Origin: Chrysophaeum taylorii
Taxonomy: Eukaryota; Sar; Pelagophyceae; Pelagomonadales; Pelagomonadaceae
Length of the DNA stretch: 64,000 bases
Direction: 5' to 3'
Assembly: GCA_029834535.1 (NCBI GenBank)
Contig: JAQMWT010000318.1
Location: forward strand, 164,246-228,245
Part shown: one piece after another, positions 1-64,000 of the stretch
Layout of the letters: each line of letters begins with the position of its first letter
Numbering within the stretch: the stretch's first letter is position 1
Translations under genes and position numbers: made by a program
The notes under the pieces: model-generated
Database searches by the model: none
What the model was told of the DNA's origin: nothing
The model's input: the letters and a program-made list of their open reading frames with translations, nothing else

Positions 1-1069
1 CCTTCCAGGTGCTTGCGCTTCTCGTCATTGGACATTCCCTTTAGCTCTAATAGGCTTGGCGACAGCCGCATCCGGGGGCGCGACAACACGAAAAGAACGC
101 CCCCCCAGCACGAAAGCTTAGCGCTGGGGGGTCGGTATCCCCTGGCAATGCCCTAGGCCTCCCCTATAGCGCGGAGGGACCGCCCACCCCCCCCCCTAGT
201 AGGACGACGGGCACCGCAGCACCTGAGGGGCTCTCCAATGTAGGCTACAGTTTGGCAGGGAAATTGGGTTTCGAGGGGGGTCTTTGGCGACGCTGAATGG
301 GTCGTAAGGAATGTGGCGGCCTCGTGGTAGAATGTAGCGTCTCCAAGGTCCATGAGGTAGTCGCGGAGGTTCGGTTCTCCTCTGGAGCTGGGCTCTCATC
401 ATGCTCCTGATCGAGGGCGGGCTCGTCGACGGAGTCTGGCTCGTCGACCTCGCCATGTTCGCGGGGGGCGGTTCGTTGTCGTCATCATCGTCGTCTCGAG
501 GACAGGGCACCTTCGACGAGAGCTTTGCTTTGCGTAAGACTTCCCTGTCATCCCAACCCCTTCCTCCTCCCCTTGTGGATTCTCGTTTCCCCGATTTCTT
601 CTACTATGACCCTCGTCTGTCTTCCGCTGTTGCTCCCTTGTCCCCTGTTTTTGATGCTCAGGAGCCGGCCTTATCGGGACTGATCACCCCAGAGACAATA
701 CCGGAACCTGAACCCAATACCATCAGCGAAAAGCGCAAAACAACGTCGAGCAAACATAACAGAGCCGACCGCGCAAAGTCGACAAAAGCGAACGTTACTC
801 TGAAACAACTACAACTGTCACTGGAACCATCAATCGTTGCGTTTTGCCACAACGCACTGTCGATTCTGTGTCATCTCGTGTCGATTCTGTGTCCTCTTGT
901 CATTCATTCCCTGTATGTTAATTATGCTAGCTTTCGTTTGTTAATTCATCATGTCTTCCTTCTCCTCTGTCTCGCCCACACCCTTGTTGATCCCCAATAT
1001 GTCGAAGCCCATCGTGTCCTCTATGCAGCAACCGAAGAAACGTCCCAATACACATAAATCGACGATGGC
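1..1069 (+). other. upstream part of copia remnant, no firm gene
   Basis: An open frame runs at 401-1057 on the plus strand. It contains serine-, proline- and charge-rich sequence and then leads towards the recognisable copia reverse transcriptase that starts near 1070. It is probably the decayed linker between integrase and reverse transcriptase of the same element, but no domain can be recognised in it. I see nothing supportable in 1-400. Confidence 0.35.
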
Positions 1070-2540
1070 GCCATTTGTTCCATTCATCTACGTGAAGCTC
1101 TGGCGCATACAAATCCCGAGCGTCCTGAATGGTTACATGCCATAGCCAAAGAGTATCACGCCCTCGGTCAGCTTGGTTGCTGGGATGTTCTTCGCGTGAA
1201 TTCCACGTTTTCTGGCAACATCTGCACTTTGAAGTGGGTCCTCCGAAAGAAATACGAATCTGGTCGGTTCAAATCCTACAAAGCGCGTCTGGTTGTCAGA
1301 GGTTATACTCAGATTCACGGCAGGTTGATTATCACGACACTTACTCTCCGGTCGCCAATATTGTCACTATACGCTTCTTTCTCAGCTTCGTTGCCGTTCA
1401 TGACTGGGATTTGCATAAGTTGGATGTCAGCTCTGCTTTCATACAAGCACCGATTGCAGAAGATGCCTATGTCTGGCCACCCGAAGGCTTTGCTCCAAGC
1501 CAACCCAAAGATGGCTCCAAAATCATTCACAAACTACGCCGCATTTACAAACTACGCCGCTCTTGGTACGGCTGCAAACAAGCTTGTCGAAACTGGTGGT
1601 GGCTTTATTTGGAACGCTTCCTTGTCAATGATAGTGGTTTCGTCCGCGGATCTAATGACACTTGCAGCTACAAACTCATGCTTTAGTCTACTGTCGTCCT
1701 GCGCCTTGTTCTCGTTGTTGATGACATTCTTGTGGCTCACCCCCGTCATTGCATTGGCCATTACCAAGCTTTCATGCTGCGTTTCAAAGCTATCAACGAA
1801 CTTGATCTCCAAACTTAGGTTGGTATTTGCATCACGCGTGATCGCGCACGTCGCACGATCGCTATCGACCAATCCCACGCTATCCGTGAAGAAATTCTCA
1901 CGGAACATCGCTTCATCAACAGTAAACCCGAATCGACTCCCGCTCCAAAAGGTCTTCGTCTCTCTGCGGCTGACTGTCCTGCAGACGGTTTCGCCGATCA
2001 ACGTTATATGGCTCGCACCCTTTTTCCTCGTATTGTTGGTTGCGTCTTGTTTATTATTTCTGTTATGACACGCCCCGAGATCACTTGGAATGTTAATCAG
2101 TGGGCACGTTTTACGGACAATCCCGGTAAGCCACACTGGCACGCCTTGCCTTGAGTCACGCGCTCCGCTACCTCAATGGTACTCAAGATCTTGCCCTCGT
2201 TCTTGGTCGCGATTCTAACCTTCGTCTTTTTTGTGATTATTCCGACTCCAGCTGGGGCGACAACCCTGATGATCGTCATTCTACATCTGGCTACTGTTTT
2301 CTGCTTGGTAACTCCATGATTTGCTCACGCTCTCCGTATTTGCTGGCACGTTCATCTTTCGAAGCCGAGTTGCTCGCTCTTTACGCAGCCACTGCTGAAC
2401 TTTCCTGGCTTCTCAAACTTTTTGACGACTTTGATCTCCCTCGTCACACTGTTCCTATGTATGTCGATAACCGCACCACCGTGACCCAAGTCCGGCTTCA
2501 ATGCATGACCACAGTTGTCTTTAAAAAGGTCGACTGCTAA
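1070..2540 (+). pseudogene. Ty1/copia pol remnant: reverse transcriptase and RNase H
   Basis: This is the 3' half of a Ty1/copia polyprotein, which would copy element RNA into DNA. Near 1130-1330 the frame reads a copia RT entry motif (KWVLRKKY, then SYKARLVVRGYTQ). It shifts by one base near 1319 and continues with VDYHDTYSPVA and LHKLDVSSAFIQ. An in-frame stop lies at 1684-1686. The catalytic motif survives as VVDDILV at 1714-1734; another stop follows near 1817. Near 2150 the frame shifts again into RNase H (LRYLNGTQDLALVLG, SSFEAELLALYAATAELSWL, YVDN). The ORF ends at 2540, directly before a purine-rich tract and LTR-like sequence. Two frameshifts and two stops show that it is dead. The family assignment is firm; the exact 5' limit is not. 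Confidence 0.9.
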
Positions 2541-2546
2541 GAGGGG

Positions 2547-2925
2547 TGTGTGTGTGTGGTGCATGAAGGATGAGGGTGGTTTCCACAGTTGTCACACGAG
2601 CGAAAGCGGGAGGAAGGGAGAAAGGGTAAGGATTGGGACTCGGAGAGAAAACCCTAGTAATAACACGTTGTATGGACGGAGGCCTTTGTTTGTTTAAAAT
2701 GCCGGCCCTGCATCATTAGAGATAGAAAATTCCATTAAGGGTTAGGACCCCCCCACTTGACCTCACACTCACAAAAAAACTCCCCAAAATCGCTGTGTCG
2801 AACACCGTGCTGCTGCTCTTTGTGTCGTCGTTAGAGGACAGGACGAAAGGCAGCACTACCCCACTGCCACCATTCTTCTCTACCAGAGGCACAGTGATTT
2901 TTAATATTCCCTAGGTTTGGACCCA
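2547..2925 (+). mobile_element. probable copia 3' LTR with adjacent polypurine tract
   Basis: Directly after the pol stop comes a purine tract (AAGAGGGG at 2539-2546), then sequence starting TGTGTG. A CA end at 2925 is followed by GTCCGGTACTGGTAGAGAC (2926-2944). That segment resembles the copia initiator-Met primer-binding site class (TGGTATCAGAGC-like) and matches a site at 39921-39939 on the minus strand. The central part (from 2718) shares the AGATAGAAAAT...AGGGTTAG block with sequences at 29935 and 40120-40165. LTR limits are inferred from TG/CA ends plus these neighbours; no identical partner LTR is visible in the window. Confidence 0.55.
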
Positions 2926-3138
2926 GTCCGGTACTGGTAGAGACACGTCCTCCGAAAGACATCTCGATCTCGATCGACGTCTCGCACACAAAGACTCAGG
3001 ATTTCCAGAAAAGAGCAATCTCCTGAAGTTCCTGAAAGTTTTGAGACCGTAGTCAAGTTTCATCGCTTGCTACTGGTGAACAAGTGTGAACAAAGTGTGA
3101 AAGGCAAATAACAACGCGCAAAACGCAACCCGAAAACG

Positions 3139-5713
3139 ATGGCGACTCACGACCCACAAGTCCCGAGTCTGGAAGTAGCGACGCAATTCGCTACACAACA
3201 AGCTCTCATGCAACAGTTCAAAGCCGATTTCTTTGATCAGTTCGTCGCTGATTACCAACGGCGCAAAGCTAATTTCTTTGATCAACTCGCCGCTGATCAA
3301 GCTATTCTCAAAGCCAGAATCGCTGCTGACTACGCTGCTCTCGGAGACAAAATCGCTGCCGCAATCGAAGCTCAAGACGAGCAACTCGATCAAGAAGTGC
3401 AACTCGAACAAGACGAGCAATTTGAAGAACAAGCTCCCCAACCAGCTGTTCTTCCGGCAACTCCCCTCAAGCACAAGCAAACTTCTCACGAAGTCGCGAC
3501 CCAAGGCCCGATCATCTCGATGGTCACCCCCCCCTCCTACTGTTCAAAACGTTCTCGAACATGAACAGAACCCACCTCATGCCGACAACCCCACCGGATG
3601 TCAAACACCCCACGGCAAAGTCTCAGACCCCACTGCCTTCCCTCCGGACCCAGGCATTGCCAAGTTTTCTCCACAACCTGGCACACCCCACATTCACGAG
3701 GACACTCCACCTTGTTCGAATATCGCACCAGCAATGTTGTTGAACACAACACCACCAATAAACATTCCTCCCTTCACTCCACCAACCCCACCGGAGCCTC
3801 CACCTCCTTCACTGGAGCCTAACTCCCCACTATCGGCGACTCCCACTACACCATCCATACCAGTTGCCCAACATCCTGGTCAACCCCCTCGCCGCACCAC
3901 TCATCTCCTTGATGATCATGCCACCTACGGACATGACGGCCCCGGCACCGTCATCCCTGACCAAACCCCCACCGCGGCTCAAGCTTCTGCCGCCCCACTG
4001 TCGGATTCCCTTGTCCGATATCCATCATCTTCCGCAAGTCAATCTCCTCAGGACTTTCCTCTCCATCCACAAGACCATGCCACCTACGGCCACGACGGCC
4101 CCGGCACTTCCATTCCTACCGCAGCTCCTTCCGCAGCTCAAGCTACTGCCGCCCAACCAACGGACCCTCCTGACAGACCTTCATCACCTTTCGAAAGTCG
4201 TCGCTGTTCCTCCGATTCGCACCTTCACCAGCGTGACTACGCATTCCACGACTACGACCATCCCTCCGTCTCCACTCAAGCAAACACCCACCTCCTTTCT
4301 CAAAATTCCAATGCACCTCCGTCTGTGCTCCAACGCGCGTTGGCCGCCACTAAGGCTGCATTCCGCTCTCAAACCGCTGAATTGGCCGCAACCAAGGCCA
4401 CGCTCATTCGCATGGACAATGCCTTGTCCTCCACAGCCGCCAAACTCAACATCACCGACGCCGCCCTGGCTTTCGCCACTGCCCAGCTCGCCATCCAAGC
4501 CGACGAACTGGTCTCCACCCACGCTGAACTCCATCTCACCCACACCCAGCTCAAGGCACTCGAAACTGCCCACGCTGACATCCGCAACTCCCACCTTGCA
4601 ACCAACGCCGTCCTTCAAACCATTCTTACCTCCTTGGATGCCACCCACCCCACCCAAGATGCTGCATCGCATCTTTCACCTTCTTTCCCCATCCACAACC
4701 AACCCTCACCCCCTTCCGAACCAACCTCCAATGCCTCTCCCCCGATTCTCCCAGAGTATCATTACCAACTCCACGGATGCCCTGGACCCGGTTCTCCTGG
4801 TTCACCACCCACTCCGCCTACCTGTTCTCAACCCCCCGCAATCTCTGGCCCCTCCTCCTCTGCCAAATCACTCTTCGCCTCTCTGGCACCCCCTGAACCC
4901 CTTTGCACCCGCTCGCCTTATCCGCCACCTGGTTCATTCCAACTCGACCACATCCCCGCGTCCGAGTTGCGAGGGCGTACATTCAACACCGGCGACCGTA
5001 CCCCTACCACCAGCGACGATCACCACGTGCAAAGTCCCACCAAGAAACAAGACCACCAACATCAAGAGTCGACAAGTTCCGAATTATCAAAAGACAGCTC
5101 TTTGCCTGATGGTCATGCTCACCATCATGCTGCCAAGACATGCACAAGGGCTTCTTCTCTCTTCGGGCACAACGGCCCAGGAAGCAATCTTGTCGAAGAA
5201 GCACCAAGCCACCTCGATCCCACTTTCGACAAGTCAAAGAACAAGACACCTCGAGATGTTCCCGAGTATTATGCCTACATCGACTATGGCAACCACACCC
5301 AAGAACCTAAGGCTCCGCCGTATTCTATGCCCCAGGCACAAGTGCCGCAGGCCACTGACAACAACCCCTCGGATTCAGCCCCCTGGTACGATGCATACAG
5401 CGAAGAAGCAAGACCCACTTCACTAGTCTCGAAGATGGTCTCCTCGACCATTCCAGATCAGCCGCCTGATCCAAGCACCATCAATGCCCCAGCAATGCCG
5501 TATCCACAAGGACAAGACACGCTGTCAACGGTCCCATGGTCAACATACTCGCAGGCACTCACCGCACCTGCAGGTATCAGCTCAGATTCACCAGGCACTC
5601 CCGCCTTGTTTGATATCTCTCGATCAGCAGCTCCCGATCACTTCGAAGTTGGTCCCCCCTCGCCGCCTCCTTTCCACGAAGACAGGCGCGCACTGACGCT
5701 CACCGGCGCTTGA
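3139..5713 (+). CDS. gag-like proline- and alanine-rich ORF with one frameshift
   Basis: ATG at 3139 opens 130 codons rich in Ala, Gln, Glu and Asp (FFDQFVADYQ-type helical repeats). At the run of eight C at 3527-3534 the frame must shift by one base to join a long frame that runs to 5713, giving about 860 codons in all. The second part is Pro/Ser/Thr-rich, with a coiled-coil-like Ala/Leu/Thr segment near 4335-4620 (ELAATKATLIRMDNALSS) and an in-frame 159-bp duplication at 3914-4231 carrying the DHATYGHDGPGT motif twice. It starts about 200 bp after an LTR-like sequence and primer-binding-like site, so it is most likely gag of a copia element sharing that LTR. No zinc knuckle or known domain is recognised. 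Removing one C would restore a single ORF. Confidence 0.5.
3914..4231 (+). repeat. in-frame 159-bp tandem duplication
   Basis: Two adjacent units start at 3914 and 4073, a period of 159 bp or 53 codons. Both begin with a GAYCATGCCACCTACGG block and encode DHATYGHDGPGT. The copies have diverged by substitutions and small gaps, so the duplication is not recent. Confidence 0.7.
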
Positions 5714-8700
5714 TGCTACACCCACCATCCACCTTCTCGGTCGGATGCACTGGATGACACTGCTCAGCAGGTTGCATGGGCCCATCTGCGACCACCATAT
5801 GTCTTCGCACGAGCACCAGTCGCAGCACCTGATCACCCGCTCCACAACTTTCAGTCAGAGGACGCAATCCTTTCGGCTGCAGATCCTTATGTCTCACCGC
5901 GACCAAGCCTCTGGAAAGCTTTCCCCATGGCTGCAGTATCAGACACAGACTTCGAAAGTTCTGAACGACCCGATCAGCCGCAAACTTTGCACGATTTCAT
6001 TGCGACCACTTCGGTCCTTTATGTCCCTTTGCATAGCTCTCTTCTGGACGCCACACGCTTGCGCTGCCTCCGGAAAATCGACGTTGCGCTCTCAGAAAAC
6101 ATTCTCCGCGCACTATGCACAGACTCGCTCCAACTGAACCACTTCTGTAAGCATTTTCGCATCACTGGAAAGTACGACAAACGTTCCACGTCAGCTGCCG
6201 GCTCCACCACAAACATGCACCCAGTCACGTACGTTGCCTCCCTCAAAAGCGTCTTATCGCTCAGCACGTCACTCCTCATTTGAGGACGCATGTGACATGC
6301 CCGCACCTTCGAATGATCAACACGCCTAAGGGCAACCCTGGTCACTACGGCACTCACTGCTCTGGTCCCAGCATCTCCGCTATTGAGGATGCACCCAGCA
6401 GGACTGACACTTTCATCGCCTTTGGTTCAACCGCACTCTCCTTCGGCGACCCCTCTTTTCGAATTCCGGTACTGGACCCCAAGCATTTCAGGCCGGATAC
6501 TCTCCACCACGGGATCTCAGCTCACGCGCCCATCTGCCCTACCTTGCAGACAGGTCAGCCGCAAGCCACACCCCTTTTTTTGGCACTGACTTCGGACCAC
6601 CCGCATCACGCGGTTTTGCTCTAGGAGCATGACACGCTTCTCGATGCTCTCCGCGTCACCGCGACACTCGTCATTTCCACCGACACTCCGCGCCGCAACG
6701 TATCTCACGACCTTCAGATCACCAACACAAATCGCTCGCGCCAGCACCACGTCGCGCACGCCTTACGAGGGCGTATTTCAATTGGTGACCTCACAGGTCT
6801 TTCGATGCATTTTCCGACGTTCGACTTTGAACTTACGAGTTACTTGAAGGCAATCCCCAATGCCAAGACGTCTGAAGCTGCGCAATCATGTCTCTGGAAC
6901 TCCAAAGCCACAGAAAGTGCCAGACAAAAGAAAGCACTCAACTCTCAACAGCTACTCAACAGCTACTCATAATCTCGCACATAGCAACCAGTACTATCTC
7001 GCAGTCTCTATTGGACTACAAGACGAAAGATAAGACTACAACGGCCAGCTACACCAGCCAGCTCATTGATGTAGCAGACGAGACAACGCAAACCAACTGC
7101 ACAACACGTTTCCAGAATATGCCGACGATGCTCAGGTCCAACGCTCAATCACTCGACCACGCACACGTTCTGTCACCTGACCTTGCACTGCTACTGGCTC
7201 CTGTCCCATTCATAACTGATGCACCCCATCCGATGGACCAATCCCCAAGAAATGTCCCGCTCGCAGAAGCACGACCACAGGACACAAAGGTACGTCATGA
7301 AGACACGGGTAAGCGCACCACGATCATGCGCACAAGCTCATTGCGAATATCCGATCACGACGAGACGAAGCTACAGCTTTGCTTGTTCCCTTCGCCTCTG
7401 GAAGACAAAGGCCGTCTTTCAGCCTCCCAGGCTCCACTCGACCCTTCCCTGTCGCTGCAATCCGTATTAGCACAGACGATCTCGCCTCCCTGCACGACTG
7501 CAGATCAGGCACAAGCCAATGTCAGCACTCTGCAGAGTTATGCGCACCCGCTGGAATCTTACCAGCACGGTTACCTCAGCCAGTCAGGTCACTGCACCAC
7601 CTCGGTCTCCCCTGACACCAGGTCGACGTATCGCTCATTCGCGACCACCTCAAGTCATCTAAAGGACGACTATGAACTCGAGCATGAACTCATTGCAACG
7701 CTTGAGTCATCATACCCAAGAAGGAATCCTACTTTGGAGTCACCTCAGCCACTCCCACAGGAACTTTGGCCACCAGACGCCACCCATGTGCCCGTGGTTT
7801 CTCCATTGGTTTCCTCCAAAGCTATTGACTGCAGCAGATACAATATGCAACCTTCTCATGCGACTATACCCGCATTCTCGTTTGGGACGCAAGCATTTAC
7901 TTCATGTCAGTTGTTAACGCTCATAGTACCGCGACACACGGCAACCAAGATAGAAGTAGACTGCGTTCCACCCTCATCTCTGAGCGCCACCCCCGACATG
8001 CTGCTGTTCCCGGCACTACTAGCCAGTCCCACCACGTCTGATTCAGCTCCCATCGCTTTGTATGACGTCATATGTCATATTCCGATTAGAGCCCAGACAC
8101 CGCACAGGCTACAATGCACTCGCGACAGCACGCTCACCGCCCCTCTCGGTTTGGACTACAAACCTTGCGCCATACCCATATGGTACACTCACAGTCAACC
8201 GAGACGCACGCTCGCTTGTCGCGCAGTACGATGCCCTTTTGATTCAAGATACGCAGAACACTGTCGTCTCAGCCACACCTGAAGCGGCTCCTCCGACCGC
8301 CGCCCGGATCTGCGCTCGTTTCGCAATCATGGTCTCTCCGTCTCACCGGCAATTCGAAGATTTAACCCAGTTCGAATTGCGAGGGCGCATTAGTTTTCCA
8401 CCGACGACAAGATTCGTTTCGATTCGTATCAGTCATGCCTCCTATGGCTACTCTGGCTACATCGGAACTCAATTCAAGGCACGTACCGAAGTCCCTCTTT
8501 CTAAGGACCTCTGTCACACGCCAAGACCTGATGAGTATTCGTCGTTCCTCCCAGCTCCAACGCGACGACCAAATCCCCGACGATTCGTGATGACACTAAG
8601 TTCCGTCATTAATGCAATTCAGAGCCACCCACGCTCTTCCGTCAGTCTCTCGCAGGTCACACCTCGCAAATTTCAGCATTCCACCCTCGCTCGATTTTAT

Positions 8701-8934
8701 ATCCAGCATATGCAAACGAAGTTCTGTCACGCCAAAGCCACGCGTCGCAGTTATCGCCAGTCTCGCGGCGCAATAAATGCCCGCCACCACCAAATGATAG
8801 CTTCACGCACGCAGAGTCCTTTGCTCACCTCCTTTCACGTCCCTCCCAGCACCATGCTTGCGACGTTGAAGCTCTGCACCACTATGGTTCGGTTACAACA
8901 CAACTTCAAGCGAAATCCTCGTCCTTTGTTCTGA
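5714..8934 (+). pseudogene. decayed coding-like stretch downstream of gag-like ORF
   Basis: Open frames follow one another on the plus strand with repeated frame changes: 5927-6283, about 6630-6970, 6888-8282 and 8062-8934. Peptides such as DLTGLSMHFPTFDFELTSYL and RILVWDASIYFMSVVNAH look protein-derived, but I recognise no family. Base composition and Ser/Thr/Pro-rich style continue those of the ORF at 3139-5713, so this is probably the rest of the same retroelement. No reverse transcriptase, integrase or protease motif could be found in it. A short LRGR motif (TTRCGAGGGCGY in DNA) occurs at about 4970, 6768 and 8390; it may be chance. Confidence 0.35.
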
Positions 8935-8997
8935 TCATATCTCGCATCTGTCGACATTGTTATCAGAATATCATGCTTCGGACAAAGCTCAGACTAC

Positions 8998-9355
8998 TAA
9001 CTAACTAACTAACTAACTAACTTCAGACCTCTCCCGAGCATGGGAGCCAGGCCGGACCGACAGGAGCCAGTCCGGAATCACGGGCCTGTAGACGAGGAGC
9101 GCCGAAAGGTCGGTCGGCGGAGAGTGACCATCAAGCTTGTCGCCATGCGACGAGGAGACCGCGATGTGACTGACAACCAACTCGTCGATAACCTTCCGTC
9201 TTCGCCCCCCGGCCATACCCCGTCCCACTGCGAACGATCCGGCTGCCAACCGGCCCGCCCGGGAGGCGAATAGGTGCCAACCTACGCCGGGAGGGCGGAT
9301 GCCCTCGCAAGGCTGAGGATTCATGAGGCACCGTCCTCCATCGCAACCGCAGTCC
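8998..9355 (-). mobile_element. SINE copy A with 13-bp target-site duplication
   Basis: The 13-mer AAGCTCAGACTAC occurs at 8985-8997 and again at 9356-9368, bracketing a 358-bp insert. On the minus strand the insert begins with a GGTTGCGATGGAGGACGG block and contains GTAGGTTGGCACCTATTCGCC. It ends with GCCTGGCTCCCATGCTCGGG, AGAGGTCTGAAG and six TTAG repeats. The same head is seen at 18.8 kb and the same middle at 30.4 kb; the same 3' end closes the LINE fragment at 20.96 kb. The TTAG tail and target-site duplication fit LINE-mediated insertion. No clear RNA polymerase III boxes were identified, so 'SINE' rests on size, tail and duplication. Confidence 0.75.
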
Positions 9356-9368
9356 AAGCTCAGACTAC

Positions 9369-10233
9369 ACTCGCATATTACGCTCCTATGACGCACCCGG
9401 TTCGCTCCTCTCCGTTCACACTGCAGGTTTCCATCTTGCAGAAGTCTGAGCCCAACAGCCGCCATTGCGATTCGCACACCCAGTCGACACTTTCCGTAGC
9501 ACCCGCGAGGAGGGATATCCCCCAATCTCCACAGGTTGTTGGACACGCGCTCTGCTCTCAGCATTCCACCGAATCTCACTGCCGCACACCGCTAGCCCCA
9601 CCCAGTTGTGTTACGAATCAAGGGAAGTTAAAACTGCCATGCCTATTCTACTTCTTCATTCCCACACACACTCGCTGCTAGTCATAGTATCGCATGACTC
9701 ATTATCGGACAGTTCTCGCATTATGGACAGAACCTCGCACATCGTGTTCATTCTTCGGACATCCCCCGTCCACACAGATTAATGAAAACAAAGCTTCTTC
9801 GTTTGATTTTGGTGAAAACAACGCTTCTTCGTTTGATTCTGATGATGATGATGAAAACGACTCCGGACATGAAATACACACTGGATCGGTCGATACTGGA
9901 TCAGTCGATCGTCACAGTTCAGGAGGATTACTTAATCACAAAAGATGCGAGCGACTTTTTTTTTTGAGCATATCTTCGCGACGAAGGCAAGAACACCCCC
10001 CCCTGGCAGAGGCACGGACACTATCTTCAAGTGCAGTCCATCGCCTTGAGGACGGACGGACGGACGGACGGACGGAGGCATTTTGTTGTTCTGTTGGGCC
10101 CCGACTTTTCTGCAGAGGGCATCGACTCCTCTTCCGCAGAAGACACAGACGGCCTGTATCCACCATCATACACTCGTAAACCTCGGTCATCATTAGCCTC
10201 CTAGGTCGCACTTATATAATAATAAGACTCGCG
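9369..10233. other. no recognisable gene
   Basis: Sequence after SINE A resumes the pre-insertion locus. Short plus-strand frames at 9465-9782 and 9694-10179 show no known domain. A Ser/Asp-rich repeat (KASSFDFGENNASSFDSDDD) is encoded near 9790-9850, and a GGAC microsatellite lies at 10054-10076. The region leads into the 3' flank of the pyruvate-carrier gene. Confidence 0.3.
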
Positions 10234-10926
10234 TCAGTCAAAGTAATCTGCCTTGAGTTTGCGGGTGAGGTGGTAGCCCGAGGAGGCGGCGAGGGCGATG
10301 TTGACTGCCATGAGGTTGTAGTTGACGGGGTTGATGACGACCGAGTAGCGGGACCAGATGACGCCGGTGGCGGTGAGGGCGGTGGTCTGGGCGAGGGAAA
10401 TTTTGTCGGTCGGACGGTCGACGTCGGCGAGATTAGCCAGAGACAAAGCCCACTTGAAGGTCGGCGCCCAAAAGTGAATGTAGAAGGGCCCCGCGGGATG
10501 GAGGGCGACTTTCTCCAGAGGCGTCGCGGCAAGAATCCGTTGAAGTGGCGTCGAGACCGCGACGGATCCGACGACGGCCGCGCCGACGACGGCCGCTCGC
10601 GTGCCCAACGTCTTGATCTCCTGCGCCGCGCCGGGGTCCGTCTCGAGCTTGTATTCGAGCGCGCGCCGCAGCTGGTTGAGCTGCGCGCAGATATTAAAGG
10701 AATGGCAAGCAAAAAGTAAGTAGTTTCGAGGCTGTACAGCCCAAGCAAAACGGACGAAAAGCGAGGAGTACACAACCATTGTCCCAGTCATCGGAAGCGA
10801 AATAATCTCCGGGCCTTTGTTCGTGGCGTCGTACACGGCCGAGCCGACGAGGCCCCAATTCGCGACCGGACCCCAGAAGTGAGTTGTTAGAGGACCCGTC
10901 GCCGACGTCAGCCATTTCGTTGCCAT
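10234..10926 (-). CDS. MPC1-MPC2: fused mitochondrial pyruvate carrier, MPC1-like plus MPC2-like
   Basis: The uninterrupted 230-residue ORF holds two MPC family domains in tandem. Residues 1-90 match MPC1: THFWGPVANWG at 15-25, SLFVRFAWAVQPRNYLL at 55-71, then ACHSFN. Residues 143-230 match MPC2: HPAGPFYIHFWAPTFKWA at 143-160, TATGVIWSRYS at 185-195, and NPVNYNLMAVN at 199-209. In studied eukaryotes MPC1 and MPC2 are separate proteins of roughly 110-130 residues that pair in the inner mitochondrial membrane to import pyruvate. Here about 50 residues join them, including a hydrophobic, Ala/Val-rich stretch at 111-128 (AAVVGAAVVGSVAVSTPL). This could cross the membrane and keep both halves in the same orientation. 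Signature residues, including the FKW lysine of MPC2 and the PRN arginine of MPC1, are kept. There is no intron, and the reading frame looks under selection beside decayed repeats. Confidence 0.92.
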   Translation of the reverse strand: MATKWLTSATGPLTTHFWGPVANWGLVGSAVYDATNKGPEIISLPMTGTMVVYSSLFVRFAWAVQPRNYLLFACHSFNICAQLNQLRRALEYKLETDPGAAQEIKTLGTRAAVVGAAVVGSVAVSTPLQRILAATPLEKVALHPAGPFYIHFWAPTFKWALSLANLADVDRPTDKISLAQTTALTATGVIWSRYSVVINPVNYNLMAVNIALAASSGYHLTRKLKADYFD

Positions 10927-12021
10927 TATTACTACTTACCCTAATCTAAACACTCGAAACTCGAGGAGGAAAAAAAAAAGCGGGCGATCAGTTTTTTTTC
11001 GTGTACGCGAAGTTTCGCGGTTTGGCGGACCGAATTTCGGGCGACGTCTGCAGTCTCGTAAGCGCTGTCGGGACGACGACATACAACGCAGCGGCGAGAG
11101 GCCTTGGGGCAAGCGTCGTCCGAGAGCGGGCCGATGGGCGTCAAGCGTCAGCGCCGAGCCGCTGCCGAAGGAACAGACAGACGTGGTAGTGGTGGATGGA
11201 AATCCGAAACCGGTCGTCTCGACCAGCACGACGACAAGACTGCGTGACGACCGTGATTGAAGCAGCGCGAATAAATGGGGCGGCTGGACTACAAGGCGAA
11301 AACTGCAACAACTTCCAGCGTCGTATCAGAAAACTGAAAACTCGAGTTTAAATCATAATAAAGCTACTTATATTTTTTTTTGAGGGCGAAGAATTCCAGT
11401 TTGAAACTGAAAACCGCAACTTCTATTGGGTGGAGGGGGGTGGCATTGACCTACGCGGAGGCTATAAAGGAGGAGGAAAACGTGGAGTTCTCGCCGGCTG
11501 CGATCACCTGCTGCTGCTGCTGCTCATCTCCTGATTGGTCGACGTTCCCGTCGTTAACCTTGAAGAGGCCAGTAACGACGACGTGGTGCCCTCTTCTGGG
11601 CCGTTGGTTCTGTGATGTTGAAGATCAGCCGATGCTAATCGGCGCCTTCGTCCTGATTGAAGGCATTCAGCCGCATGCCGACGTACGTTTTTTTGCGTAG
11701 CCACATTCATCGCTCTTGCGGTTGATTTTTTGTTCCCAGTCTTCGAATATAATTCTTGAATTGGTCCTCCTCCAGAGAGCTACACTATTATGTGTACGAC
11801 GACGCTGGAACATCTCGCTCCTATCTCCACTAGAGGAGGGTTTCTCCTCTCCGCGCAATACGGCTTTCCCTCTTTCCTTCCTTACCCTTCCGCCGTTATT
11901 ACTCTCAGATTATGAAGAATTATAGATCTGCAATTCACTTCCAACAAGAAGTAGTTAGTAGACCTCCAGGTGCGTACCGCCAGGGTTGTCTGTTTAATTA
12001 ACGGAGGCTTCATTTGTCAGT
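10927..12021. other. no recognisable gene; likely 5' flank of carrier gene
   Basis: This is the upstream side of the minus-strand carrier gene. Small frames at 10936-11229 and 11380-11700 show no domain. A short CTG run lies at 11510-11524. I see no transposase, RNA gene or conserved motif. Confidence 0.3.
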
Positions 12022-12708
12022 GTGAACGCTTCTATGGGACCTAATGTCCTTAAGGAGTTAGTTAGGGCCTAAATCCCTACCTTGAGTAGTACCACGTGAC
12101 AAGCGGAATGGTCTGTACACGCCGAAGACTGCACGCAGTCTCTACCATGTACCCGGAGAGGGTCAAATCTCTCCAATTGGGGTCCTGTAGTTAGCTAAAT
12201 CCGGCTCGTTCGTCAAGGTCTCGGCCGCTCGTTTGGATGCGGCCTCGTCAGCAGGATCAAATTCGAAAATGACCCGAGGAGCAGCGTCGTACCCAGAAAT
12301 CCGTTGGTTGAAAAACTAGCCCTCTCGAAGAGTCCTGTCCGTCTTCCGTATTTTCTTTTTACGTGCTAGAAAGAGAAATTACCTATAGGGCGCAAGAAGA
12401 CTGCTTCCCAACCAGAGGATTTGGGTGAGATGGGAAGAATAAGGGTAAGGGAAAGATAGCGTTCTCAACCAACGGACGGACGGACGGAATAAGGGTAGAT
12501 TTCTCTGCAGGGTACGTACCCTCTCTCTGCAGGCTTGTGCGAGGAAGTTCCTGGAGCGATTTGACCCTCCCCGGGTATATGGTAGAGACCGCGTGCGGTC
12601 TTAGCTGTGACTAGATCATCCCGCATGTCACGTGCTATAGTACGCAAGTCGGGAATACACTCCGCACTTCCCAGGGACAATAGATCCCGGAGAGAAGCTT
12701 TCGCACGG
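12022..12708. repeat. long imperfect inverted repeat (foldback element)
   Basis: The left arm, about 12022-12175, pairs with the right arm, about 12555-12708. The best block is 12127-12175 (starting AGACTGCACGCAGTCTCTACC) against the reverse complement of 12557-12606, about 44 of 50 positions identical. The outer parts (GTGAACGCTTCT against GTGCGAAAGCTTCT, and CACGTGACA in both) also match with gaps. The roughly 380-bp interior has no ORF. It looks like an old foldback or MITE-type element; clear target-site duplications were not found. Confidence 0.65.
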
Positions 12709-12799
12709 ACAACGAGGAACAGAGCTACTGCTGCCTAAACAACTGTCTTTACATCCCGTGCTTCAGTCTTAATCTCTCTCTCTCCAGGGCCTCGTGACG

Positions 12800-13833
12800 T
12801 CACGCGCCCAGGCTTTTGCAAAAAAACTCAAAATCTTCGTCCGATGGTGGCCAGCCCTTGAATCGTACGGCGACGAGCATCGCGACGAGCATCCTTTGAA
12901 GGTCCCGTCGGTCCCAGCGCACCACCAGCACCTTGGTCGTAGTCGGCGTAGGCTTCCCTGAGAAAGCAAGAAACGGCGAGGTGGAAGTCGGTTCACACCT
13001 CTCTTCGTTGTGAGGGACGAAACCCTCATCTGGCACGTTTTGGCGTCGAGGCCTGCATGCGGGATCCAGCCATCGCACAGCATTCGGGCAACTCGATCCC
13101 GTATACAGATTCGTTCTTTCGTTGCTGCGTGGTCGACGACCACCCCCGAAGTATCGTCTCCGCGCGGAGGATGATCCGGTTGTCTAGTCCTTGAAAGACC
13201 CACCAACCGACGCGCCTGGTCCGACAGCCTTATGAAAAAGACTCTCGAGCGAGTTGCGGGCCTCACCGAAGCCTTGGTCGTCAACGCCGCCTTTGAGAGA
13301 GGCGAGGTGGAGCACATTCACGTTGATGCTGTCGCCCGGGCTTGAATTCGGCGCCTCATGCCACCGAGGCGCGGCAGAAAAAAAAGAAGAATGTGACGAG
13401 ATCGCGCGCGCTGTGGAAGAGCTGAAGAATGTGACGAGATCGCGCTGTGTGGAAGAGCTGAAGCAACGCGACTCCAACTCGCCGCAAGCCACCACCGTAA
13501 ACGTACTAGTCGGGCGACGGAAGGAAATGCGCGCGAGACAAAGCGGCCTTTCTGGCAAGCGACGTCGTAGTACGCCGACCTTTCTGGCAAGCGGCGTAGT
13601 ACGTTGACATCGAGGCTTGTCTCCTCCTGCAGCAGCAGGGAAACCACGTTGCCCTGCGAGCTCGCGACGTATAATAACCCCTCGTTGCTGGTCTGCTTGT
13701 CTGGTGTCGTATCCACTGCGTCGTCGTCTTCGTTAACGGCAGTCCGTCCCTCGTCGTCGACGCGTGCTCTCCAGCAAGCCCAAAGACGCGGTTGCTCGCT
13801 GTAGTGCGCCTGGCGATCAACCTGCAATGACAC
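12800..13833 (-). other. possible decayed or split gene, unrecognised
   Basis: Minus-strand frames include 13318-13833, 13184-13558, 12769-13317 and 12800-13078. Parts look protein-like: VNVLHLASLKGGVDDQGFGE, KERICIRDRVARMLCDGW, and an end reading VLVVRWDRRDLQRMLVAMLV then GWPPSDEDFEFFCKSLGA. They lie in different frames and no splice pattern joins them cleanly. No known family is recognised. Short tandem duplications at about 13385-13460 and 13550-13610 may have broken the frame. Confidence 0.3.
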
Positions 13834-14177
13834 CTGGAGGAGGACGGACTGACTACCTAAATTACCCAGCGCGCAGGATCAGAATCACAGGCCGCTGCCG
13901 GCTTTTTTTTTTTTCAACAGCAGCAGCAGCAGCAGCAGACGGGAGGTGTAGAAAGGCCCTGTCTTGGGCGAGGAAGTTCCATACCATAGTGCTTTGTTTT
14001 GAGAAAGAATGCCGTAGGTGGGGACCCACCAGCGTTTGGAGGCGCACCTTGATCCAACTGAGCCCCTTGGAAGTACTTTTTTGACCGACGCGGCGATGGA
14101 CCAGTTAACTGTTGTTGATATCGTCGTCGTAACCGTGTGTGTGGACGGCTTTTTTGGGTGAGTCGTTTACGCGGTAG

Positions 14178-15172
14178 ATGCCGCGGCTGCTGCTTCGTCC
14201 CGAGCGGAAGGACCTCGTACCAGGGTGGTTCTGTTCTCCCAGACGGCTTGAAAGGAATACCTTGGAGTGCGACATTCCACTCGAACGCGCATTGATTGGA
14301 GGCGCAGTATGCGAATTAGCGCGTAATCTCTACCGGATTATTACCAAAGTGAAAGTTCGCCGAATAGTAAGGGCAAATCGTTTATTTTGGCCACTTTGCG
14401 ACATGCCCGGACTCGGCTCGCGAGTCACGCCGCGCGGTCGGTCCTTCGAGGCGTGGTGGGTGCCATCGATGGTTGCTGCATCTGGCAGAAAACCCCGGGC
14501 TGTGCTGTCCACAACCCCGCGCGTTACTACTGCGCTCGCAAGGAAAAAAAAGTTCGCACTATTGCTTATTATGGCCATCTGCGACTCTGAGCGGCGCTTC
14601 GGCTGGTTTGACGTCTCGGCTACGACGCACGGCAGTCTTGCATGGGCTAGTACGTTGCTCGGTCGGTCAGCGGGTGAGAAGTGGGCATCTGCCAGCCCTT
14701 TTTTTTTTCTTTCGTAGGTGATTGCGCCTTTACCAACATCCACAGCACGATCTCGGACGACGACTTCAACTTGGAGCACAGCATCAATATCGAGCGAGCC
14801 TTTACGTCCGTCGCTGGGGCATCCTCTGGCGACCCCTCGAGATGGATTTCACCAAGCGCGGAGCCGTTGTTGGCTGTTGCGTGCGCCTCCACGACTTCTG
14901 CATCGACAAAAACAAACCTCGAGCTCGAAGAAGAGTTGCGAAAGGAGGGCGAGGAGAGACTTGAGGTGCAGCCCGGCCGCCGCCGCAGGAAAGCACCTCG
15001 CGTCGATCGCGGTGGTGTCCCTATCGAGAATCTCGATACCGCGTGTCGACGTGATTACCGTCGCGAGGGCTCGCGCACTGCCGACGAGAGGTCCGATCCT
15101 ACCCGGCGCACTATGACTCTCGAGGCGCTCCTCCGCGAGGAGGGGCTTCGGCGCCCTAGGCGGCGCCGTTAA
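14178..15172 (+). pseudogene. PIF/Harbinger transposase 1
   Basis: This is a DDE transposase of the PIF/Harbinger superfamily. The diagnostic GVVGAIDGCCIWQ lies near 14453-14491, followed by NPARYYCARK and, after a frame change, MAICDSERRFGWFDVSATTH and SLAWASTLLG. A 44-bp GT-AG intron at 14674-14717 joins LGRSAG to DCAFTNIHSTISDDDFNLEH in phase 1. The C-terminal signature follows (INIERAF, then in another frame RRWGILWRPLEMDF and VVGCCVRLHDFCID). At least two frameshifts mean it is inactive as read. Such elements also need a Myb-like partner protein; none is visible nearby. Confidence 0.85.
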
Positions 15173-16700
15173 GCAAAGTGAAGTATGACGAAAAGACTCT
15201 CTCTCGATCTCGGCGCCGTCGGCGAAGGTCGCAGGGGTGGGCCGGCCACCTCGGGGCAGAGGGAGCAGAGGCGTGCAGAGGAGGCAAAGAACGTAAGGGG
15301 GTGTGTCGTTGGGCTGCGCCAAGAACAGTGCGGCGGGTTTAAAGACCAATGGCCTCGTCGGGGATCTCCTCGTCTGCGTTGCTGTCTGCAAGATACGGGG
15401 CATCGGGCATAATCTTCTATGACTTCTTCTTCTTCTTCTTCTTCATTAGGAAGAACCCCACGTCCATCCGCGCAGGAGAGCGCCGAGCGACTGGGGGCGA
15501 GGACGAGGGCGGGGGTGGTAGAGGAAGGTCTTCTGGTGGCTTCAGAATATCTTCAATTTCTTGCAGACGGCATCGATAGTAATCGAGCAAATTATAGTAG
15601 CTCGCGTCGAGCTTCGGCTGGATCTTGTCAACCTCTTCCATCAGGACTATAAGTTAGAGCTGGCCTTCGCTTTCTGGCGCTTTTTTGCCGTCAGGATTAA
15701 GATGTCTCCTTATCAACCTTCTCGATGTGGACGGGCAATTTTTTGAGGGCATCTACGAGCTCGTCGGCGTCGTCGCTGTTGTTGCGCTTCCCCGAGACCC
15801 GGTCCGACCTCACCGAAGCAGAAGACGTCGTAGACCTCGACCTGCGATTGTGAGCGGCCGTGGCTGCCATCAGAGTCAAGCACGAGCATAGAAGACGCCG
15901 TACTTGGTGCAAACCAGATACGTAAAAGTAGACCCGTCTCGTTGGCCTCGTCCTCCTCGATGAACGATTCAAGAAGAAGACCATACCGCTCCGTTCTTCC
16001 TCCGACATCAAACCGTCGTCCCCGTCGCCTTGGCCGGACGCCTGGAACTTGGCAAAGATGCGCGCTGGCAGTCGGAGCGCAGCTTGCTCCCCGACGAGCT
16101 TGGTCGCGGCGACGGTGAACCCGTCGCGCGCTTCAACTTCCGGACGAGCTCAGGAGGAAAACATGAGGATCGGCGGCATACGGACTGTCGTCCAGTTCGT
16201 TCGAGTTCCAGGTCTTGGCCAGCACCTCCCAGTACTGCTTGGTCTCCCTCGCGCGCTTCGAGCGTTTCTCGAGGAAGGGGTCGAGTCCCGACAATCGAGG
16301 AAGGGGTCGAGTCCCGACACTCGAGGAAGGGGTCGAGGAAGGGGTCTCGGGTCTCGTGTCAGGACGATGGCCATGATCATCCGCGCTCGGCAGGGATCCT
16401 GCGACCAGTTCTTCTTCGTCGGTTTTTCGGCGAGCGAGCTGCACGCGGAGGGTTAAGCCGGTTCGAGGGCCGCCGCAGTTTCCGCCTCGCGCGGCCCTGC
16501 GTCGACAGATGCAGCCTCTGACTCTGCGCCCTCCGGCTCCGACTCGGCCGAGTCACTCAGTGTGAAGAGCGTGGCACTCCTCGTTTCCACCTTCTCCTCG
16601 AGCCAAGCCACGAAAGCGGACCAGTTCCAGGCCTTGCACCTGGGCTGCGGCACGCTTTGCTCTGCCGCTTGATCCACATCTCCGCCACGAGGTGTTTGTT
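15173..16700 (-). other. possible split minus-strand gene, unrecognised
   Basis: Several minus-strand frames look protein-like and may be exons of one gene read from about 16680 to 15417. These are 16453-16677 (KAWNWSAFVAWLEEKVETRS then acidic), 16133-16444 (RARETKQYWEVLAKTWNS), 15697-16011 (DDADELVDALKKLPVHIEKV) and 15417-15641 (VDKIQPKLDASYYNLLDYY then a Pro-rich, Lys-rich end). A TTATAG acceptor-like site precedes the last frame. No family is recognised and the splice pattern is unproven. The plus strand of the region shows only shadow frames. Confidence 0.35.
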
Positions 16701-17705
16701 TGTTTGTTTGTTTGTTTTCCGGCCGCGAAACAAGCCTTCGGGGTCCAGGTCTGCATCGTCATCGCAGCCCAGCCGGGTTTGATCGATCTTCAGCGTCGCT
16801 GCCCGAAATCCTCCATATATCCTGCCCTGATTATTATTGGCCAACTTTATCTCTGTAGAGAACGGGTCTATAACCCCTCGGATCTCATCTCGCCTGGGGT
16901 TTCAAAATCGCGTCATAAATTCGCAGAGCCAACACACACAAATTCGCGCAACACACCATGAGAAGAGGATATGCGTCGCCCAGCGTCTCCCTCAACACGA
17001 ATCGACGGCGCTGCGGAGTTTTGCCGACATATTTTTCTGCGGTCCCTGCCGAAGCCTAGCTGTGAGAAAGAAGAGTAGCATGGACGACCCTCTTGAGTCC
17101 GCGGTGTTTCGGGCAAAGGAAGCAACGAACCCAGGGTTCGCCTTCGCTTCGAGTTCGAGTTCCCTACTGGTTCGCGTTCGATTAGTCGGTTCGCGTTTGC
17201 GGCGAGTTCGCGTTCGCTCGGGTTCGCGTTTGCGTCGAGTTCTCGTTCGCGGCGAGTTCGCGTTCGCTGCCTGTCACATTCGCGATTGTCTGCCCTCTGC
17301 ACTAAGTCTTACTCACTTTTCGATAGTACAACTGCGTTGCCGCAGGCCGCAATTTGTGGACGCGGCAGTTTTGGGGAGGGGAGGGGTTTTTAAAGGTCGA
17401 CTGCTAAGAGGGGAGGGGTTGGTTACAGAGTTAAGAACTCCAAGGATAAGGCGGGGCTGGCAAAGAAGGAAGGGGGGGGGAATCAAAGCCGGAGCGTTGA
17501 GTGAGGCGAGAGCAGAGCGAGGGGAGGGGGGATTGGGAGTAAAGGGGAGGGGGTAGTAGGGAGGGTGGTGGTGGTGGTGAGAGAAGCTGCGGCATGTCCG
17601 AGAGTCTTCGACGTTCCGAGACGCGGCGGCACCAGGTGCACGTGAGAACAACATGGCGGTCATATGAATATACCGTGTAGTTGTTTTGATGCCTCTCAGT
17701 CGTCG
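16701..17705. repeat. simple and dispersed repeats, no gene
   Basis: A GTTT microsatellite lies at 16697-16720. A degenerate array of GTTCGCG-type units fills about 17135-17275. At 17393-17421 is a copy of the copia 3'-end sequence (GGTCGACTGCTAAGAGGGG) also found at 2529 and in the 40.5-kb array. It is followed by purine-rich sequence up to about 17600. The small frames here are composition artefacts. Confidence 0.5.
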
Positions 17706-19300
17706 TCAGAAGTCGTTGTCGTTCGCTTCTTCCGCATCTTCGCCGTCATCATCATCATCATCGACGTCAGTTTCTTCGCCTGGAAAATCATGATCGCGGC
17801 CTTGTGTGTTTGGCGTCTTCTTGTAGATTTCCCACAGGCGGTCATAATCAATGTCGCCATGCACGTACTTCCAGAAGGGGTAGTTGTGTTTGATGACGAC
17901 AAACGAACCAAGAATTATAATTATCGGCGATAGACTTGAACGGAGCGCGCTTTTCGTCAGTTTGCCAAATCGGAACACACGTTCCTCGTGCGACTCCTCA
18001 GTTTGAGTCGCGCTGCCTTTACTTTCGAACATGAGCGTCGCAGGCGGGTAATCTGCCCGGATCTTGGGATCAGCGTACGTTTGAGGCAGGTCCACTTCTT
18101 TTGCCTCGAAGAATGCCGTCTCTCTTCTTTGACGAAACGTGACCATTCTGTCCTGGGCATAGAGAGGAACTTCTTGGCCTTTTCTACTTCTGCGTCGTGG
18201 GCTTGCGGAGCAGTTGCGGCCTTCTTCGAGTTGTCGTCACCTAAATCTAGCAGATCGTCGTCGTCGTCGTTGTTATCACTATGGCTCGTTTTGCGTCGCT
18301 TCATTGGGGAAGGCAGCAGCGTTGGCTCCGCTGCTTGCATCAAGTCCACCGCGCGCGCTGCCTCTCTCTCCATGTACTGTCGAACCGAGTCTCTTGACTA
18401 CTAAAGTAGCCTGCGACGCAACAGGGAGCACTTTTTTGTCAATATTGATCGAAGGGCTCAGCATCATCAGGTTGCCGACAGCCTTCTCGGTGGGGCGAAC
18501 TGCGTGCAGCGCCTCACCGGATCTTTTATGCAAATATCCCGAGCAGTTGAGACCAATCCATCGCATTCCCCCCATCCCACCTCATGGAACTTGCGCATGT
18601 TCACGAGGCCCGTCTTGCGCATCATCGGTACATGAAGTGTGTCTCGTTTCAGCTTGTTGAGTGCGCGGACGGTGTTTATGGCGCGAACCATATCGACGAC
18701 GACCGGGACGTCGCCTTCGGTTTGGAGTGTCAGCACATGCAGAGGCTTCATGAAGCCTTTCCTCTTGAGCACTACATCGCCAGTCTCTTGACGACCCCCT
18801 AACCCTGCGATCGCAAACCGTATGGTTGCGATGGAGGACGGCGCCTAACACGCTTGCTCCCTGCGGCGGCCCCTGCCGTCCCGGAGTGAGACGGTGCCTG
18901 CTCGCCTCCCGGGCTGGCCGGTTAGCACCCGGAAAGTCCGCGCCGGGATGGGGTTCGCTCGGTTGGGCAGAACGCGACGGACAGGTCGATTGTTCGTGGA
19001 CCAACACGTCCGCGGCCTGCGACGCTCTTGCACGACCTCGCACAAGACCGCGCGCAGTGGCGGTCCGCCATCAACACGTCCTCGTCCCTCGCCTCTGCCC
19101 CAACTGCGTGAATTTATTTTCTCCATGATACCGGACCGGCTCGTGCCGGTGGTCCGGCCTGGCTCCCATGCTCGGGCGAGGTCTGAAGTTAGTTAGTTAG
19201 TTAGTTAGTTAGTCTTGACGACATCGCAGGGACTCGGGGCTGTGATGGCGGATTCGAGCTGAATGATGATGGCTTAAATGGCTTCTCCTCGTCATCCTCG
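17706..19300 (-). pseudogene. hAT transposase 1, interrupted by a SINE
   Basis: Read on the minus strand, upstream fragments (TGDVVLKRKGFMKPLHVLTL near 18770) lead to VVDMVRAINTVRALNKLKRD. Next come REAARAVDLMQ near 18360, an acidic linker, and the C-terminal dimerisation region typical of hAT transposases (EERVFRFGKLTKSALRSSL near 17940-18000). It ends at 17706 after an acidic tail. A small indel near 18110-18125 splits the last two frames. SINE B sits inside at 18796-19212; removing it and one copy of the 10-bp duplication rejoins the frame (ESLRCRQETGDVVLK). No intact DDE set can be traced, so it is dead. Confidence 0.65.
18796..19212 (+). mobile_element. SINE copy B with LINE-derived 3' part and 10-bp duplication
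   Basis: TCTTGACGAC occurs at 18786-18795 and 19213-19222, bracketing a 417-bp insert. Its head (GGTTGCGATGGAGGACGG) and middle (CTCGCCTCCCGGGCTGGCCGG) match SINE A. From about 19020 it matches the end of the LINE ORF (encoding LHDLAQDRAQWRSAIN) and its 3' UTR, closing with GCCTGGCTCCCATGCTCGGG, GAGGTCTGAAG and TTAG repeats. It therefore carries a longer LINE-derived tail than copy A. It lies inside hAT 1. Confidence 0.8.
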
Positions 19301-19471
19301 GACACGTCACAAGATTTTTTTTTTGTGCACGAAAATTAGTATATACCCCGTTGACACGTGCGACTTCACATAGTTACGGTGCTATTATACAAGTAGGAAA
19401 TCTACACTACGTGTAGGGAGCTAAGGATATACGTACGATTCGTATTCGAAACCACAGCCATCGCTGCGCGT

Positions 19472-19762
19472 GTGCCTTCGAGTAAGGGCTGCGCACAGAT
19501 CACTGAAGCTCACGATGAGCGGGTCTTCAGGTTCAGGAAGCTGACCAAAATGCCGCTTCGCTCTCGCCTCAGGCCCAGGCTGCTCAAGGCCTTCGTAATC
19601 TTCAAACAAAACTTCCCCATTTTTCTGGAAGAAACAAACTCGACGGCGGCATCGACTACGACCGGCTCTGGGCTTTGTTCAAAGAAACGCCAAACACCAC
19701 TGGTGAGCACGACAATCCCGAACAACACCGAGGTTGATGATGAAGAGTCCGGCGCCTTTTGA
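19472..19762 (+). pseudogene. hAT fragment 2 (C-terminal dimerisation region)
   Basis: This plus-strand piece encodes EAHDERVFRFRKLTK and, after a frame change, DYDRLWALFKETPNTTGEHD. Both align with EESHEERVFRFGKLTK and DYDRLWEIYKKTPNTQGRDH of hAT 1. It is a diverged, inverted, frameshifted relative of the neighbouring element about 1.5 kb away. Only the C-terminal end is present. Confidence 0.65.
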
Positions 19763-20316
19763 AAACACTTGATCGCATGTAGTCCTCACACCTCTTCTGG
19801 GCGTCCTCTCGCTCTACCCTTGATGACGGCCTTCTTTTTTCTTTTCGCCGCCTCTTATGACGTGTCTCCGCTTCCTTTCGCCCGCGCCTCTTCTCCTCGC
19901 ACGAATACCAACTCCCGGCCCGCGGCTTCTACGCCATCTTCTCGTCGGCAGCTCTCACCCTGCCTTGCCCTTGTCACCGCCTCCTTCCTGTTCGCAAAGC
20001 CTGTTGCGTGTCCATCTCGCGGCCTTGAGCCGCAAGCCCAACCCGCTCGAGCCTTTCCTGGCTCCCCACCCCGCCCGGGTCCCGGTGGGCTTCACGATCG
20101 CGCACTATGCACGTAAACAAACTTTCGATCAAACGGGCGAGGGCACAGTTACGTAATTGGATGTGTTTCATGGCAAGGGCGACATAAACTCCAACTAGCC
20201 TCCTTTTCCCTGCAACCGCGGACACCCTGCAGACTCGGAGTAGCCGCAGGCGCAAGAGTGCCTTGGACGCCGACATAGGTAGATAGAGCTAGACGGCAGG
20301 CACGGACGTCCCGCGA
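19763..20316. other. no recognisable gene
   Basis: Frames on both strands (for example 19974-20276 minus) show no domain and no codon pattern that favours one strand. No RNA gene or transposon end was seen. Confidence 0.25.
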
Positions 20317-20515
20317 GTGCGGTTAGACAGCGGATACGGTTGCGGACGCAGCTCCGTAGCAGATGCGCACAGCCCCAGATGCGGACACGCCGCGGATGCA
20401 GACACGCCGCGGATGCGGACATGTCGCGGATGCGGACACGCCCCGTCACGCACGAATGCGGATAACGCGCGGACGCGGATGATGAGCGGATACGGACACG
20501 CCTCGGATGCGGGTA
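20317..20515. repeat. degenerate GCGGATGCGGACACGCC tandem repeat
   Basis: About ten imperfect units of a 17-18-bp motif (GCGGATGCGGACACGCC) run through this stretch. The long frames here on both strands (for example 20317-20745 plus) are consequences of the repeat and are not called as genes. Confidence 0.7.
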
Positions 20516-20956
20516 AAGTGTCCGTGAGCATCTTTACAATCTTCAGCCACTGTAAGCTCTACCTCTGTCGAGTCGGCAAGACATCGAGTTCTGGGTCGAC
20601 GACTCCACGTTGCGCAATATCGACAAGCTCGGCGTCTACACGCGCAATGTCGTGTCGTCTACTGCGAGGTCCTCCCTCCGGTAGCGGTAGCCACCCTCTC
20701 TCTCGCAGCAGAGGCGTCGCAGCACCGACTCATGCGGCGTGTTGAAACGAAGAGGCGGAACACCTTTCGAAGGACGAGTGTGTGCGAGGGACAGAAAGTG
20801 CAAGTCAGCGCAGCACGAAAAAACTTTCTTTGCAGCGTTGGGAATTCACTTCAGCAAGTGAACGTGAACCACTTCACCAGCCACGCAATATTGGTGAGGT
20901 GATTTGAAGTGAACACGTCACCCTACGTTTCTATCGTGAGCCTTTGTGAAGTGAAC

Positions 20957-21527
20957 TAACTTCGGACCTCTCCCGGGCATGGGAGCCAGGCTGGGCCGGT
21001 AGTAGCCGGTCCAGGATCACAGAGCAAAAATTCACACAGTTGGGGTAGAAGCTTGGGAAAGTGCATGGATGGCGGACCGCCACTGCGCGCGGTCTTGTGC
21101 GAGGTCGTGCCACGAGTTGAAGGGGATGTCGCATTTCCGGAGTGCCTTGGCGAGCGACCTCCCTTACGTCATCTGCGGAGCCCCCGGTGGGCGCTTGGGG
21201 CGGACCCAAGACGAGAGCATCTTGCGAGGGAGTCGGGAGAAGGGCATGCGGGCGACGTGACCGGCCCAGCGGAGCTGGCGGCGCGTGACGTAGACGTCGA
21301 TGGACTCGAGGCCGAGGCGCCGCCGCAGGATCTCCGTTGAGATGTGGTGGGACCAGGTGTGTTTCCGGGTCACACGACACATGACGCGGGCGCACTGCGC
21401 GTGGAAACACCGCAGCCGGCGGAACAGGACCTCGGTGAGGCACCACGATTCCGCACCGTGAAGGAGGATGGCCAGGACGAGCGAGACATAGACGAGGCGC
21501 TTGGCGCGAGCAGAGACGGAAGTGAAC
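20957..21527 (-). mobile_element. 5'-truncated LINE: end of ORF2 and 3' UTR
   Basis: The minus strand encodes the C-terminal end of a non-LTR retrotransposon polymerase protein: KRLVYVSLVLAILLHGAESW, TEVLFRRLRCFHAQC, LGLESIDVYVTRRQLRWAGH, then a short frame change to SLAKALRKCDIPFNSWHDLA and QDRAQWRSAIHALSQ. This pattern (YG/HGAE.W followed by LRWAGHVARM) is common to many protist and algal LINEs. The 3' end reads GCCTGGCTCCCATGCCCGGG, AGAGGTCCGAAGTTAGTT, the same as the SINE tails. GAAGTGAAC occurs at both ends (20948-20956, 21519-21527) and may be the target-site duplication, but nearby GTGAA-rich sequence makes this uncertain. The catalytic reverse-transcriptase domain is missing. Confidence 0.85.
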
Positions 21528-21734
21528 GCCACTTTTTTTTTTTTTAACGCCAGCGCCGGTCCCTGTCGCGCCCCGTCAGTTCCGTGCCCCCCGCGCGCTA
21601 TTGCCTAGGTCTGGTGCTCTTAGATTCTTTGGCGTTTTGGGGCGAAGGAGGAGTAATTTTGGATGGGGTTCAGTGTTTCTTACTTTAGGCGATGTGAACG
21701 ACCGACCTCGGTATCTTCGTCTGGTTCTTCCTCA

Positions 21735-24005
21735 TCAACCTCCATCTCCAAAGAGTCTTCGGGGAATCATGGTGCTCTCGGCGTTTTTGAAAAACTCGGT
21801 CTCGTGTCCGAGGTCCCTGTACTTAATCCGGGCCGCCACCGCAATGAAGAAAGTCTTGTGCATGCGCAGCATACTGGCAACTTTGTCCGTCTCGTCCGCG
21901 CCGAGAAGCGTGTTTCCCTCCGTCAGGACAAGATTTCCAATGCTCAGGCTGCGCTCACAGTAGTAGCTCTGCGCGCCACGTGTACGAATTGAAAAAAACC
22001 CCTTAGAGGCTCTCGCCATGTCCGGAAGGAAGGAACCCATACTGCTCCTTGGTGAGCGGTCGATACAGCTTTCCAACGTCGAGCACAGCCAGAGATCTGT
22101 GAAGCCGACTTAATCATTCTTCTCAAGTTCAGGATAATGCTCTTTCCAGTTGCGCGATCTCGACAGCCTGATCCATTGAGTGAAGGCCTGTTCAAACTCC
22201 TCCACATTGAAATCGGGCATCTGGTTCTCAGGCATAGCAAAAGAAGGCACGTCGCCACTAATGTCGTCGTCCCAAGCGTCGGGTGCGTCGAGTGCCGCCA
22301 AGAGACTGCGGGCAGGCGCAGGCTCGGAGGGCGGCGCAGACTCGGAGGAAGTCTTTGCCTTTTCGTGGTGGAATGCAGTCCGTGCGTAAATCACATATTT
22401 TTCCTTGAGCAACTTCCTGGCCTGAGCTCTCTGATTGGACGACAGGTGCCGGCAGTTGATAGTCCGAAAGACAAGAAGGAAGGCAATCAGCTCGCGATCG
22501 TTGAATTCGTAGTCGAGGTGACGCACGTAGTTTTCATTATTCCCGCAAAACCGACGCTCACATTCGAGAATAGCCCGCTCAAGACAGATTTTGCCGGTCT
22601 CGCTTAGGTCGTCAATATCGACAGTCTTACGTGGCAAGGATTTCGCTGTTATGTTCGGGAGATCAATGACTTCTAGCGTCCCAGCTCGCAGAGAGACTCG
22701 ATCATGTTGTGCTTGATCAATGCGGCGCACGCCCCCCTTATGGTATAAGTGTTCATGTTGCACGAAAACAACGGCCTCATCCGTTATAGCTAAAATCGCC
22801 TCGAATTCAGCCAACGCCACCCATTGCTCATCACTGATTGTCCAGGGGAGTCCAATGTTGGTAGCCGTGTACAGTTTGAGCACGTGGCGCATACGTAGCA
22901 AGGAACGAATAAGCTGGTATCGTGCCCGGAACCTCGTCTTATTGAGGTCGAGCTTGAGCTTCGGCGATTTATTTCCTCGGCTATAATGGCAAAAGCGCAT
23001 GCAGATCCTTCAAACGTGTGCCGTAAGAAAAGAACCTGGCTCCATCGTGGGCACTGTTCAGCAGGTCCTGGCCAGCTCGGAATGGATTGATCACCTGCTT
23101 GCCTCTGGATCGTGTCAAGTCGCCACATGCCGCTGCCGAGATTTTTGAGATATCACGCATGTCACACGCTTCGACTTCAACAAAAAATTCTTCGGCGACG
23201 CCAATTGCAGCCCGGTCTTGAACAATGGTTGCGGCCGCCAAATCGATATCGATTCCCGCACGCTCCGCGACCGCAGAACGGAGCAGAGAAGCCGTGCCGG
23301 AATCGGTTCCGTCGTCAGCTGGAACGAGGCCCACGCGGGAACACCGTCTCAACGCCACTCCAATCGGGCCAGATGAAGGATAGGCCAATGGCCTGTCGCT
23401 TGAACTTATCCTTGAGTGTCCCGCCGTCATGTAGCACCTGGGCGAATGGATCGCCGAAAGCCGCTTCATAACACTCCGTAACGACGTGCTTCAAGATTCG
23501 AACAACAAAACAACGATATTCGGCGTCCACCCATTCATCAAACAGCGCCTTTCGAGTCATGAACGGGCACTTGACTTTCCCGCTAATACGCCTCAATTAG
23601 GTTGCGATGATCTTCGTCGTCAGTCAAAGGTGCGCTTGGAAAAAATCCGCTGCGACGTGTACGCGTAGTGCCGAGCCGAGAACGCCATCAGGGAAGAGTG
23701 CTTTTTTTGCCTGGCTGGGCATGGCCATGAAGTATCTCATAATATCCGATTTGCCCTTCGAGGCTGCCACAACAACGCCCACGGCCGTCATAAAAAACGC
23801 CCTCCTTTTCTTGGTCTGTCTTCTGTTTCTTGGTGAGCTGTTGACGTCCCAGCTCGTCGAATCCTCCTCCGGATGCGCTGACTTGAAGTGGGCAAGAGCC
23901 TTGGTCGTCTGCCACGTGCCTTTCTTGAAGTCTCTCGTCACCACCTTCAGGCGCTCCCAGCACAGGATACACACATGCGTCGTCGCCTTCCCACTGGTCA
24001 GTCAA
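21735..24005 (-). pseudogene. hAT transposase 3 with BED zinc finger
   Basis: A nearly complete hAT transposase is read right to left in several frames. A BED finger lies near 23860-23974 (CILCWERLKVVTRDFKKG then HFKSAHPEE). Next are DEWVDAEYRCFVVRILKHVV and FGDPFAQVLHDGGTLKDKFK near 23400-23550, then SFIWPDWSG and AGIDIDLAAATIVQDRAAIG. The longest frame, 22110-23000, begins DLNKTRFRARYQLIRSLLRM and includes ALAEFEAILAITDEAV. The hAT C-terminal dimerisation motif CERSLSIGNLVLTEGNTLLG is at about 21900-21960. At least four frame changes separate these parts. The sequence is only weakly like hAT 1, so it is a separate family. A short frame at 24030-24248 (minus) may be its N-terminus. Confidence 0.8.
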
Positions 24006-25150
24006 CGCGGTGGTCAGGATGATGTTCGTTCAGTCGACGCACGCAGTCCCACCACCACACCTTGGAAAAAAAAACCTGGTTGTTAATCGTCCACTTTTGG
24101 TGCCGGGCGTGTTTTCCACGTCACAACATCGACGTCGCAATCGGGTCGTTGTTGTGAACTTCCTCCTTCTGTTAACACCGCGTTTAAATTCCTCCTCATC
24201 ATCAACATTATCCTCCACCTCCAGGTAGTGCGGCTCGACTTGGCTCATCAGACGGGGTCAGGGTCAGGCCGTCAGCCGAAGTGAATGAACGTGAAGTGAA
24301 CATTGGACGAAGACTCGCGCGGTGTACGCGAGGGACGTAAGAGCTTTGGTGCGTACTCCGCCTTGATCACGGAGCGCAGATGTTCTTCGGCTTGGTACCT
24401 CGATTATGGGCTCCCGCTTTCATCCCGAGGTCGCACTGGACTGTGGCTGAGCGCTCGGGACCTGTCGAGTAGAACCGAAGGTCAACGACGCGCAGCCCCT
24501 GGAGCAGAACCCGTGGTAAGAGCGCTCAAGGAAGGCGCGTACTCTACTGTGGCGCCGCAGGACGAGTTAGATGGCAAAAGTTCGAGGGCTTTTTCACCCT
24601 TGCCCGCGAAAAGCCTTCGAGCTGCCGAGGCCGGGATAGCGCTTCTTGGCAAGCTGTAACCTGCACCCTCGACGGTGGTCGCGCCGTCGTTTCAGCGTTC
24701 GAACCGAAGGCCGGAATAATTCGAAATTGCGAACGTCTGCTTGGGGGCGTCGAGAGCTGCGAGCGTGGAGGCGGTCCGGAGCATCAAAGGAAGGGCGGCT
24801 TCCTTTGGCACGGCGACCACGGCGCCAGTGATCGTCGAAGAAGAAGAAGAAGAGTTGGATGAGCTTGACAGCCTTCGGCGGCGTGTCGTGTCGTGTCGTG
24901 TCGTGTCGTGTCGTGTCGTGTCGTGTCGTGTCGTGTCGTGTCGTGGAAGCCCCGCATTCTTGTCGCAGCGCCTTGAGCGGGGTAACTTTGCTTTGATCTT
25001 GTCTCGTCGCCCTTGTCCGACGTAGAGACAGACCTGCCACCGTGATCATCCTGCTCCTACCGAGAAAATAGCGAATTTTGTCCCTCGACGCCAGACGACC
25101 TCTCCGTTCACGTTTCTTGATTGCCGACATCCCGAAGAGAACAGGGTCGC
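24006..25150. other. no recognisable gene; TCGTG microsatellite
   Basis: A pure TCGTG pentanucleotide array of about twelve units runs from 24883 to 24945, so long frames crossing it (for example 24594-25184 minus) are unreliable. GTGAA-rich sequence at 24283-24303 resembles 20851-20875 on the far side of hAT 3, but the match is too simple to call terminal repeats. Nothing else was recognised. Confidence 0.4.
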
Positions 25151-25152
25151 TC

Positions 25153-26566
25153 ATGGGAGCATGGTTTACGTACCCAGGGAGCATTAATATTGGGTACCTC
25201 TATGGCAGCATAAAAAGTCCAATGTTGGGAGCAAGTGCTTAACGGTGCGACATGGCTGCAACCCTGCTTGAAACCGCTCTAAGAAGAGGGACGCGCACTG
25301 AGGTGACGGTGCGTGGGGTGCTTGCAGGTTTTGGTGTGGTGTGTGAGTGCGCGCACAGAGGTGGGGTGGGGTGGGGTGGGGTGGCAGCCGAGCCTAGAAT
25401 GGCAGCGCACACAAAGTTGCGGCCGCGATGTCGAGCAGGCTTCGCGCTCAGCGCCTCTCCGCCGTGCGCTTTGGCACCACGACCACGGCCGCGCTTGCGG
25501 AAGGGTAGAGGATAATCGTGTTTTCCGGGACTTGAGCGTGCTTGCGGGAGACCTCGACGACATTGCCGGGTGTCGCTGAGGTCGTTGGCGTGGTTCTGGT
25601 GCTCGCCGCTGAAGTGGAGCTCAACCTGACCGGCAGCGATGTGGTAAACGAGCTTCGCCTTGGCCGGGCAGCACGGCTTGTTCTTGCGGAACTCGCAGGC
25701 CAGGTATAGCGTCACCTTGCTCTATGATCTGCGCTGAGACCGATGGGCCGCGCGACTCCCCACCTCGAATGATTCAGAGAACGCACCTTGAATTCGTTCT
25801 TAATGGGCGCGGGTCGCTCGCCTGTCTCGTGCTTGCCGGTGTGGTTCTTGGTAGCGCTGATCTTGTAATCACCAGCGGCGGCGACTACTGCGAGCTCATG
25901 CTTACCGCTTGATACTGTGCATCGCGGCGTGTGGAGCGTGCCGTCCTTGTTGAGGCTTGGTGGAGGCTTCGGACAGGGGCTCGATCTCGTCGACCTCCTC
26001 GTTGTCGTCCACGACCTCCCAACCTGCTTCCATGGGCTCGGTGCCCACGAGCTCGTCGTCCTCCTCCTCGCCAAAGCGGAGCCGCCGCGCAGAGTGCGTC
26101 ATCTCGACCACGCTCTCATCACCTGCATCGAGCGTCTCACCGCGGCGGCTGCGCTGCTGCGGCCGGGGGTTTGGAGTCGTTTGCTTGGATGGTTTGCGCG
26201 CGCGCTTTGCTCCTTGCGGTGCACCTCAACTCCGATGATGATGATGCTAGGTCCCAGCCGCTTCGCAATACCTGCAAGGCCTCATCATCTCCTTGCGTCG
26301 CACGCGTCGCGCGCCATGATTCTCGAGCACACAGGACGTTCAGTCGCACTCTTAAATTCCCGGTCAGTATCTTTTTCAAAGCAAACACCTCATTGAGTGG
26401 TCGCAGCGGTCGCTCCACCATGCTGACCGCTGATTCTTCTAGTCGTTTTTTTTTTTCGTGTCGCGTCATGCCACAAGGATCGATCACGACTTCAAGACTT
26501 CTTTGCTCCCATAGAGGAGGTACCCAATATTTGTGCTCCCTGGGTACGTACGTAAACCATGCTCCC
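25153..26566. mobile_element. inverted-repeat-flanked segment
   Basis: Sequence at 25153-25213 (ATGGGAGCATGGTTTACG...) is repeated in reverse complement at 26503-26566, with only small gaps; both contain GTACCCAATATT and TGCTCCCTGGGTACGT blocks. They flank 1.3 kb holding a FLYWCH-type coding fragment. A direct repeat (TCACGTNNCTTGATNGCCGACA) lies outside both ends, at about 25112 and 26600, so the structure may be two copies of a small element in opposite orientation and not true terminal repeats. Confidence 0.55.
25239..26111 (-). pseudogene. FLYWCH/WRKY-type zinc-finger fragment, probably Mutator-like
   Basis: On the minus strand an acidic frame (SARRLRFGEEEDDELVGTEP at about 26095) shifts into KHELAVVAAAGDYKISATKN and then LACEFRKNKPCCPAKAKLVY with a FSGEHQNHAN ending. 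The C-x6-C/C...H-x2-H layout is that of FLYWCH/WRKY-GCM1 fingers, which often form the DNA-binding N-terminus of Mutator-like transposases. No DDE core follows in this segment, so it is a fragment. The low-complexity remainder towards 25239 is of doubtful coding value. Confidence 0.5.
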
Positions 26567-28289
26567 CCAAGCGAATTTTCCCACCACTCGGTAGACACTT
26601 TCACGTCGCTTGATCGCCGACACTTCGTATCCCGAGGAGACGAGAGGGCCAAACTTTCTCGACCGACGCCACAGGAATTTATTATTTTCTTGATGCCACA
26701 GTCGCCGTAGTAGCAACGACCACAAGCACAAGAGCTCGCAAGCACGAAGAGAGTGGTCATCGACGCTCAAACACTGACACCAGTCGCCACCAGACCCGAC
26801 CAGCGGTTCCCCACGCGCGCCAACGTGGTGTGTATCGGTTCCCTCATCTCTCTTCAGCGACAACATTTGTTGTGAGGCACTACTACGCGCCCTCGTTCGT
26901 GGCAGCAGTGCGATGCACTACGCGGTTGATTTTGCGGCGACGAATTCGACAAAGATCTTAATGACTGATTTCTTATTACCAATTGGACTCCTATATATCC
27001 TCCTCGGCAAGACCTTCACCGTCTCTTGGAAAGACGTATTCATACCGCCGCACCCTGGGCTGTCGCTGTCACCCGAGGTTTTAGCGCCGGGAGATCAAAA
27101 AAGCGAGCGCGGACTGGGTCCTAGAGTCTGCACCAAAATTTTCGGACGATAATACCAGACCTCCTGCGGGACACTACTCTCCCACATCTGCTTTCGACCG
27201 AAAACTACAGAACGGAGACCCATTCTCCCCGCCGAGGTCAATCGCAAAAGTCCGGCCGTTCTATCAGGAGCGGCCGCCAGCCCCTGGCGAACTCTCCACC
27301 ACGGTTCTGCTGAACAGTTCCCTCCTTCTCGGAAAAAAAACTCGCCACCCAAATACCCAGAATCCGAAGAAGCTCCCAACGTCGGCGGCGCTCGCGTGGC
27401 AAGCTCAACCTCGGAGCCTCCACCACGGCAAGATACCCTCGAAGAAGCCCAGTGAAAGCTCAAAGAAGCCAAGGCCGAGGAGTGCAGAGTCGCCACGCCT
27501 CTCGAAAAAAACCATCGGCTGCCTGCCGCTTTTCCCCGTTCAAGCTTCCGACGACGACGACGACGACGACGCAAGCGTCCTAGTCGCCCTAAGACACTCC
27601 TCTAACCTTCGGTTCTAAGTTAAGTTTGGGCGCCCAGCAGGACCATCCGGAAGCACAGAGCTCACGAGGTCTCGGGGTGTCAGATTATTTTCAGAAACTC
27701 GCGCACCCACAAAAAAAATTACCCCCCTCTAAGCGACCGTTTTCGTGCGCGGAGAGATGACCCTCCACGCCGTTCAGGACTTGGACGAAAAAAATAATTG
27801 CACCATTGTTTTGAGGCGTTTTGTTGCAGGTCGAGTGGCCGAGCACATCGCTCGCAATTAATTTCGAAGAAAAAAAATAATAAATAAAAGGTGGTACGCC
27901 GCCGTTTTGTTGTTAAACAATTATAACAACACAGAGACGAATCAATCCCTAAGCCTTGTTCAGCAGCACAACTTTAAACGCGTCATGCATCTTTCACGAA
28001 GGGGTATGCTGCGACTCGCCATTCCTTGCTGTTGTCATACCTCGCACAACTCTGATCTGATCTGCGAGGAAGGAATTTCCCATTGATTTCCTCTCCATCC
28101 GACTTTGTCTACGTCCATGCCTCTATACCTCTGCCATTTGACCACGCGACCATCAAGAAGTGTTTGAGCAATCAATCCATCAGTGGCATCACTACCTCAA
28201 ACTTCTTCCATATTTGCATTAATCAAACTATAAAACTCGGCGGGTAGTGAGAGATTAAGGTGCATCCTGGTGTAGCCTTAGAAGTTTCT
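26567..28289. other. no recognisable gene
   Basis: A minus frame at 27095-27574 and a plus frame at 26913-27152 have no domain. A short GAC run lies at 27550-27570. From 27600 the sequence is AT-richer and free of frames above 60 codons up to 28290. No RNA gene was recognised. Confidence 0.35.
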
Positions 28290-29729
28290 ATTGCGGCCTC
28301 ACCAGAGCAGAGTTAAAATCCTCCCGCGGGGGATGAGACCCATCGATCGATCGATCGATCGATCGTGGAAGCCACACCGCGCTGCTCCTAAACTTGATCG
28401 TGTTCTTCGAACACTCCGCGTGCCACGGCATTCAAAAATCCGAGGACGTCGCTTCGAAGATTCGAGCACGCACAACGAGCAACAATTGCAGCCTCGGACG
28501 GCCAAGGGATGTCATAAAAATTCTGCCACTGGTGGGTGCTCTTCACCGCACCGTTGCGGTCAGCATCCCGTCGTTTGCTTTTCTTTTCCCGGCAAGATGT
28601 GAGCGAGAAAATCGACAAAACGTGCAATTAAATTGAAACTATTCTGGTCTCGTCGCGTGCTCTCTTGCCGACCACGTTACCCAGCACGCCTGCCTGGCCT
28701 GCAGCCCTTTTTCGACGACCTCGACCCCTACTACGCGGCGCTGTTGCCGGCCGCGGACCCATTTTTTTGCGACGCGCCGCCTGCGTCGGTTGCGCGGCAA
28801 AATGGGAATCATGGCGCTCGCGTCCCGCTGATGCGGCTTTCGCTCGGACCGCCTCTGCGCAGTCTGCGAGCCGCTCGCACCCTCGGCGTTACTCTTTCGA
28901 CGCAGCCAACGCGAGCTCGACGACGTCCCAACCAACGCGCTTTTCTTTTTGTGGCGCTTGGGGCCGTTTGCAGGCGGACGCCGGGCCCATTATGGGCCGC
29001 GCCAGTGTACAATGGGAAGGGGGGAGGTGTCATCTTGACATCCTCACCTGCGCTTCCACCGAAGAACCCAATATACCACGTGTCTTCTTGCTCTTATTAC
29101 CCTCATTTTTTATTGTCCGATTTTCGTGATGGCGTGAGGTGGTTGCGCTGAGATATATCGGGCGTGTGGTGGTTTCACCCGCGGTTCGGCGGGTTGGGAG
29201 AAAGGGTTGTCGAGGCCTCTGGTCCGGCGCCAAGAGGGGCGGGTATCTGAGAGAAAACCACTACAATTACGCACAGGCACACTTTCAGGAAGCCCCAAGA
29301 CGCGCACAGAAACGCCAACTTGTTGCCCCCCTACTAGTCTCCCGGCCGCCGCCGGGTCCCTGCAGCGGCGCCCGGACAGTTAGGCTAGCGCCTTGCCGTC
29401 CCCCACTCATCCCCCCCGCCAATCAAAGCTGCTTTGATCAGCGCACGCTCTTTTGACTTTACTCCTAAACCCTTAGTTGGTAGCCTTAGTGACCCTAGAC
29501 CCTTTATACTCTGGGGCGCCCTCCGACCGCAGGAGCTTTTTGGACCCGGCCGAGCAGGACGACACACTCCATACACGCGGCTTCAAGGCCGGCCGGCGGC
29601 GTATGTCCTCCTCTCGTCGCCCGCGTCCTACTCCCACATTCCGCAGTGGGCGGCGGGCTAACACGGCAAGTGTGTAAGTCCTGCCGCTCCGCTCCGCTCT
29701 TTATGGGGATGGATAACCTTGGCGCAGGA

Positions 29730-29760
<31 letters not shown>

Positions 29761-29934
29761 CCAAGGCGTCTTTTACCGAGCGAGGGAAATTGTCGGCGGC
29801 GCAATGCAAATGAATGACCACCACCACCTATGGCTCTGCGATGATCCGACTTTGAAATGAAAATGGCCTCCGTCAGACAAACCGGGGCACCGACCGGTCT
29901 GGAAGCCGCCGCACGCCGCCCCTCCTTTTTTGGG
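28290..29934. other. no recognisable gene; simple repeats
   Basis: An ATCG tetranucleotide repeat lies at 28343-28366 and a CCTG repeat at 29732-29761. Overlapping frames on both strands (for example 28633-29151 plus, 28639-28935 minus) show no domain and none is clearly favoured. Nothing firmer can be said. Confidence 0.3.
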
Positions 29935-30300
29935 TGTAGAGATACAAAATTCGATTTAGGGTTAGTGCAACCCCTATCCTAGCTAGGGTTAGCTCTCTTA
30001 CTTTTAACACTTTTTTTTTTATTGGGGTCGTCGCAATTAGAGCAACGACATTGACTTAAATGGGTTCATTTTAGCTTAATTTGATTTATAGGGGCTTAAT
30101 TCAGAAACTCAGTTAGATGTGACTTAAGTAGAGCAACTTTTTTGTCTTAGATAGAGGAAAATAATGACTTAGTTACATCGATTTTTTGTGCTTAGTAAGA
30201 ACGATTTAGGTGGTGCATGATACTAACCCTTAAGTTGATTCTAACTTAGTAATGTAATGCATCAAACTAAGCTGCTATAAATAGGTCACACTTAAGTCGT
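29935..30300. repeat. AT-rich LTR-related sequence
   Basis: It begins with TAGAGATACAAAATTCGATT then AGGGTTAG, a block that recurs at 2718, 39111 and (inverted) 40120-40165. The following 300 bp are AT-rich with many CTTAGTTA-like words and no ORF. It is likely part of a decayed LTR or related repeat, judged only from the shared block. Confidence 0.4.
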
Positions 30301-30349
30301 TGTTGTCAGCACGGTGTAGCTGGCTCCCTTGCCCTGGTGGCTATCTGCA

Positions 30350-30740
30350 TGGTTGCTGTTGTGGACGTACGCCTCGCCCAGGCATCTGTCCCCTCGGCGT
30401 AGGTTGGCACCTGTTCGCCTCTCGGGCGATGGTGGACCTACACCTTGCGCAGGTACCAGTCCTCCCGGCGTAGGTTGGCACCTGTTCGCCTCTCGGGCGA
30501 TGGTGGACCTACACCTTGCGCAGGTACCAGTCCTTCCGGCGCAGGTTGGCACCTGTTCGCCTCCTGAGCGGGCCGGTTGGAAGCCGGAACGTTAGCTATG
30601 GGACGGGTTATGGCCGGGGGACGCCTAAGAAAAAGTCATCGGCGCGATGGTTGTCAGCCAAATCGCGGTCTCCGTATCGCATGGCGACAGGCGTCAACTC
30701 TCCCCCGACGCTCCTTTCAGCGCCTCTCGTCTGAAAAAAA
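30350..30740 (+). mobile_element. SINE copy D (tail missing) with 71-bp internal repeats
   Basis: The middle matches SINE A closely (GTAGGTTGGCACCTGTTCGCC, then GCGGGCCGGTTGGAAGCCGG and TATGGCCGGGGGACG). Before it, a 71-bp unit starting GGCGTAGGTTGGCACC is tandemly repeated at 30396, 30467 and, partly, 30538. The LINE-like tail and TTAG repeats are absent; the match fades near a poly-A run at 30731-30740. It is therefore a 3'-truncated or rearranged copy. Confidence 0.65.
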
Positions 30741-31637
30741 AAATCCCTGGCGATTCTGATCCCGCGAGCTTAGGCGTTGGGATTATTCTACGCCTCATGC
30801 ACTGCGCTGGCCTATCGTTAAATCTATTCTACGCCGCATGCGCTGCGCTGGCCTCTCGTTAAATCGTTAGTCGGGGGTCCACAAGGCGATCAGGGAAAGC
30901 GTGCGCGAGAACCTAGGGTCTAGGCGTCGACGGCCGGCATAGGCGGCAGGGGCAGCCGCCAGTAATGGCCATAGGGGTCGTTGACATTACGACGCGCCGG
31001 TACGCGTTGAGCTCGTCGTAGTCGGGAGCGCGACGAGCAGCCACTGCGATGGTTTCACTGGGACGGACGTGGTTTAATTCTGCCCAGCTGCGTACCCGCC
31101 AGCGAAGCTCCATGCCGTAGCGCGATTCGCCGTGATGTTGTTGTCGGGGTCGCCCGCCGTTCTTGGTCGCTAACGGGCCGTCGGCGGGCAGAAGTCGGTG
31201 GATGGAGTCGGACGGGCAGCCCCAGCGCAAGTCCCATTAACTCAAAGGAAGAGCGTCCTTGCGTGGGGCTTGGGGGGGTCTAGTTCTCGAAGTAGCATGT
31301 CTACAGGAGGAGGCTCGGCGTAGTCGAGCAATTTGCATCGGGCTTTTCGCGGCGGAAGCTGCGGCGAGAAGTCGAAGGGGCCACCGACGGTGGCTGTGCC
31401 ACGAGCACGGATTTGCCGAAGGGGTAGAGGACCTGCAGAAGTCAGTTAGTAAGCATCGGCTGACGGTCAATCGTCATCCTGGGCTTACCTTGTCTACGGG
31501 CGCTCCCTAGAAGGATTGGCAGGCGGCTTGGCAGACAGCCAAGTAGCACGCGATTTCTCGGCGGCGGCGCGAAGCGAGCGCGTGCGTCCGGCGGCCTAGT
31601 GAGCTGCGAGGTTGTGGAGAATTCGATGACAGTCGAC
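30741..31637. other. no recognisable gene
   Basis: A short direct repeat (TTCTACGCC..CATGC.CTGCGCTGGCCT) occurs twice at 30786-30860. Minus frames at 30913-31230 and 31237-31470 have no domain. The region precedes the 3' end of the Mutator-like element. Confidence 0.3.
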
Positions 31638-34600
31638 TCACGGATCCAATAGCCGTCGGCTGGTCCTGCAAAATGGCTTTACCCAAACGACATATTGCCT
31701 GAGACGCACGTTGGCTGGTAGGTAGTAGCCCACGGCAATCTCGCTGGTGATGCGACGGTCGCCTCCCCATTCGTGGGAGTCGGCAGTGGAGCCGTCGTCA
31801 TACTCGACGACGACGTACGTATTTGACTGGCGGTGTTCGACCTTCGCAGTACCTGCGAGATAGTCGCTCGGGGACTTGTGCTCCACGAAGTTCTTATCGG
31901 TGGCCACGACTCGGACGGAATCGCGCTGCTCGTTGATGAGTTCGTCGATCAAATTCTGCAGTTTGGCTTGGGCAGAGTGCTTGGCAGAAGTGGTCGTGGG
32001 AAACCAAGAAGAAGCAGCGCTGGCTTCTTGAGACACCGCAGGATCCTGCGCGTCTCCAACAACGTGGGGCATCGAAACGGGCTGGTCACCATCTTTACGG
32101 AGTTGTCCAGCGTCCGGCTTCTTCGGAAAGCGCAAGCTGGACCCGGGAGGGTCTGCAGCCGGACGCTTGCCTGCGCGCGCGCGTGCCTTGTTGTTTGAAC
32201 GCTTGCCTGCGCGCGCGCGTGCCTTGTTGTTTGAAGCGCCGTCGTCGATCACGTCGGCATCGCCGATATTCAGAGTCGGGATCGCGCCGACGGAGTTGGC
32301 GTCGAGCTCGGTCTCCGTGTCCTCCTGGACGGAGTTGGCGGCGAGCTCGGCCTCCATGTTTTCCTTCTCATGATCCAGTTGATCCTGCGCCAGCGCCGCT
32401 GCTGCTTCCTCATCCGCTTTGTCTACCTCCTCGTCCTCCTCGTCCTCCACGCCTGTGGAAACAGTAAGAGATGTTCCAGACTTAGCTCTGCACCTGAGCC
32501 TTTCTGCTGCGACGGGACACCAGCAAGTCCGCTGATTATGCCCTTCTTTGCTTTCTGCGTTTTGCGCTGCATCTTTTTAAATTCCTGGCCTCGTCCACGC
32601 TTGGTCTTGACAATCTGCGCTCGAGCAGGGTCCTCGAAACGCTGATGCTTCTTAGGCCGCCCTGATTGCTTCGGCTTGATACAGGGTGGCAAGACAGAGT
32701 CCTGCAAGTCGCCACTTTCGAGTCGCCCCTGATATGCGGCTTCGACGTCATCTTTGTCCAGAATTCGAATTGGCTCCAGGCCTTCGTACTGAAAACTGTG
32801 GTAAACATTGGTGCACCACCTCGGATAGAGGCTGGCGGGATCCTCAGCTCGCGATTCCTGGGCGATGATCATGCACCCACATGGCAGTCCCGTAGTCGAG
32901 AAGCGGCCGCAAGCGCAGCTGAAAAAATTCACAGATGCCTGGCATCCATAGTCAGCTTCGTTAATGAAGTCTCGGGGGCCAATGATGACCGAGTAAATCT
33001 TCTCGCGAGCATTGTCGGCCAAGGGCCATTTAATAGCAAAATGACCTTCGTCTTCGCTGACCATACGCACAGTACACACGGCTGCGCGCTGTGTCACCAG
33101 ATCCTCGTAGGCTGCCGTTCGGCGAAGTTCCACGCGGAAGTGTCACGTGGCTAAGTCCAGTCACAAAAAAAGTGTCTGTTCGATCAAAATAAGCTCAGGT
33201 AGATGTCCTGGCTGCGACATTTTTGATTCAAATGTAACTTTGTTTGATTCAAATGCAAATTTGTTTGATACAAAACAACTTACTTTGATACAATAAAACT
33301 TAGTTTGATACAGTTACACTTCATAGCACTTGCGTCAGACGCATCGAGCTATTCTTCGCCTCAGCCGCGGCAGCGAGAAGTTGATTGAATCGCTGGCTTG
33401 TTTCCTTGATGGCGACGAACAGCGACCTCGGCATGTTGGTCAGCCGGGCATTTATGTTCATGTTGTTGTGCGACTCGGCCATGTTTGTCGTCGTCTTGCT
33501 CATGAGGTTCTTCCCCGCGTTTAGAGCGCTGAAGGTGATCTTGGCTCGGTGCTTCGAGGCGGTGTCGTTGGCGGTTTTCAGGCGGTGTGTGAGCTGTAGA
33601 AGCGGAGTGAGCAGCACTCTGGTTGATACTTACCCATTCCTTTGCCAGTCTCGACATCTGGCCACGAGCCCGATCCATCTCGTGGATTGTCGTTGCCGTC
33701 GCCCACTCGCGGTAGTTCTCGCCGTCACCCGGCTTGCCTGACTTGGAGCAGTTCTCTCCGCCGTGGTTACCTGCACGAGAGCACTGTCAAATGGCGCCGC
33801 CTTTCGGTCTAGGGCATACTGCAGCCAAGAAGCTCTGCCGCCGGCATGACCTACGGCGCGCGCGAAGCTGAGGATGCTGAAGGTTGTATCCCATCGTACC
33901 TTTACATGCGCGGTGATGCCGCCCTTGCAGCATCGGCGACGGAGATGTGGCGACGGCTCTTGAGCTCCGGCATCAGGTTGGCGCAGAACTTGTTGTTGAA
34001 CATAGTCGCCGTCGTGGCATTTTCAGTGTCGTTGAACAGTGCCATTCCAAGCGTGACGATACGATCATTGGCGTCGGCGGTGACCCGGGAAAAAAGCGTG
34101 TCGTCTAGCAGAGTGTGCGCCGCGTCTACTTCCGTCCGCGGGCTCCAAAGGCCTGCTTTGGTGAATCGATCCGCGTGTGGCACAGTTATTAGCCAGCCTG
34201 ACACAAACTTGACGTCTTCGAACTCGGGGTCAATGAGCGAGCTGCTCGGGAAAGTCCACTTGCTTTTCGTCGAAGTTCGAAGCCTGGTTTTCCGCCTTCG
34301 CGAAGTCCTTCTTGCACCACCGATTAATGAAGCGGGCCTCGAGTTCCTGCTGTGTCGAGAGGAGGATCTTGACGCGGAAACCTTGATTCTCGGCGAGATC
34401 CTTGAGGACGAAGATCCTTTACCCTGCGCAAACACCACGTATACATTCATGAATGGTACAGCATGGCGATGTTTCAACATAATATTCGATAGGTCGAAAT
34501 TGTCGTAGTTTGACTGCTGAAACCGGCTACACATGGCTGAAAAGAATGAACACCGGATTGTTACGGCCCAGTACTCCGCATCCCCGACCCAGTTCTTGTA

Positions 34601-35194
34601 CACTAATTTCTTTGATGTTCTGAGCATGCTTCGGACATACTTCGCAGTACAAATATGGCTTGAGAATCGCGACGAGCACCTTGTTCGTGACGTCGATCTC
34701 GGTCTTTTTCTCGAGGTTGCCGCCTTGTTGGCCGTCGATGGATGCTAGGACGGCGTCCTTGAGAATGTTTTCAAGGTGCCTGGCCGAATAGTTGTTGGAC
34801 TTGGCCTCGGTGGCCGTTGGCTTGAAATCCCCAAAAATGCAGGCGTGAGGTACGGCGGCCGTGCACGTGCCGGCAGGGCCGCCGTCGCACCCGCGTGGGA
34901 CCTGGAAGACGCGTAAGAACTCGCAGTCTTTGGACTTGCAGACAATGTCCATCCGCCGCTTTGTGGACCTGGAATTCTCGAGAGAAGGTAGCCGTCTTTC
35001 TCGGCTTCCTCCAGGACGTTTTTAACTGAAAGTCCCACTTTGATTTGAAGCCATTCCCCACGGTCACCACCACCTCGTGGTCGATCTCCCTCAGATGAGC
35101 CGAAATTTCCGCGGCTCGCGGCCTTCGTAAGTTTCAGTGTGCAGTCGCGAGACTTGCCTGTCCTCCTCACAAGGCCTTTTCCTTCGGTCTTCAT
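31638..35194 (-). pseudogene. Mutator-like (MULE) transposase
   Basis: The gene reads right to left. A Cys-rich N-terminal part (MDIVCKSKDCEFLRVFQVPR, 34527-34952) precedes the DDE core in frame 33902-34627 (DAAHTLLDDTLFSRVTADAN then DRIVTLGMALFNDTENA). Next comes the MULE helical motif TTTNMAESHNNMNINARLTN near 33470, then a SWIM-type finger near 32915-32960 (FFSCACGRFSTTGLPCGCM). In the SWIM motif the usual final His is replaced (CGC instead of CxH). A further frame, 31638-32450, carries an acidic N-terminal part, a doubled SNNKARARAGKR motif and a conserved-looking end. Frame changes and the unspliced gap at 33134-33320 mean it is either multi-exon or decayed; I cannot define the exons. 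MULE elements cut and paste through this DDE enzyme. Confidence 0.75.
33170..33320. repeat. TTTGATNCAAA short repeats inside MULE
   Basis: Five or six imperfect TTTGATTCAAA/TTTGATACAA words occur between the SWIM and helical frames of the MULE. The stretch is AT-rich and non-coding and may be an intron or a small insertion. A related word series occurs at 45214-45400. Confidence 0.5.
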
Positions 35195-35689
35195 TCACAG
35201 CCTTCTCGAACGCCAATTGAATGTCATCCTCCCGCCGTGCCTCCATGGCGCTCCCACACTTCCCTGACCTGTCAGCCTCGCGAACAGGCTACCGTTTCGT
35301 CGCAGCGCGGTGCACAATCCACAGGGGTAGTGCGCGGGTGCCGCTCGTCGTCGTCGCGTCCGAAGACTATGCGAAGAACACGACATTCTCGTCGTATCCC
35401 GCATGAATCGCGAGTCCATCGAATAAGCCCGCGCGCAGTACGGACAATCTCCTGCGCGGAGGGCGCCTCAAGAAAACGTCGGAGATCCCCTCGGAACCGA
35501 ACGGAGAGCCACCACCCGAAGAAGAAGACCTATAACAAGCGCGCGTGGGCGGCCAAGCGATTTTAGTACATAACTTCTGTGACCCGTGCCAATGCAGCAG
35601 TTCTCGGGGCGGCGAAGTTTCGCCATGCTGTGCGTGCGGGTAAATTTTGGTGCACGTCCCAACGCTCTAATTAAACCACGGATCTAACT
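35195..35689. other. no recognisable gene
   Basis: Plus frames at 35221-35406 and 35237-35566 have no domain. This is probably the 5' flank of the minus-strand MULE. No terminal inverted repeat was found. Confidence 0.3.
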
Positions 35690-35860
35690 AATCCGCCCTT
35701 GCCCTAATTGCGATTTCCCCCTTTATTTTAACGAAGACCCTATGTTATTCACAACAAACAAACACGGTGCTTTCTAGAGACAGATACGAGGGCAGTACCC
35801 TCTCACTCTGGTGAAGGGTCACAACAACAGAGTTGAAACGACTGTTCTCTAGGGTGGGTG
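35690..35860 (+). repeat. LTR-related dispersed repeat next to eIF3j
   Basis: The segment containing TATGTTATTCACAAC, AGACAGATACGAGGGCAG, GAAGGGTCACAACAACAGAG and ACTGTTCTCTAGG aligns, with gaps, to the minus strand of about 39955-40080, where the same blocks lie in an LTR-like unit ending beside a primer-binding-like site. It stops about 70 bp beyond the eIF3j stop codon. Confidence 0.55.
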
Positions 35861-35927
35861 GGAGGGAGGTGCTTCCCATCATGATAATAGTACAGTAGGA
35901 TCTCAACCCCCATAAAAAAGGGGAAAC

Positions 35928-36688
35928 CTAGAAGAAGTCGTCGAACTGGTCTTCGTAGTGGTCGTACTCGTCGCCGCCGGTGGCAGCGCCGAAGTTGTCG
36001 TCTGCCTTTTTTTGCATATCTAGGAGTTCCTTTTTTGATTTTTTTTTTGATTTAGCCTGGGTCGGTTTCTTGACGGCTTTGACCTTGGCTTCCTTCTGCG
36101 CGTTGAGTAACTGGACCTGCGAACAAGCACCACGTCACAAACGAGATGCTAAAAAATGACAACCGCCGCACGCCGCGTCGCGGTACGACGAGCACCGCGC
36201 GACGCGGTAATAACGCTGCGCGCAACGATCTCGGCGATGTCGGGAGGCTCGAGCTTGTCCTCGACGGACCGGAGAAACTCCTTGAGAAAGGCCAGGACGT
36301 GATTCCGTTTACTTTCCGACATTCTGTCAGAAATCGATAGAGCGAGCTGCAAATGATCTTTGAGATCTTTTAACTTTTCCTCCAGCTGAACGGCCCCGAA
36401 CAACTCGTTGGTCAACGCGTTGTCCCCCTCTTCCACCAAACGTCGTTCGCGCAGCTTTTTTTCTTCGGTGCTTTCCTCGTTGTCGAGGACCTCGTTCAAC
36501 CGCGCGCTCTTCAACGCCGCCGCCTTCTCCTCGTGCCGCTTCTTCGTTGCCTCCGAAAGGGTCGGCTTCTGCGGCCCCCGCACCACCTCTTCTTCTTCCT
36601 CCTCCTCGTCGTCCCAGGCAGTCGGCGGCGCAGGGCTTACCCCCGACAACGTCGCCGGCTCGAACTCCTCATCTTCCCAGCTATCCAT
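35928..36688 (-). CDS. EIF3J: translation initiation factor eIF3 subunit j, two exons
   Basis: eIF3j (yeast HCR1) is a loosely bound eIF3 subunit that acts at the small ribosomal subunit during start-codon recognition. Exon 1 is 36215-36688 and exon 2 is 35928-36116, separated by a 98-bp intron (36117-36214) with GT..AG ends. The 220-residue product begins MDSWEDEEFEP and has an acidic AWDDEEEEEEE stretch. It continues with a Lys/Glu/Arg helix region, the core LKDLKDHLQLALSISDR then FLKEFLRSVEDKLEPPDIAE, a Lys-rich segment, and the family's acidic, aromatic tail ending DEYDHYEDQFDDFF. The donor was chosen at AGC|GTTATT because it gives gapless alignment of DIAEIVARSVQLLNAQK with the human core; GTTGCG twelve bases earlier is an alternative. 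The frame is intact; this is a host housekeeping gene. Confidence 0.9.
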
Positions 36689-36994
36689 CGCTAACAGGGT
36701 TAGGATTTTACTTTTTCATTTTAATAACCACCCGACGGACGGGCCTCGAGCGAACGACGGAGATCGGTCGACGTACCAAACTCCGACAAGCAACGGAAAG
36801 CTCGAGAGTGATTTTTTGCAGAGTCACGCGCCCATCCTGGAGATCCGATTCGACGATGGACCTCGAGGGTTGTTGGTCACCAGAGCCTCGACTTGGCGGT
36901 TCGGCGCCTTCTCCGGTGCCTCTCGATCGATCGATCCTTGTCGCGACGGCTCTTCTTCTTCGGCGGGCAGCTTCGTGCTGAGCCCTCGCACTGC
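36689..36994. promoter_or_regulatory. intergenic gap upstream of eIF3j
   Basis: This roughly 300-bp space lies between the eIF3j start (minus strand) and the 3' end of the next minus-strand gene. A CGATCGATCGAT run lies at 36926. No TATA box or defined motif can be argued; its role as a promoter is only positional. Confidence 0.3.
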
Positions 36995-38868
36995 TCATCC
37001 TTGCGCCGGCGCTTCGCGGTCGACCCGCTTGCGCCGTTTTTTAATCGACCTGCGTGCTACGCTGGGCACGGATTGAGTCACCACTAGTCCGGCCAAACAC
37101 ACGATCCCCCTACCGCGGGCAATGACACCGGAGATAGATGCTCGAGATGTTGCTTGCTTGCTCGAGGGGACAGAAGATTCTGCCGTGGTGGTACTTGGCG
37201 CCTCCAAATTGGATTTCGCAGCCGTCTTGAGCTCGTCTGTCTGGTTCGGTTTTGGCCAGCTCGCCGCCGTCCAGTCCGCGTAACGCGTCGCCCGACCATT
37301 GTCGTCGAAGGTGTGGAGGCAGCCCTCGCCCCTGGCCTTCTTCACGATCTCGAGCATGACACCCTTGATCTGCGGGTCGAGCTCGCCGAAAAAAGATGAT
37401 GTCGCGGATCGACCAGATCTTCTTGTCACCCGCGGACTGAGCGTTTCGTCGATGACTCCGAGTGGGCGGCCGAAAACTCCTGGTAGGCCTCGATCTCCTC
37501 ATTATTGACGTCGAAGGCCTTGTAGTCTCGAGAGTCGCCACCTTGTCCGGGTTGTAGGTGCAAGTGCGGCGCACGATCGATCGGCGCCACGTCCAGCCCT
37601 CGAGCTCCGTAGGAGGCTGCTGCGAAGAAACGGAAAGGGACGATAAACTTGTCTTCTATGACGGCGCGGACGTATAATAAGGCACCTCTTTGGAGGCGAG
37701 GGTGGCGTAGCGTCGTGTCCTCGCCATTCTTGGTCGTGACGTGCGCCGATCTCGATCCTACGTCCACGTAGGCGAGGCGTCCGTGGCCACCGAGCTCGAC
37801 GCCGCCAGATTCGTTGAGCTCCAGAAGTTTGTTCCTGGAGTGGGCCCGTCTCGCCGCCGCAAACTCCGTACTCGGTAGTAGTTCGAGAGGAGCCGGCACC
37901 GGCGCCCTCGAAGGCACCCAGATCACGCGCCCCCCGCTCAAGCTCTTCGACTCGCTTTTTTTTGCAGCCGCCCGACCTCCTCCTCCTCGCGCCCTTCTTC
38001 GTCGGCGAAGAGACCCACTCAAAGCTGCTCGCGGTTGAGCTTGTTGACGTCGGCATAGCTGGACTGGAGCTTGCGATACTCAATCGGGTTCGAACGCGAG
38101 AGCCGAGAGGACGGGTACGTCTCTCGGCGGCCGCGGCCGCTTCCTTGCCCACCTCGTCCGTCTGCTGCCGGGCGGCTTCGACCTCACCAATCTTGGAGCT
38201 TCTTTGCGTCGCGGTAGAGCTGCTGCTGCTTGGACTCGACGTGTCTTTGTGTCGGTTGATCAGCACCTTGAGCCGCTCCTCCTCTCGAGCCGCGGCGACA
38301 CGGACAGCCTTCTCCAGCTGCAACTCGGCCTGCTCTCGGCGCTCCTCCGCCGCCGCAGCCACCACCTCAGCGTTGAGAGCGTCGTCGTGCGCTGCGTCGC
38401 CGTCTCTCTCCGCCTGCAAGGCGCGGTCGGACTGCGACTCGAGGCTGGCGCGCAACGTCGCTAACTTCATCATCATCATCTTCTTCTTCTTCTTCTCGAG
38501 TTGCGACAGCTGTCGCTCGAGCTCCTTCTTGGTCGGGCTAGGCGGCGGCGGCGGCCCATCCAGCATCGACTTTTTTCTGCTTCGGCAAAGGACCAAGGCG
38601 GCGGCGGCGGACTGAGAGATATGCCGCGCGACTCGAGCCCCTGCAAGCCCGTTCGTGATGGTGTTCACCGTGAACGTCCTTAAGCTCGAGTCGTAGTGCA
38701 GCGATTCTGGACGTGCCGTCGTCGCACTCGTGGACGTTAAGGCGGGGCGATAGATCCTCGAAGACGTGGACCGCGTCGCCAGCCCGAATGTCCGCGTTCA
38801 GATGCCGCACGTCGGAGAGTCGGACTGATTGCGTGCACCTCGCTTGAACAGGCGTTCTTCGTTGGCGC
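36995..38868 (-). CDS. unrecognised coiled-coil gene, several frames
   Basis: Read on the minus strand, RHLNADIRAGDAVHVFEDLS near 38800 leads to frame 37502-38668. That frame has a Pro-rich start (LDGPPPPPSPTKKELERQLS) and a coiled coil of about 120 residues rich in Glu, Ala and Arg (ALQAERDGDAAHDDALNAEV). The likely continuation lies in other frames: RLAYVDVGSRSAHVTTKNGE and YKAFDVNNEEIEAYQEFSAA (37426-38022), then LDPQIKGVMLEIVKKARGEG and LHTFDDNGRATRYADWT (36995-37429). These parts look conserved, and the breaks may be short introns or indels; I could not define splice sites. I do not recognise the family. The neighbouring intact eIF3j suggests a host locus and not a transposon. Confidence 0.45.
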
Positions 38869-39110
38869 GAAGTCAGTCAGTCCTTCCGGCAGACAGCCGA
38901 GCACTTTTGCTTAGAAAAGGTAAGTTTTTCGCCGACAGAATCCTCCCCAAGTCGAGGGACTCCCCCGGCCCAGCGCCTTGGAGTTTGTTCATGCAGCAAA
39001 CTGGCGCCGCGCAGCGGGCTTCTTCGCAGCCTTGGCCGGCGGTCGCGGCTCCCCTCCGACGTTTTGAACACAGTTTATTTGCCCGTGGCGAGCCGCGGCA
39101 TGTGGCCGAG
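38869..39110. other. no recognisable gene; likely 5' flank
   Basis: Short minus frames (38873-39169) show no domain. This lies upstream of the coiled-coil gene and next to the LTR-related block at 39111. Confidence 0.3.
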
Positions 39111-40173
39111 TAGAGATCTGAATTAGGGTTATTATTAGTACCTCCTATTTTAGTGGGTAACTTTGCCACCTTTTGACATATCGGTCGTCGGGTCTTTGAG
39201 TTCTTGGAGCTTTGGCTCGTAGTAGACGATGTTCAGGAAGTGCTTGCCGAACTTGCGGTAGACACCCTTGTAGTAGACGTAACGGCCTTGGAAATCTGGC
39301 GTCTTCCCGGCGTTAGAGTGGTTGTCGGGGTCCTTGTCGTATTCGTCGATACAGTGGGGCTTAGGAGAGCGTCAGCGAGATCCGTTTGATCCGCGCAGGA
39401 CGGATTCCCACGCGTAGAAGCAAGCCCTGTAGGAAGTACTGAACTTCCGGCATCAGATGTTCGACGAACGACGACATGACGCGAAATGAAAGCATCTGGT
39501 GGGGTGTGACTTGAGCGTTGTCAATTCGAGGCGGCGCGGCTAGGGGGGTCAGTAGAAAGGTGTTAACCTTGGACTTGGGATTTTTGTGAGCCGGAGTATG
39601 GAGGCGGAGCCGCAGCAGCGACGGCAGGTGGTGGTGTCCCTTGTGTTGCTTGCACCACTTGGGTGGACGGACAATGCGCTTGTTTGAGCCATTATATATC
39701 AATCAAGCGAGTTTCTTGGTCTTGCATCTCTTGTTTATGCCGAGCTTCCTACGGTTCTTGAGCTTGTTGTTTGTTGCATGTCTCTTTGGTACTTGGCGGC
39801 TTCTAAGCGAGCTTCTCTTATCTCCTTCTGGAGTAGTTCTTGAGTGGTTGGCATTTTGTTGCTTGGGTTCAGGAACGTCAGGTCAGTGAGCGGGGGGTTG
39901 TCTGGGAATCGAATCCTGAGGCTCTGCTGATACCGGGACTGGTGCCTAATACCTAGAGAACAGTAATCAGAACTGTGTTACCCTTCAGCAGAGCGTGAGA
40001 ACAGTGGTATTCTGTCCTCGAATCTGTCTTGTAATCGAGGACAACAGCCGGTGTGTGTGTGAATAACATAACACAGCGTTTTTTTTTTTTTTCTTAAATC
40101 AAAGGGTAGCAAAGCTAACCACTAAAATAGTGGGTACTAACCCTAATTCAGATTTTCTATCTCTATCGAGACA
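39111..40173 (-). mobile_element. LTR retroelement remnant: LTR, primer site, gag start
   Basis: On the minus strand, an LTR-like unit (40173-39940, ending CACCA) is followed by GTCCCGGTATCAGCAGAGCC (39939-39920), which resembles a copia primer-binding site. About 65 bp later, ATG at 39854 opens a 39-codon gag-like start (MPTTQELLQKEIREARLEAA) ending at 39737. Further on are frames 39361-39702 and an open stretch near 39160-39362 (GRYVYYKGVYRKFGKHFLNI), unrecognised. At 39111-39167 the first block of the LTR recurs in the opposite orientation, giving the unit apparent terminal inverted repeats of about 55 bp. Confidence 0.55.
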
Positions 40174-40480
40174 CCGCCCATCGTACAGCTTGTTGCACTC
40201 CGCCACGGCGGCTCGCCCGTCTCCCGCAGCCCAGTCTCTCGTCACCGGCCTCAGAACAAAAGAGTCTCCCCGCCACCTCCTCGTAGACGCTGCTGCTGCT
40301 CTCGGGATGCTCCGGTCTTTCCCACCATGCCGCACGAGCTCGACGATAGAGGATTTATCCGCCCGCGTCGCCCCTTGGGGCACCGCACCGCGAGGGGCAC
40401 CGTGAGGAGACTGTCTGCCAGGGTCCGGCGATTCCTCTCTACCCCCAAAAACATTTCTTGTAGCGCACCGGGATTTGTTT
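40174..40480. other. no recognisable gene
   Basis: Short frames on both strands (40130-40405 plus, 40099-40383 minus) have no domain. The stretch joins the LTR-like unit to the tandem array. Confidence 0.3.
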
Positions 40481-41018
40481 GTCTTTAAATATCGACTGCT
40501 AAGAGGGGGGTGTGTGTGTGGAGCATGAAGGATGTGGCTGGGTTTGTGGGGTATTGTTTGTCTTTAAATGTCGACTGTTAAGAGGGTGTGTGTGAAGATG
40601 TGGGTGTGTGGGGTATGAGGGATGTGCCTGACGGGCGGAGATAAGTACGCGGGACCTAGTCGGTTTTGTCTTTAAATGTCGACTGCTAAGAGGGGGGTGT
40701 GTGTGGGGAGCATGAGGATGTGGTATGTGGGGTATGAGGGATGTGCCTGACGGGGAGATGCGGGACCTAGTCGGTATTGTTTGTCTTTAAATGTCGACTG
40801 CTAAGAGGGTGGTGGGGAGCATGAAAGGATGTGGGTGGGTTTGTGGGTATGAGGGATGTGCCTGACGGCGGAGATAAGCACGGACCTAGTGGGCATGTTT
40901 GTCTTTAAACGTCGACTGCTAAGAAGGGTGTGTGTGGGGAGCATGAAGGATGTGGGTGGGTTTGTGGGGTATGAGGGATGTGCCTGACGGGCGGAGATAA
41001 GTACGCGGGACCTAGTCG
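40481..41018 (+). repeat. tandem array of copia 3'-end/LTR-start sequence
   Basis: Five units start with GTCTTTAAAT(A/G)TCGACTG and then CTAAGAGG at 40481, 40560, 40668, 40783 and 40901; spacings are 79, 108, 115 and 118 bp. Full units continue GGAGCATGAAGGATGTGGG, GGGATGTGCCTGACGG, GAGATAAGTACGCGGGACCT and end AGTCGG. The unit start equals the sequence at the end of the copia RNase H ORF at 2519-2570 (last codons, purine tract, LTR start), and a shortened copy lies at 17393. The shorter first unit lacks the middle part. Confidence 0.8.
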
Positions 41019-42461
41019 GGGTCATCGCCGAGGCGTGGGGCAGGCGAAGAGAGGACGGGCCCCGCCCGTAGGTCGTACGCATGCTGCCGCCGGACGTATG
41101 TGCGACGAAGGGTGACGTCCTGCTGGGATCGGGCGGCCTGGGCGGGGTTCCCCGAGGCGGCGACATGGGTGAGGGCGGTGAGGGCACAGCGAGCCCGGCC
41201 TAATGCGTTGGCGATCCCCCACTCACGGTAGATGCGGCGAGTTTGGGCCGCCTTTGCCTATGTGAAGTTGGCGCAGCCGCTTTCCACCCAGGTTCGCGCA
41301 GCGATGCGCTCTGCGCATGTTTGGGCGAGAGTGTGGCACGCCGCGCTGGCCTCACCGAAGGCACCAAAGATGAGGCCGGCGACGGTGCCGTAGCTACGTA
41401 GCCGCTGTTCGACAGGGCCCAAGAAGCCAGGCGGTGGTGCTGTACCCGGCTGGGGGATGATGGCGTCGATGCCGCGGGCGTGAGCGAGGTATTCGGAGTG
41501 GACTTGCGCTGCGCGCCGATCGACAGGCGACGGGTGGGGGGGATGGAGGGCGTGGGCGGTATAGAACGAACCCCATGCATGTGACTCGGGTTTTGATGTC
41601 GTAGAGTTGCTCCTTGTTGTCGAGCGTGGTGAGGATGTCTGGGACGACTTGACGTCGGGCGAGATTGCCTCGGTACCGGCCGTAGAGGCGCGTGCGAATG
41701 GTAGGGGCGACGACGTCAGCAAAGATGCCGAAAACCTCGGACAGGGCTGGGATGCCGGCCTCTTTGACGCTGCCGTGGACGCAGTCGAGCTGGCCGTCAT
41801 GCCAGGTGGTCCGCGCTCCTCCGCGGTTGACAAGGTTGGCCTGCGTGAGAAGCACCTTGCCGTGAGCGTCGAGAACGACGTCAGTGCCCAGAATGCGAGT
41901 GCCCACGAGGCCCAAACAAGCTGGAGAGGGGTAGCCAAAGTACTGGGCACACATCTCAGCCCAGCAGCGGTTGGGGATGTGAAGGCCAGAGCTGGGCCAC
42001 GAGCTGATGAACGTGGTCGAGAAGCGATCCCACGAGGACGCCGCTACTCGAAGTGCTTCGGTGATGGGAAGGGTGGCCGCAAGGCGCTGGAGTGCAGTGG
42101 CCCGAGCTGTCTCGCGCTGGGAGGTTAGAGCACGCTGGAGTTGGGGTATGAGCACGGGTGTCGAGATGGTGGGGTCGACGAGGACGCCCATGGAGACGAA
42201 TTCGTGGGGGAGAGGACCGTCGACGAGATGAACGTTGGCGGGGTCGCCGGAACCAGCGCCGCCGTGGGAAGCCAGCGTGGTACGGAGATCAGCCCGAAGT
42301 CCGTCCCACGCAGTCTCGAGTGCCCGCCCCAGGCGGCAACCGGATGCGAGGAGGTGGTGCCAACGGTGCAACTCGTCGGTATTGTTTGCCTTAAAGTTGG
42401 ATGACCATCTTCTTTGTGGCAAGAAAGAAAAGAAGCTCTCTTCGCGCGGAAGATAATACAC
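41018..42461 (-). pseudogene. unrecognised mobile-element-type ORF
   Basis: The long frame 41394-42461 encodes ILGTDVVLDAHGKVLLTQAN, WHDGQLDCVHGSVKEAGIPA, LYGRYRGNLARRQVVPDILT and LYDIKTRVTCMG. Near 41570 it shifts to frame 41258-41950 (GSFYTAHALHPPHPSPVDRR, LRSYGTVAGLIFGAFGEASA). After a stop and a further shift it ends IYREWGIANALGRARCALTA near 41150-41220. The PDI...LYDIK pattern resembles a PD-(D/E)xK nuclease core, but this is only a suggestion. The FG.V.GL.FGAFGEAS and REWGIANA endings look like a conserved family C-terminus. The stop abuts the tandem array, which may be its 3' region. Multiple frame breaks mark it as decayed. Confidence 0.5.
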
Positions 42462-42959
42462 TTCAACTGATTACTCATCATAACGTTCTCGGTTGTTGTT
42501 GTTGCCACTAACGTTTGATTGGTTTCTTTTAGGCCCTAAAATTTCAAATACTACCACCGAAAATTGGCTTATTACGGTTTGAGTATTGAGGCCCGAACGA
42601 AACACAAAACGGCCGTTAACGGCCACTCAAACCACATCTCTTTGATGACGTCCGGCGGCCTCCATTAATAAGATGGATAACGCCCAAATACTAATACCCG
42701 TTGTTGTCCGATGTTGTTTGTTCACGTCTTTGGCCGCCGCCTCGTGGTGGCTTGCTTCGCGTCGGATGGTCGCCAAATTCCGCGGATATCCATCGAAAGC
42801 TGCTGTTTGGCTCGCTTTTTGTTCGACTTATCCTGGCGGTCCGGGCGAGAACGAGGTCGCGGCCTTCGCGATGTTCATCTTTGGCCATCAATCCCGAACG
42901 GCGAGGAGGTAACCGAAGGCGCAATCGACTATGTTCTCTCTAAAACGCGTGACAAGGAC
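42462..42959. other. no recognisable gene
   Basis: This is the upstream side of the minus-strand element ORF and of Harbinger 2. Plus frames at 42673-42943 show no domain beyond what may be a decayed Harbinger N-terminus. Confidence 0.3.
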
Positions 42960-43690
42960 GAGAGTGCAGCCATTCGATTCGATCCAGTGTGTGACCGGCC
43001 GTTTGTTCCCGGAGTGGTGGTATCTCTCTTTGGATGCTCTCGCTGGTGGCGATCCATCGCGGACATGCCAAATGTCTCTTAGGTCTGGCCGATTGTTGCC
43101 GAAACGGTGAGAGCAATCAACCGTCAGTTCCGACAAAACCGAATGAACAGTTCGAGGCGGAGTTCGCATAGATCCGTCCGTGGCTGCGTAGGCGCCGTCG
43201 ATGGGATGGCGGTTTGCATCATCCGCAAACCGCATTCGCGAGAGTGCGGCGGCAATCACTACAACCGCAGGAGCTTCTACGCCAACAACCTTCAGGCCGC
43301 GATACGAAGGGGAAGTTTCGTTTCTCTTCGGCAGTACCGGGGGAGTACGTACTCGCGACCCCACCGCTTTCGACGCGAGCTGGCTCGGTATGGAGCTCGA
43401 CGCTGGGCAGATGTTGCAGTACTGGATTGCCGGGGACGCGTCGCCTACCGTGCCAGCGAATTCGTGGTCGTGTTCCGAGGGCGTAAACTAGACAACACCT
43501 GGAAAGACTTGTGGCATTTCAACTATCACCATCGAGTGTGCCTTTGGCATTCTGACCATGTTGTGGGGGATCCTCTCTGGCGGCCGCTTACCTTTTCGTT
43601 GACTTTGACCACGCAGGTCGTCTTCGATCCCGCGCAATTTGTGCATTGATGCATGCAGCAGACGGGTGGAGTATGTGCGCGGCGACGGTG
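42960..43690 (+). pseudogene. PIF/Harbinger transposase 2
   Basis: A helix-turn-helix-like start is visible across a stop (RWWRSIADMPNVS then VWPIVAETVRAINRQF near 43050-43130). The DDE core follows: GCVGAVDGMAVCIIRKP near 43183-43230, YNRRSFYANNLQAA, then in another frame STAFDASWLGMEL, and ASEFVVVFRGRKLDNTWKDL near 43455-43510. The C-terminal motif (HVVGDPLWRPL) is present near 43560. Several frameshifts make it inactive. Its sequence differs from Harbinger 1 and 3, so it is another family. Confidence 0.75.
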
Positions 43691-45126
43691 GCAGCTTCTT
43701 CGCGGAGCGTGTGCCTCTTTTCGAAACCTGTAGGGGAGACCTCGCATGGCACTCGAGAGGTCGGATCGATCTCGATGTCTGCCCTCGACGTGCTGAAATC
43801 ACGAACACGCTGGAGCTTGCCTCCTCGACACGTCCTGCCCAAATTCCGCTCCTACTAAAATCTCGACTCGTGGACGTCCCGCCTATCGGGAGTGACAACT
43901 CCCTCATCTCGAAGCAGCTGCTGCAAAGACTTAAGCCAACACTGAGGATCCTTATGTTGCGGAAGAAGAAAATCGACGCGAGCCGCTCGTCATTTTGATG
44001 AAACAAATTTGAACGCAAAAACTTGGAGTGGCGGAATATTAGATCGAATGGACGAGCGAAAACCCTTCTTCGCAGAAGAGCGACGAACGAGGAGGACCAA
44101 TGCTCCAAGGTGCGAGGCGAACAAGCCGAGAAGATAAGGTAAGGAGGGACCAGACAATACTGTCCTATTCGTCGAGTCGCGGCAACTTTACGGCGCTTGC
44201 TTGACCGCGAGTGTTTCAGCAAGAGCGCGGTCCTCTCCGCTACCCTCGAGTTCGGCAACGGTGGCGCTTATGGCTAGGGTGTCTGCCCTAGGTTTTTTCT
44301 CGGCGGCTGTTGCTTTCTTCGTCTCGGCTGATAACAATTTTATCGCCCTCCCAGACATCGCCGCGATCATCGTTCAGGAGTTGAACGAGTCGGCACTCGC
44401 ACGCGACGAGCCCTTTCCAGTCGCCGCGGTGGCCAAAGTATGTCGTCGACAGCTGCCTTGATCAGTAGGTCGATTGATTCGAGCTTGTCACCGCTGCCTT
44501 CGAACAGCGAAGAACTGCGAGCATCCTCTCCTTGGACGCCTGCCCGTCAGCGATTTTAGGGGAAGTTCAGTCGAGACCCAACATAGTTGAATTATTACAA
44601 GAAGGGATCGGTCAAGTTTGATAAAAAAAGTGTGGCTGGCCGAGGGGTTTAGAATATAAAAGAATCCGGCGAAATCTCATTTCGAGATAAAGCCGAATTT
44701 ATTTATTCAATCGCTTTTAGGCAAGTTTTCACTAATTGCTGACGTGGCGTAAGGAAGCTTAGCTGCACATCAATACTAGGCCAAAAAATCATTCTCGAGG
44801 GCGTTTCTCGGCGCCATCGACTAGGCATAAGACCGTTCCACCGCGGGAAGGTCGATGTTGATGTTGGCCACGTGCCCACCCAAAAGTCTCGAAACCCGAG
44901 TCTTATTCACCAAAAGTGTATATTCTATCTATTCCCCTCGGCCACCACACTAAGTGACAACACGTGGGACGGCAACGCGAACGCGTGCCGCACCGTCGAG
45001 CACTGCACGACAATTTAAGCCGGCAATTGATTCTTCGCGGCATCTCAAAAGATGTCGACCACCTTGCTCTGGAGGATCGCTGACACCACCGCTATAGTTC
45101 TAACCCATCAAAGCGAGACTCAAATA
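43691..45126. other. no recognisable gene
   Basis: A minus frame at 44188-44370 (IAAMSGRAIKLLSAETKKAT) is protein-like but matches nothing I know, and a plus shadow frame covers the same DNA. From 44470 to 45126 no frame above 60 codons exists and no RNA gene is recognised. Confidence 0.3.
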
Positions 45127-45214
45127 CCACAAGTGAGGTTTTTAGGAAGCCAACGCTAAGTATTTAATACATACTGTGGGCACGGTTGGCTTCCTAAACA
45201 CCTCAGCCACAAGT
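45127..45214. mobile_element. tiny inverted-repeat insertion (MITE-like hairpin)
   Basis: Arms at 45134-45155 (TGAGGTTTTTAGGAAGCCAACG) and 45183-45205 are near-perfect reverse complements around a 27-bp centre. CCACAAGT occurs directly at both sides (45127-45134 and 45207-45214), as expected for a target-site duplication of 7 or 8 bp. The element would be about 72 bp long. The 8-bp duplication fits hAT-type mobilisation, but the ends do not show a clear hAT terminus. Confidence 0.6.
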
Positions 45215-45400
45215 TTGATGTGATTGTTCGAAGTTTGATCACAACATATTAAATTAGACTTGCACGAAAAAGATAGAAAAACTTTGGTCAAAAAAATATG
45301 CAAGTTTGATTACTTGATTGCAAGTTTGATCACAAACTTCGATCACAACGTTTGTTACAAGTTCTCGATCACAAAGCCTCCAAGTTTGACCATACACATG
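45214..45400. repeat. AAGTTTGATCACAA short-word repeats
   Basis: About seven copies of AAGTTTGAT, TTTGATCACAA or close variants occur in this AT-rich stretch. No ORF uses them convincingly. Similar TTTGATNCAAA words occur at 33170-33320. Confidence 0.55.
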
Positions 45401-46639
45401 CATCAACATGCGAACACTCGCAGAACAACATCCACAAACAAGGCCTGCGCAACAAGACAGCGCTGTCTCGTCTCGTCTCGTCTCGTCTCGTCGCCCGAGA
45501 GCACACCCTATTTCGATGTTTATGACAGACTAAGGCGAACGAGCCTGGTTCGTCATTAATAGCGGATGACGTTGCTGCGGATGTCTATCAAACTGACTTG
45601 CCCTCCGCGGAACCTTTGATGAAGGCCGACACGGCCTCGCAGAATTGCTCGATAGCTGGAATTTTTTGTAGGCACGGAGCAGGTGTGCCTTTGAGCACAC
45701 GCGACGATATTATTGTCTACTCGCACATAAAAGCCGCAGCCTTTTGTATCTTGCAGCACTTGAACCGGACAGCGCGACAGTGTTAACCATGTTGTTGTAC
45801 ACGCTTGCCCCTCGTATTTGCGCGCTCTGAGCTGCGACGGCGAACTCGGCGATCTCTCATAGTCGTCGTTTACCACTTTCGTCAGGGCACGCGACGTTTC
45901 TTTTCTCGGCGTCGTGGTCAACCGACGATGTTACCACAACGCGACCCGAGCGACGACGAAACCCCCGCATCGATACCGTCCTCCTCGTCGTGAAGTCGAA
46001 GGAAGACGTTCCGCAGTCACAGTGCAGAACCGCCGAAAGCTTGATCCGCCGAAAGCTTGATCACGGCGGCCCTAGTTTTGTCATCGAACGTCTCAAAGGC
46101 CCGTTCTCCACGAGATCTAAGTTGTGTCAAGTCTCTCTTTTGTAACTTAAAGCGAAATGGTCAAATAAGTACTTCGGTGACGGAAAAGGATGCTCGAGGC
46201 CGTCTTGCGGGTTGTGAAACGTTGTCGCTTCATCGCGTTCCGCCCGAACCCGGGGTCGGGCTCGTGGCCGGGGCGAGGTGCCCGCACAGCGCAAAGACTG
46301 GGAGGACGAGCATATTCGTTCGCAGAGAGCGGCGCCTTACGTCTTCCGGCGTACGTATCGCGGATGGAACGACGTTCAATCCCCTTCTGGAACGGATTCG
46401 GCCCGCCATCGAGACAGAGGACGTTGATCGAGCCGTCCTCCGAGGGAGGTCGGTTCGGTCTCCCCCGAGGTCCGACTCGCCACGACGATACGTTTTCTTG
46501 GTGCTGGTGGCCAGGTATGGAACATCCAGTCCAACTTCGGCGGCGAGTCGCCGGCTGAGTTTTAATCGGTCGGTTTATGTCGTCGTCGTCGGACGCGATC
46601 AGCGCACAGTTTCGGGTTTTTTCCGATTGATGACGAGGA
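45401..46639. other. no firm gene; TCTCG microsatellite
   Basis: A TCTCG pentanucleotide run lies at 45470-45492. A minus frame at 45556-45921 and plus frames at 45598-45786 and 46057-46647 have no known domain; the last may be the decayed N-terminal part of Harbinger 3. CGCCGAAAGCTTGATC is directly repeated at 46031-46062. Confidence 0.35.
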
Positions 46640-47286
46640 TGAGCTAATGCGCCTGGATGGAGCAGCAGCGGTTTGCTGCCAAGTCTCGCCGCCAAGTTCT
46701 GCGCGGCGCCATCGATGGTTGTTGCTGCTGTATCTGGATGAAGAACCCGGGTGTTAGTTAGCGTGGTCCACAATCCTCGGCGCTACTTTTACGCCCGAAA
46801 GAAAAGAAGAAGAAGGTGTTGTTTCTCATCAAACGCCGACCGCCGCCGCTTCACGTGGTTCGACATGTGTCCGTCACATCAAGGACGCACGATTCGCTTG
46901 CGCCTGGTCTGGGAGTATGTTAGCTCGTCGCATCGCGAATGGCGAGCTCTCGGAATAAAAATCTTTGACCTCGATTGGCGACGACAATGCTTTTACCTGC
47001 ACCCACAACATGATTAAACAAAAAAAAAACGGTAACGACGACGACTTTATTAAACTTTGAGCTCAGCTCCCTGCGCATCAACGTGGAGTGCGCATTGGGC
47101 GAATTAATTAATTCGCCGCTGGGGCATGCTGATATCATGTGGCGCCCTCTCGAAATCGCCTTTAAGGACCGGGCCGCAGTTGTTGGTTGCTGCATTCGAC
47201 TCCACAATTTCCGAATTTCGATGGACTCGGCACTGATGCGCGAGATCAAGCTTGGCCTTTCGGAACGCCCCTCTTATTATATCTAG
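46640..47286 (+). pseudogene. PIF/Harbinger transposase 3
   Basis: GAIDGCCCCIWMKNPGV near 46705-46755 is the Harbinger DDE entry motif, close to GAIDGCCIWQKTPG of Harbinger 1. Decayed sequence follows (FTWFDMCPSHQG near 46850), then INVECALGELIN at about 47075 and, in frame, WRPLEIAFKDRAAVVGCCIR and LHNFRISMDSALM to 47286. Stops and frame changes are frequent. It shares the WRPLE and VVGCC.RLH signature with Harbinger 1 and is probably the same family, more decayed. Confidence 0.75.
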
Positions 47287-47838
47287 ACAGGGACGGCAGG
47301 CCTGTAGAGAACCTCCAAAGGGCTGCACCTGCGAAACTTGCCTCGGCCCCGACCACCTCGACGCCACAACCCTAACCCCGACCACGGGCGCCGCCGCCGC
47401 GCAACGGAGCAGCAAGTGCGACGATGCAGGGCGAGTGCACCCTTATCGTTCGTCGCCAGTCTTCGAGCTCATTTTATTGTAATAGTCCCCCTTTTTTTTT
47501 GTTCGCAGCGTCGTTAGGTCTGTGCTAACTTCTGGAGGATATTATTGTAGTCATTGTTTGCAACACCTAGGCTCAACAAAGAGCCAGGATGGATGAGCGC
47601 GGACGGAACCAAGGATGAAGTGAGAAGGCAAAGGAGATGAATGCAGAGGGAAACATGGATGAAGCAAGAACGCAAAGAGGGGCAGTAGAAGTAGAAATGG
47701 ACGAGAAGGAGTGACGCAAAGAGCTCTAGAAGAAGAAGAAGAGGTGCAGAGGAAAGAAAAGGAGGATATTATGTAGTAAAATGGTCAAACGTGACACATC
47801 GATGAGGACCAGGCCAAGCTCGCGCATACGAGGAGGAG
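47287..47838. other. no recognisable gene
   Basis: The sequence after Harbinger 3 is purine-rich from 47570 to 47770 (GAAGAAGAAGAG-type) with no ORF of note. No terminal repeat could be paired. Confidence 0.3.
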
Positions 47839-48489
47839 TTAAAAACCGATCTCGTCGTCCGCGACTTCTTCTTCTTCGTCATCTTCAATTTTTTCATCGT
47901 CGACAGACAAGGTAGAGGAGGGGCGGGTGCTTGCGAACGACGAAGAGGAGGCGGATGGAGTGGTGCGCGACGAAGAGAGACGATATCTGTTCGTCGACTT
48001 GATTTTTTCCTCCTTGATTCCGGGGCGAGGGTCGCTCGGTATTCCTCCACGAGGAAGGCGGGGAAGGGCGGGGTCTTCGAGCTCCTTGGAAAGCCTAGCA
48101 TATTTTTTGCACAGTCTATCGTGCATCATTGATTTTGCTTTTCTGAGCGCTCCATTCAGTTCCCCTAGCTCCCTCAACAGCGAGGCGGTCCTTACGTCGT
48201 CGTCGCTCTCTCTCCTTGATTTCGATCGGGCGGTCCGTGATTTCGGCGATGTCTGGGCCGTCGAAGACACGCTCGCGGACGTTGTGCCATCCCGAGGGCG
48301 GCTCAGCGTCGACGCCGGCTTCGTTCCAGTGGTCGTCCTCGTCGTTCGGCGATTCGTGCCTCGCCAACCAATGCCTGCCAGTTTAACCAAATCGAGGCGC
48401 GCGGCGCTTCCTTTCCGAGAATGAATGAATGAATGAATGAATTTTAGCCCGGCGTCTTCAAGGAAGTGATGTCGGGGCACGTACCACAC
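47839..48489 (-). CDS. unrecognised charged ORF
   Basis: A 216-codon minus frame has a Ser/Thr/Arg-rich middle, a helical segment (SLLRELGELNGALRKAKSMM then HDRLCKKYARLSKELEDP), a Ser-rich part and an acidic end (KIEDDEEEEVADDEIGF). In the next frame, PSGWHNVRERVFDGPDIAEI and TDRPIEIKERERRRRKD also look coding, so a frameshift or intron near 48180 may join the two. The first codons cross an AATG repeat (48421-48442) and are doubtful. No family is recognised. Confidence 0.4.
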   Translation of the reverse strand: MWYVPRHHFLEDAGLKFIHSFIHSRKGSAARLDLVKLAGIGWRGTNRRTTRTTTGTKPASTLSRPRDGTTSASVSSTAQTSPKSRTARSKSRRESDDDVRTASLLRELGELNGALRKAKSMMHDRLCKKYARLSKELEDPALPRLPRGGIPSDPRPGIKEEKIKSTNRYRLSSSRTTPSASSSSFASTRPSSTLSVDDEKIEDDEEEEVADDEIGF

Positions 48490-49229
48490 GGATTATTATT
48501 ACCAGGCCTGCTTGGTCGTGGGGCCGTCCACTCGGGGGGCGCGACAATTTCGCAACGCCAACCGCGTTTCTACTCTTTCGAAAAAAAAGATTTGAAGCCG
48601 GTGGAGAACGGCTCTCATAAGGGTGGTGCAAACCTTGTTACTACAACGCGTTTATACGTAGCCCAAGTTTGTTGTCACTCCCTTGAGCGCATTCGTTTAT
48701 TTATTTACTCTCCGCTTCATCCCTGTCGAGGGAGGTCGATTGGCACATCGCACAACGATCTTGCTTGGCCGACGGCCAACCCAGTACGATCATCGTGGTC
48801 TTCCAATAAAGTCGTCTTGTCGTCGTTCTTAACGCACCGGATTTAATGAAAAATTCGGCCACAAGCCGAAGGTGGTGGCGAAGCGCCCCAAAGCGTGCCG
48901 TCCCGTCCCGTCCCGTCGTGAACTGCGACAAGATGGAGTACTTTTTTTTCAAAAGGAAATGAATAAATTATCCACACGGAGTCAGTCACTTCGCGGTTGG
49001 TAGACATACATACATTACCCCACACCACGATCACTTTTGGGGGGGGCCTGGGTGGGTGGTCGAGACGACTCTCTCGGCGTTTTCTCGAAATTCCCTTCCG
49101 GGAATGGGCAGATCTGGAGAGTTAAGAAGAAGGCTAACGGCCTTGGCTAACGGTGGAAGGGCCGGAAGATTTTGCCAGTTTGAGCCGAGCGCAGCCAACC
49201 AAGACAGTGACGCTTTTGAGCTATAGGAG
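48490..49229 (+). promoter_or_regulatory. 5' flank of the kinase gene
   Basis: No ORF is supported. A CCGTC pentanucleotide run lies at 48899-48916, and T- and G-runs at 48942-48950 and 49037-49045. No defined core promoter was found; transcription control here is positional inference. Confidence 0.3.
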
Positions 49230-52200
49230 ATGGAGTTGGACTCGTCGCTGCTGGGACGGGGAGCGTTCGGGCGGACGCATCGCGTGATAGAGAAGGGCGT
49301 GCGGCGCGCGATGAAGATCATCGACATCAACCGCGCTCGGAAGGTTGGGGTGGACGTCGAGACCCTCCGTTCGACCGCCCGATTCTTGTCGACTCTCGAC
49401 CATCCGAACATCGCTGGTTACGTGAGAAGTGTTGAACGGAGTGGAGAGTTTTGCGTCGTGATGGAGTACGCGAGCGGCTGTCATCTGGGACTAAAGATCC
49501 GCGAACGGCGGGACGCCGCGACGTCGAGGTCTTGGGCGCTGCAGATCTTTCGGGCCCTCGAGTACGTTCACGGCGTCGGGATTTTGCACCGCGACATCAA
49601 GCCTGAGAATATCCTGGTCTTCGAAAGGACGTTGAAGTTGTGCGACTTTGGCCTGGCGCCAGAAATGACGACCGCCGGGCCGAATTTTCGCATCAACTAC
49701 GCGTCGTCGCAGGCGGAAAAACTACGGTACGCCGCTCCGGACGACGTTTGGGCTGCCGGGTGCGTGATCGGCGAGCTTTTGACGAGCACGCCGTTGCGAG
49801 CGCGGTGCGGCGGAACAGTGCCGTTCTTCAGGAACGTCAAGGCGGTGGCGGACGTGCGCGACGAGAGCCGCGAAAGGGACGAGGTACTAGGCCCTATCGC
49901 GTGCGACCTCCTCGCTCTCGACCCGGCTCGACGTCCGTCGGCTTCAGAAGCCGCGAGCCGTCTCCTCCTCCTTCTCGAGGCCGAGCGGACGCGCGGCTTC
50001 GACGATGCCGCCCAACCCGAAAGGGTGCGCCTCGAACGAATCAAGGCGATCGAGGCAAAGGAGGCAGAGGCATTTCGCCTTCGCGAGGACGCGCGGCTCA
50101 GGGCCGACGCGTGGCGTTTGGCGCGCGACGAGCGGCTGGCCCGCACGCTGCTTGAACAACAACAACAACAACAGGAACGAGAGGAGGTTCAGCGAGCAGC
50201 TGAAGACCAGCGACGCGAAGCCAAGAGGCGGGAGATCGAGGCGGAAGCAGAACGGATGCGGTTGGAACGCGTCGCGGCGATCGAGGCGGAAGCAGAACGG
50301 ATGCGGTTGGAACGCGTCGCGGCGATCGAGGCGGAAGCAGAGCGGATACACGCGGAGCGCGTCGCGGCGATCGAGGCTGAAGCGGAGCGGATGCGGTTTG
50401 AGCGCGTCGCGGCGATCGAGGCGGAAGCAGAGCGGATGCGGTTGGAACGCGACGCGCAACGAGACGCGGCGCGCCAATTGGCGGAACAGAAACTCCGCGA
50501 GGAAGCAGAGTTAGAGCGGATGCGCCGGGCGTTGCGCGAAGAACGAGAGCGCGCCGAGAACGAGAAGAAGATTGAGCGTCTCGAGCAGCTGGCGCGCGAC
50601 GAGCGGCTCGCACACAAACTCCAAGAAGAACAAGAACGCGAGGAAGCTGCGCACCGAGCAGCTCGAGCCGAACGACGCGAAGCCAAGAGAAAGGAGATCG
50701 AGGCCGAGGCCGAGCAGCTGCGGTACGAGCGCGTCGCGGCGATCGAGGCCGAGGCAGAGCAGCTGCGGTACGAACGCGTCGCGGCGATCGAGGCCGAGGC
50801 CAAGCAGATCCACGTCGAGCGCGTTAAGGCCATCGAGGCCGAGGCCGAGCAGATCCACGTCGAGCGCGTTAAGGCCATCGAGGCCGAGACCGAGCAGATG
50901 CGCGTCGCGGCGATCGAGGCCCAAGCCGAACGGATGGAGCAGGTCGCGCGCCAGAAACGACTCGGCGAAGAAGCGGCGTCGCGACAGGCGGCCGAAAACA
51001 AACGACGCGAGGAGGCCGAGCGGCAGGCGCTCGAGGCCGAAGTTGAGCGGATGCGCCGCGAGCGAGCTGCCCGCGAGCTGCAAGAGGAGCGAGAGCTCGC
51101 GGAGGCGGCGCGACAAGCGGCCGAAAAGAAACGACACGAGGAGGCCGAGCGGCAGGCGCTCGAGGCCGAAGTTGAGCGAATGCGCCGCGAGCGTGCTGCC
51201 CGCGAGCTGCAAGAGGAGCAAGAGCTCCAAGAGGCGGCGCGACAGGCAGCTGCCGAAAAGAAACGACACGAGGAGGCCGAGCGGCAGGCGCTCGAGGCCG
51301 AGCGGCAGGCTCTCGAGGCCGAGCGGCAGGCTCTCGAGGCCGAGCGGCAGGCCGAGGCCGAGCGGCAGGCCGAGGCCGAGCGGCAGGCCGAGGCCGAGCG
51401 GCAGGCGTCGGAGGCCGAGCGTCAGGCCGAGGCCGAGCGTCAGGCCGAGGCCGAGCGGCAGGCCGAGGCCGAGCGGCAGGCCGAGGCCGAGCGGCAGGCG
51501 TCGGAGGCCGAGCGTCAGGCCGAGGCCGAGCGTCAGGCCGAGGCCGAGCGGCAGGCCGAGGCCGAGCGGCAGGCCGAGGCCGAGCGGCAGGCGTCGGAGG
51601 CCGAGCGGCAGGCCGAGGCCGAGCGTCAGGCTCTCGAGGCCAAGCGGCAGGCCGAGGCCGAACGGCAGGCGTTGGAGGCCGAGCTGAAGGCCGAGCGGCA
51701 GGCGCTGGAGGCCGAGCTGGAGGCCGAGCGGCAGGCGCTGGAGGCCGAGCGGCAGGCGCTGGAGGCCGAGCGGCAGGCGCTGGAGGCCGAGCGGCAGGCT
51801 GAGGAGGCCGAGAAAGAGGCTGAGGAAAAGAAACGACGCGAGGAGGTTGAGCGAGTCGCGCTCGAGGCCGAGCGAGTCGCGCACGAGGAACGAGAGGAGA
51901 GTGCCGAGCGGAAGGCCGAACGGCAGCATCTCGCGCGCAGGGAGGCCGAGCGGAAGGCCGCGGCGGAACATCGGCATCACGCGCTCGACGAGGTGCACAA
52001 GCTTCAGGGACATCGAGAACGCGAGAAGGCGGCGCGTGAGGCGGCCCAAAAGAAGCGGCACCAGACGCGGCAGGCGATCGAGGCGGAGCGGATGCGCCTC
52101 GAGATGATGCGCCTCGAGCGGGCCTCGCGCGAAGACCAAGAACGCGAGCGACACGCGAATCGACGCGAGGCGCGGTACGAGGCGCAGCTGGCGATCGAGG

Positions 52201-55200
52201 CGGAACGGATGCACCGCGAACGAATCGCGCGCGAACAACAACAGGTGCGGAAGCAGGTCGGGCGCGAGAAGGCGTCCGAAAAGTCAAGCGAGGCGTTGCA
52301 GGCCATCGAGGCCGAACGGCGCGACAGAATTGAGCGCGAGGAGACCGAGCGGCTTCACGTCTCGCGAAGCAAGCAGCTTCAAGATAGGGAACGGTCCCGC
52401 TGTGAGTCGCGGCATGCCGTCGCGACCGAACGGACTCGCCGGGAGCGAATCGCGCGCGAGCAAGGACAGGATGCGGCGCGGCAGGCGTCCGAAAGGAGAC
52501 GACGTGACACGTGGCAGATCGAACGGACGCGCGGCGACGAGAAGCTGCAAGAAGGAGCGGTGCGGAATCGACGCGAGGCGCGGTACGAAGCGCACCAGGC
52601 GCTCGAGGCCGAACGGATGCGCCGCGAACGACTTGCGCGCGAACAACAACTTCGCGCGGAGGCTTCGCGGAAGGCCGAACGACGGCATGTGGACGCGCAG
52701 GGACGAGAAGATGCCGAGCGGACGCGCCGCGAAGAACACGCTGAAGTCTCGCGTGACAAGCAGGTTGAGGAACGGACGCGCGGCGACGAGAAGCTGCAAG
52801 AAGGAGCGGTGCGGAATCGACGCGAGGCGCGGTACGAGGCGCAGCAGGCGCTCGAGGCTGAACGGATGCGCCGCGAAAGACTTGCGCGCGAACAACAACT
52901 TCGCGCGGAGGCCGCGCGGAAGGCCGAACGGCGGCATGTGGACGCGCAGGGACGAGAAGATGCTGAACGGGTGCGCCGCGAAGAACACGCTGAAGTCTCG
53001 CGCGACAAGCAGGTTGAGGAACGGACGCGCGGCGACGAGAAGCTGCAAGAAGGAGCGGTGCGGAATCGACGCGAGGCGCGGTACGAGGCGCAGCAGGCGC
53101 TCGAGGCTGAACGGATGCGCCGCGAACGAATTGCGCGCGAACAACAACTTCGCGCGGAGGCTTCGCGGAAGGCCGAACGGCGGCATGTGGACGCGCAGGG
53201 ACGAGAAGATGCCGAGCGGACGCGCCGCGAAGAACACGCTGAAGTCTCGCGCGACAAGCAGGTTGACGAACGGACGCGCGGCGACGAGAAGCTTCAAGAA
53301 GGAGCGGTGCGGAATCGACGCGAGGCGCGGTACGAGGCGCAGCAGGCGCTCGAGGCTGAACGGATGCGCCGCGAACGAATTGCGCGCGAACAACAACTTC
53401 GCAAGGCCGCGAGGAAGGCCGAGGCCGAACGAGAGCTCGAGGCAACGCGCAAGGCCGAGGCTGAGAAGCGAGAGCGCGCGCGCGTCGAGGCGGCGCAGAA
53501 GGCCGAGGCTGAGAAGCGAGAGCGTCTCGCGCGTCTCGAGGCGGCGCGCAGGGCCGAGGCTGAGCAGCGAGAGCTCGCGCGCCTCGAGGCGGCGCAGAAG
53601 GCCGAGGCTGAGAAGCGAGAGCGTCTCGCGCGTCACGAGGCGGCGCGCAAGGCCGAGGCTGAGCAGCGAGAGCTCGCGCGCCTCGAGGCGGCGCGTAAGG
53701 CCGAGGCTGAATGTCAGGAGGCGGCGCGCGAGGCCGAGGCTGAGCAGCGAGAGCTCGCACGCCTCGAGGCGGCGCGGAAGGCCGAGGCTGAACGTCTCGA
53801 AGCGGCGCGCAAGGCCGAGGCTGAGCAGCGAGAGCTCGCGCGCCTCGAGGCGGCGCGGAAGGCCGAGGCTGAACGTCTCGAGGCGGCGCGCAAGGCCGAG
53901 GCTGAGCAGCGAGAGCTCGCGCGCCTCGAGGCGGCGCGGAAGGCCGAGGCTGAACGTCTCGAGGCGGCGCGCAAGGCCGAGGCTGAGCAGCGAGAGCGTC
54001 TCGCGCGCCTCGAGGCGGCGCAGAAGGCCGAGGCTGAACGTCTCGAGGCGGCGCAGAAGGCCGAGGCTGAACGTGTCGAGGCGGCGCAGAAGGCCGAGGC
54101 TGAGCAGGTCGAGCGTCTCGCGCGTCTCGAGGCGGCGCGCAAGGCCGAGGCTGAGCAGGTACGTGTCGCGCGTCAGGAGAAGCAGCGCGAGGCGGCGCGA
54201 CAGGAGACTGTTGGTGAAAAGAATGAACGCGAGGCCGAAGAGAAGTCGCGGCGCGTCGCGGTGCAGAGTATCGAGGCGGAACGGCGAATCGCGCGCGAAG
54301 AAGAAGAAGAAGAGGAAAGAGCGGCCGTTCGCATCGTCGAGCCACCCGAAGCCGAGAAGTTGCGGCGCATCGCGGCCGCGCGGCAGATGATCGAGGCCGA
54401 AGGCAGGTCGCGGAGGCGGCAGGTTGTTGCGGCGGTGGAGGTGACCGAGCAGGCGTCGTACGATCGCAAGGAGCACGAGAGAGCGGCGCGGCGGTTTGTG
54501 GAGAGGAGGCGACGCGAGGCCGAGGAGAATCGCGTGATAAAAGCCGAGGCCGAGCGGATCGCTTTCGAAGAAGAAGAAGAAGAAGAAGAAGAAAAAGAAG
54601 AAGCCGAGAGACGGCGGTTGGAATTCGGCGACGAAATCGCGCTGGAAGTTGAGGACGAAGAAGAGGCGGCGCACCGGTCTTCGGAAACGCACCGGTCTTC
54701 GGAAAGATTTATCCAAAGCTGCAACGAGACGTTGCGGCGCGTCCTGGAGCGTCTCGAGACGGACGACGTAACGCACCTGAATCTCGGGTTCAGCGACATT
54801 GGAGACCAGGGCGTGGCGCGCGTCGCGTCGGCCCTCAAGCCGAGCCGCCGTCTCCAACTATTGAATCTAACTTTGAGTGGAATAGGAGACGAGGGCGCCG
54901 CGCACGTCGCGGCCGCCCTCCGGAACAACTCGAGTCTCTTGACCCTCAATCTCTCGTGGAACGGCATCGGCGACGAGGGCGCCGCGCGCGTCGCCGCGAG
55001 CTTGGGGTGTAACACGGCTCTCCAAACACTAAATCTTTCGTACGTTTTGTTTTTTTTGTTGAAACCACTTCCCCGCAGAATGAACGAGATCGGCAATTCC
55101 GGAGCCGTGCGAATTGCCGAATGTCTCGAGGAAAACGGCCATCTCCAAATCCTAAACCTCTCGTGCGCCTTTTTCTTTTTTTCGTTTAACACTTTAAAAA

Positions 55201-55430
55201 ACAGAAAAAATAAAATTCGCGACGACGGCGCGTCGCGCTTGATCCTCGCCCTCGAGAACAACCAGACCCTCAACACCCTCTACCTCGCGTAAGCTCTGTC
55301 GCCTGGCGTTTCAAAAGAATTCCCCTCCAACAGGCTCAACCCGTTCAACGACGATCTGGACCGCCAGCTCGAGGAAGTCGCTAAAAAAATGGACAGGCAA
55401 ATTTTCAATCGGAGCTTTTTGTCAAAGTGA
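49230..55430 (+). CDS. giant protein kinase - coiled coil - leucine-rich-repeat protein
   Basis: Four exons (49230-55039, 55079-55162, 55205-55288, 55334-55430) give 2024 residues. Residues 1-245 form a Ser/Thr kinase: glycine loop GRGAFG at 9-14, Lys29, HRDIKPEN at 120-127 and DFG at 139-141; all catalytic residues are present, so it should be active. Residues about 255-1830 are an Arg/Glu/Ala-rich coiled coil with tandem repeats (EAERQ, a repeated 83-residue unit, and KAEAEQRELARLEAA units). Residues about 1840-2010 are 28-residue LRRs of the ribonuclease-inhibitor/NLR type (LNLSWNGIGDEGAARVAASL). Introns of 39, 42 and 45 bp all fall in phase 2; the first two lie just after LNLS and the third at the matching point (LYLA) of the next LRR. 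Reading through the introns breaks the LRRs, and splicing restores them exactly. It is likely a cytosolic kinase with a long stalk and ligand-binding end; its pathway is unknown. Confidence 0.88.
51285..51815 (+). repeat. AERQ/EAERQA coding tandem repeat
   Basis: Inside the kinase coiled coil, GAGGCCGAGCGGCAGGC-type units of 12 to 18 bp repeat more than thirty times. A larger unit holding QASEAERQAEAERQAE recurs about three times. The repeat keeps the frame throughout and produces long shadow frames on the other strand. Confidence 0.9.
52524..53402 (+). repeat. 249-bp coding tandem repeat, three full units and a part
   Basis: Units start at 52524, 52773, 53022 and 53271, exactly 249 bp (83 codons) apart; each begins RTRGDEKLQEGAVRNRREAR. 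The copies are nearly identical, so the array arose or was homogenised recently. The fourth unit stops after about 130 bp and runs into the KAEAE array (about 53404-54150), which has its own roughly 78-bp periodicity. Confidence 0.92.
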
Positions 55431-56458
55431 AGCGACTCTTCTTTTTTTTTTGGGTGTTTATTTTTTCAAAGCCGACTGATGATGCTTTTTTGATGATGGT
55501 TTCTACCCTTTTTTCCAGTACGGGATTTCGCTATATATTAGGCCACCACCACCACATTTTCGTCTTTTGTTTTTGAGATTTTAACCCCCGAGACACCACG
55601 CAACCGAAAAAAAAAAAAACAAAAAAAAACTAAAAAAAATTTTAACACCCGAGACACCACGCAACCGAAAAAAAACCAAAAACTGTCGGTCGACGTCGAT
55701 ATTTTTCGTCCGTCCCCCCAAGCCAGCACATTCTTGTTACTTTTGTAGAGAGAGAAAGAAAGGAATCTGCTGACCCCCCTTATTCCGTCCGTCGAGAACG
55801 CCGCGCGCTCTTCTTCTTCTTCTTCTTCTTCTTCTTCTTCCCATTTCACCAAATCAACACAGTTGTTCTTTTACTCGCCAAACACGTTTGTAAGAAATTT
55901 AATTACCTAATACCTCCTTTACCTACTTTTTGCAGAGCATTTAGCATAAAGTAAGTCACCTGGGAAACCATCCCGTCTCATCATGAACGTCTGGAAGGTT
56001 GTTTTAATTCGGGGATGCAGAGAAATCTGTTGCCTCTGTTCCCGCGCCAGCCCAGCCTCGCCACGCAAACACGCTTGTTGTATATAACGCCATTACCATT
56101 GGGCTGTATATAGCATATTTTGCACACGTGATGATCGTGTAACCTTGTGTGCACCTGTTCATAGCATCGTATTGTCATGTCAATGTTGATGTGTGTGTAA
56201 TTGGCTAACCTGTACTCTCGCACACATGTTATGGAATATTTTGGGTACGTCCACTCGTACCTTCCATGGCAATGCACTTAAGAAGCTCCTTGAGAGCACC
56301 AAAACTAACCAGCTGCCTGAGTGACTACGCTTAGCGACACTACTCTGGACTCACACCTTTTGCACAGTCGTCAGTCATATAGACACATTTTATCCATCGA
56401 AAAAATCGATGAGCGTACATAGACACCGATAGACAGACCCCCTTAGAATGTCTAGACA
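55431..56458. other. kinase 3' flank and 5' region of copia element 2
   Basis: A 37-bp block (TTTTAAC.CCCGAGACACCA then CGCAACCG and A-run) occurs twice, at 55578 and 55639. A CTT run lies at 55808-55839. From about 55860 the sequence turns AT-richer without frames above 100 codons; it probably includes the 5' LTR of the copia element that begins coding at 56459, but LTR ends and a primer-binding site could not be defined. Confidence 0.4.
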
Positions 56459-58176
56459 GTGTCAACTGCGCGACTGAACCCACAGGTTCCCCCGTCAACT
56501 GCTATGGCAGAACACGCACCACCAGGAGCCGCACCCAACGCGATCACAACAGGTGCGGACATACTAAAGCTCGAAGCTCCTGTAGTTGAGTTTCTTAATG
56601 AAGGAAACCGGTTTCAGCTTCAGAACCGCAAGGTATCCTTGCAAATCAAGCATATCAAGCAATTACTACGGTCCAGTCATGCCGATGCTTTCCTCGAGTA
56701 CGACTCGTATGAAGCACATACTCGGTCATGCAAGGACTACGAAATTCCTCCTCCGGAATCACATTCTCGATCGCGTTTTCCATTGGAATGGAAGACCGAT
56801 AGGGCTGCTGATTATCTCCGTTTAGCTGTTGATGAATTTCCCCCCCCCCCCTGAGTATCAGGAATGGCATTTCGCCAACGAAGCTTTCCGACACTTACCT
56901 GATGCAGAAGTAGCTCAGCTAACTACTGTCTGTTACGACTATGAAGTCAAGGCATTGGGCCCTGAAATCAATGCCCGTTTCTTAGAAGAGGAACGAATCT
57001 TAAATCGCGCACACCCGAAGGCACTAGCTTTCGACACCCGTGTTCGTGCCCCTGTTACCATGTTTTCGTTAACTGCTGCTGACTGGCACGCTTATCAGAA
57101 CACGTATGCTACATTCTTGCATACTTACTTCAATCTCGAAAGTGTTGGAAAACCAGCACTTGCGGCCTGGCCCGCCATCAATGAGGTATATAACAAAAGT
57201 TATTTACCCAACAAGGCTCGAGCCATTATGCTCATCGCCTTTAGTCACTACGAGTCTGTTACGACTACTGATGTGTCCTATTTGAAACAGCAATTAAACT
57301 CGGCTGTTTATAATCCTAACTGGTATGTCCATGTATTTATCGAAGCTGTCCTGCATTTAGGCAAATCTCTTACCAACTTAACCAGGAAGAGACTGACCTT
57401 CAATTCGACATTGGCACTCTTTGTAGAAAAAATCTATGAAGAGATACATCGGCATTATGCCGATAAAACCAGCAACAATCGTTACGATCGTGGTTGGGTA
57501 GATTGGTGTTATATGTACGAAACCCGATCTTCATCTCGGCCTGTGCCAGAAGCTGAACGATTGTGTCACCCTACCATCCCTAGCTACATTTTAGAATATG
57601 CATTAGACCTTTACAATGTAGTATCAAATGGGTCGAACAAAAGACGCTTAGAACGCCCTGTTTCTTGGCAAAACCCTTTGTCGAAGGTTTATCAACTCAA
57701 CCAAAGCCAAAGTTACTACTTACACATACTTTGGACTCATCGGACAAAAGTCTGACTCAAACTGCTAACACACTTCGTCCCAACCTGGTACATCTTCCAC
57801 GTTTAATGCTAGACGCTTGCGTAACTCTAATGATGCTCGCCAGCCTTTCTCTCGCAGCGATTTATCGTATTATCGTCCTGGTGATTCTTACGTCACCAAG
57901 AAAACTGCCGGACAGTCCCATGACCGTCCACTTTACCCCCGCACTTTTGACAGGTCCTCTCGGTCTAACATGAAATTATTAGATCGAACAAACCACACCT
58001 TAAACACCCTGCGAGAACAGTGTAGCGAACTCACGAAACATGTGACAGATAATGATACCACGACTCAGCTACAACATAATATCAACAAGTTATTTGAGAC
58101 TCTGTTACAATCAGCTGACATTCTGTCAACGACATCTACTGAGGACAACCGTAGTTTACTTCGTCTTAACGAATAG
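56459..58176 (+). CDS. copia element 2 gag, frameshifted
   Basis: The first frame (56459-56854) encodes VVEFLNEGNRFQLQNRKVSL and stops after a run of twelve C (56840-56851). The adjoining frame (56829-57755) continues EYQEWHFANEAFRHLPDAEV, YFNLESVGKPALAAWPAINE and NRYDRGWVDWCYMYETR; one C fewer would join them. The last part shifts again to 57817-58176 (SNDARQPFSRSDLSYYRPGD and a helical end NTLREQCSELTKHV). The overall layout is that of a copia Gag of about 550 residues, which would form the virus-like particle. No CCHC zinc knuckle is visible. It is unrelated in sequence to the gag-like ORF at 3.1 kb. Confidence 0.65.
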
Positions 58177-58393
58177 CTCATGTTTGCAGAAAACACCATT
58201 TATGATGTAGACGTTCATCTATCCTCGACCGAAAAGTCGTTAAACTACGTGGAGCCACAACACCATACTGTCGTTACCGCTCCCACCCCAACAACAACTC
58301 CTCCTACTACAAACACACAGGGTAATCCTTCCAACACTGTGTCTAACCTCTTTACCGCTTCCGCCATCTCGGCTTTTTTTACCACCAGCATTA

Positions 58394-60331
58394 TTGTCCT
58401 CGCTATCCTCACAGGTCCAATCTGCCCTCAACACACCATCACAAGCCGAAAACAAAAGGGATGCCGATCATACTTCGCTATCGTCATTTGATGAAAAGCA
58501 CGGCATGGCTGATGAGGCTGACGAACCATCACCACCTGTTCAACCGATTATTATTCGAGCGAATCTGTTATTGCGGAAGAACTTCTTTACAGCCAGCCTC
58601 TCCACTACTTGCCCACATTCGAAAAACGCCTTCCTCTCCAACTACATGAAGGTAAACAGTGTCCCTCCACATTGCTCTTTTCTATATTTTGACTCTTGTG
58701 CTACCATCTCATTGATGTCCACCTACGATTTCGCAATACCCAATCATATAATTCCATTGGACTCCACATACGCTCCGATTGTTATTCAGACGGCAACAGG
58801 ACAACAACGGGCATCACACATGATGTTAACACGCAACATCGTTATTCCCCTACCAGATCATCCACAAGTTGGCTACGTTAAGATCGACTTCGCTTTATGT
58901 CTTCAACCAGTGCATGACCGACATCTCGCTATCCTGAGCATGCTCGAATGGAACCAGACCAATCTTACCACCGAGTTCAACGATCGAGCTGAGCCAAGGC
59001 TCAGCGCTGTCACGAGCCGCATAGACAAAGATGTACGTATATCCATACACTATGTCGCAGCTAATTTACCCGCTCTCCCTTGTATCACTTACAACATCGC
59101 GCGCGACAAGCGGCTGGAACTTCGCTCCCTTGCATTTCCCCTCAAGCGATACCATGAAAACAGGGAGCTACTGGCATACTACAATTACCTACTCCAACGA
59201 GTTTTACCAGATCGGCCGTGGATTCGCCTTTTGGTTCTCAATCTTCGGAAACAGAACAAATTTGTTCAGCAAAATACGCAGCCATTAAGTGGACTACTCG
59301 CACGGCCAGTTTTTCTCTCACAAGAGTCCAATCTCCGCAAACCCTCTGTCATGTTACTTTGTTCTGGTTTGTCAACTCCGGCGTTCCTGTCTCAAGCCAC
59401 TAATGACTTAGGCTTAAATATCAATGTAAAAGTTGTTGTTGAGTCTGATGATACGCTTGCTCGTATGTTACGCCACCGTTTTCCTACTGTACTATTCTTT
59501 GAATCTCTCCCCGCCTTTATTAACCACCTTCACCTAATCTCACCAGAGGAAAGGCGCACATTCTATTGTGATATAATTGAGATCACTCCTCCCTGCACAA
59601 ACAGGAATTTACTAAAACAGCATAAGACAGAAGACTTACACCGCCTGCTGGACGATTCTCTTTTCGACAGCATGCTGTCTGTCATCAAACTACTCCAGCC
59701 CTTGGTACTACTGGCTGAGATGACGCCTCCGCATAAGTACTGTCACCAAGACCACATCACAGTGGCCAACCTTATCTATACTACCCGTGATTACTGTGTC
59801 GATGTTGTTGATAGGTTCCCGACCTACCTCTGTGGCGACTACCAATCTAGAGAAATATGGATATGCATCGCACGCAGATATTCTACTGGACCAATTAAAC
59901 TATCATCGTGGCCCATCCTCCATCCACGACCCTTCCTAAAGATCGTGGATGATCTACAAGCTATTCCCAAGCGCCTTTGGCTACCTAACCACATATCCAA
60001 AGACTGGATCCGGGTGTTCCCCGATCCTCCATATATCCCCGTTCCTAAAACGTTTGCACGTTACTCTCGCACAGGTTCTGTTCAGCTTACTATGGCTGAC
60101 CTTGAATCCCTCAATATGTTACTGCTTCGCCTTCACTCACAACAGGCTCACGAGCAACGTACTCACTCTGTTCAATCCGAGTGTACTTATCATCAGTTGT
60201 GCTTTAAACGCTCCTCTATGGAGCCACTACCCAATGCAACACATCCTATACACGTCAAGATTTTACAATTCTCTATAACGTGTTTACAAGCATACATACT
60301 AACTCACCCATTCCTGTGTCCTATTACATAA
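58394..60331 (+). CDS. copia element 2 protease plus C5 methyltransferase-like domain
   Basis: The uninterrupted frame has 645 codons. Residues 95-190 are a retropepsin-type protease with FDSCAT at 99-104 (active Asp100; the usual Gly is Cys). Residues about 315-545 follow C5 cytosine methyltransferase order. Motif I-like LLCSGLSTPAFLSQA is at 321-335, an acidic motif II VVVESDDTLARMLRHRF at 347-363, and motif IV DIIEITPPC at 393-401 with the candidate nucleophile Cys401. SLFDSMLSVIKLLQPLVLLA then EMTPP (Glu442, in the ENV position) follows, and motif VIII-like YQSREIWICIARR lies at 483-495. The pattern around PPC, Glu and Q.R matches the family in order and spacing; motif I and ENV are degenerate, so activity is unproven. 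ATG 58394 is simply the first in frame; the natural product is probably cut from Gag-Pol. Downstream integrase and reverse transcriptase are frame-broken. Confidence 0.75.
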   Translation: MSSLSSQVQSALNTPSQAENKRDADHTSLSSFDEKHGMADEADEPSPPVQPIIIRANLLLRKNFFTASLSTTCPHSKNAFLSNYMKVNSVPPHCSFLYFDSCATISLMSTYDFAIPNHIIPLDSTYAPIVIQTATGQQRASHMMLTRNIVIPLPDHPQVGYVKIDFALCLQPVHDRHLAILSMLEWNQTNLTTEFNDRAEPRLSAVTSRIDKDVRISIHYVAANLPALPCITYNIARDKRLELRSLAFPLKRYHENRELLAYYNYLLQRVLPDRPWIRLLVLNLRKQNKFVQQNTQPLSGLLARPVFLSQESNLRKPSVMLLCSGLSTPAFLSQATNDLGLNINVKVVVESDDTLARMLRHRFPTVLFFESLPAFINHLHLISPEERRTFYCDIIEITPPCTNRNLLKQHKTEDLHRLLDDSLFDSMLSVIKLLQPLVLLAEMTPPHKYCHQDHITVANLIYTTRDYCVDVVDRFPTYLCGDYQSREIWICIARRYSTGPIKLSSWPILHPRPFLKIVDDLQAIPKRLWLPNHISKDWIRVFPDPPYIPVPKTFARYSRTGSVQLTMADLESLNMLLLRLHSQQAHEQRTHSVQSECTYHQLCFKRSSMEPLPNATHPIHVKILQFSITCLQAYILTHPFLCPIT

Positions 60332-61085
60332 CCGTTTTCGAAACTAACCAACCGTCACACAGGTTATTACTTACAACCTCATCAACATCACACAACTCCT
60401 ACTTCTTAACTGGTGGCCACCATTCCGACGGCAACCTCACCATAGAGAACGCCACCACCAAACATCAAACTCCCATCAACGCCTTTGGAAGCACGTATAC
60501 GTTCACTGCTTCCGACATCCCCCGCGACCGGGACAGGTCCATATATTTGGAGCCGTTTATGGGTTACTTGTGGATAGTCCAAGCCCTTCCCCAAGTTGGC
60601 TCCGCTACCACCTATGGCACCGCCATACAAAACCTCGTGTCCAGATGCGCTCTCGTGATGCCTGGCTGCCTTACCTACAAGGCCACCGACAACTCTTTCG
60701 ATTACAAGGATTCTCATTTTGCTCTGGAAGATCATCACCTATCTCATAGTCGCTATATAGGGTATCTTCGTGGAAGTGACCGCAAACTCGGCTCTAAAAT
60801 CCAATGCTTGCTCCATTGCCAACCGTCCGAGGGTATGCCAATATTATTTTACTCGACCCTCGCAACGGGAAATTACGCTACCCCACTCGACCGGAGTTGA
60901 TTCGTGCTAACAACCACACCAAACAACAGGAATCCTTCCTCTTGTCTCTACGCCATGATCTTTGCTGTGACATGCTCAGCAATGCTCTGCTACATACTGC
61001 ACTCTGTACAAGCACCTTTCGCTCATCGTCGCCGATATTAAATCCCTTATGTTGGACCCTACCTTCCAACATACTGCTGCCGTGA
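60280..61085 (+). other. copia element 2, region between methyltransferase-like domain and integrase
   Basis: The frame 60280-60900 (206 codons) encodes FGSTYTFTASDIPRDRDRSI and YLEPFMGYLWIVQALPQVGS, then HFALEDHHLSHSRYIGYLRG. A second frame (60804-61085) reads YANIILLDPRNGKLRYPTRP. The sequence looks protein-coding in both but I recognise no domain. It would lie between the methyltransferase-like part and the zinc-binding start of integrase in the polyprotein. Confidence 0.4.
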
Positions 61086-61439
61086 CGAAGAAACCTATGT
61101 ATCCAATTTCATGACCGTTGACCAAGCCTCCACCACGTGCAGCACAGATACCTTGTCTTTGCCAATCTTATGCTGATGTCTATTTCCAGCAACTGCTTGA
61201 CCGAAATGTCGTTAAACTATATATCGTCGTCCTACGAAGATACTCGCTACTCGTGATAATGAGGATGCACCTCCGTGACCCTGCTGTGCACCAGGATGAC
61301 GACGCACCGCCCCCCTGCCTTAGACACCGAACTCAAGTTCGATGTTCGGCGCAAACGGCACATTCCGCTCATCCACCTCGTAAGTCCTCGCACACGGATC
61401 CACCGAATATCTCAATGCCAAAGAACGTGCTAACGCTTT

Positions 61440-62309
61440 CACCGGGTGCATCACTGCCCCGACAACGTCGCTGCCAAGGCACCCAACGTACTTGCTCGCC
61501 CTGGATTCTCTGCTTCTGACATACCATATCGCGACTTATGCACCGACTGCATCGCACAACAAGCGCCACCCGCACAAGCATTTCAATGCGACCTTCCTCT
61601 TTGAGCAAACCCACAAAGCCGGTGAAGTCTGGCGTGCGACGGCGGCTATGTGACCATCCCATCCGAATGGGAGGCTTCACACATATCATCGTCTTCAGGA
61701 GCTCATTTCGAAATTTCTTGGTGTACTTTACACGCACCACCAACGCCACGGAGTTCACTCAAGCTCTGATTTTGTGTATGACTTCTGTCGTACACAACTC
61801 AATGTGCACGCACCCTCTACTCCGATTTATCTGCCTTACTTTAGCCAGCACATTACCTCCCCGTACCGCGTCGATAAGGGCATTCAACTCATTGCCTTCC
61901 CGCCGTACATGCACCACTTTAACTTTGAAGTTGAGTCTGCCATCGGTTTCATCGCCTCCGCCTCTCAACTCGCCTTCGTTCTCTCCTTAATGCTCACTAT
62001 CGTGGCGCCATCGTGGAACCAGCCATCATGTTCCCATGGGCGGTGATACACACCGTTCAAAGCTATAACCTTCTCCCGAACGCCACGCTCGAGCGCATTC
62101 ATCATGCTATTCTGAGTCCGCAACAGCTACTACAACCAACTCAGCACTCCCCAACACGATATGCTCAAGATTTTGGCGCTGAATGTTACCTCCTATTGGA
62201 GCCCCATGAACACCGGAACCGTGCCGCCGCAAACTGTATCTCTGTTGCGCCAACGCACAAAACCCGCTCGTCTCCCCACGCGTCGACCATCTCGCTGACG
62301 TCGTCCTGA
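61440..62309 (+). pseudogene. copia element 2 integrase, frame-broken
   Basis: The GAG-pre-integrase motif is visible near 61470-61600 (VLARPGFSASDIPYRDLCTD then CIAQQAPPAQAF). The catalytic core follows in another frame (GGFTHIIVFRSSFRNFLVYF then TRTTNATEFTQAL near 61670-61770), and the second core part (KGIQLIAFPPYMHHFN, VESAIGFIASASQ) near 61880-61970. The C-terminal section (AIMFPWAVIHTVQSYNLLPN, RYAQDFGAECYLLLEPHEHR) is near 62015-62215. Integrase would join element DNA into the genome. At least three frame changes indicate decay. Confidence 0.75.
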
Positions 62310-63355
62310 AAACGGACAAATTGTGTTTCGTCCAAGCTGCAACCTCGCATGTTGCAGCATCCTGATCCTGAACTAGCTCCTCCGCCACACGCTCCTTCCG
62401 CACCTTTCTCGCTCACACCCCACACCACTATCCAATCCATGTCATTCAGAGGGGACGATCCTCATCCTCAGAGGGGGCACTCACCTCCTTCAGCTCCTCC
62501 TTCTTCGTCCCCTACTCCGGCCTCTTCTCCCTCTTCTGACGCTATCGCCGACGAATCTGGCTCTATGTCACCGCCGCCCTTGCTTTCTTCTTACCAAGAC
62601 CTTTTTGCGCAAGATGACCTCATTCTTGTCCCAGGCTCCAAACAGCCTAACACTCGCAAGGCCACTTATATGAAAACTATCCGAGCCCGGTTACAAGCTG
62701 TCTACTATTGGTGCTTACAAAGCAGCTGGTGGCAAGCTCGCCGATTTCGCTGGGATCTTCGCCACCACTTTCTTACGTTCAAGTCTCCCGCCCTCTGCCC
62801 TTCATCTCCGTGGTGGTATCCTCTGGTCTGCTATCTGCTCAGAGGGGGAACATGCGTTGTAGCTGTCTTCTTCTCCCGTTGCGCACTGACTTACTTGCCC
62901 GCTACCCGCACGTCGATGGTTACTTCGCCCACGCTGGCGCATCCAGCATCCCAGCTGCAACCTTTAACTGCTGATGGTTCACCTACGTGCCTATTCCTCA
63001 GCCCCTTTTATCTGCGTTCACTGAACACGCTGCTGCCTTCGGCACTCTTCCTTACAATATGCACTTACGTACCTGGCGCCGACCAGCTTGTGATCACAAC
63101 TCATCCGAGTTTGGCGCTACTTCTGCATCTCTGGCTGACTTGGGGTCACCTTCTGGTCTCTAAAGAGTTTATCACCCCGGTCTTACGTACCGACCCTACT
63201 ATCCATATCCAACTGGAATCTGCCCTACTACTCCTACTGACGCTGTTTCCGCTTATCCCGAAGTTGCGCACACTGCCTCGACCGCAACGTCGCTAAACTA
63301 TAATTCACCAGCCACTGTTGGTCCTGACGAATATAAGGTCCAGCGGACGTTTCCA
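62310..63355 (+). other. copia element 2, linker before reverse transcriptase
   Basis: The frame 62349-63296 starts with a Pro/Ser-rich linker (PHAPSAPFSLTPHTTIQS, GSMSPPPLLSSYQDL), common between copia integrase and reverse transcriptase. After about 62700 the likely true reading moves to other frames (YKLSTIGAYKAAGGKLADFA). No known domain is recognised. Confidence 0.45.
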
Positions 63356-64000
63356 TTGACGAATATAAACTTGCTCTCCACGGTTTGTCGCCTGAAAACA
63401 GGCACGCCTACCTCAAGGCCATCGCCAAGGAACTCCACGACATTATCCGCTTTGGCTGCTTCAAACTTTTCCTTACCCGACGGTGTCTCTCGTCCTATTG
63501 ACAGCAAGATGGTGCTGAATATTAAAACAGACTCTGCAGGCAAATACGTTAAGCACAAGGCTCGCCTCGCTACGTGGCTTCCTCATCTTGGCGCCGATTT
63601 TTGGTACCTTCAGCCCCATGGCCACCATGACCGCAATCCGGGTACTATTAGCTATTGCAGCAGCATACAAGCAATTGCCTGTCTACCATGCGACGTCCCG
63701 AACGCCTTGTTCAGTCTGACATCGATGCCAATGTCTATGTTCAGTTACCAGACGGCATCAAGCTTATCGACCCCGATGACGCTAAGTACAAGGGCCGACG
63801 TCTACCGAAACTGCTGAAGTCACTTTATGGACGGCAATCACCACCTTTGGAACAAAGAGATAGACGGCTTCTTCCGTGCCTTTACAAACGCCTGCATTCT
63901 GACTCTGCCTATATGCTCGAGTATCCGCACATGCTAAGTTCGTCGTATGCAGTATCTGTCTGTAGACGACGCAAGTAATACGTAACTGAACGAAGTACAA
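63356..64000 (+). pseudogene. copia element 2 reverse transcriptase, incomplete at window end
   Basis: The reverse transcriptase entry reads DEYKLALHGLSPENRHAYLK, then AIAKELHDIIRFGCFKLF. After a shift it reads DSKMVLNIKTDSAGKYVKHK and ARLA, then, in another frame, SPMATMTAIRVLLAIAAAYK. The last frame (63655-63978) gives QSDIDANVYVQLPDGIKLI and KLLKSLYGRQ. This is copia-type but clearly distinct from the pol at 1.1-2.5 kb. Several shifts are present and the catalytic VDD motif would lie at or beyond the window edge, so RNase H and 3' LTR are not seen. Confidence 0.8.

Follow-up and report, generated by a model that had tools for sequence, protein, structure and literature searches.

Introduction

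Methylation usually silences transposons, and elements that encode their own cytosine methyltransferase reverse these roles. The locus described here raises the question of whether a copia-type retrotransposon has captured such an enzyme and, if so, how the enzyme would be produced and what it would act on. The DNA analysed, referred to as the window, is a stretch of 64,000 nucleotides from Chrysophaeum taylorii (C318:164246-228245). It contains an open reading frame of 645 codons at 58394-60331, with TTG as start codon, along which FDSCATISL, CSGLS, ESDD, TPPC, AEM and QSREIW follow one another in this order. We take FDSCATISL to be a retropepsin motif, and the names given below to motifs I, IV, VI and VIII of the downstream domain are likewise our own assignments. 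The initial annotation had described a protease motif followed by motifs in methyltransferase order; our translation agrees with it on the frame and on the residue numbering, which makes the cysteine of TPPC Cys401 and the glutamate of AEM Glu442, and the core that it marked, 59336-60028, falls inside the domain delimited here (Table 1). We consider it probable that a copia-type LTR family, called family A below, acquired a C5 cytosine methyltransferase that now opens its Pol, that the enzyme is rationed by stop codon readthrough and that it marks the element's own DNA, the last being a prediction.

Table 1. Features of the window element (window positions) and of other methyltransferase genes in the same genome (locus or contig positions).
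Feature	Location	Strand	Basis or remark
Copia-type element	56036..64000	+	blastn collinearity with other copies from 56036 to ~63970
gag-PR region, frame broken	56892..59290	+	tblastn with the L013 gag-PR frame
Protease-like motif FDSCATISL	58688..58714	+	translation; no Pfam match
Junction codon GGA, then CTA	59291..59293	+	codon table; TGA in 24/27 distinct copies
C5-cytosine-methyltransferase-like domain	59300..60253	+	homologues P0002 and P0003 with PF00145 and PHROG matches; alignment
Motif I-like CSGLS	59360..59374	+	invariant in three-row alignment with P0002 and P0003
Catalytic-type Cys of TPPC, ORF residue 401	59594..59596	+	Cys in 27/27 distinct copies
Motif VI-like Glu of AEM, ORF residue 442	59717..59719	+	Glu in 25/26 copies
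Motif VIII-like QSREIW; family form QSRERW	59843..59860	+	private Ile at 59855-59857
~400-aa region without recognised domain, methyltransferase-integrase interval	60262..61640 (approximate)	+	tblastn collinearity, L013 pol frame
Integrase region, decayed	61640..62320 (approximate)	+	collinear with L013 pol residues ~773-1018
Start of copia reverse transcriptase, cut by contig end	63458..63970 (approximate, inferred)	+	collinear with L009
Family B examples	L040:469-3444; L045:487-3423; L049 (C96:65700-67900)		protease-like motif and C5 methyltransferase (PCQ, ENV)
Family C example	L050 (C456:33600-35200)	-	FSGAGG, SPPC; PF00145 E=2.2e-6, over cutoff
Likely host C5 methyltransferases	L029:1498-2577; L030:1006-3537		L029, 360 aa, PF00145 E=4.1e-19; L030, long, E=7.9e-18

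Identity of the domain

The window ORF has no match in Pfam at E<=1, and its domain has none in NCBIfam or PHROGs. Among the five methyltransferase-bearing frames of family A scanned with Pfam, L017 and L012 gave PF00145 at E=0.073 and E=0.088, and L013, L014 and L009 gave no PF00145 match. The profile evidence comes from two relatives. P0002 is a marine-eukaryote transcript protein (source mmetsp) with 42% identity across 98% of the region (E=4.6e-50). It scores 3e-8 against a PHROG DNA methyltransferase profile and 4.4e-4 against PF00145, the latter below the Pfam cutoff. P0003 (source ena), with 37% identity, reaches PF00145 at 6.1e-5, narrowly over the cutoff (23 bits vs 22), and a PHROG DNA methyltransferase at 4.6e-7; neither protein has a methyltransferase match in NCBIfam. 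The assignment to PF00145 that had been suggested for the window thus stands by way of P0003 and P0002 and fails for the window ORF itself. Since P0002 is an MMETSP transcript, a relative of the family A domain is transcribed. Its ORF, named complete by its source, has 392 aa and is mostly methyltransferase, with a Met start near the position of the retrotransposon TGA discussed below.

Invariant among the window, P0002 and P0003 are CSGLS, the Glu-x-Asp that follows, the PC of motif IV, AEMTPPH and DRFPTYLCGD-x-Q-x-RE. Family A also aligns with a second family of the same genome, family B, in a profile-to-profile comparison (E=1.4e-4, 280 columns, probability 53%). Sequence searches of the PDB with the window ORF and family A returned chance-level rows only, a search of IMG/VR confirmed no relatives of family A or B, and a protein search with the long Pol query gave no match.

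Two AF2 models of the domain are Rossmann-like and of low confidence (mean pLDDT 45 and 47). Dehydrogenases match them as well as or better than DNMT3 does, and DNMT3A/3B appear among many Rossmann matches, where their presence is no test of methyltransferase class. These fold matches, and the lack of a profile match for the window, are what one would see if the domain were a Rossmann fold of another class, such as a short-chain dehydrogenase, resembling C5 methyltransferases by chance; we disfavour this reading and hold it to be very improbable, as P0002, P0003 and family B all match C5-methyltransferase profiles with their motifs in order. At the level of sequence, the captured C5-methyltransferase-like domain in a copia family is real, and its homology and architecture are well supported.

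Conservation and selection

Searched against its own genome, which comprises 70.8 Mb in 697 contigs, the family A domain (59300-60253) gives at least 154 matches; the best 150 of 1007 candidates were scored, 150 are listed, and the true number is probably higher. Identity among these 150 is 71-100%, and most lack internal stops. We read 27 distinct copies, namely the window, the 7 next best matches and 19 chosen in most cases because their open frames are long or their sequences divergent, which makes this a non-random sample; L001, which is the window's own locus, and L021, which is the same place on C137 as L007, were dropped.

Cys401 is kept in the window and all 26 other copies. One copy has no codon aligned at Glu442; of the other 26, 25 keep the Glu and the broken copy L023 has TGA instead. 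Both residues have equivalents in P0002 and P0003. In the QxRxR motif, the Gln and the first Arg occur in 27/27 copies and the second Arg in 26/27, the window being the exception with Ile. The QSREIW that the initial annotation reported is thus present in the window but private to it, and the family form is QSRERW. In motif VI, the Asn-Val of the canonical ENV is replaced by Met-Thr throughout the aligned family A copies, giving EMT, also found in P0002 and P0003; Met follows the Glu in 25 of 26 family A copies. By eye, no motif X was recognised in the family A domain.

Rates of substitution were estimated with NG86, leaving out 40 of the 351 pairs whose dS was either zero or at saturation. 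The median dN/dS of the methyltransferase is 0.121 for dS above 0.5 (73 pairs), 0.200 for dS between 0.1 and 0.5 (150 pairs) and 0.326 for dS below 0.1 (88 pairs); a rise at low dS is the pattern expected if constraint acts during movement and fades after insertion. Comparisons between subfamilies gave a usable dS in eight cases, which overlap in membership and so are not independent of one another. Across these, the methyltransferase gives 0.09-0.12, next to 0.08-0.17 for PR, 0.08-0.25 for gag, 0.13-0.49 for the ~400-aa region and 0.23-0.43 for the integrase, with the highest values of the last two coming from pairs that include the decayed window copy. In four comparisons with L017, dS is saturated for the methyltransferase domain. 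These ratios show the methyltransferase domain to be under purifying selection, as estimated from codon comparisons, and the check proposed earlier on Cys401 and Glu442 came out in its favour, both in the copies and in the two outside relatives. The ~400-aa interval between methyltransferase and integrase, in which no domain was recognised, has a dN/dS of 0.13-0.25 in six A-A pairs without the window copy.

Alternatively, the domain may be a methyltransferase fold with little or no catalytic power that the element retains to bind DNA or to support the structure of the particle. The EMT in place of ENV in the aligned family A copies, P0002 and P0003 (Met in 25/26) and the unrecognised motif X speak for such a fold, and EMT could reduce activity. 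We nevertheless judge a dead or weak fold to be quite unlikely: the Cys, the Gln and the first Arg of QxRxR are unbroken in 27/27 copies and the second Arg is kept in 26/27, CSGLS, PC and AEMTPPH remain invariant down to 37% identity, and family B retains both PCQ and ENV.

Architecture of the element

The most complete view of the downstream part comes from copy L009, whose frame of 1691 codons (1691 aa) begins with the methyltransferase and continues with a weak rve match at residues 784-866 (E=0.0076), an SH3 match at 968-1007 (E=5.6e-4) and a strong RVT_2 match at 1431-1651 (E=7.7e-42). In the genome at large, RVT_2 lies on the same strand 3.2-6.3 kb downstream of 45 of the 150 listed methyltransferase copies; among the RVT_2 matches listed (150 of 1670 candidates), none lies on the opposite strand within 9 kb of those 150 copies. 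As read from the translated copies, the family order is shown to be gag-PR, in-frame TGA, methyltransferase, ~400-aa region, integrase and RVT_2 reverse transcriptase, and the element is classed as copia-type. The family frames and the profiles of the relatives thus bear out the earlier proposal that a copia element carries a C5-methyltransferase-like domain and that this domain lies between protease and integrase.

Relative to other copies, the window element is truncated at the 5' end by ~380 bp (by blastn, L009 has ~380 bp of extra shared upstream sequence), and on the 3' side it is cut, as contig C318 ends where the window ends. The gag-PR frame of L013 matches it by tblastn in separate pieces (56892-57671, 57772-58377 and 58427-59290), and its frame changes near 60260 when compared with the L013 pol frame, in which residues ~773-1018 carry weak matches to rve (E=0.011) and SH3_retrovirus (E=0.0017). 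The window copy is a decayed family member, with its stop lost, its frames broken, the second Arg of QxRxR changed to Ile and its end cut by the contig.

As for the long terminal repeats, the copies have a common 5' boundary, and the sequence covered stops short of their 3' ends; with the best 40 of 821 candidates for the 5' end scored, no pair of such repeats was shown. In L013 the 5' part of the element is duplicated (L013:1260-2031 and 8909-9682, 94% identical) and is then followed by more 5' sequence; this is a tandem or nested copy, and is not shown to be an LTR.

A conserved in-frame TGA

The unbroken frame running from protease to methyltransferase, as given in the initial annotation, is true of the window and atypical of the family: 24 of the 27 copies carry an in-frame TGA at the junction, the window has GGA there, and L010 and L020 have no codon aligned. 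All other stops in these copies amount to 4 in 8,536 aligned codons, at four different positions. Genome-wide, the junction pattern occurs with TGA in 116 matches, with a changed first base in 1, second base in 1 and third base in 4 (116/122); these are pattern matches not each checked as junctions, two of the four with a changed third base share their coordinates on two contigs, perhaps through duplication of a single locus, and the patterns need AC before the stop, so that the window's own subgroup is missed. Among the 24 stop-bearing copies read, the stop is always TGA and never TAA or TAG. The TGA seems to be a real stop in this genome, because the 1691-codon frame contains no TGA. Protease and methyltransferase are thus, in the copies aligned, normally separated by a conserved in-frame TGA, and the single frame of the window is best seen as a stop-loss.

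The codon after TGA is CTA in 17/24 copies, ATG in 3/24, ATA in 2/24, CTG in 1/24 and CCA in 1/24. According to the covered parts of two reports, readthrough in Ustilago needs no more than TGA CTA (PMC4207609), and the human consensus for high readthrough is also TGA CTA (PMC4359377). The conserved stop is probably leaky, and its conservation in a readthrough context makes the methyltransferase most plausibly the leading domain of a Pol expressed by readthrough. RNA folding of the 120 nt that begin with the TGA was unremarkable in five copies, of which two do not differ in this stretch (z -0.04 to 1.10).

Pol, including the methyltransferase, might instead be made by reinitiation after the TGA, or from a separate transcript or start. 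An ATG directly 3' of the stop in 3/24 TGA copies, an in-frame Met just ahead of motif I and the naming of P0002 as a complete ORF would suit such a route, as would the gag-UGA-pol junction of Candida Tca2, which, in the part of the report covered, gave no readthrough on its own in yeast and held a minor promoter (PMC2194720). On the other hand, 21 of the 24 copies have no ATG there, the readthrough context CTA is present in 17/24, and TAA or TAG never replaces TGA; we therefore regard reinitiation or a separate start as rather unlikely, if deserving of some weight, and continue with readthrough.

Other methyltransferase families in the genome

A search of the genome with PF00145 gave at least 124 matches (123 scored of 474 candidates, sorted by profile position), which include two further groups and likely host genes. 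Family B accounts for 55 of the matches listed; all 18 that were read have a motif of PC-Q-H-L type, and 4 of the 18 have a protease-like motif and the methyltransferase in one open frame. It carries the canonical PCQ and ENV and matches PF00145 at E=2.4e-8 and 4.2e-8, TIGR00675 dcm of NCBIfam at 1.4e-8, which is below that model's own cutoff, and, among PDB sequences, M.HhaI at E=0.071 only. An integrase lies downstream in the one place followed (rve E=0.0018), and no RVT_2 lies near family B among the RVT_2 matches listed; the family is probably copia-type.

Family C comprises 63 matches to the start of PF00145 only, of which one (L050) was read, so that its unity is assumed. Among the matches listed, an integrase lies 3.4-3.9 kb downstream on the same strand in 15 of the 63 and on the opposite strand in none, and RVT_1 lies 1.6-1.95 kb downstream in 11 of the 63, with 92 of 152 RVT_1 matches entered. 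Reverse transcriptase ahead of integrase gives a Gypsy-like order. Of the two likely host enzymes, L029 presumably resembles DNMT2 and L030 presumably DNMT5, class labels that we assume from their motifs.

Proposed mechanism and activity

In the mechanism that we propose, a copia-type LTR retrotransposon family would have captured a C5 cytosine methyltransferase and kept it as the first domain of Pol. Most ribosomes would halt at the UGA and yield Gag-PR, and the few reading through UGA-CUA would yield Gag-PR-MT-IN-RT, which would enter the particle and be processed by the protease. With S-adenosylmethionine, the methyltransferase would then methylate cytosines, the most likely target being DNA of the element itself, either particle cDNA or freshly integrated DNA. 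Each new copy may thus mark its own DNA chemically; so marked, it could be taken for host DNA, or the mark could influence how it is packaged.

What the genome says about activity comes from differences between copies. In the 2018 study of retrotransposon DNMTs, as far as its covered sections go, these enzymes carry out de novo methylation of CG (PMC5890265). Integrated copies under heavy CpG methylation would be expected to show many CpG transitions. In family A, the transition difference rate at CpG is 0.064 vs 0.052 elsewhere, a ratio of 1.24 (166 aligned stretches, >=93% identity), and in family B the CpG/non-CpG ratio is 1.18 (50 stretches). The observed/expected CpG ratio is 0.99 in the window element vs 1.14 across window 1-50000, in which the lowest of the 8-kb blocks has 0.94, and CpG depletion of the element is at most slight. 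A trinucleotide scan of the differences between copies was led by GCT and CCG, with no clear single site. Weak CpG decay, as far as sequence comparison can tell, argues against strong CpG methylation of integrated copies and not against transient methylation of cDNA. A bolder version, in which at least three C5-methyltransferase retrotransposon families share one genome and the copia family, rationed by UGA-CUA readthrough, methylates its own cDNA beyond CpG, is possible but tentative, and we lean against it as a whole.

The same missing signature would follow if the domain descended from a C5 methyltransferase but methylated RNA, either the element's genomic RNA or a primer tRNA, as strong CpG decay is absent from both family A and family B copies. 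The methyltransferase, however, sits in Pol with integrase and reverse transcriptase, and LTR elements make cDNA inside particles. RNA methylation was raised in the 2018 paper, within the sections covered, for the LINE-type enzyme, which left DNA in yeast unmethylated; the DIRS-type enzyme did methylate DNA (PMC5890265). Weighing these points, we think RNA an unlikely target and retain the element's own DNA as the predicted one.

Comparison with known systems

C5 methyltransferases were reported in LINE, DIRS and Gypsy elements in 2018 (PMC5890265), and we thus focus here on what family A shares with such elements and where it differs; each source is quoted for its covered sections. First of all, KnitGypsy-Dnmt3 of Klebsormidium nitens is, like family A, an LTR element whose Pol contains a C5 methyltransferase that evolves under purifying selection; it is, on the other hand, a Gypsy element with an enzyme of the Dnmt3 class, and those sections describe no in-frame stop, whereas family A is copia with a TGA (PMC5890265). 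Second, SymbioDIRS-Dnmt3 and SymbioLINE-Dnmt of Symbiodinium are likewise multi-copy retrotransposons with a C5 methyltransferase, the former a DIRS element with a tyrosine recombinase and the latter a LINE, unlike the copia family A; the abundant Copia elements of Symbiodinium are stated there to be without any DNMT domain (PMC5890265). Third, the Tca2 element of Candida albicans has gag and pol split by an in-frame UGA, as family A does; its abstract does not mention a methyltransferase, and family A has its protease-like motif upstream of the stop (PMC2194720). Finally, Sola1 of Ectocarpus is also a transposon with an accessory DNA methyltransferase, there a ParB-like and methyltransferase gene, and differs in having a transposase and no RT and in an enzyme predicted to make N4-methylcytosine or N6-methyladenine (PMC12477816).

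A 2019 opinion article mentions Gypsy and DIRS elements of stramenopiles and algae that encode methylases, and in its covered sections the word copia is absent (PMC6338049). One sentence of a 2025 paper, with the 2018 work as its reference, places DNMT3 members in 'LTR Copia and DIRS' elements; it names Copia as a carrier, as in family A, and the sections covered describe no such element (PMC12344493). Copia there may be a slip for Gypsy, which is what the cited 2018 paper reports, and the sentence lowers any claim of a first. In the open-licence PMC literature we found no description of a copia element with the anatomy of family A. Family A adds a copia lineage in which the enzyme would be the first Pol domain behind a conserved, probably leaky stop. 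Its natural variants (CTA, ATG and ATA contexts and the stop-loss copy in the window), together with the ENV-bearing family B, make the role and dosage of the enzyme testable.

Neighbouring sequence

Upstream of the element, the window holds at 49230-55292 an ORF of 2020 aa with a protein kinase domain. It contains very long Arg/Glu/Ala-rich repeats, with copies at a spacing of 249 nt over 52521-53567, and a leucine-rich repeat close to its end.
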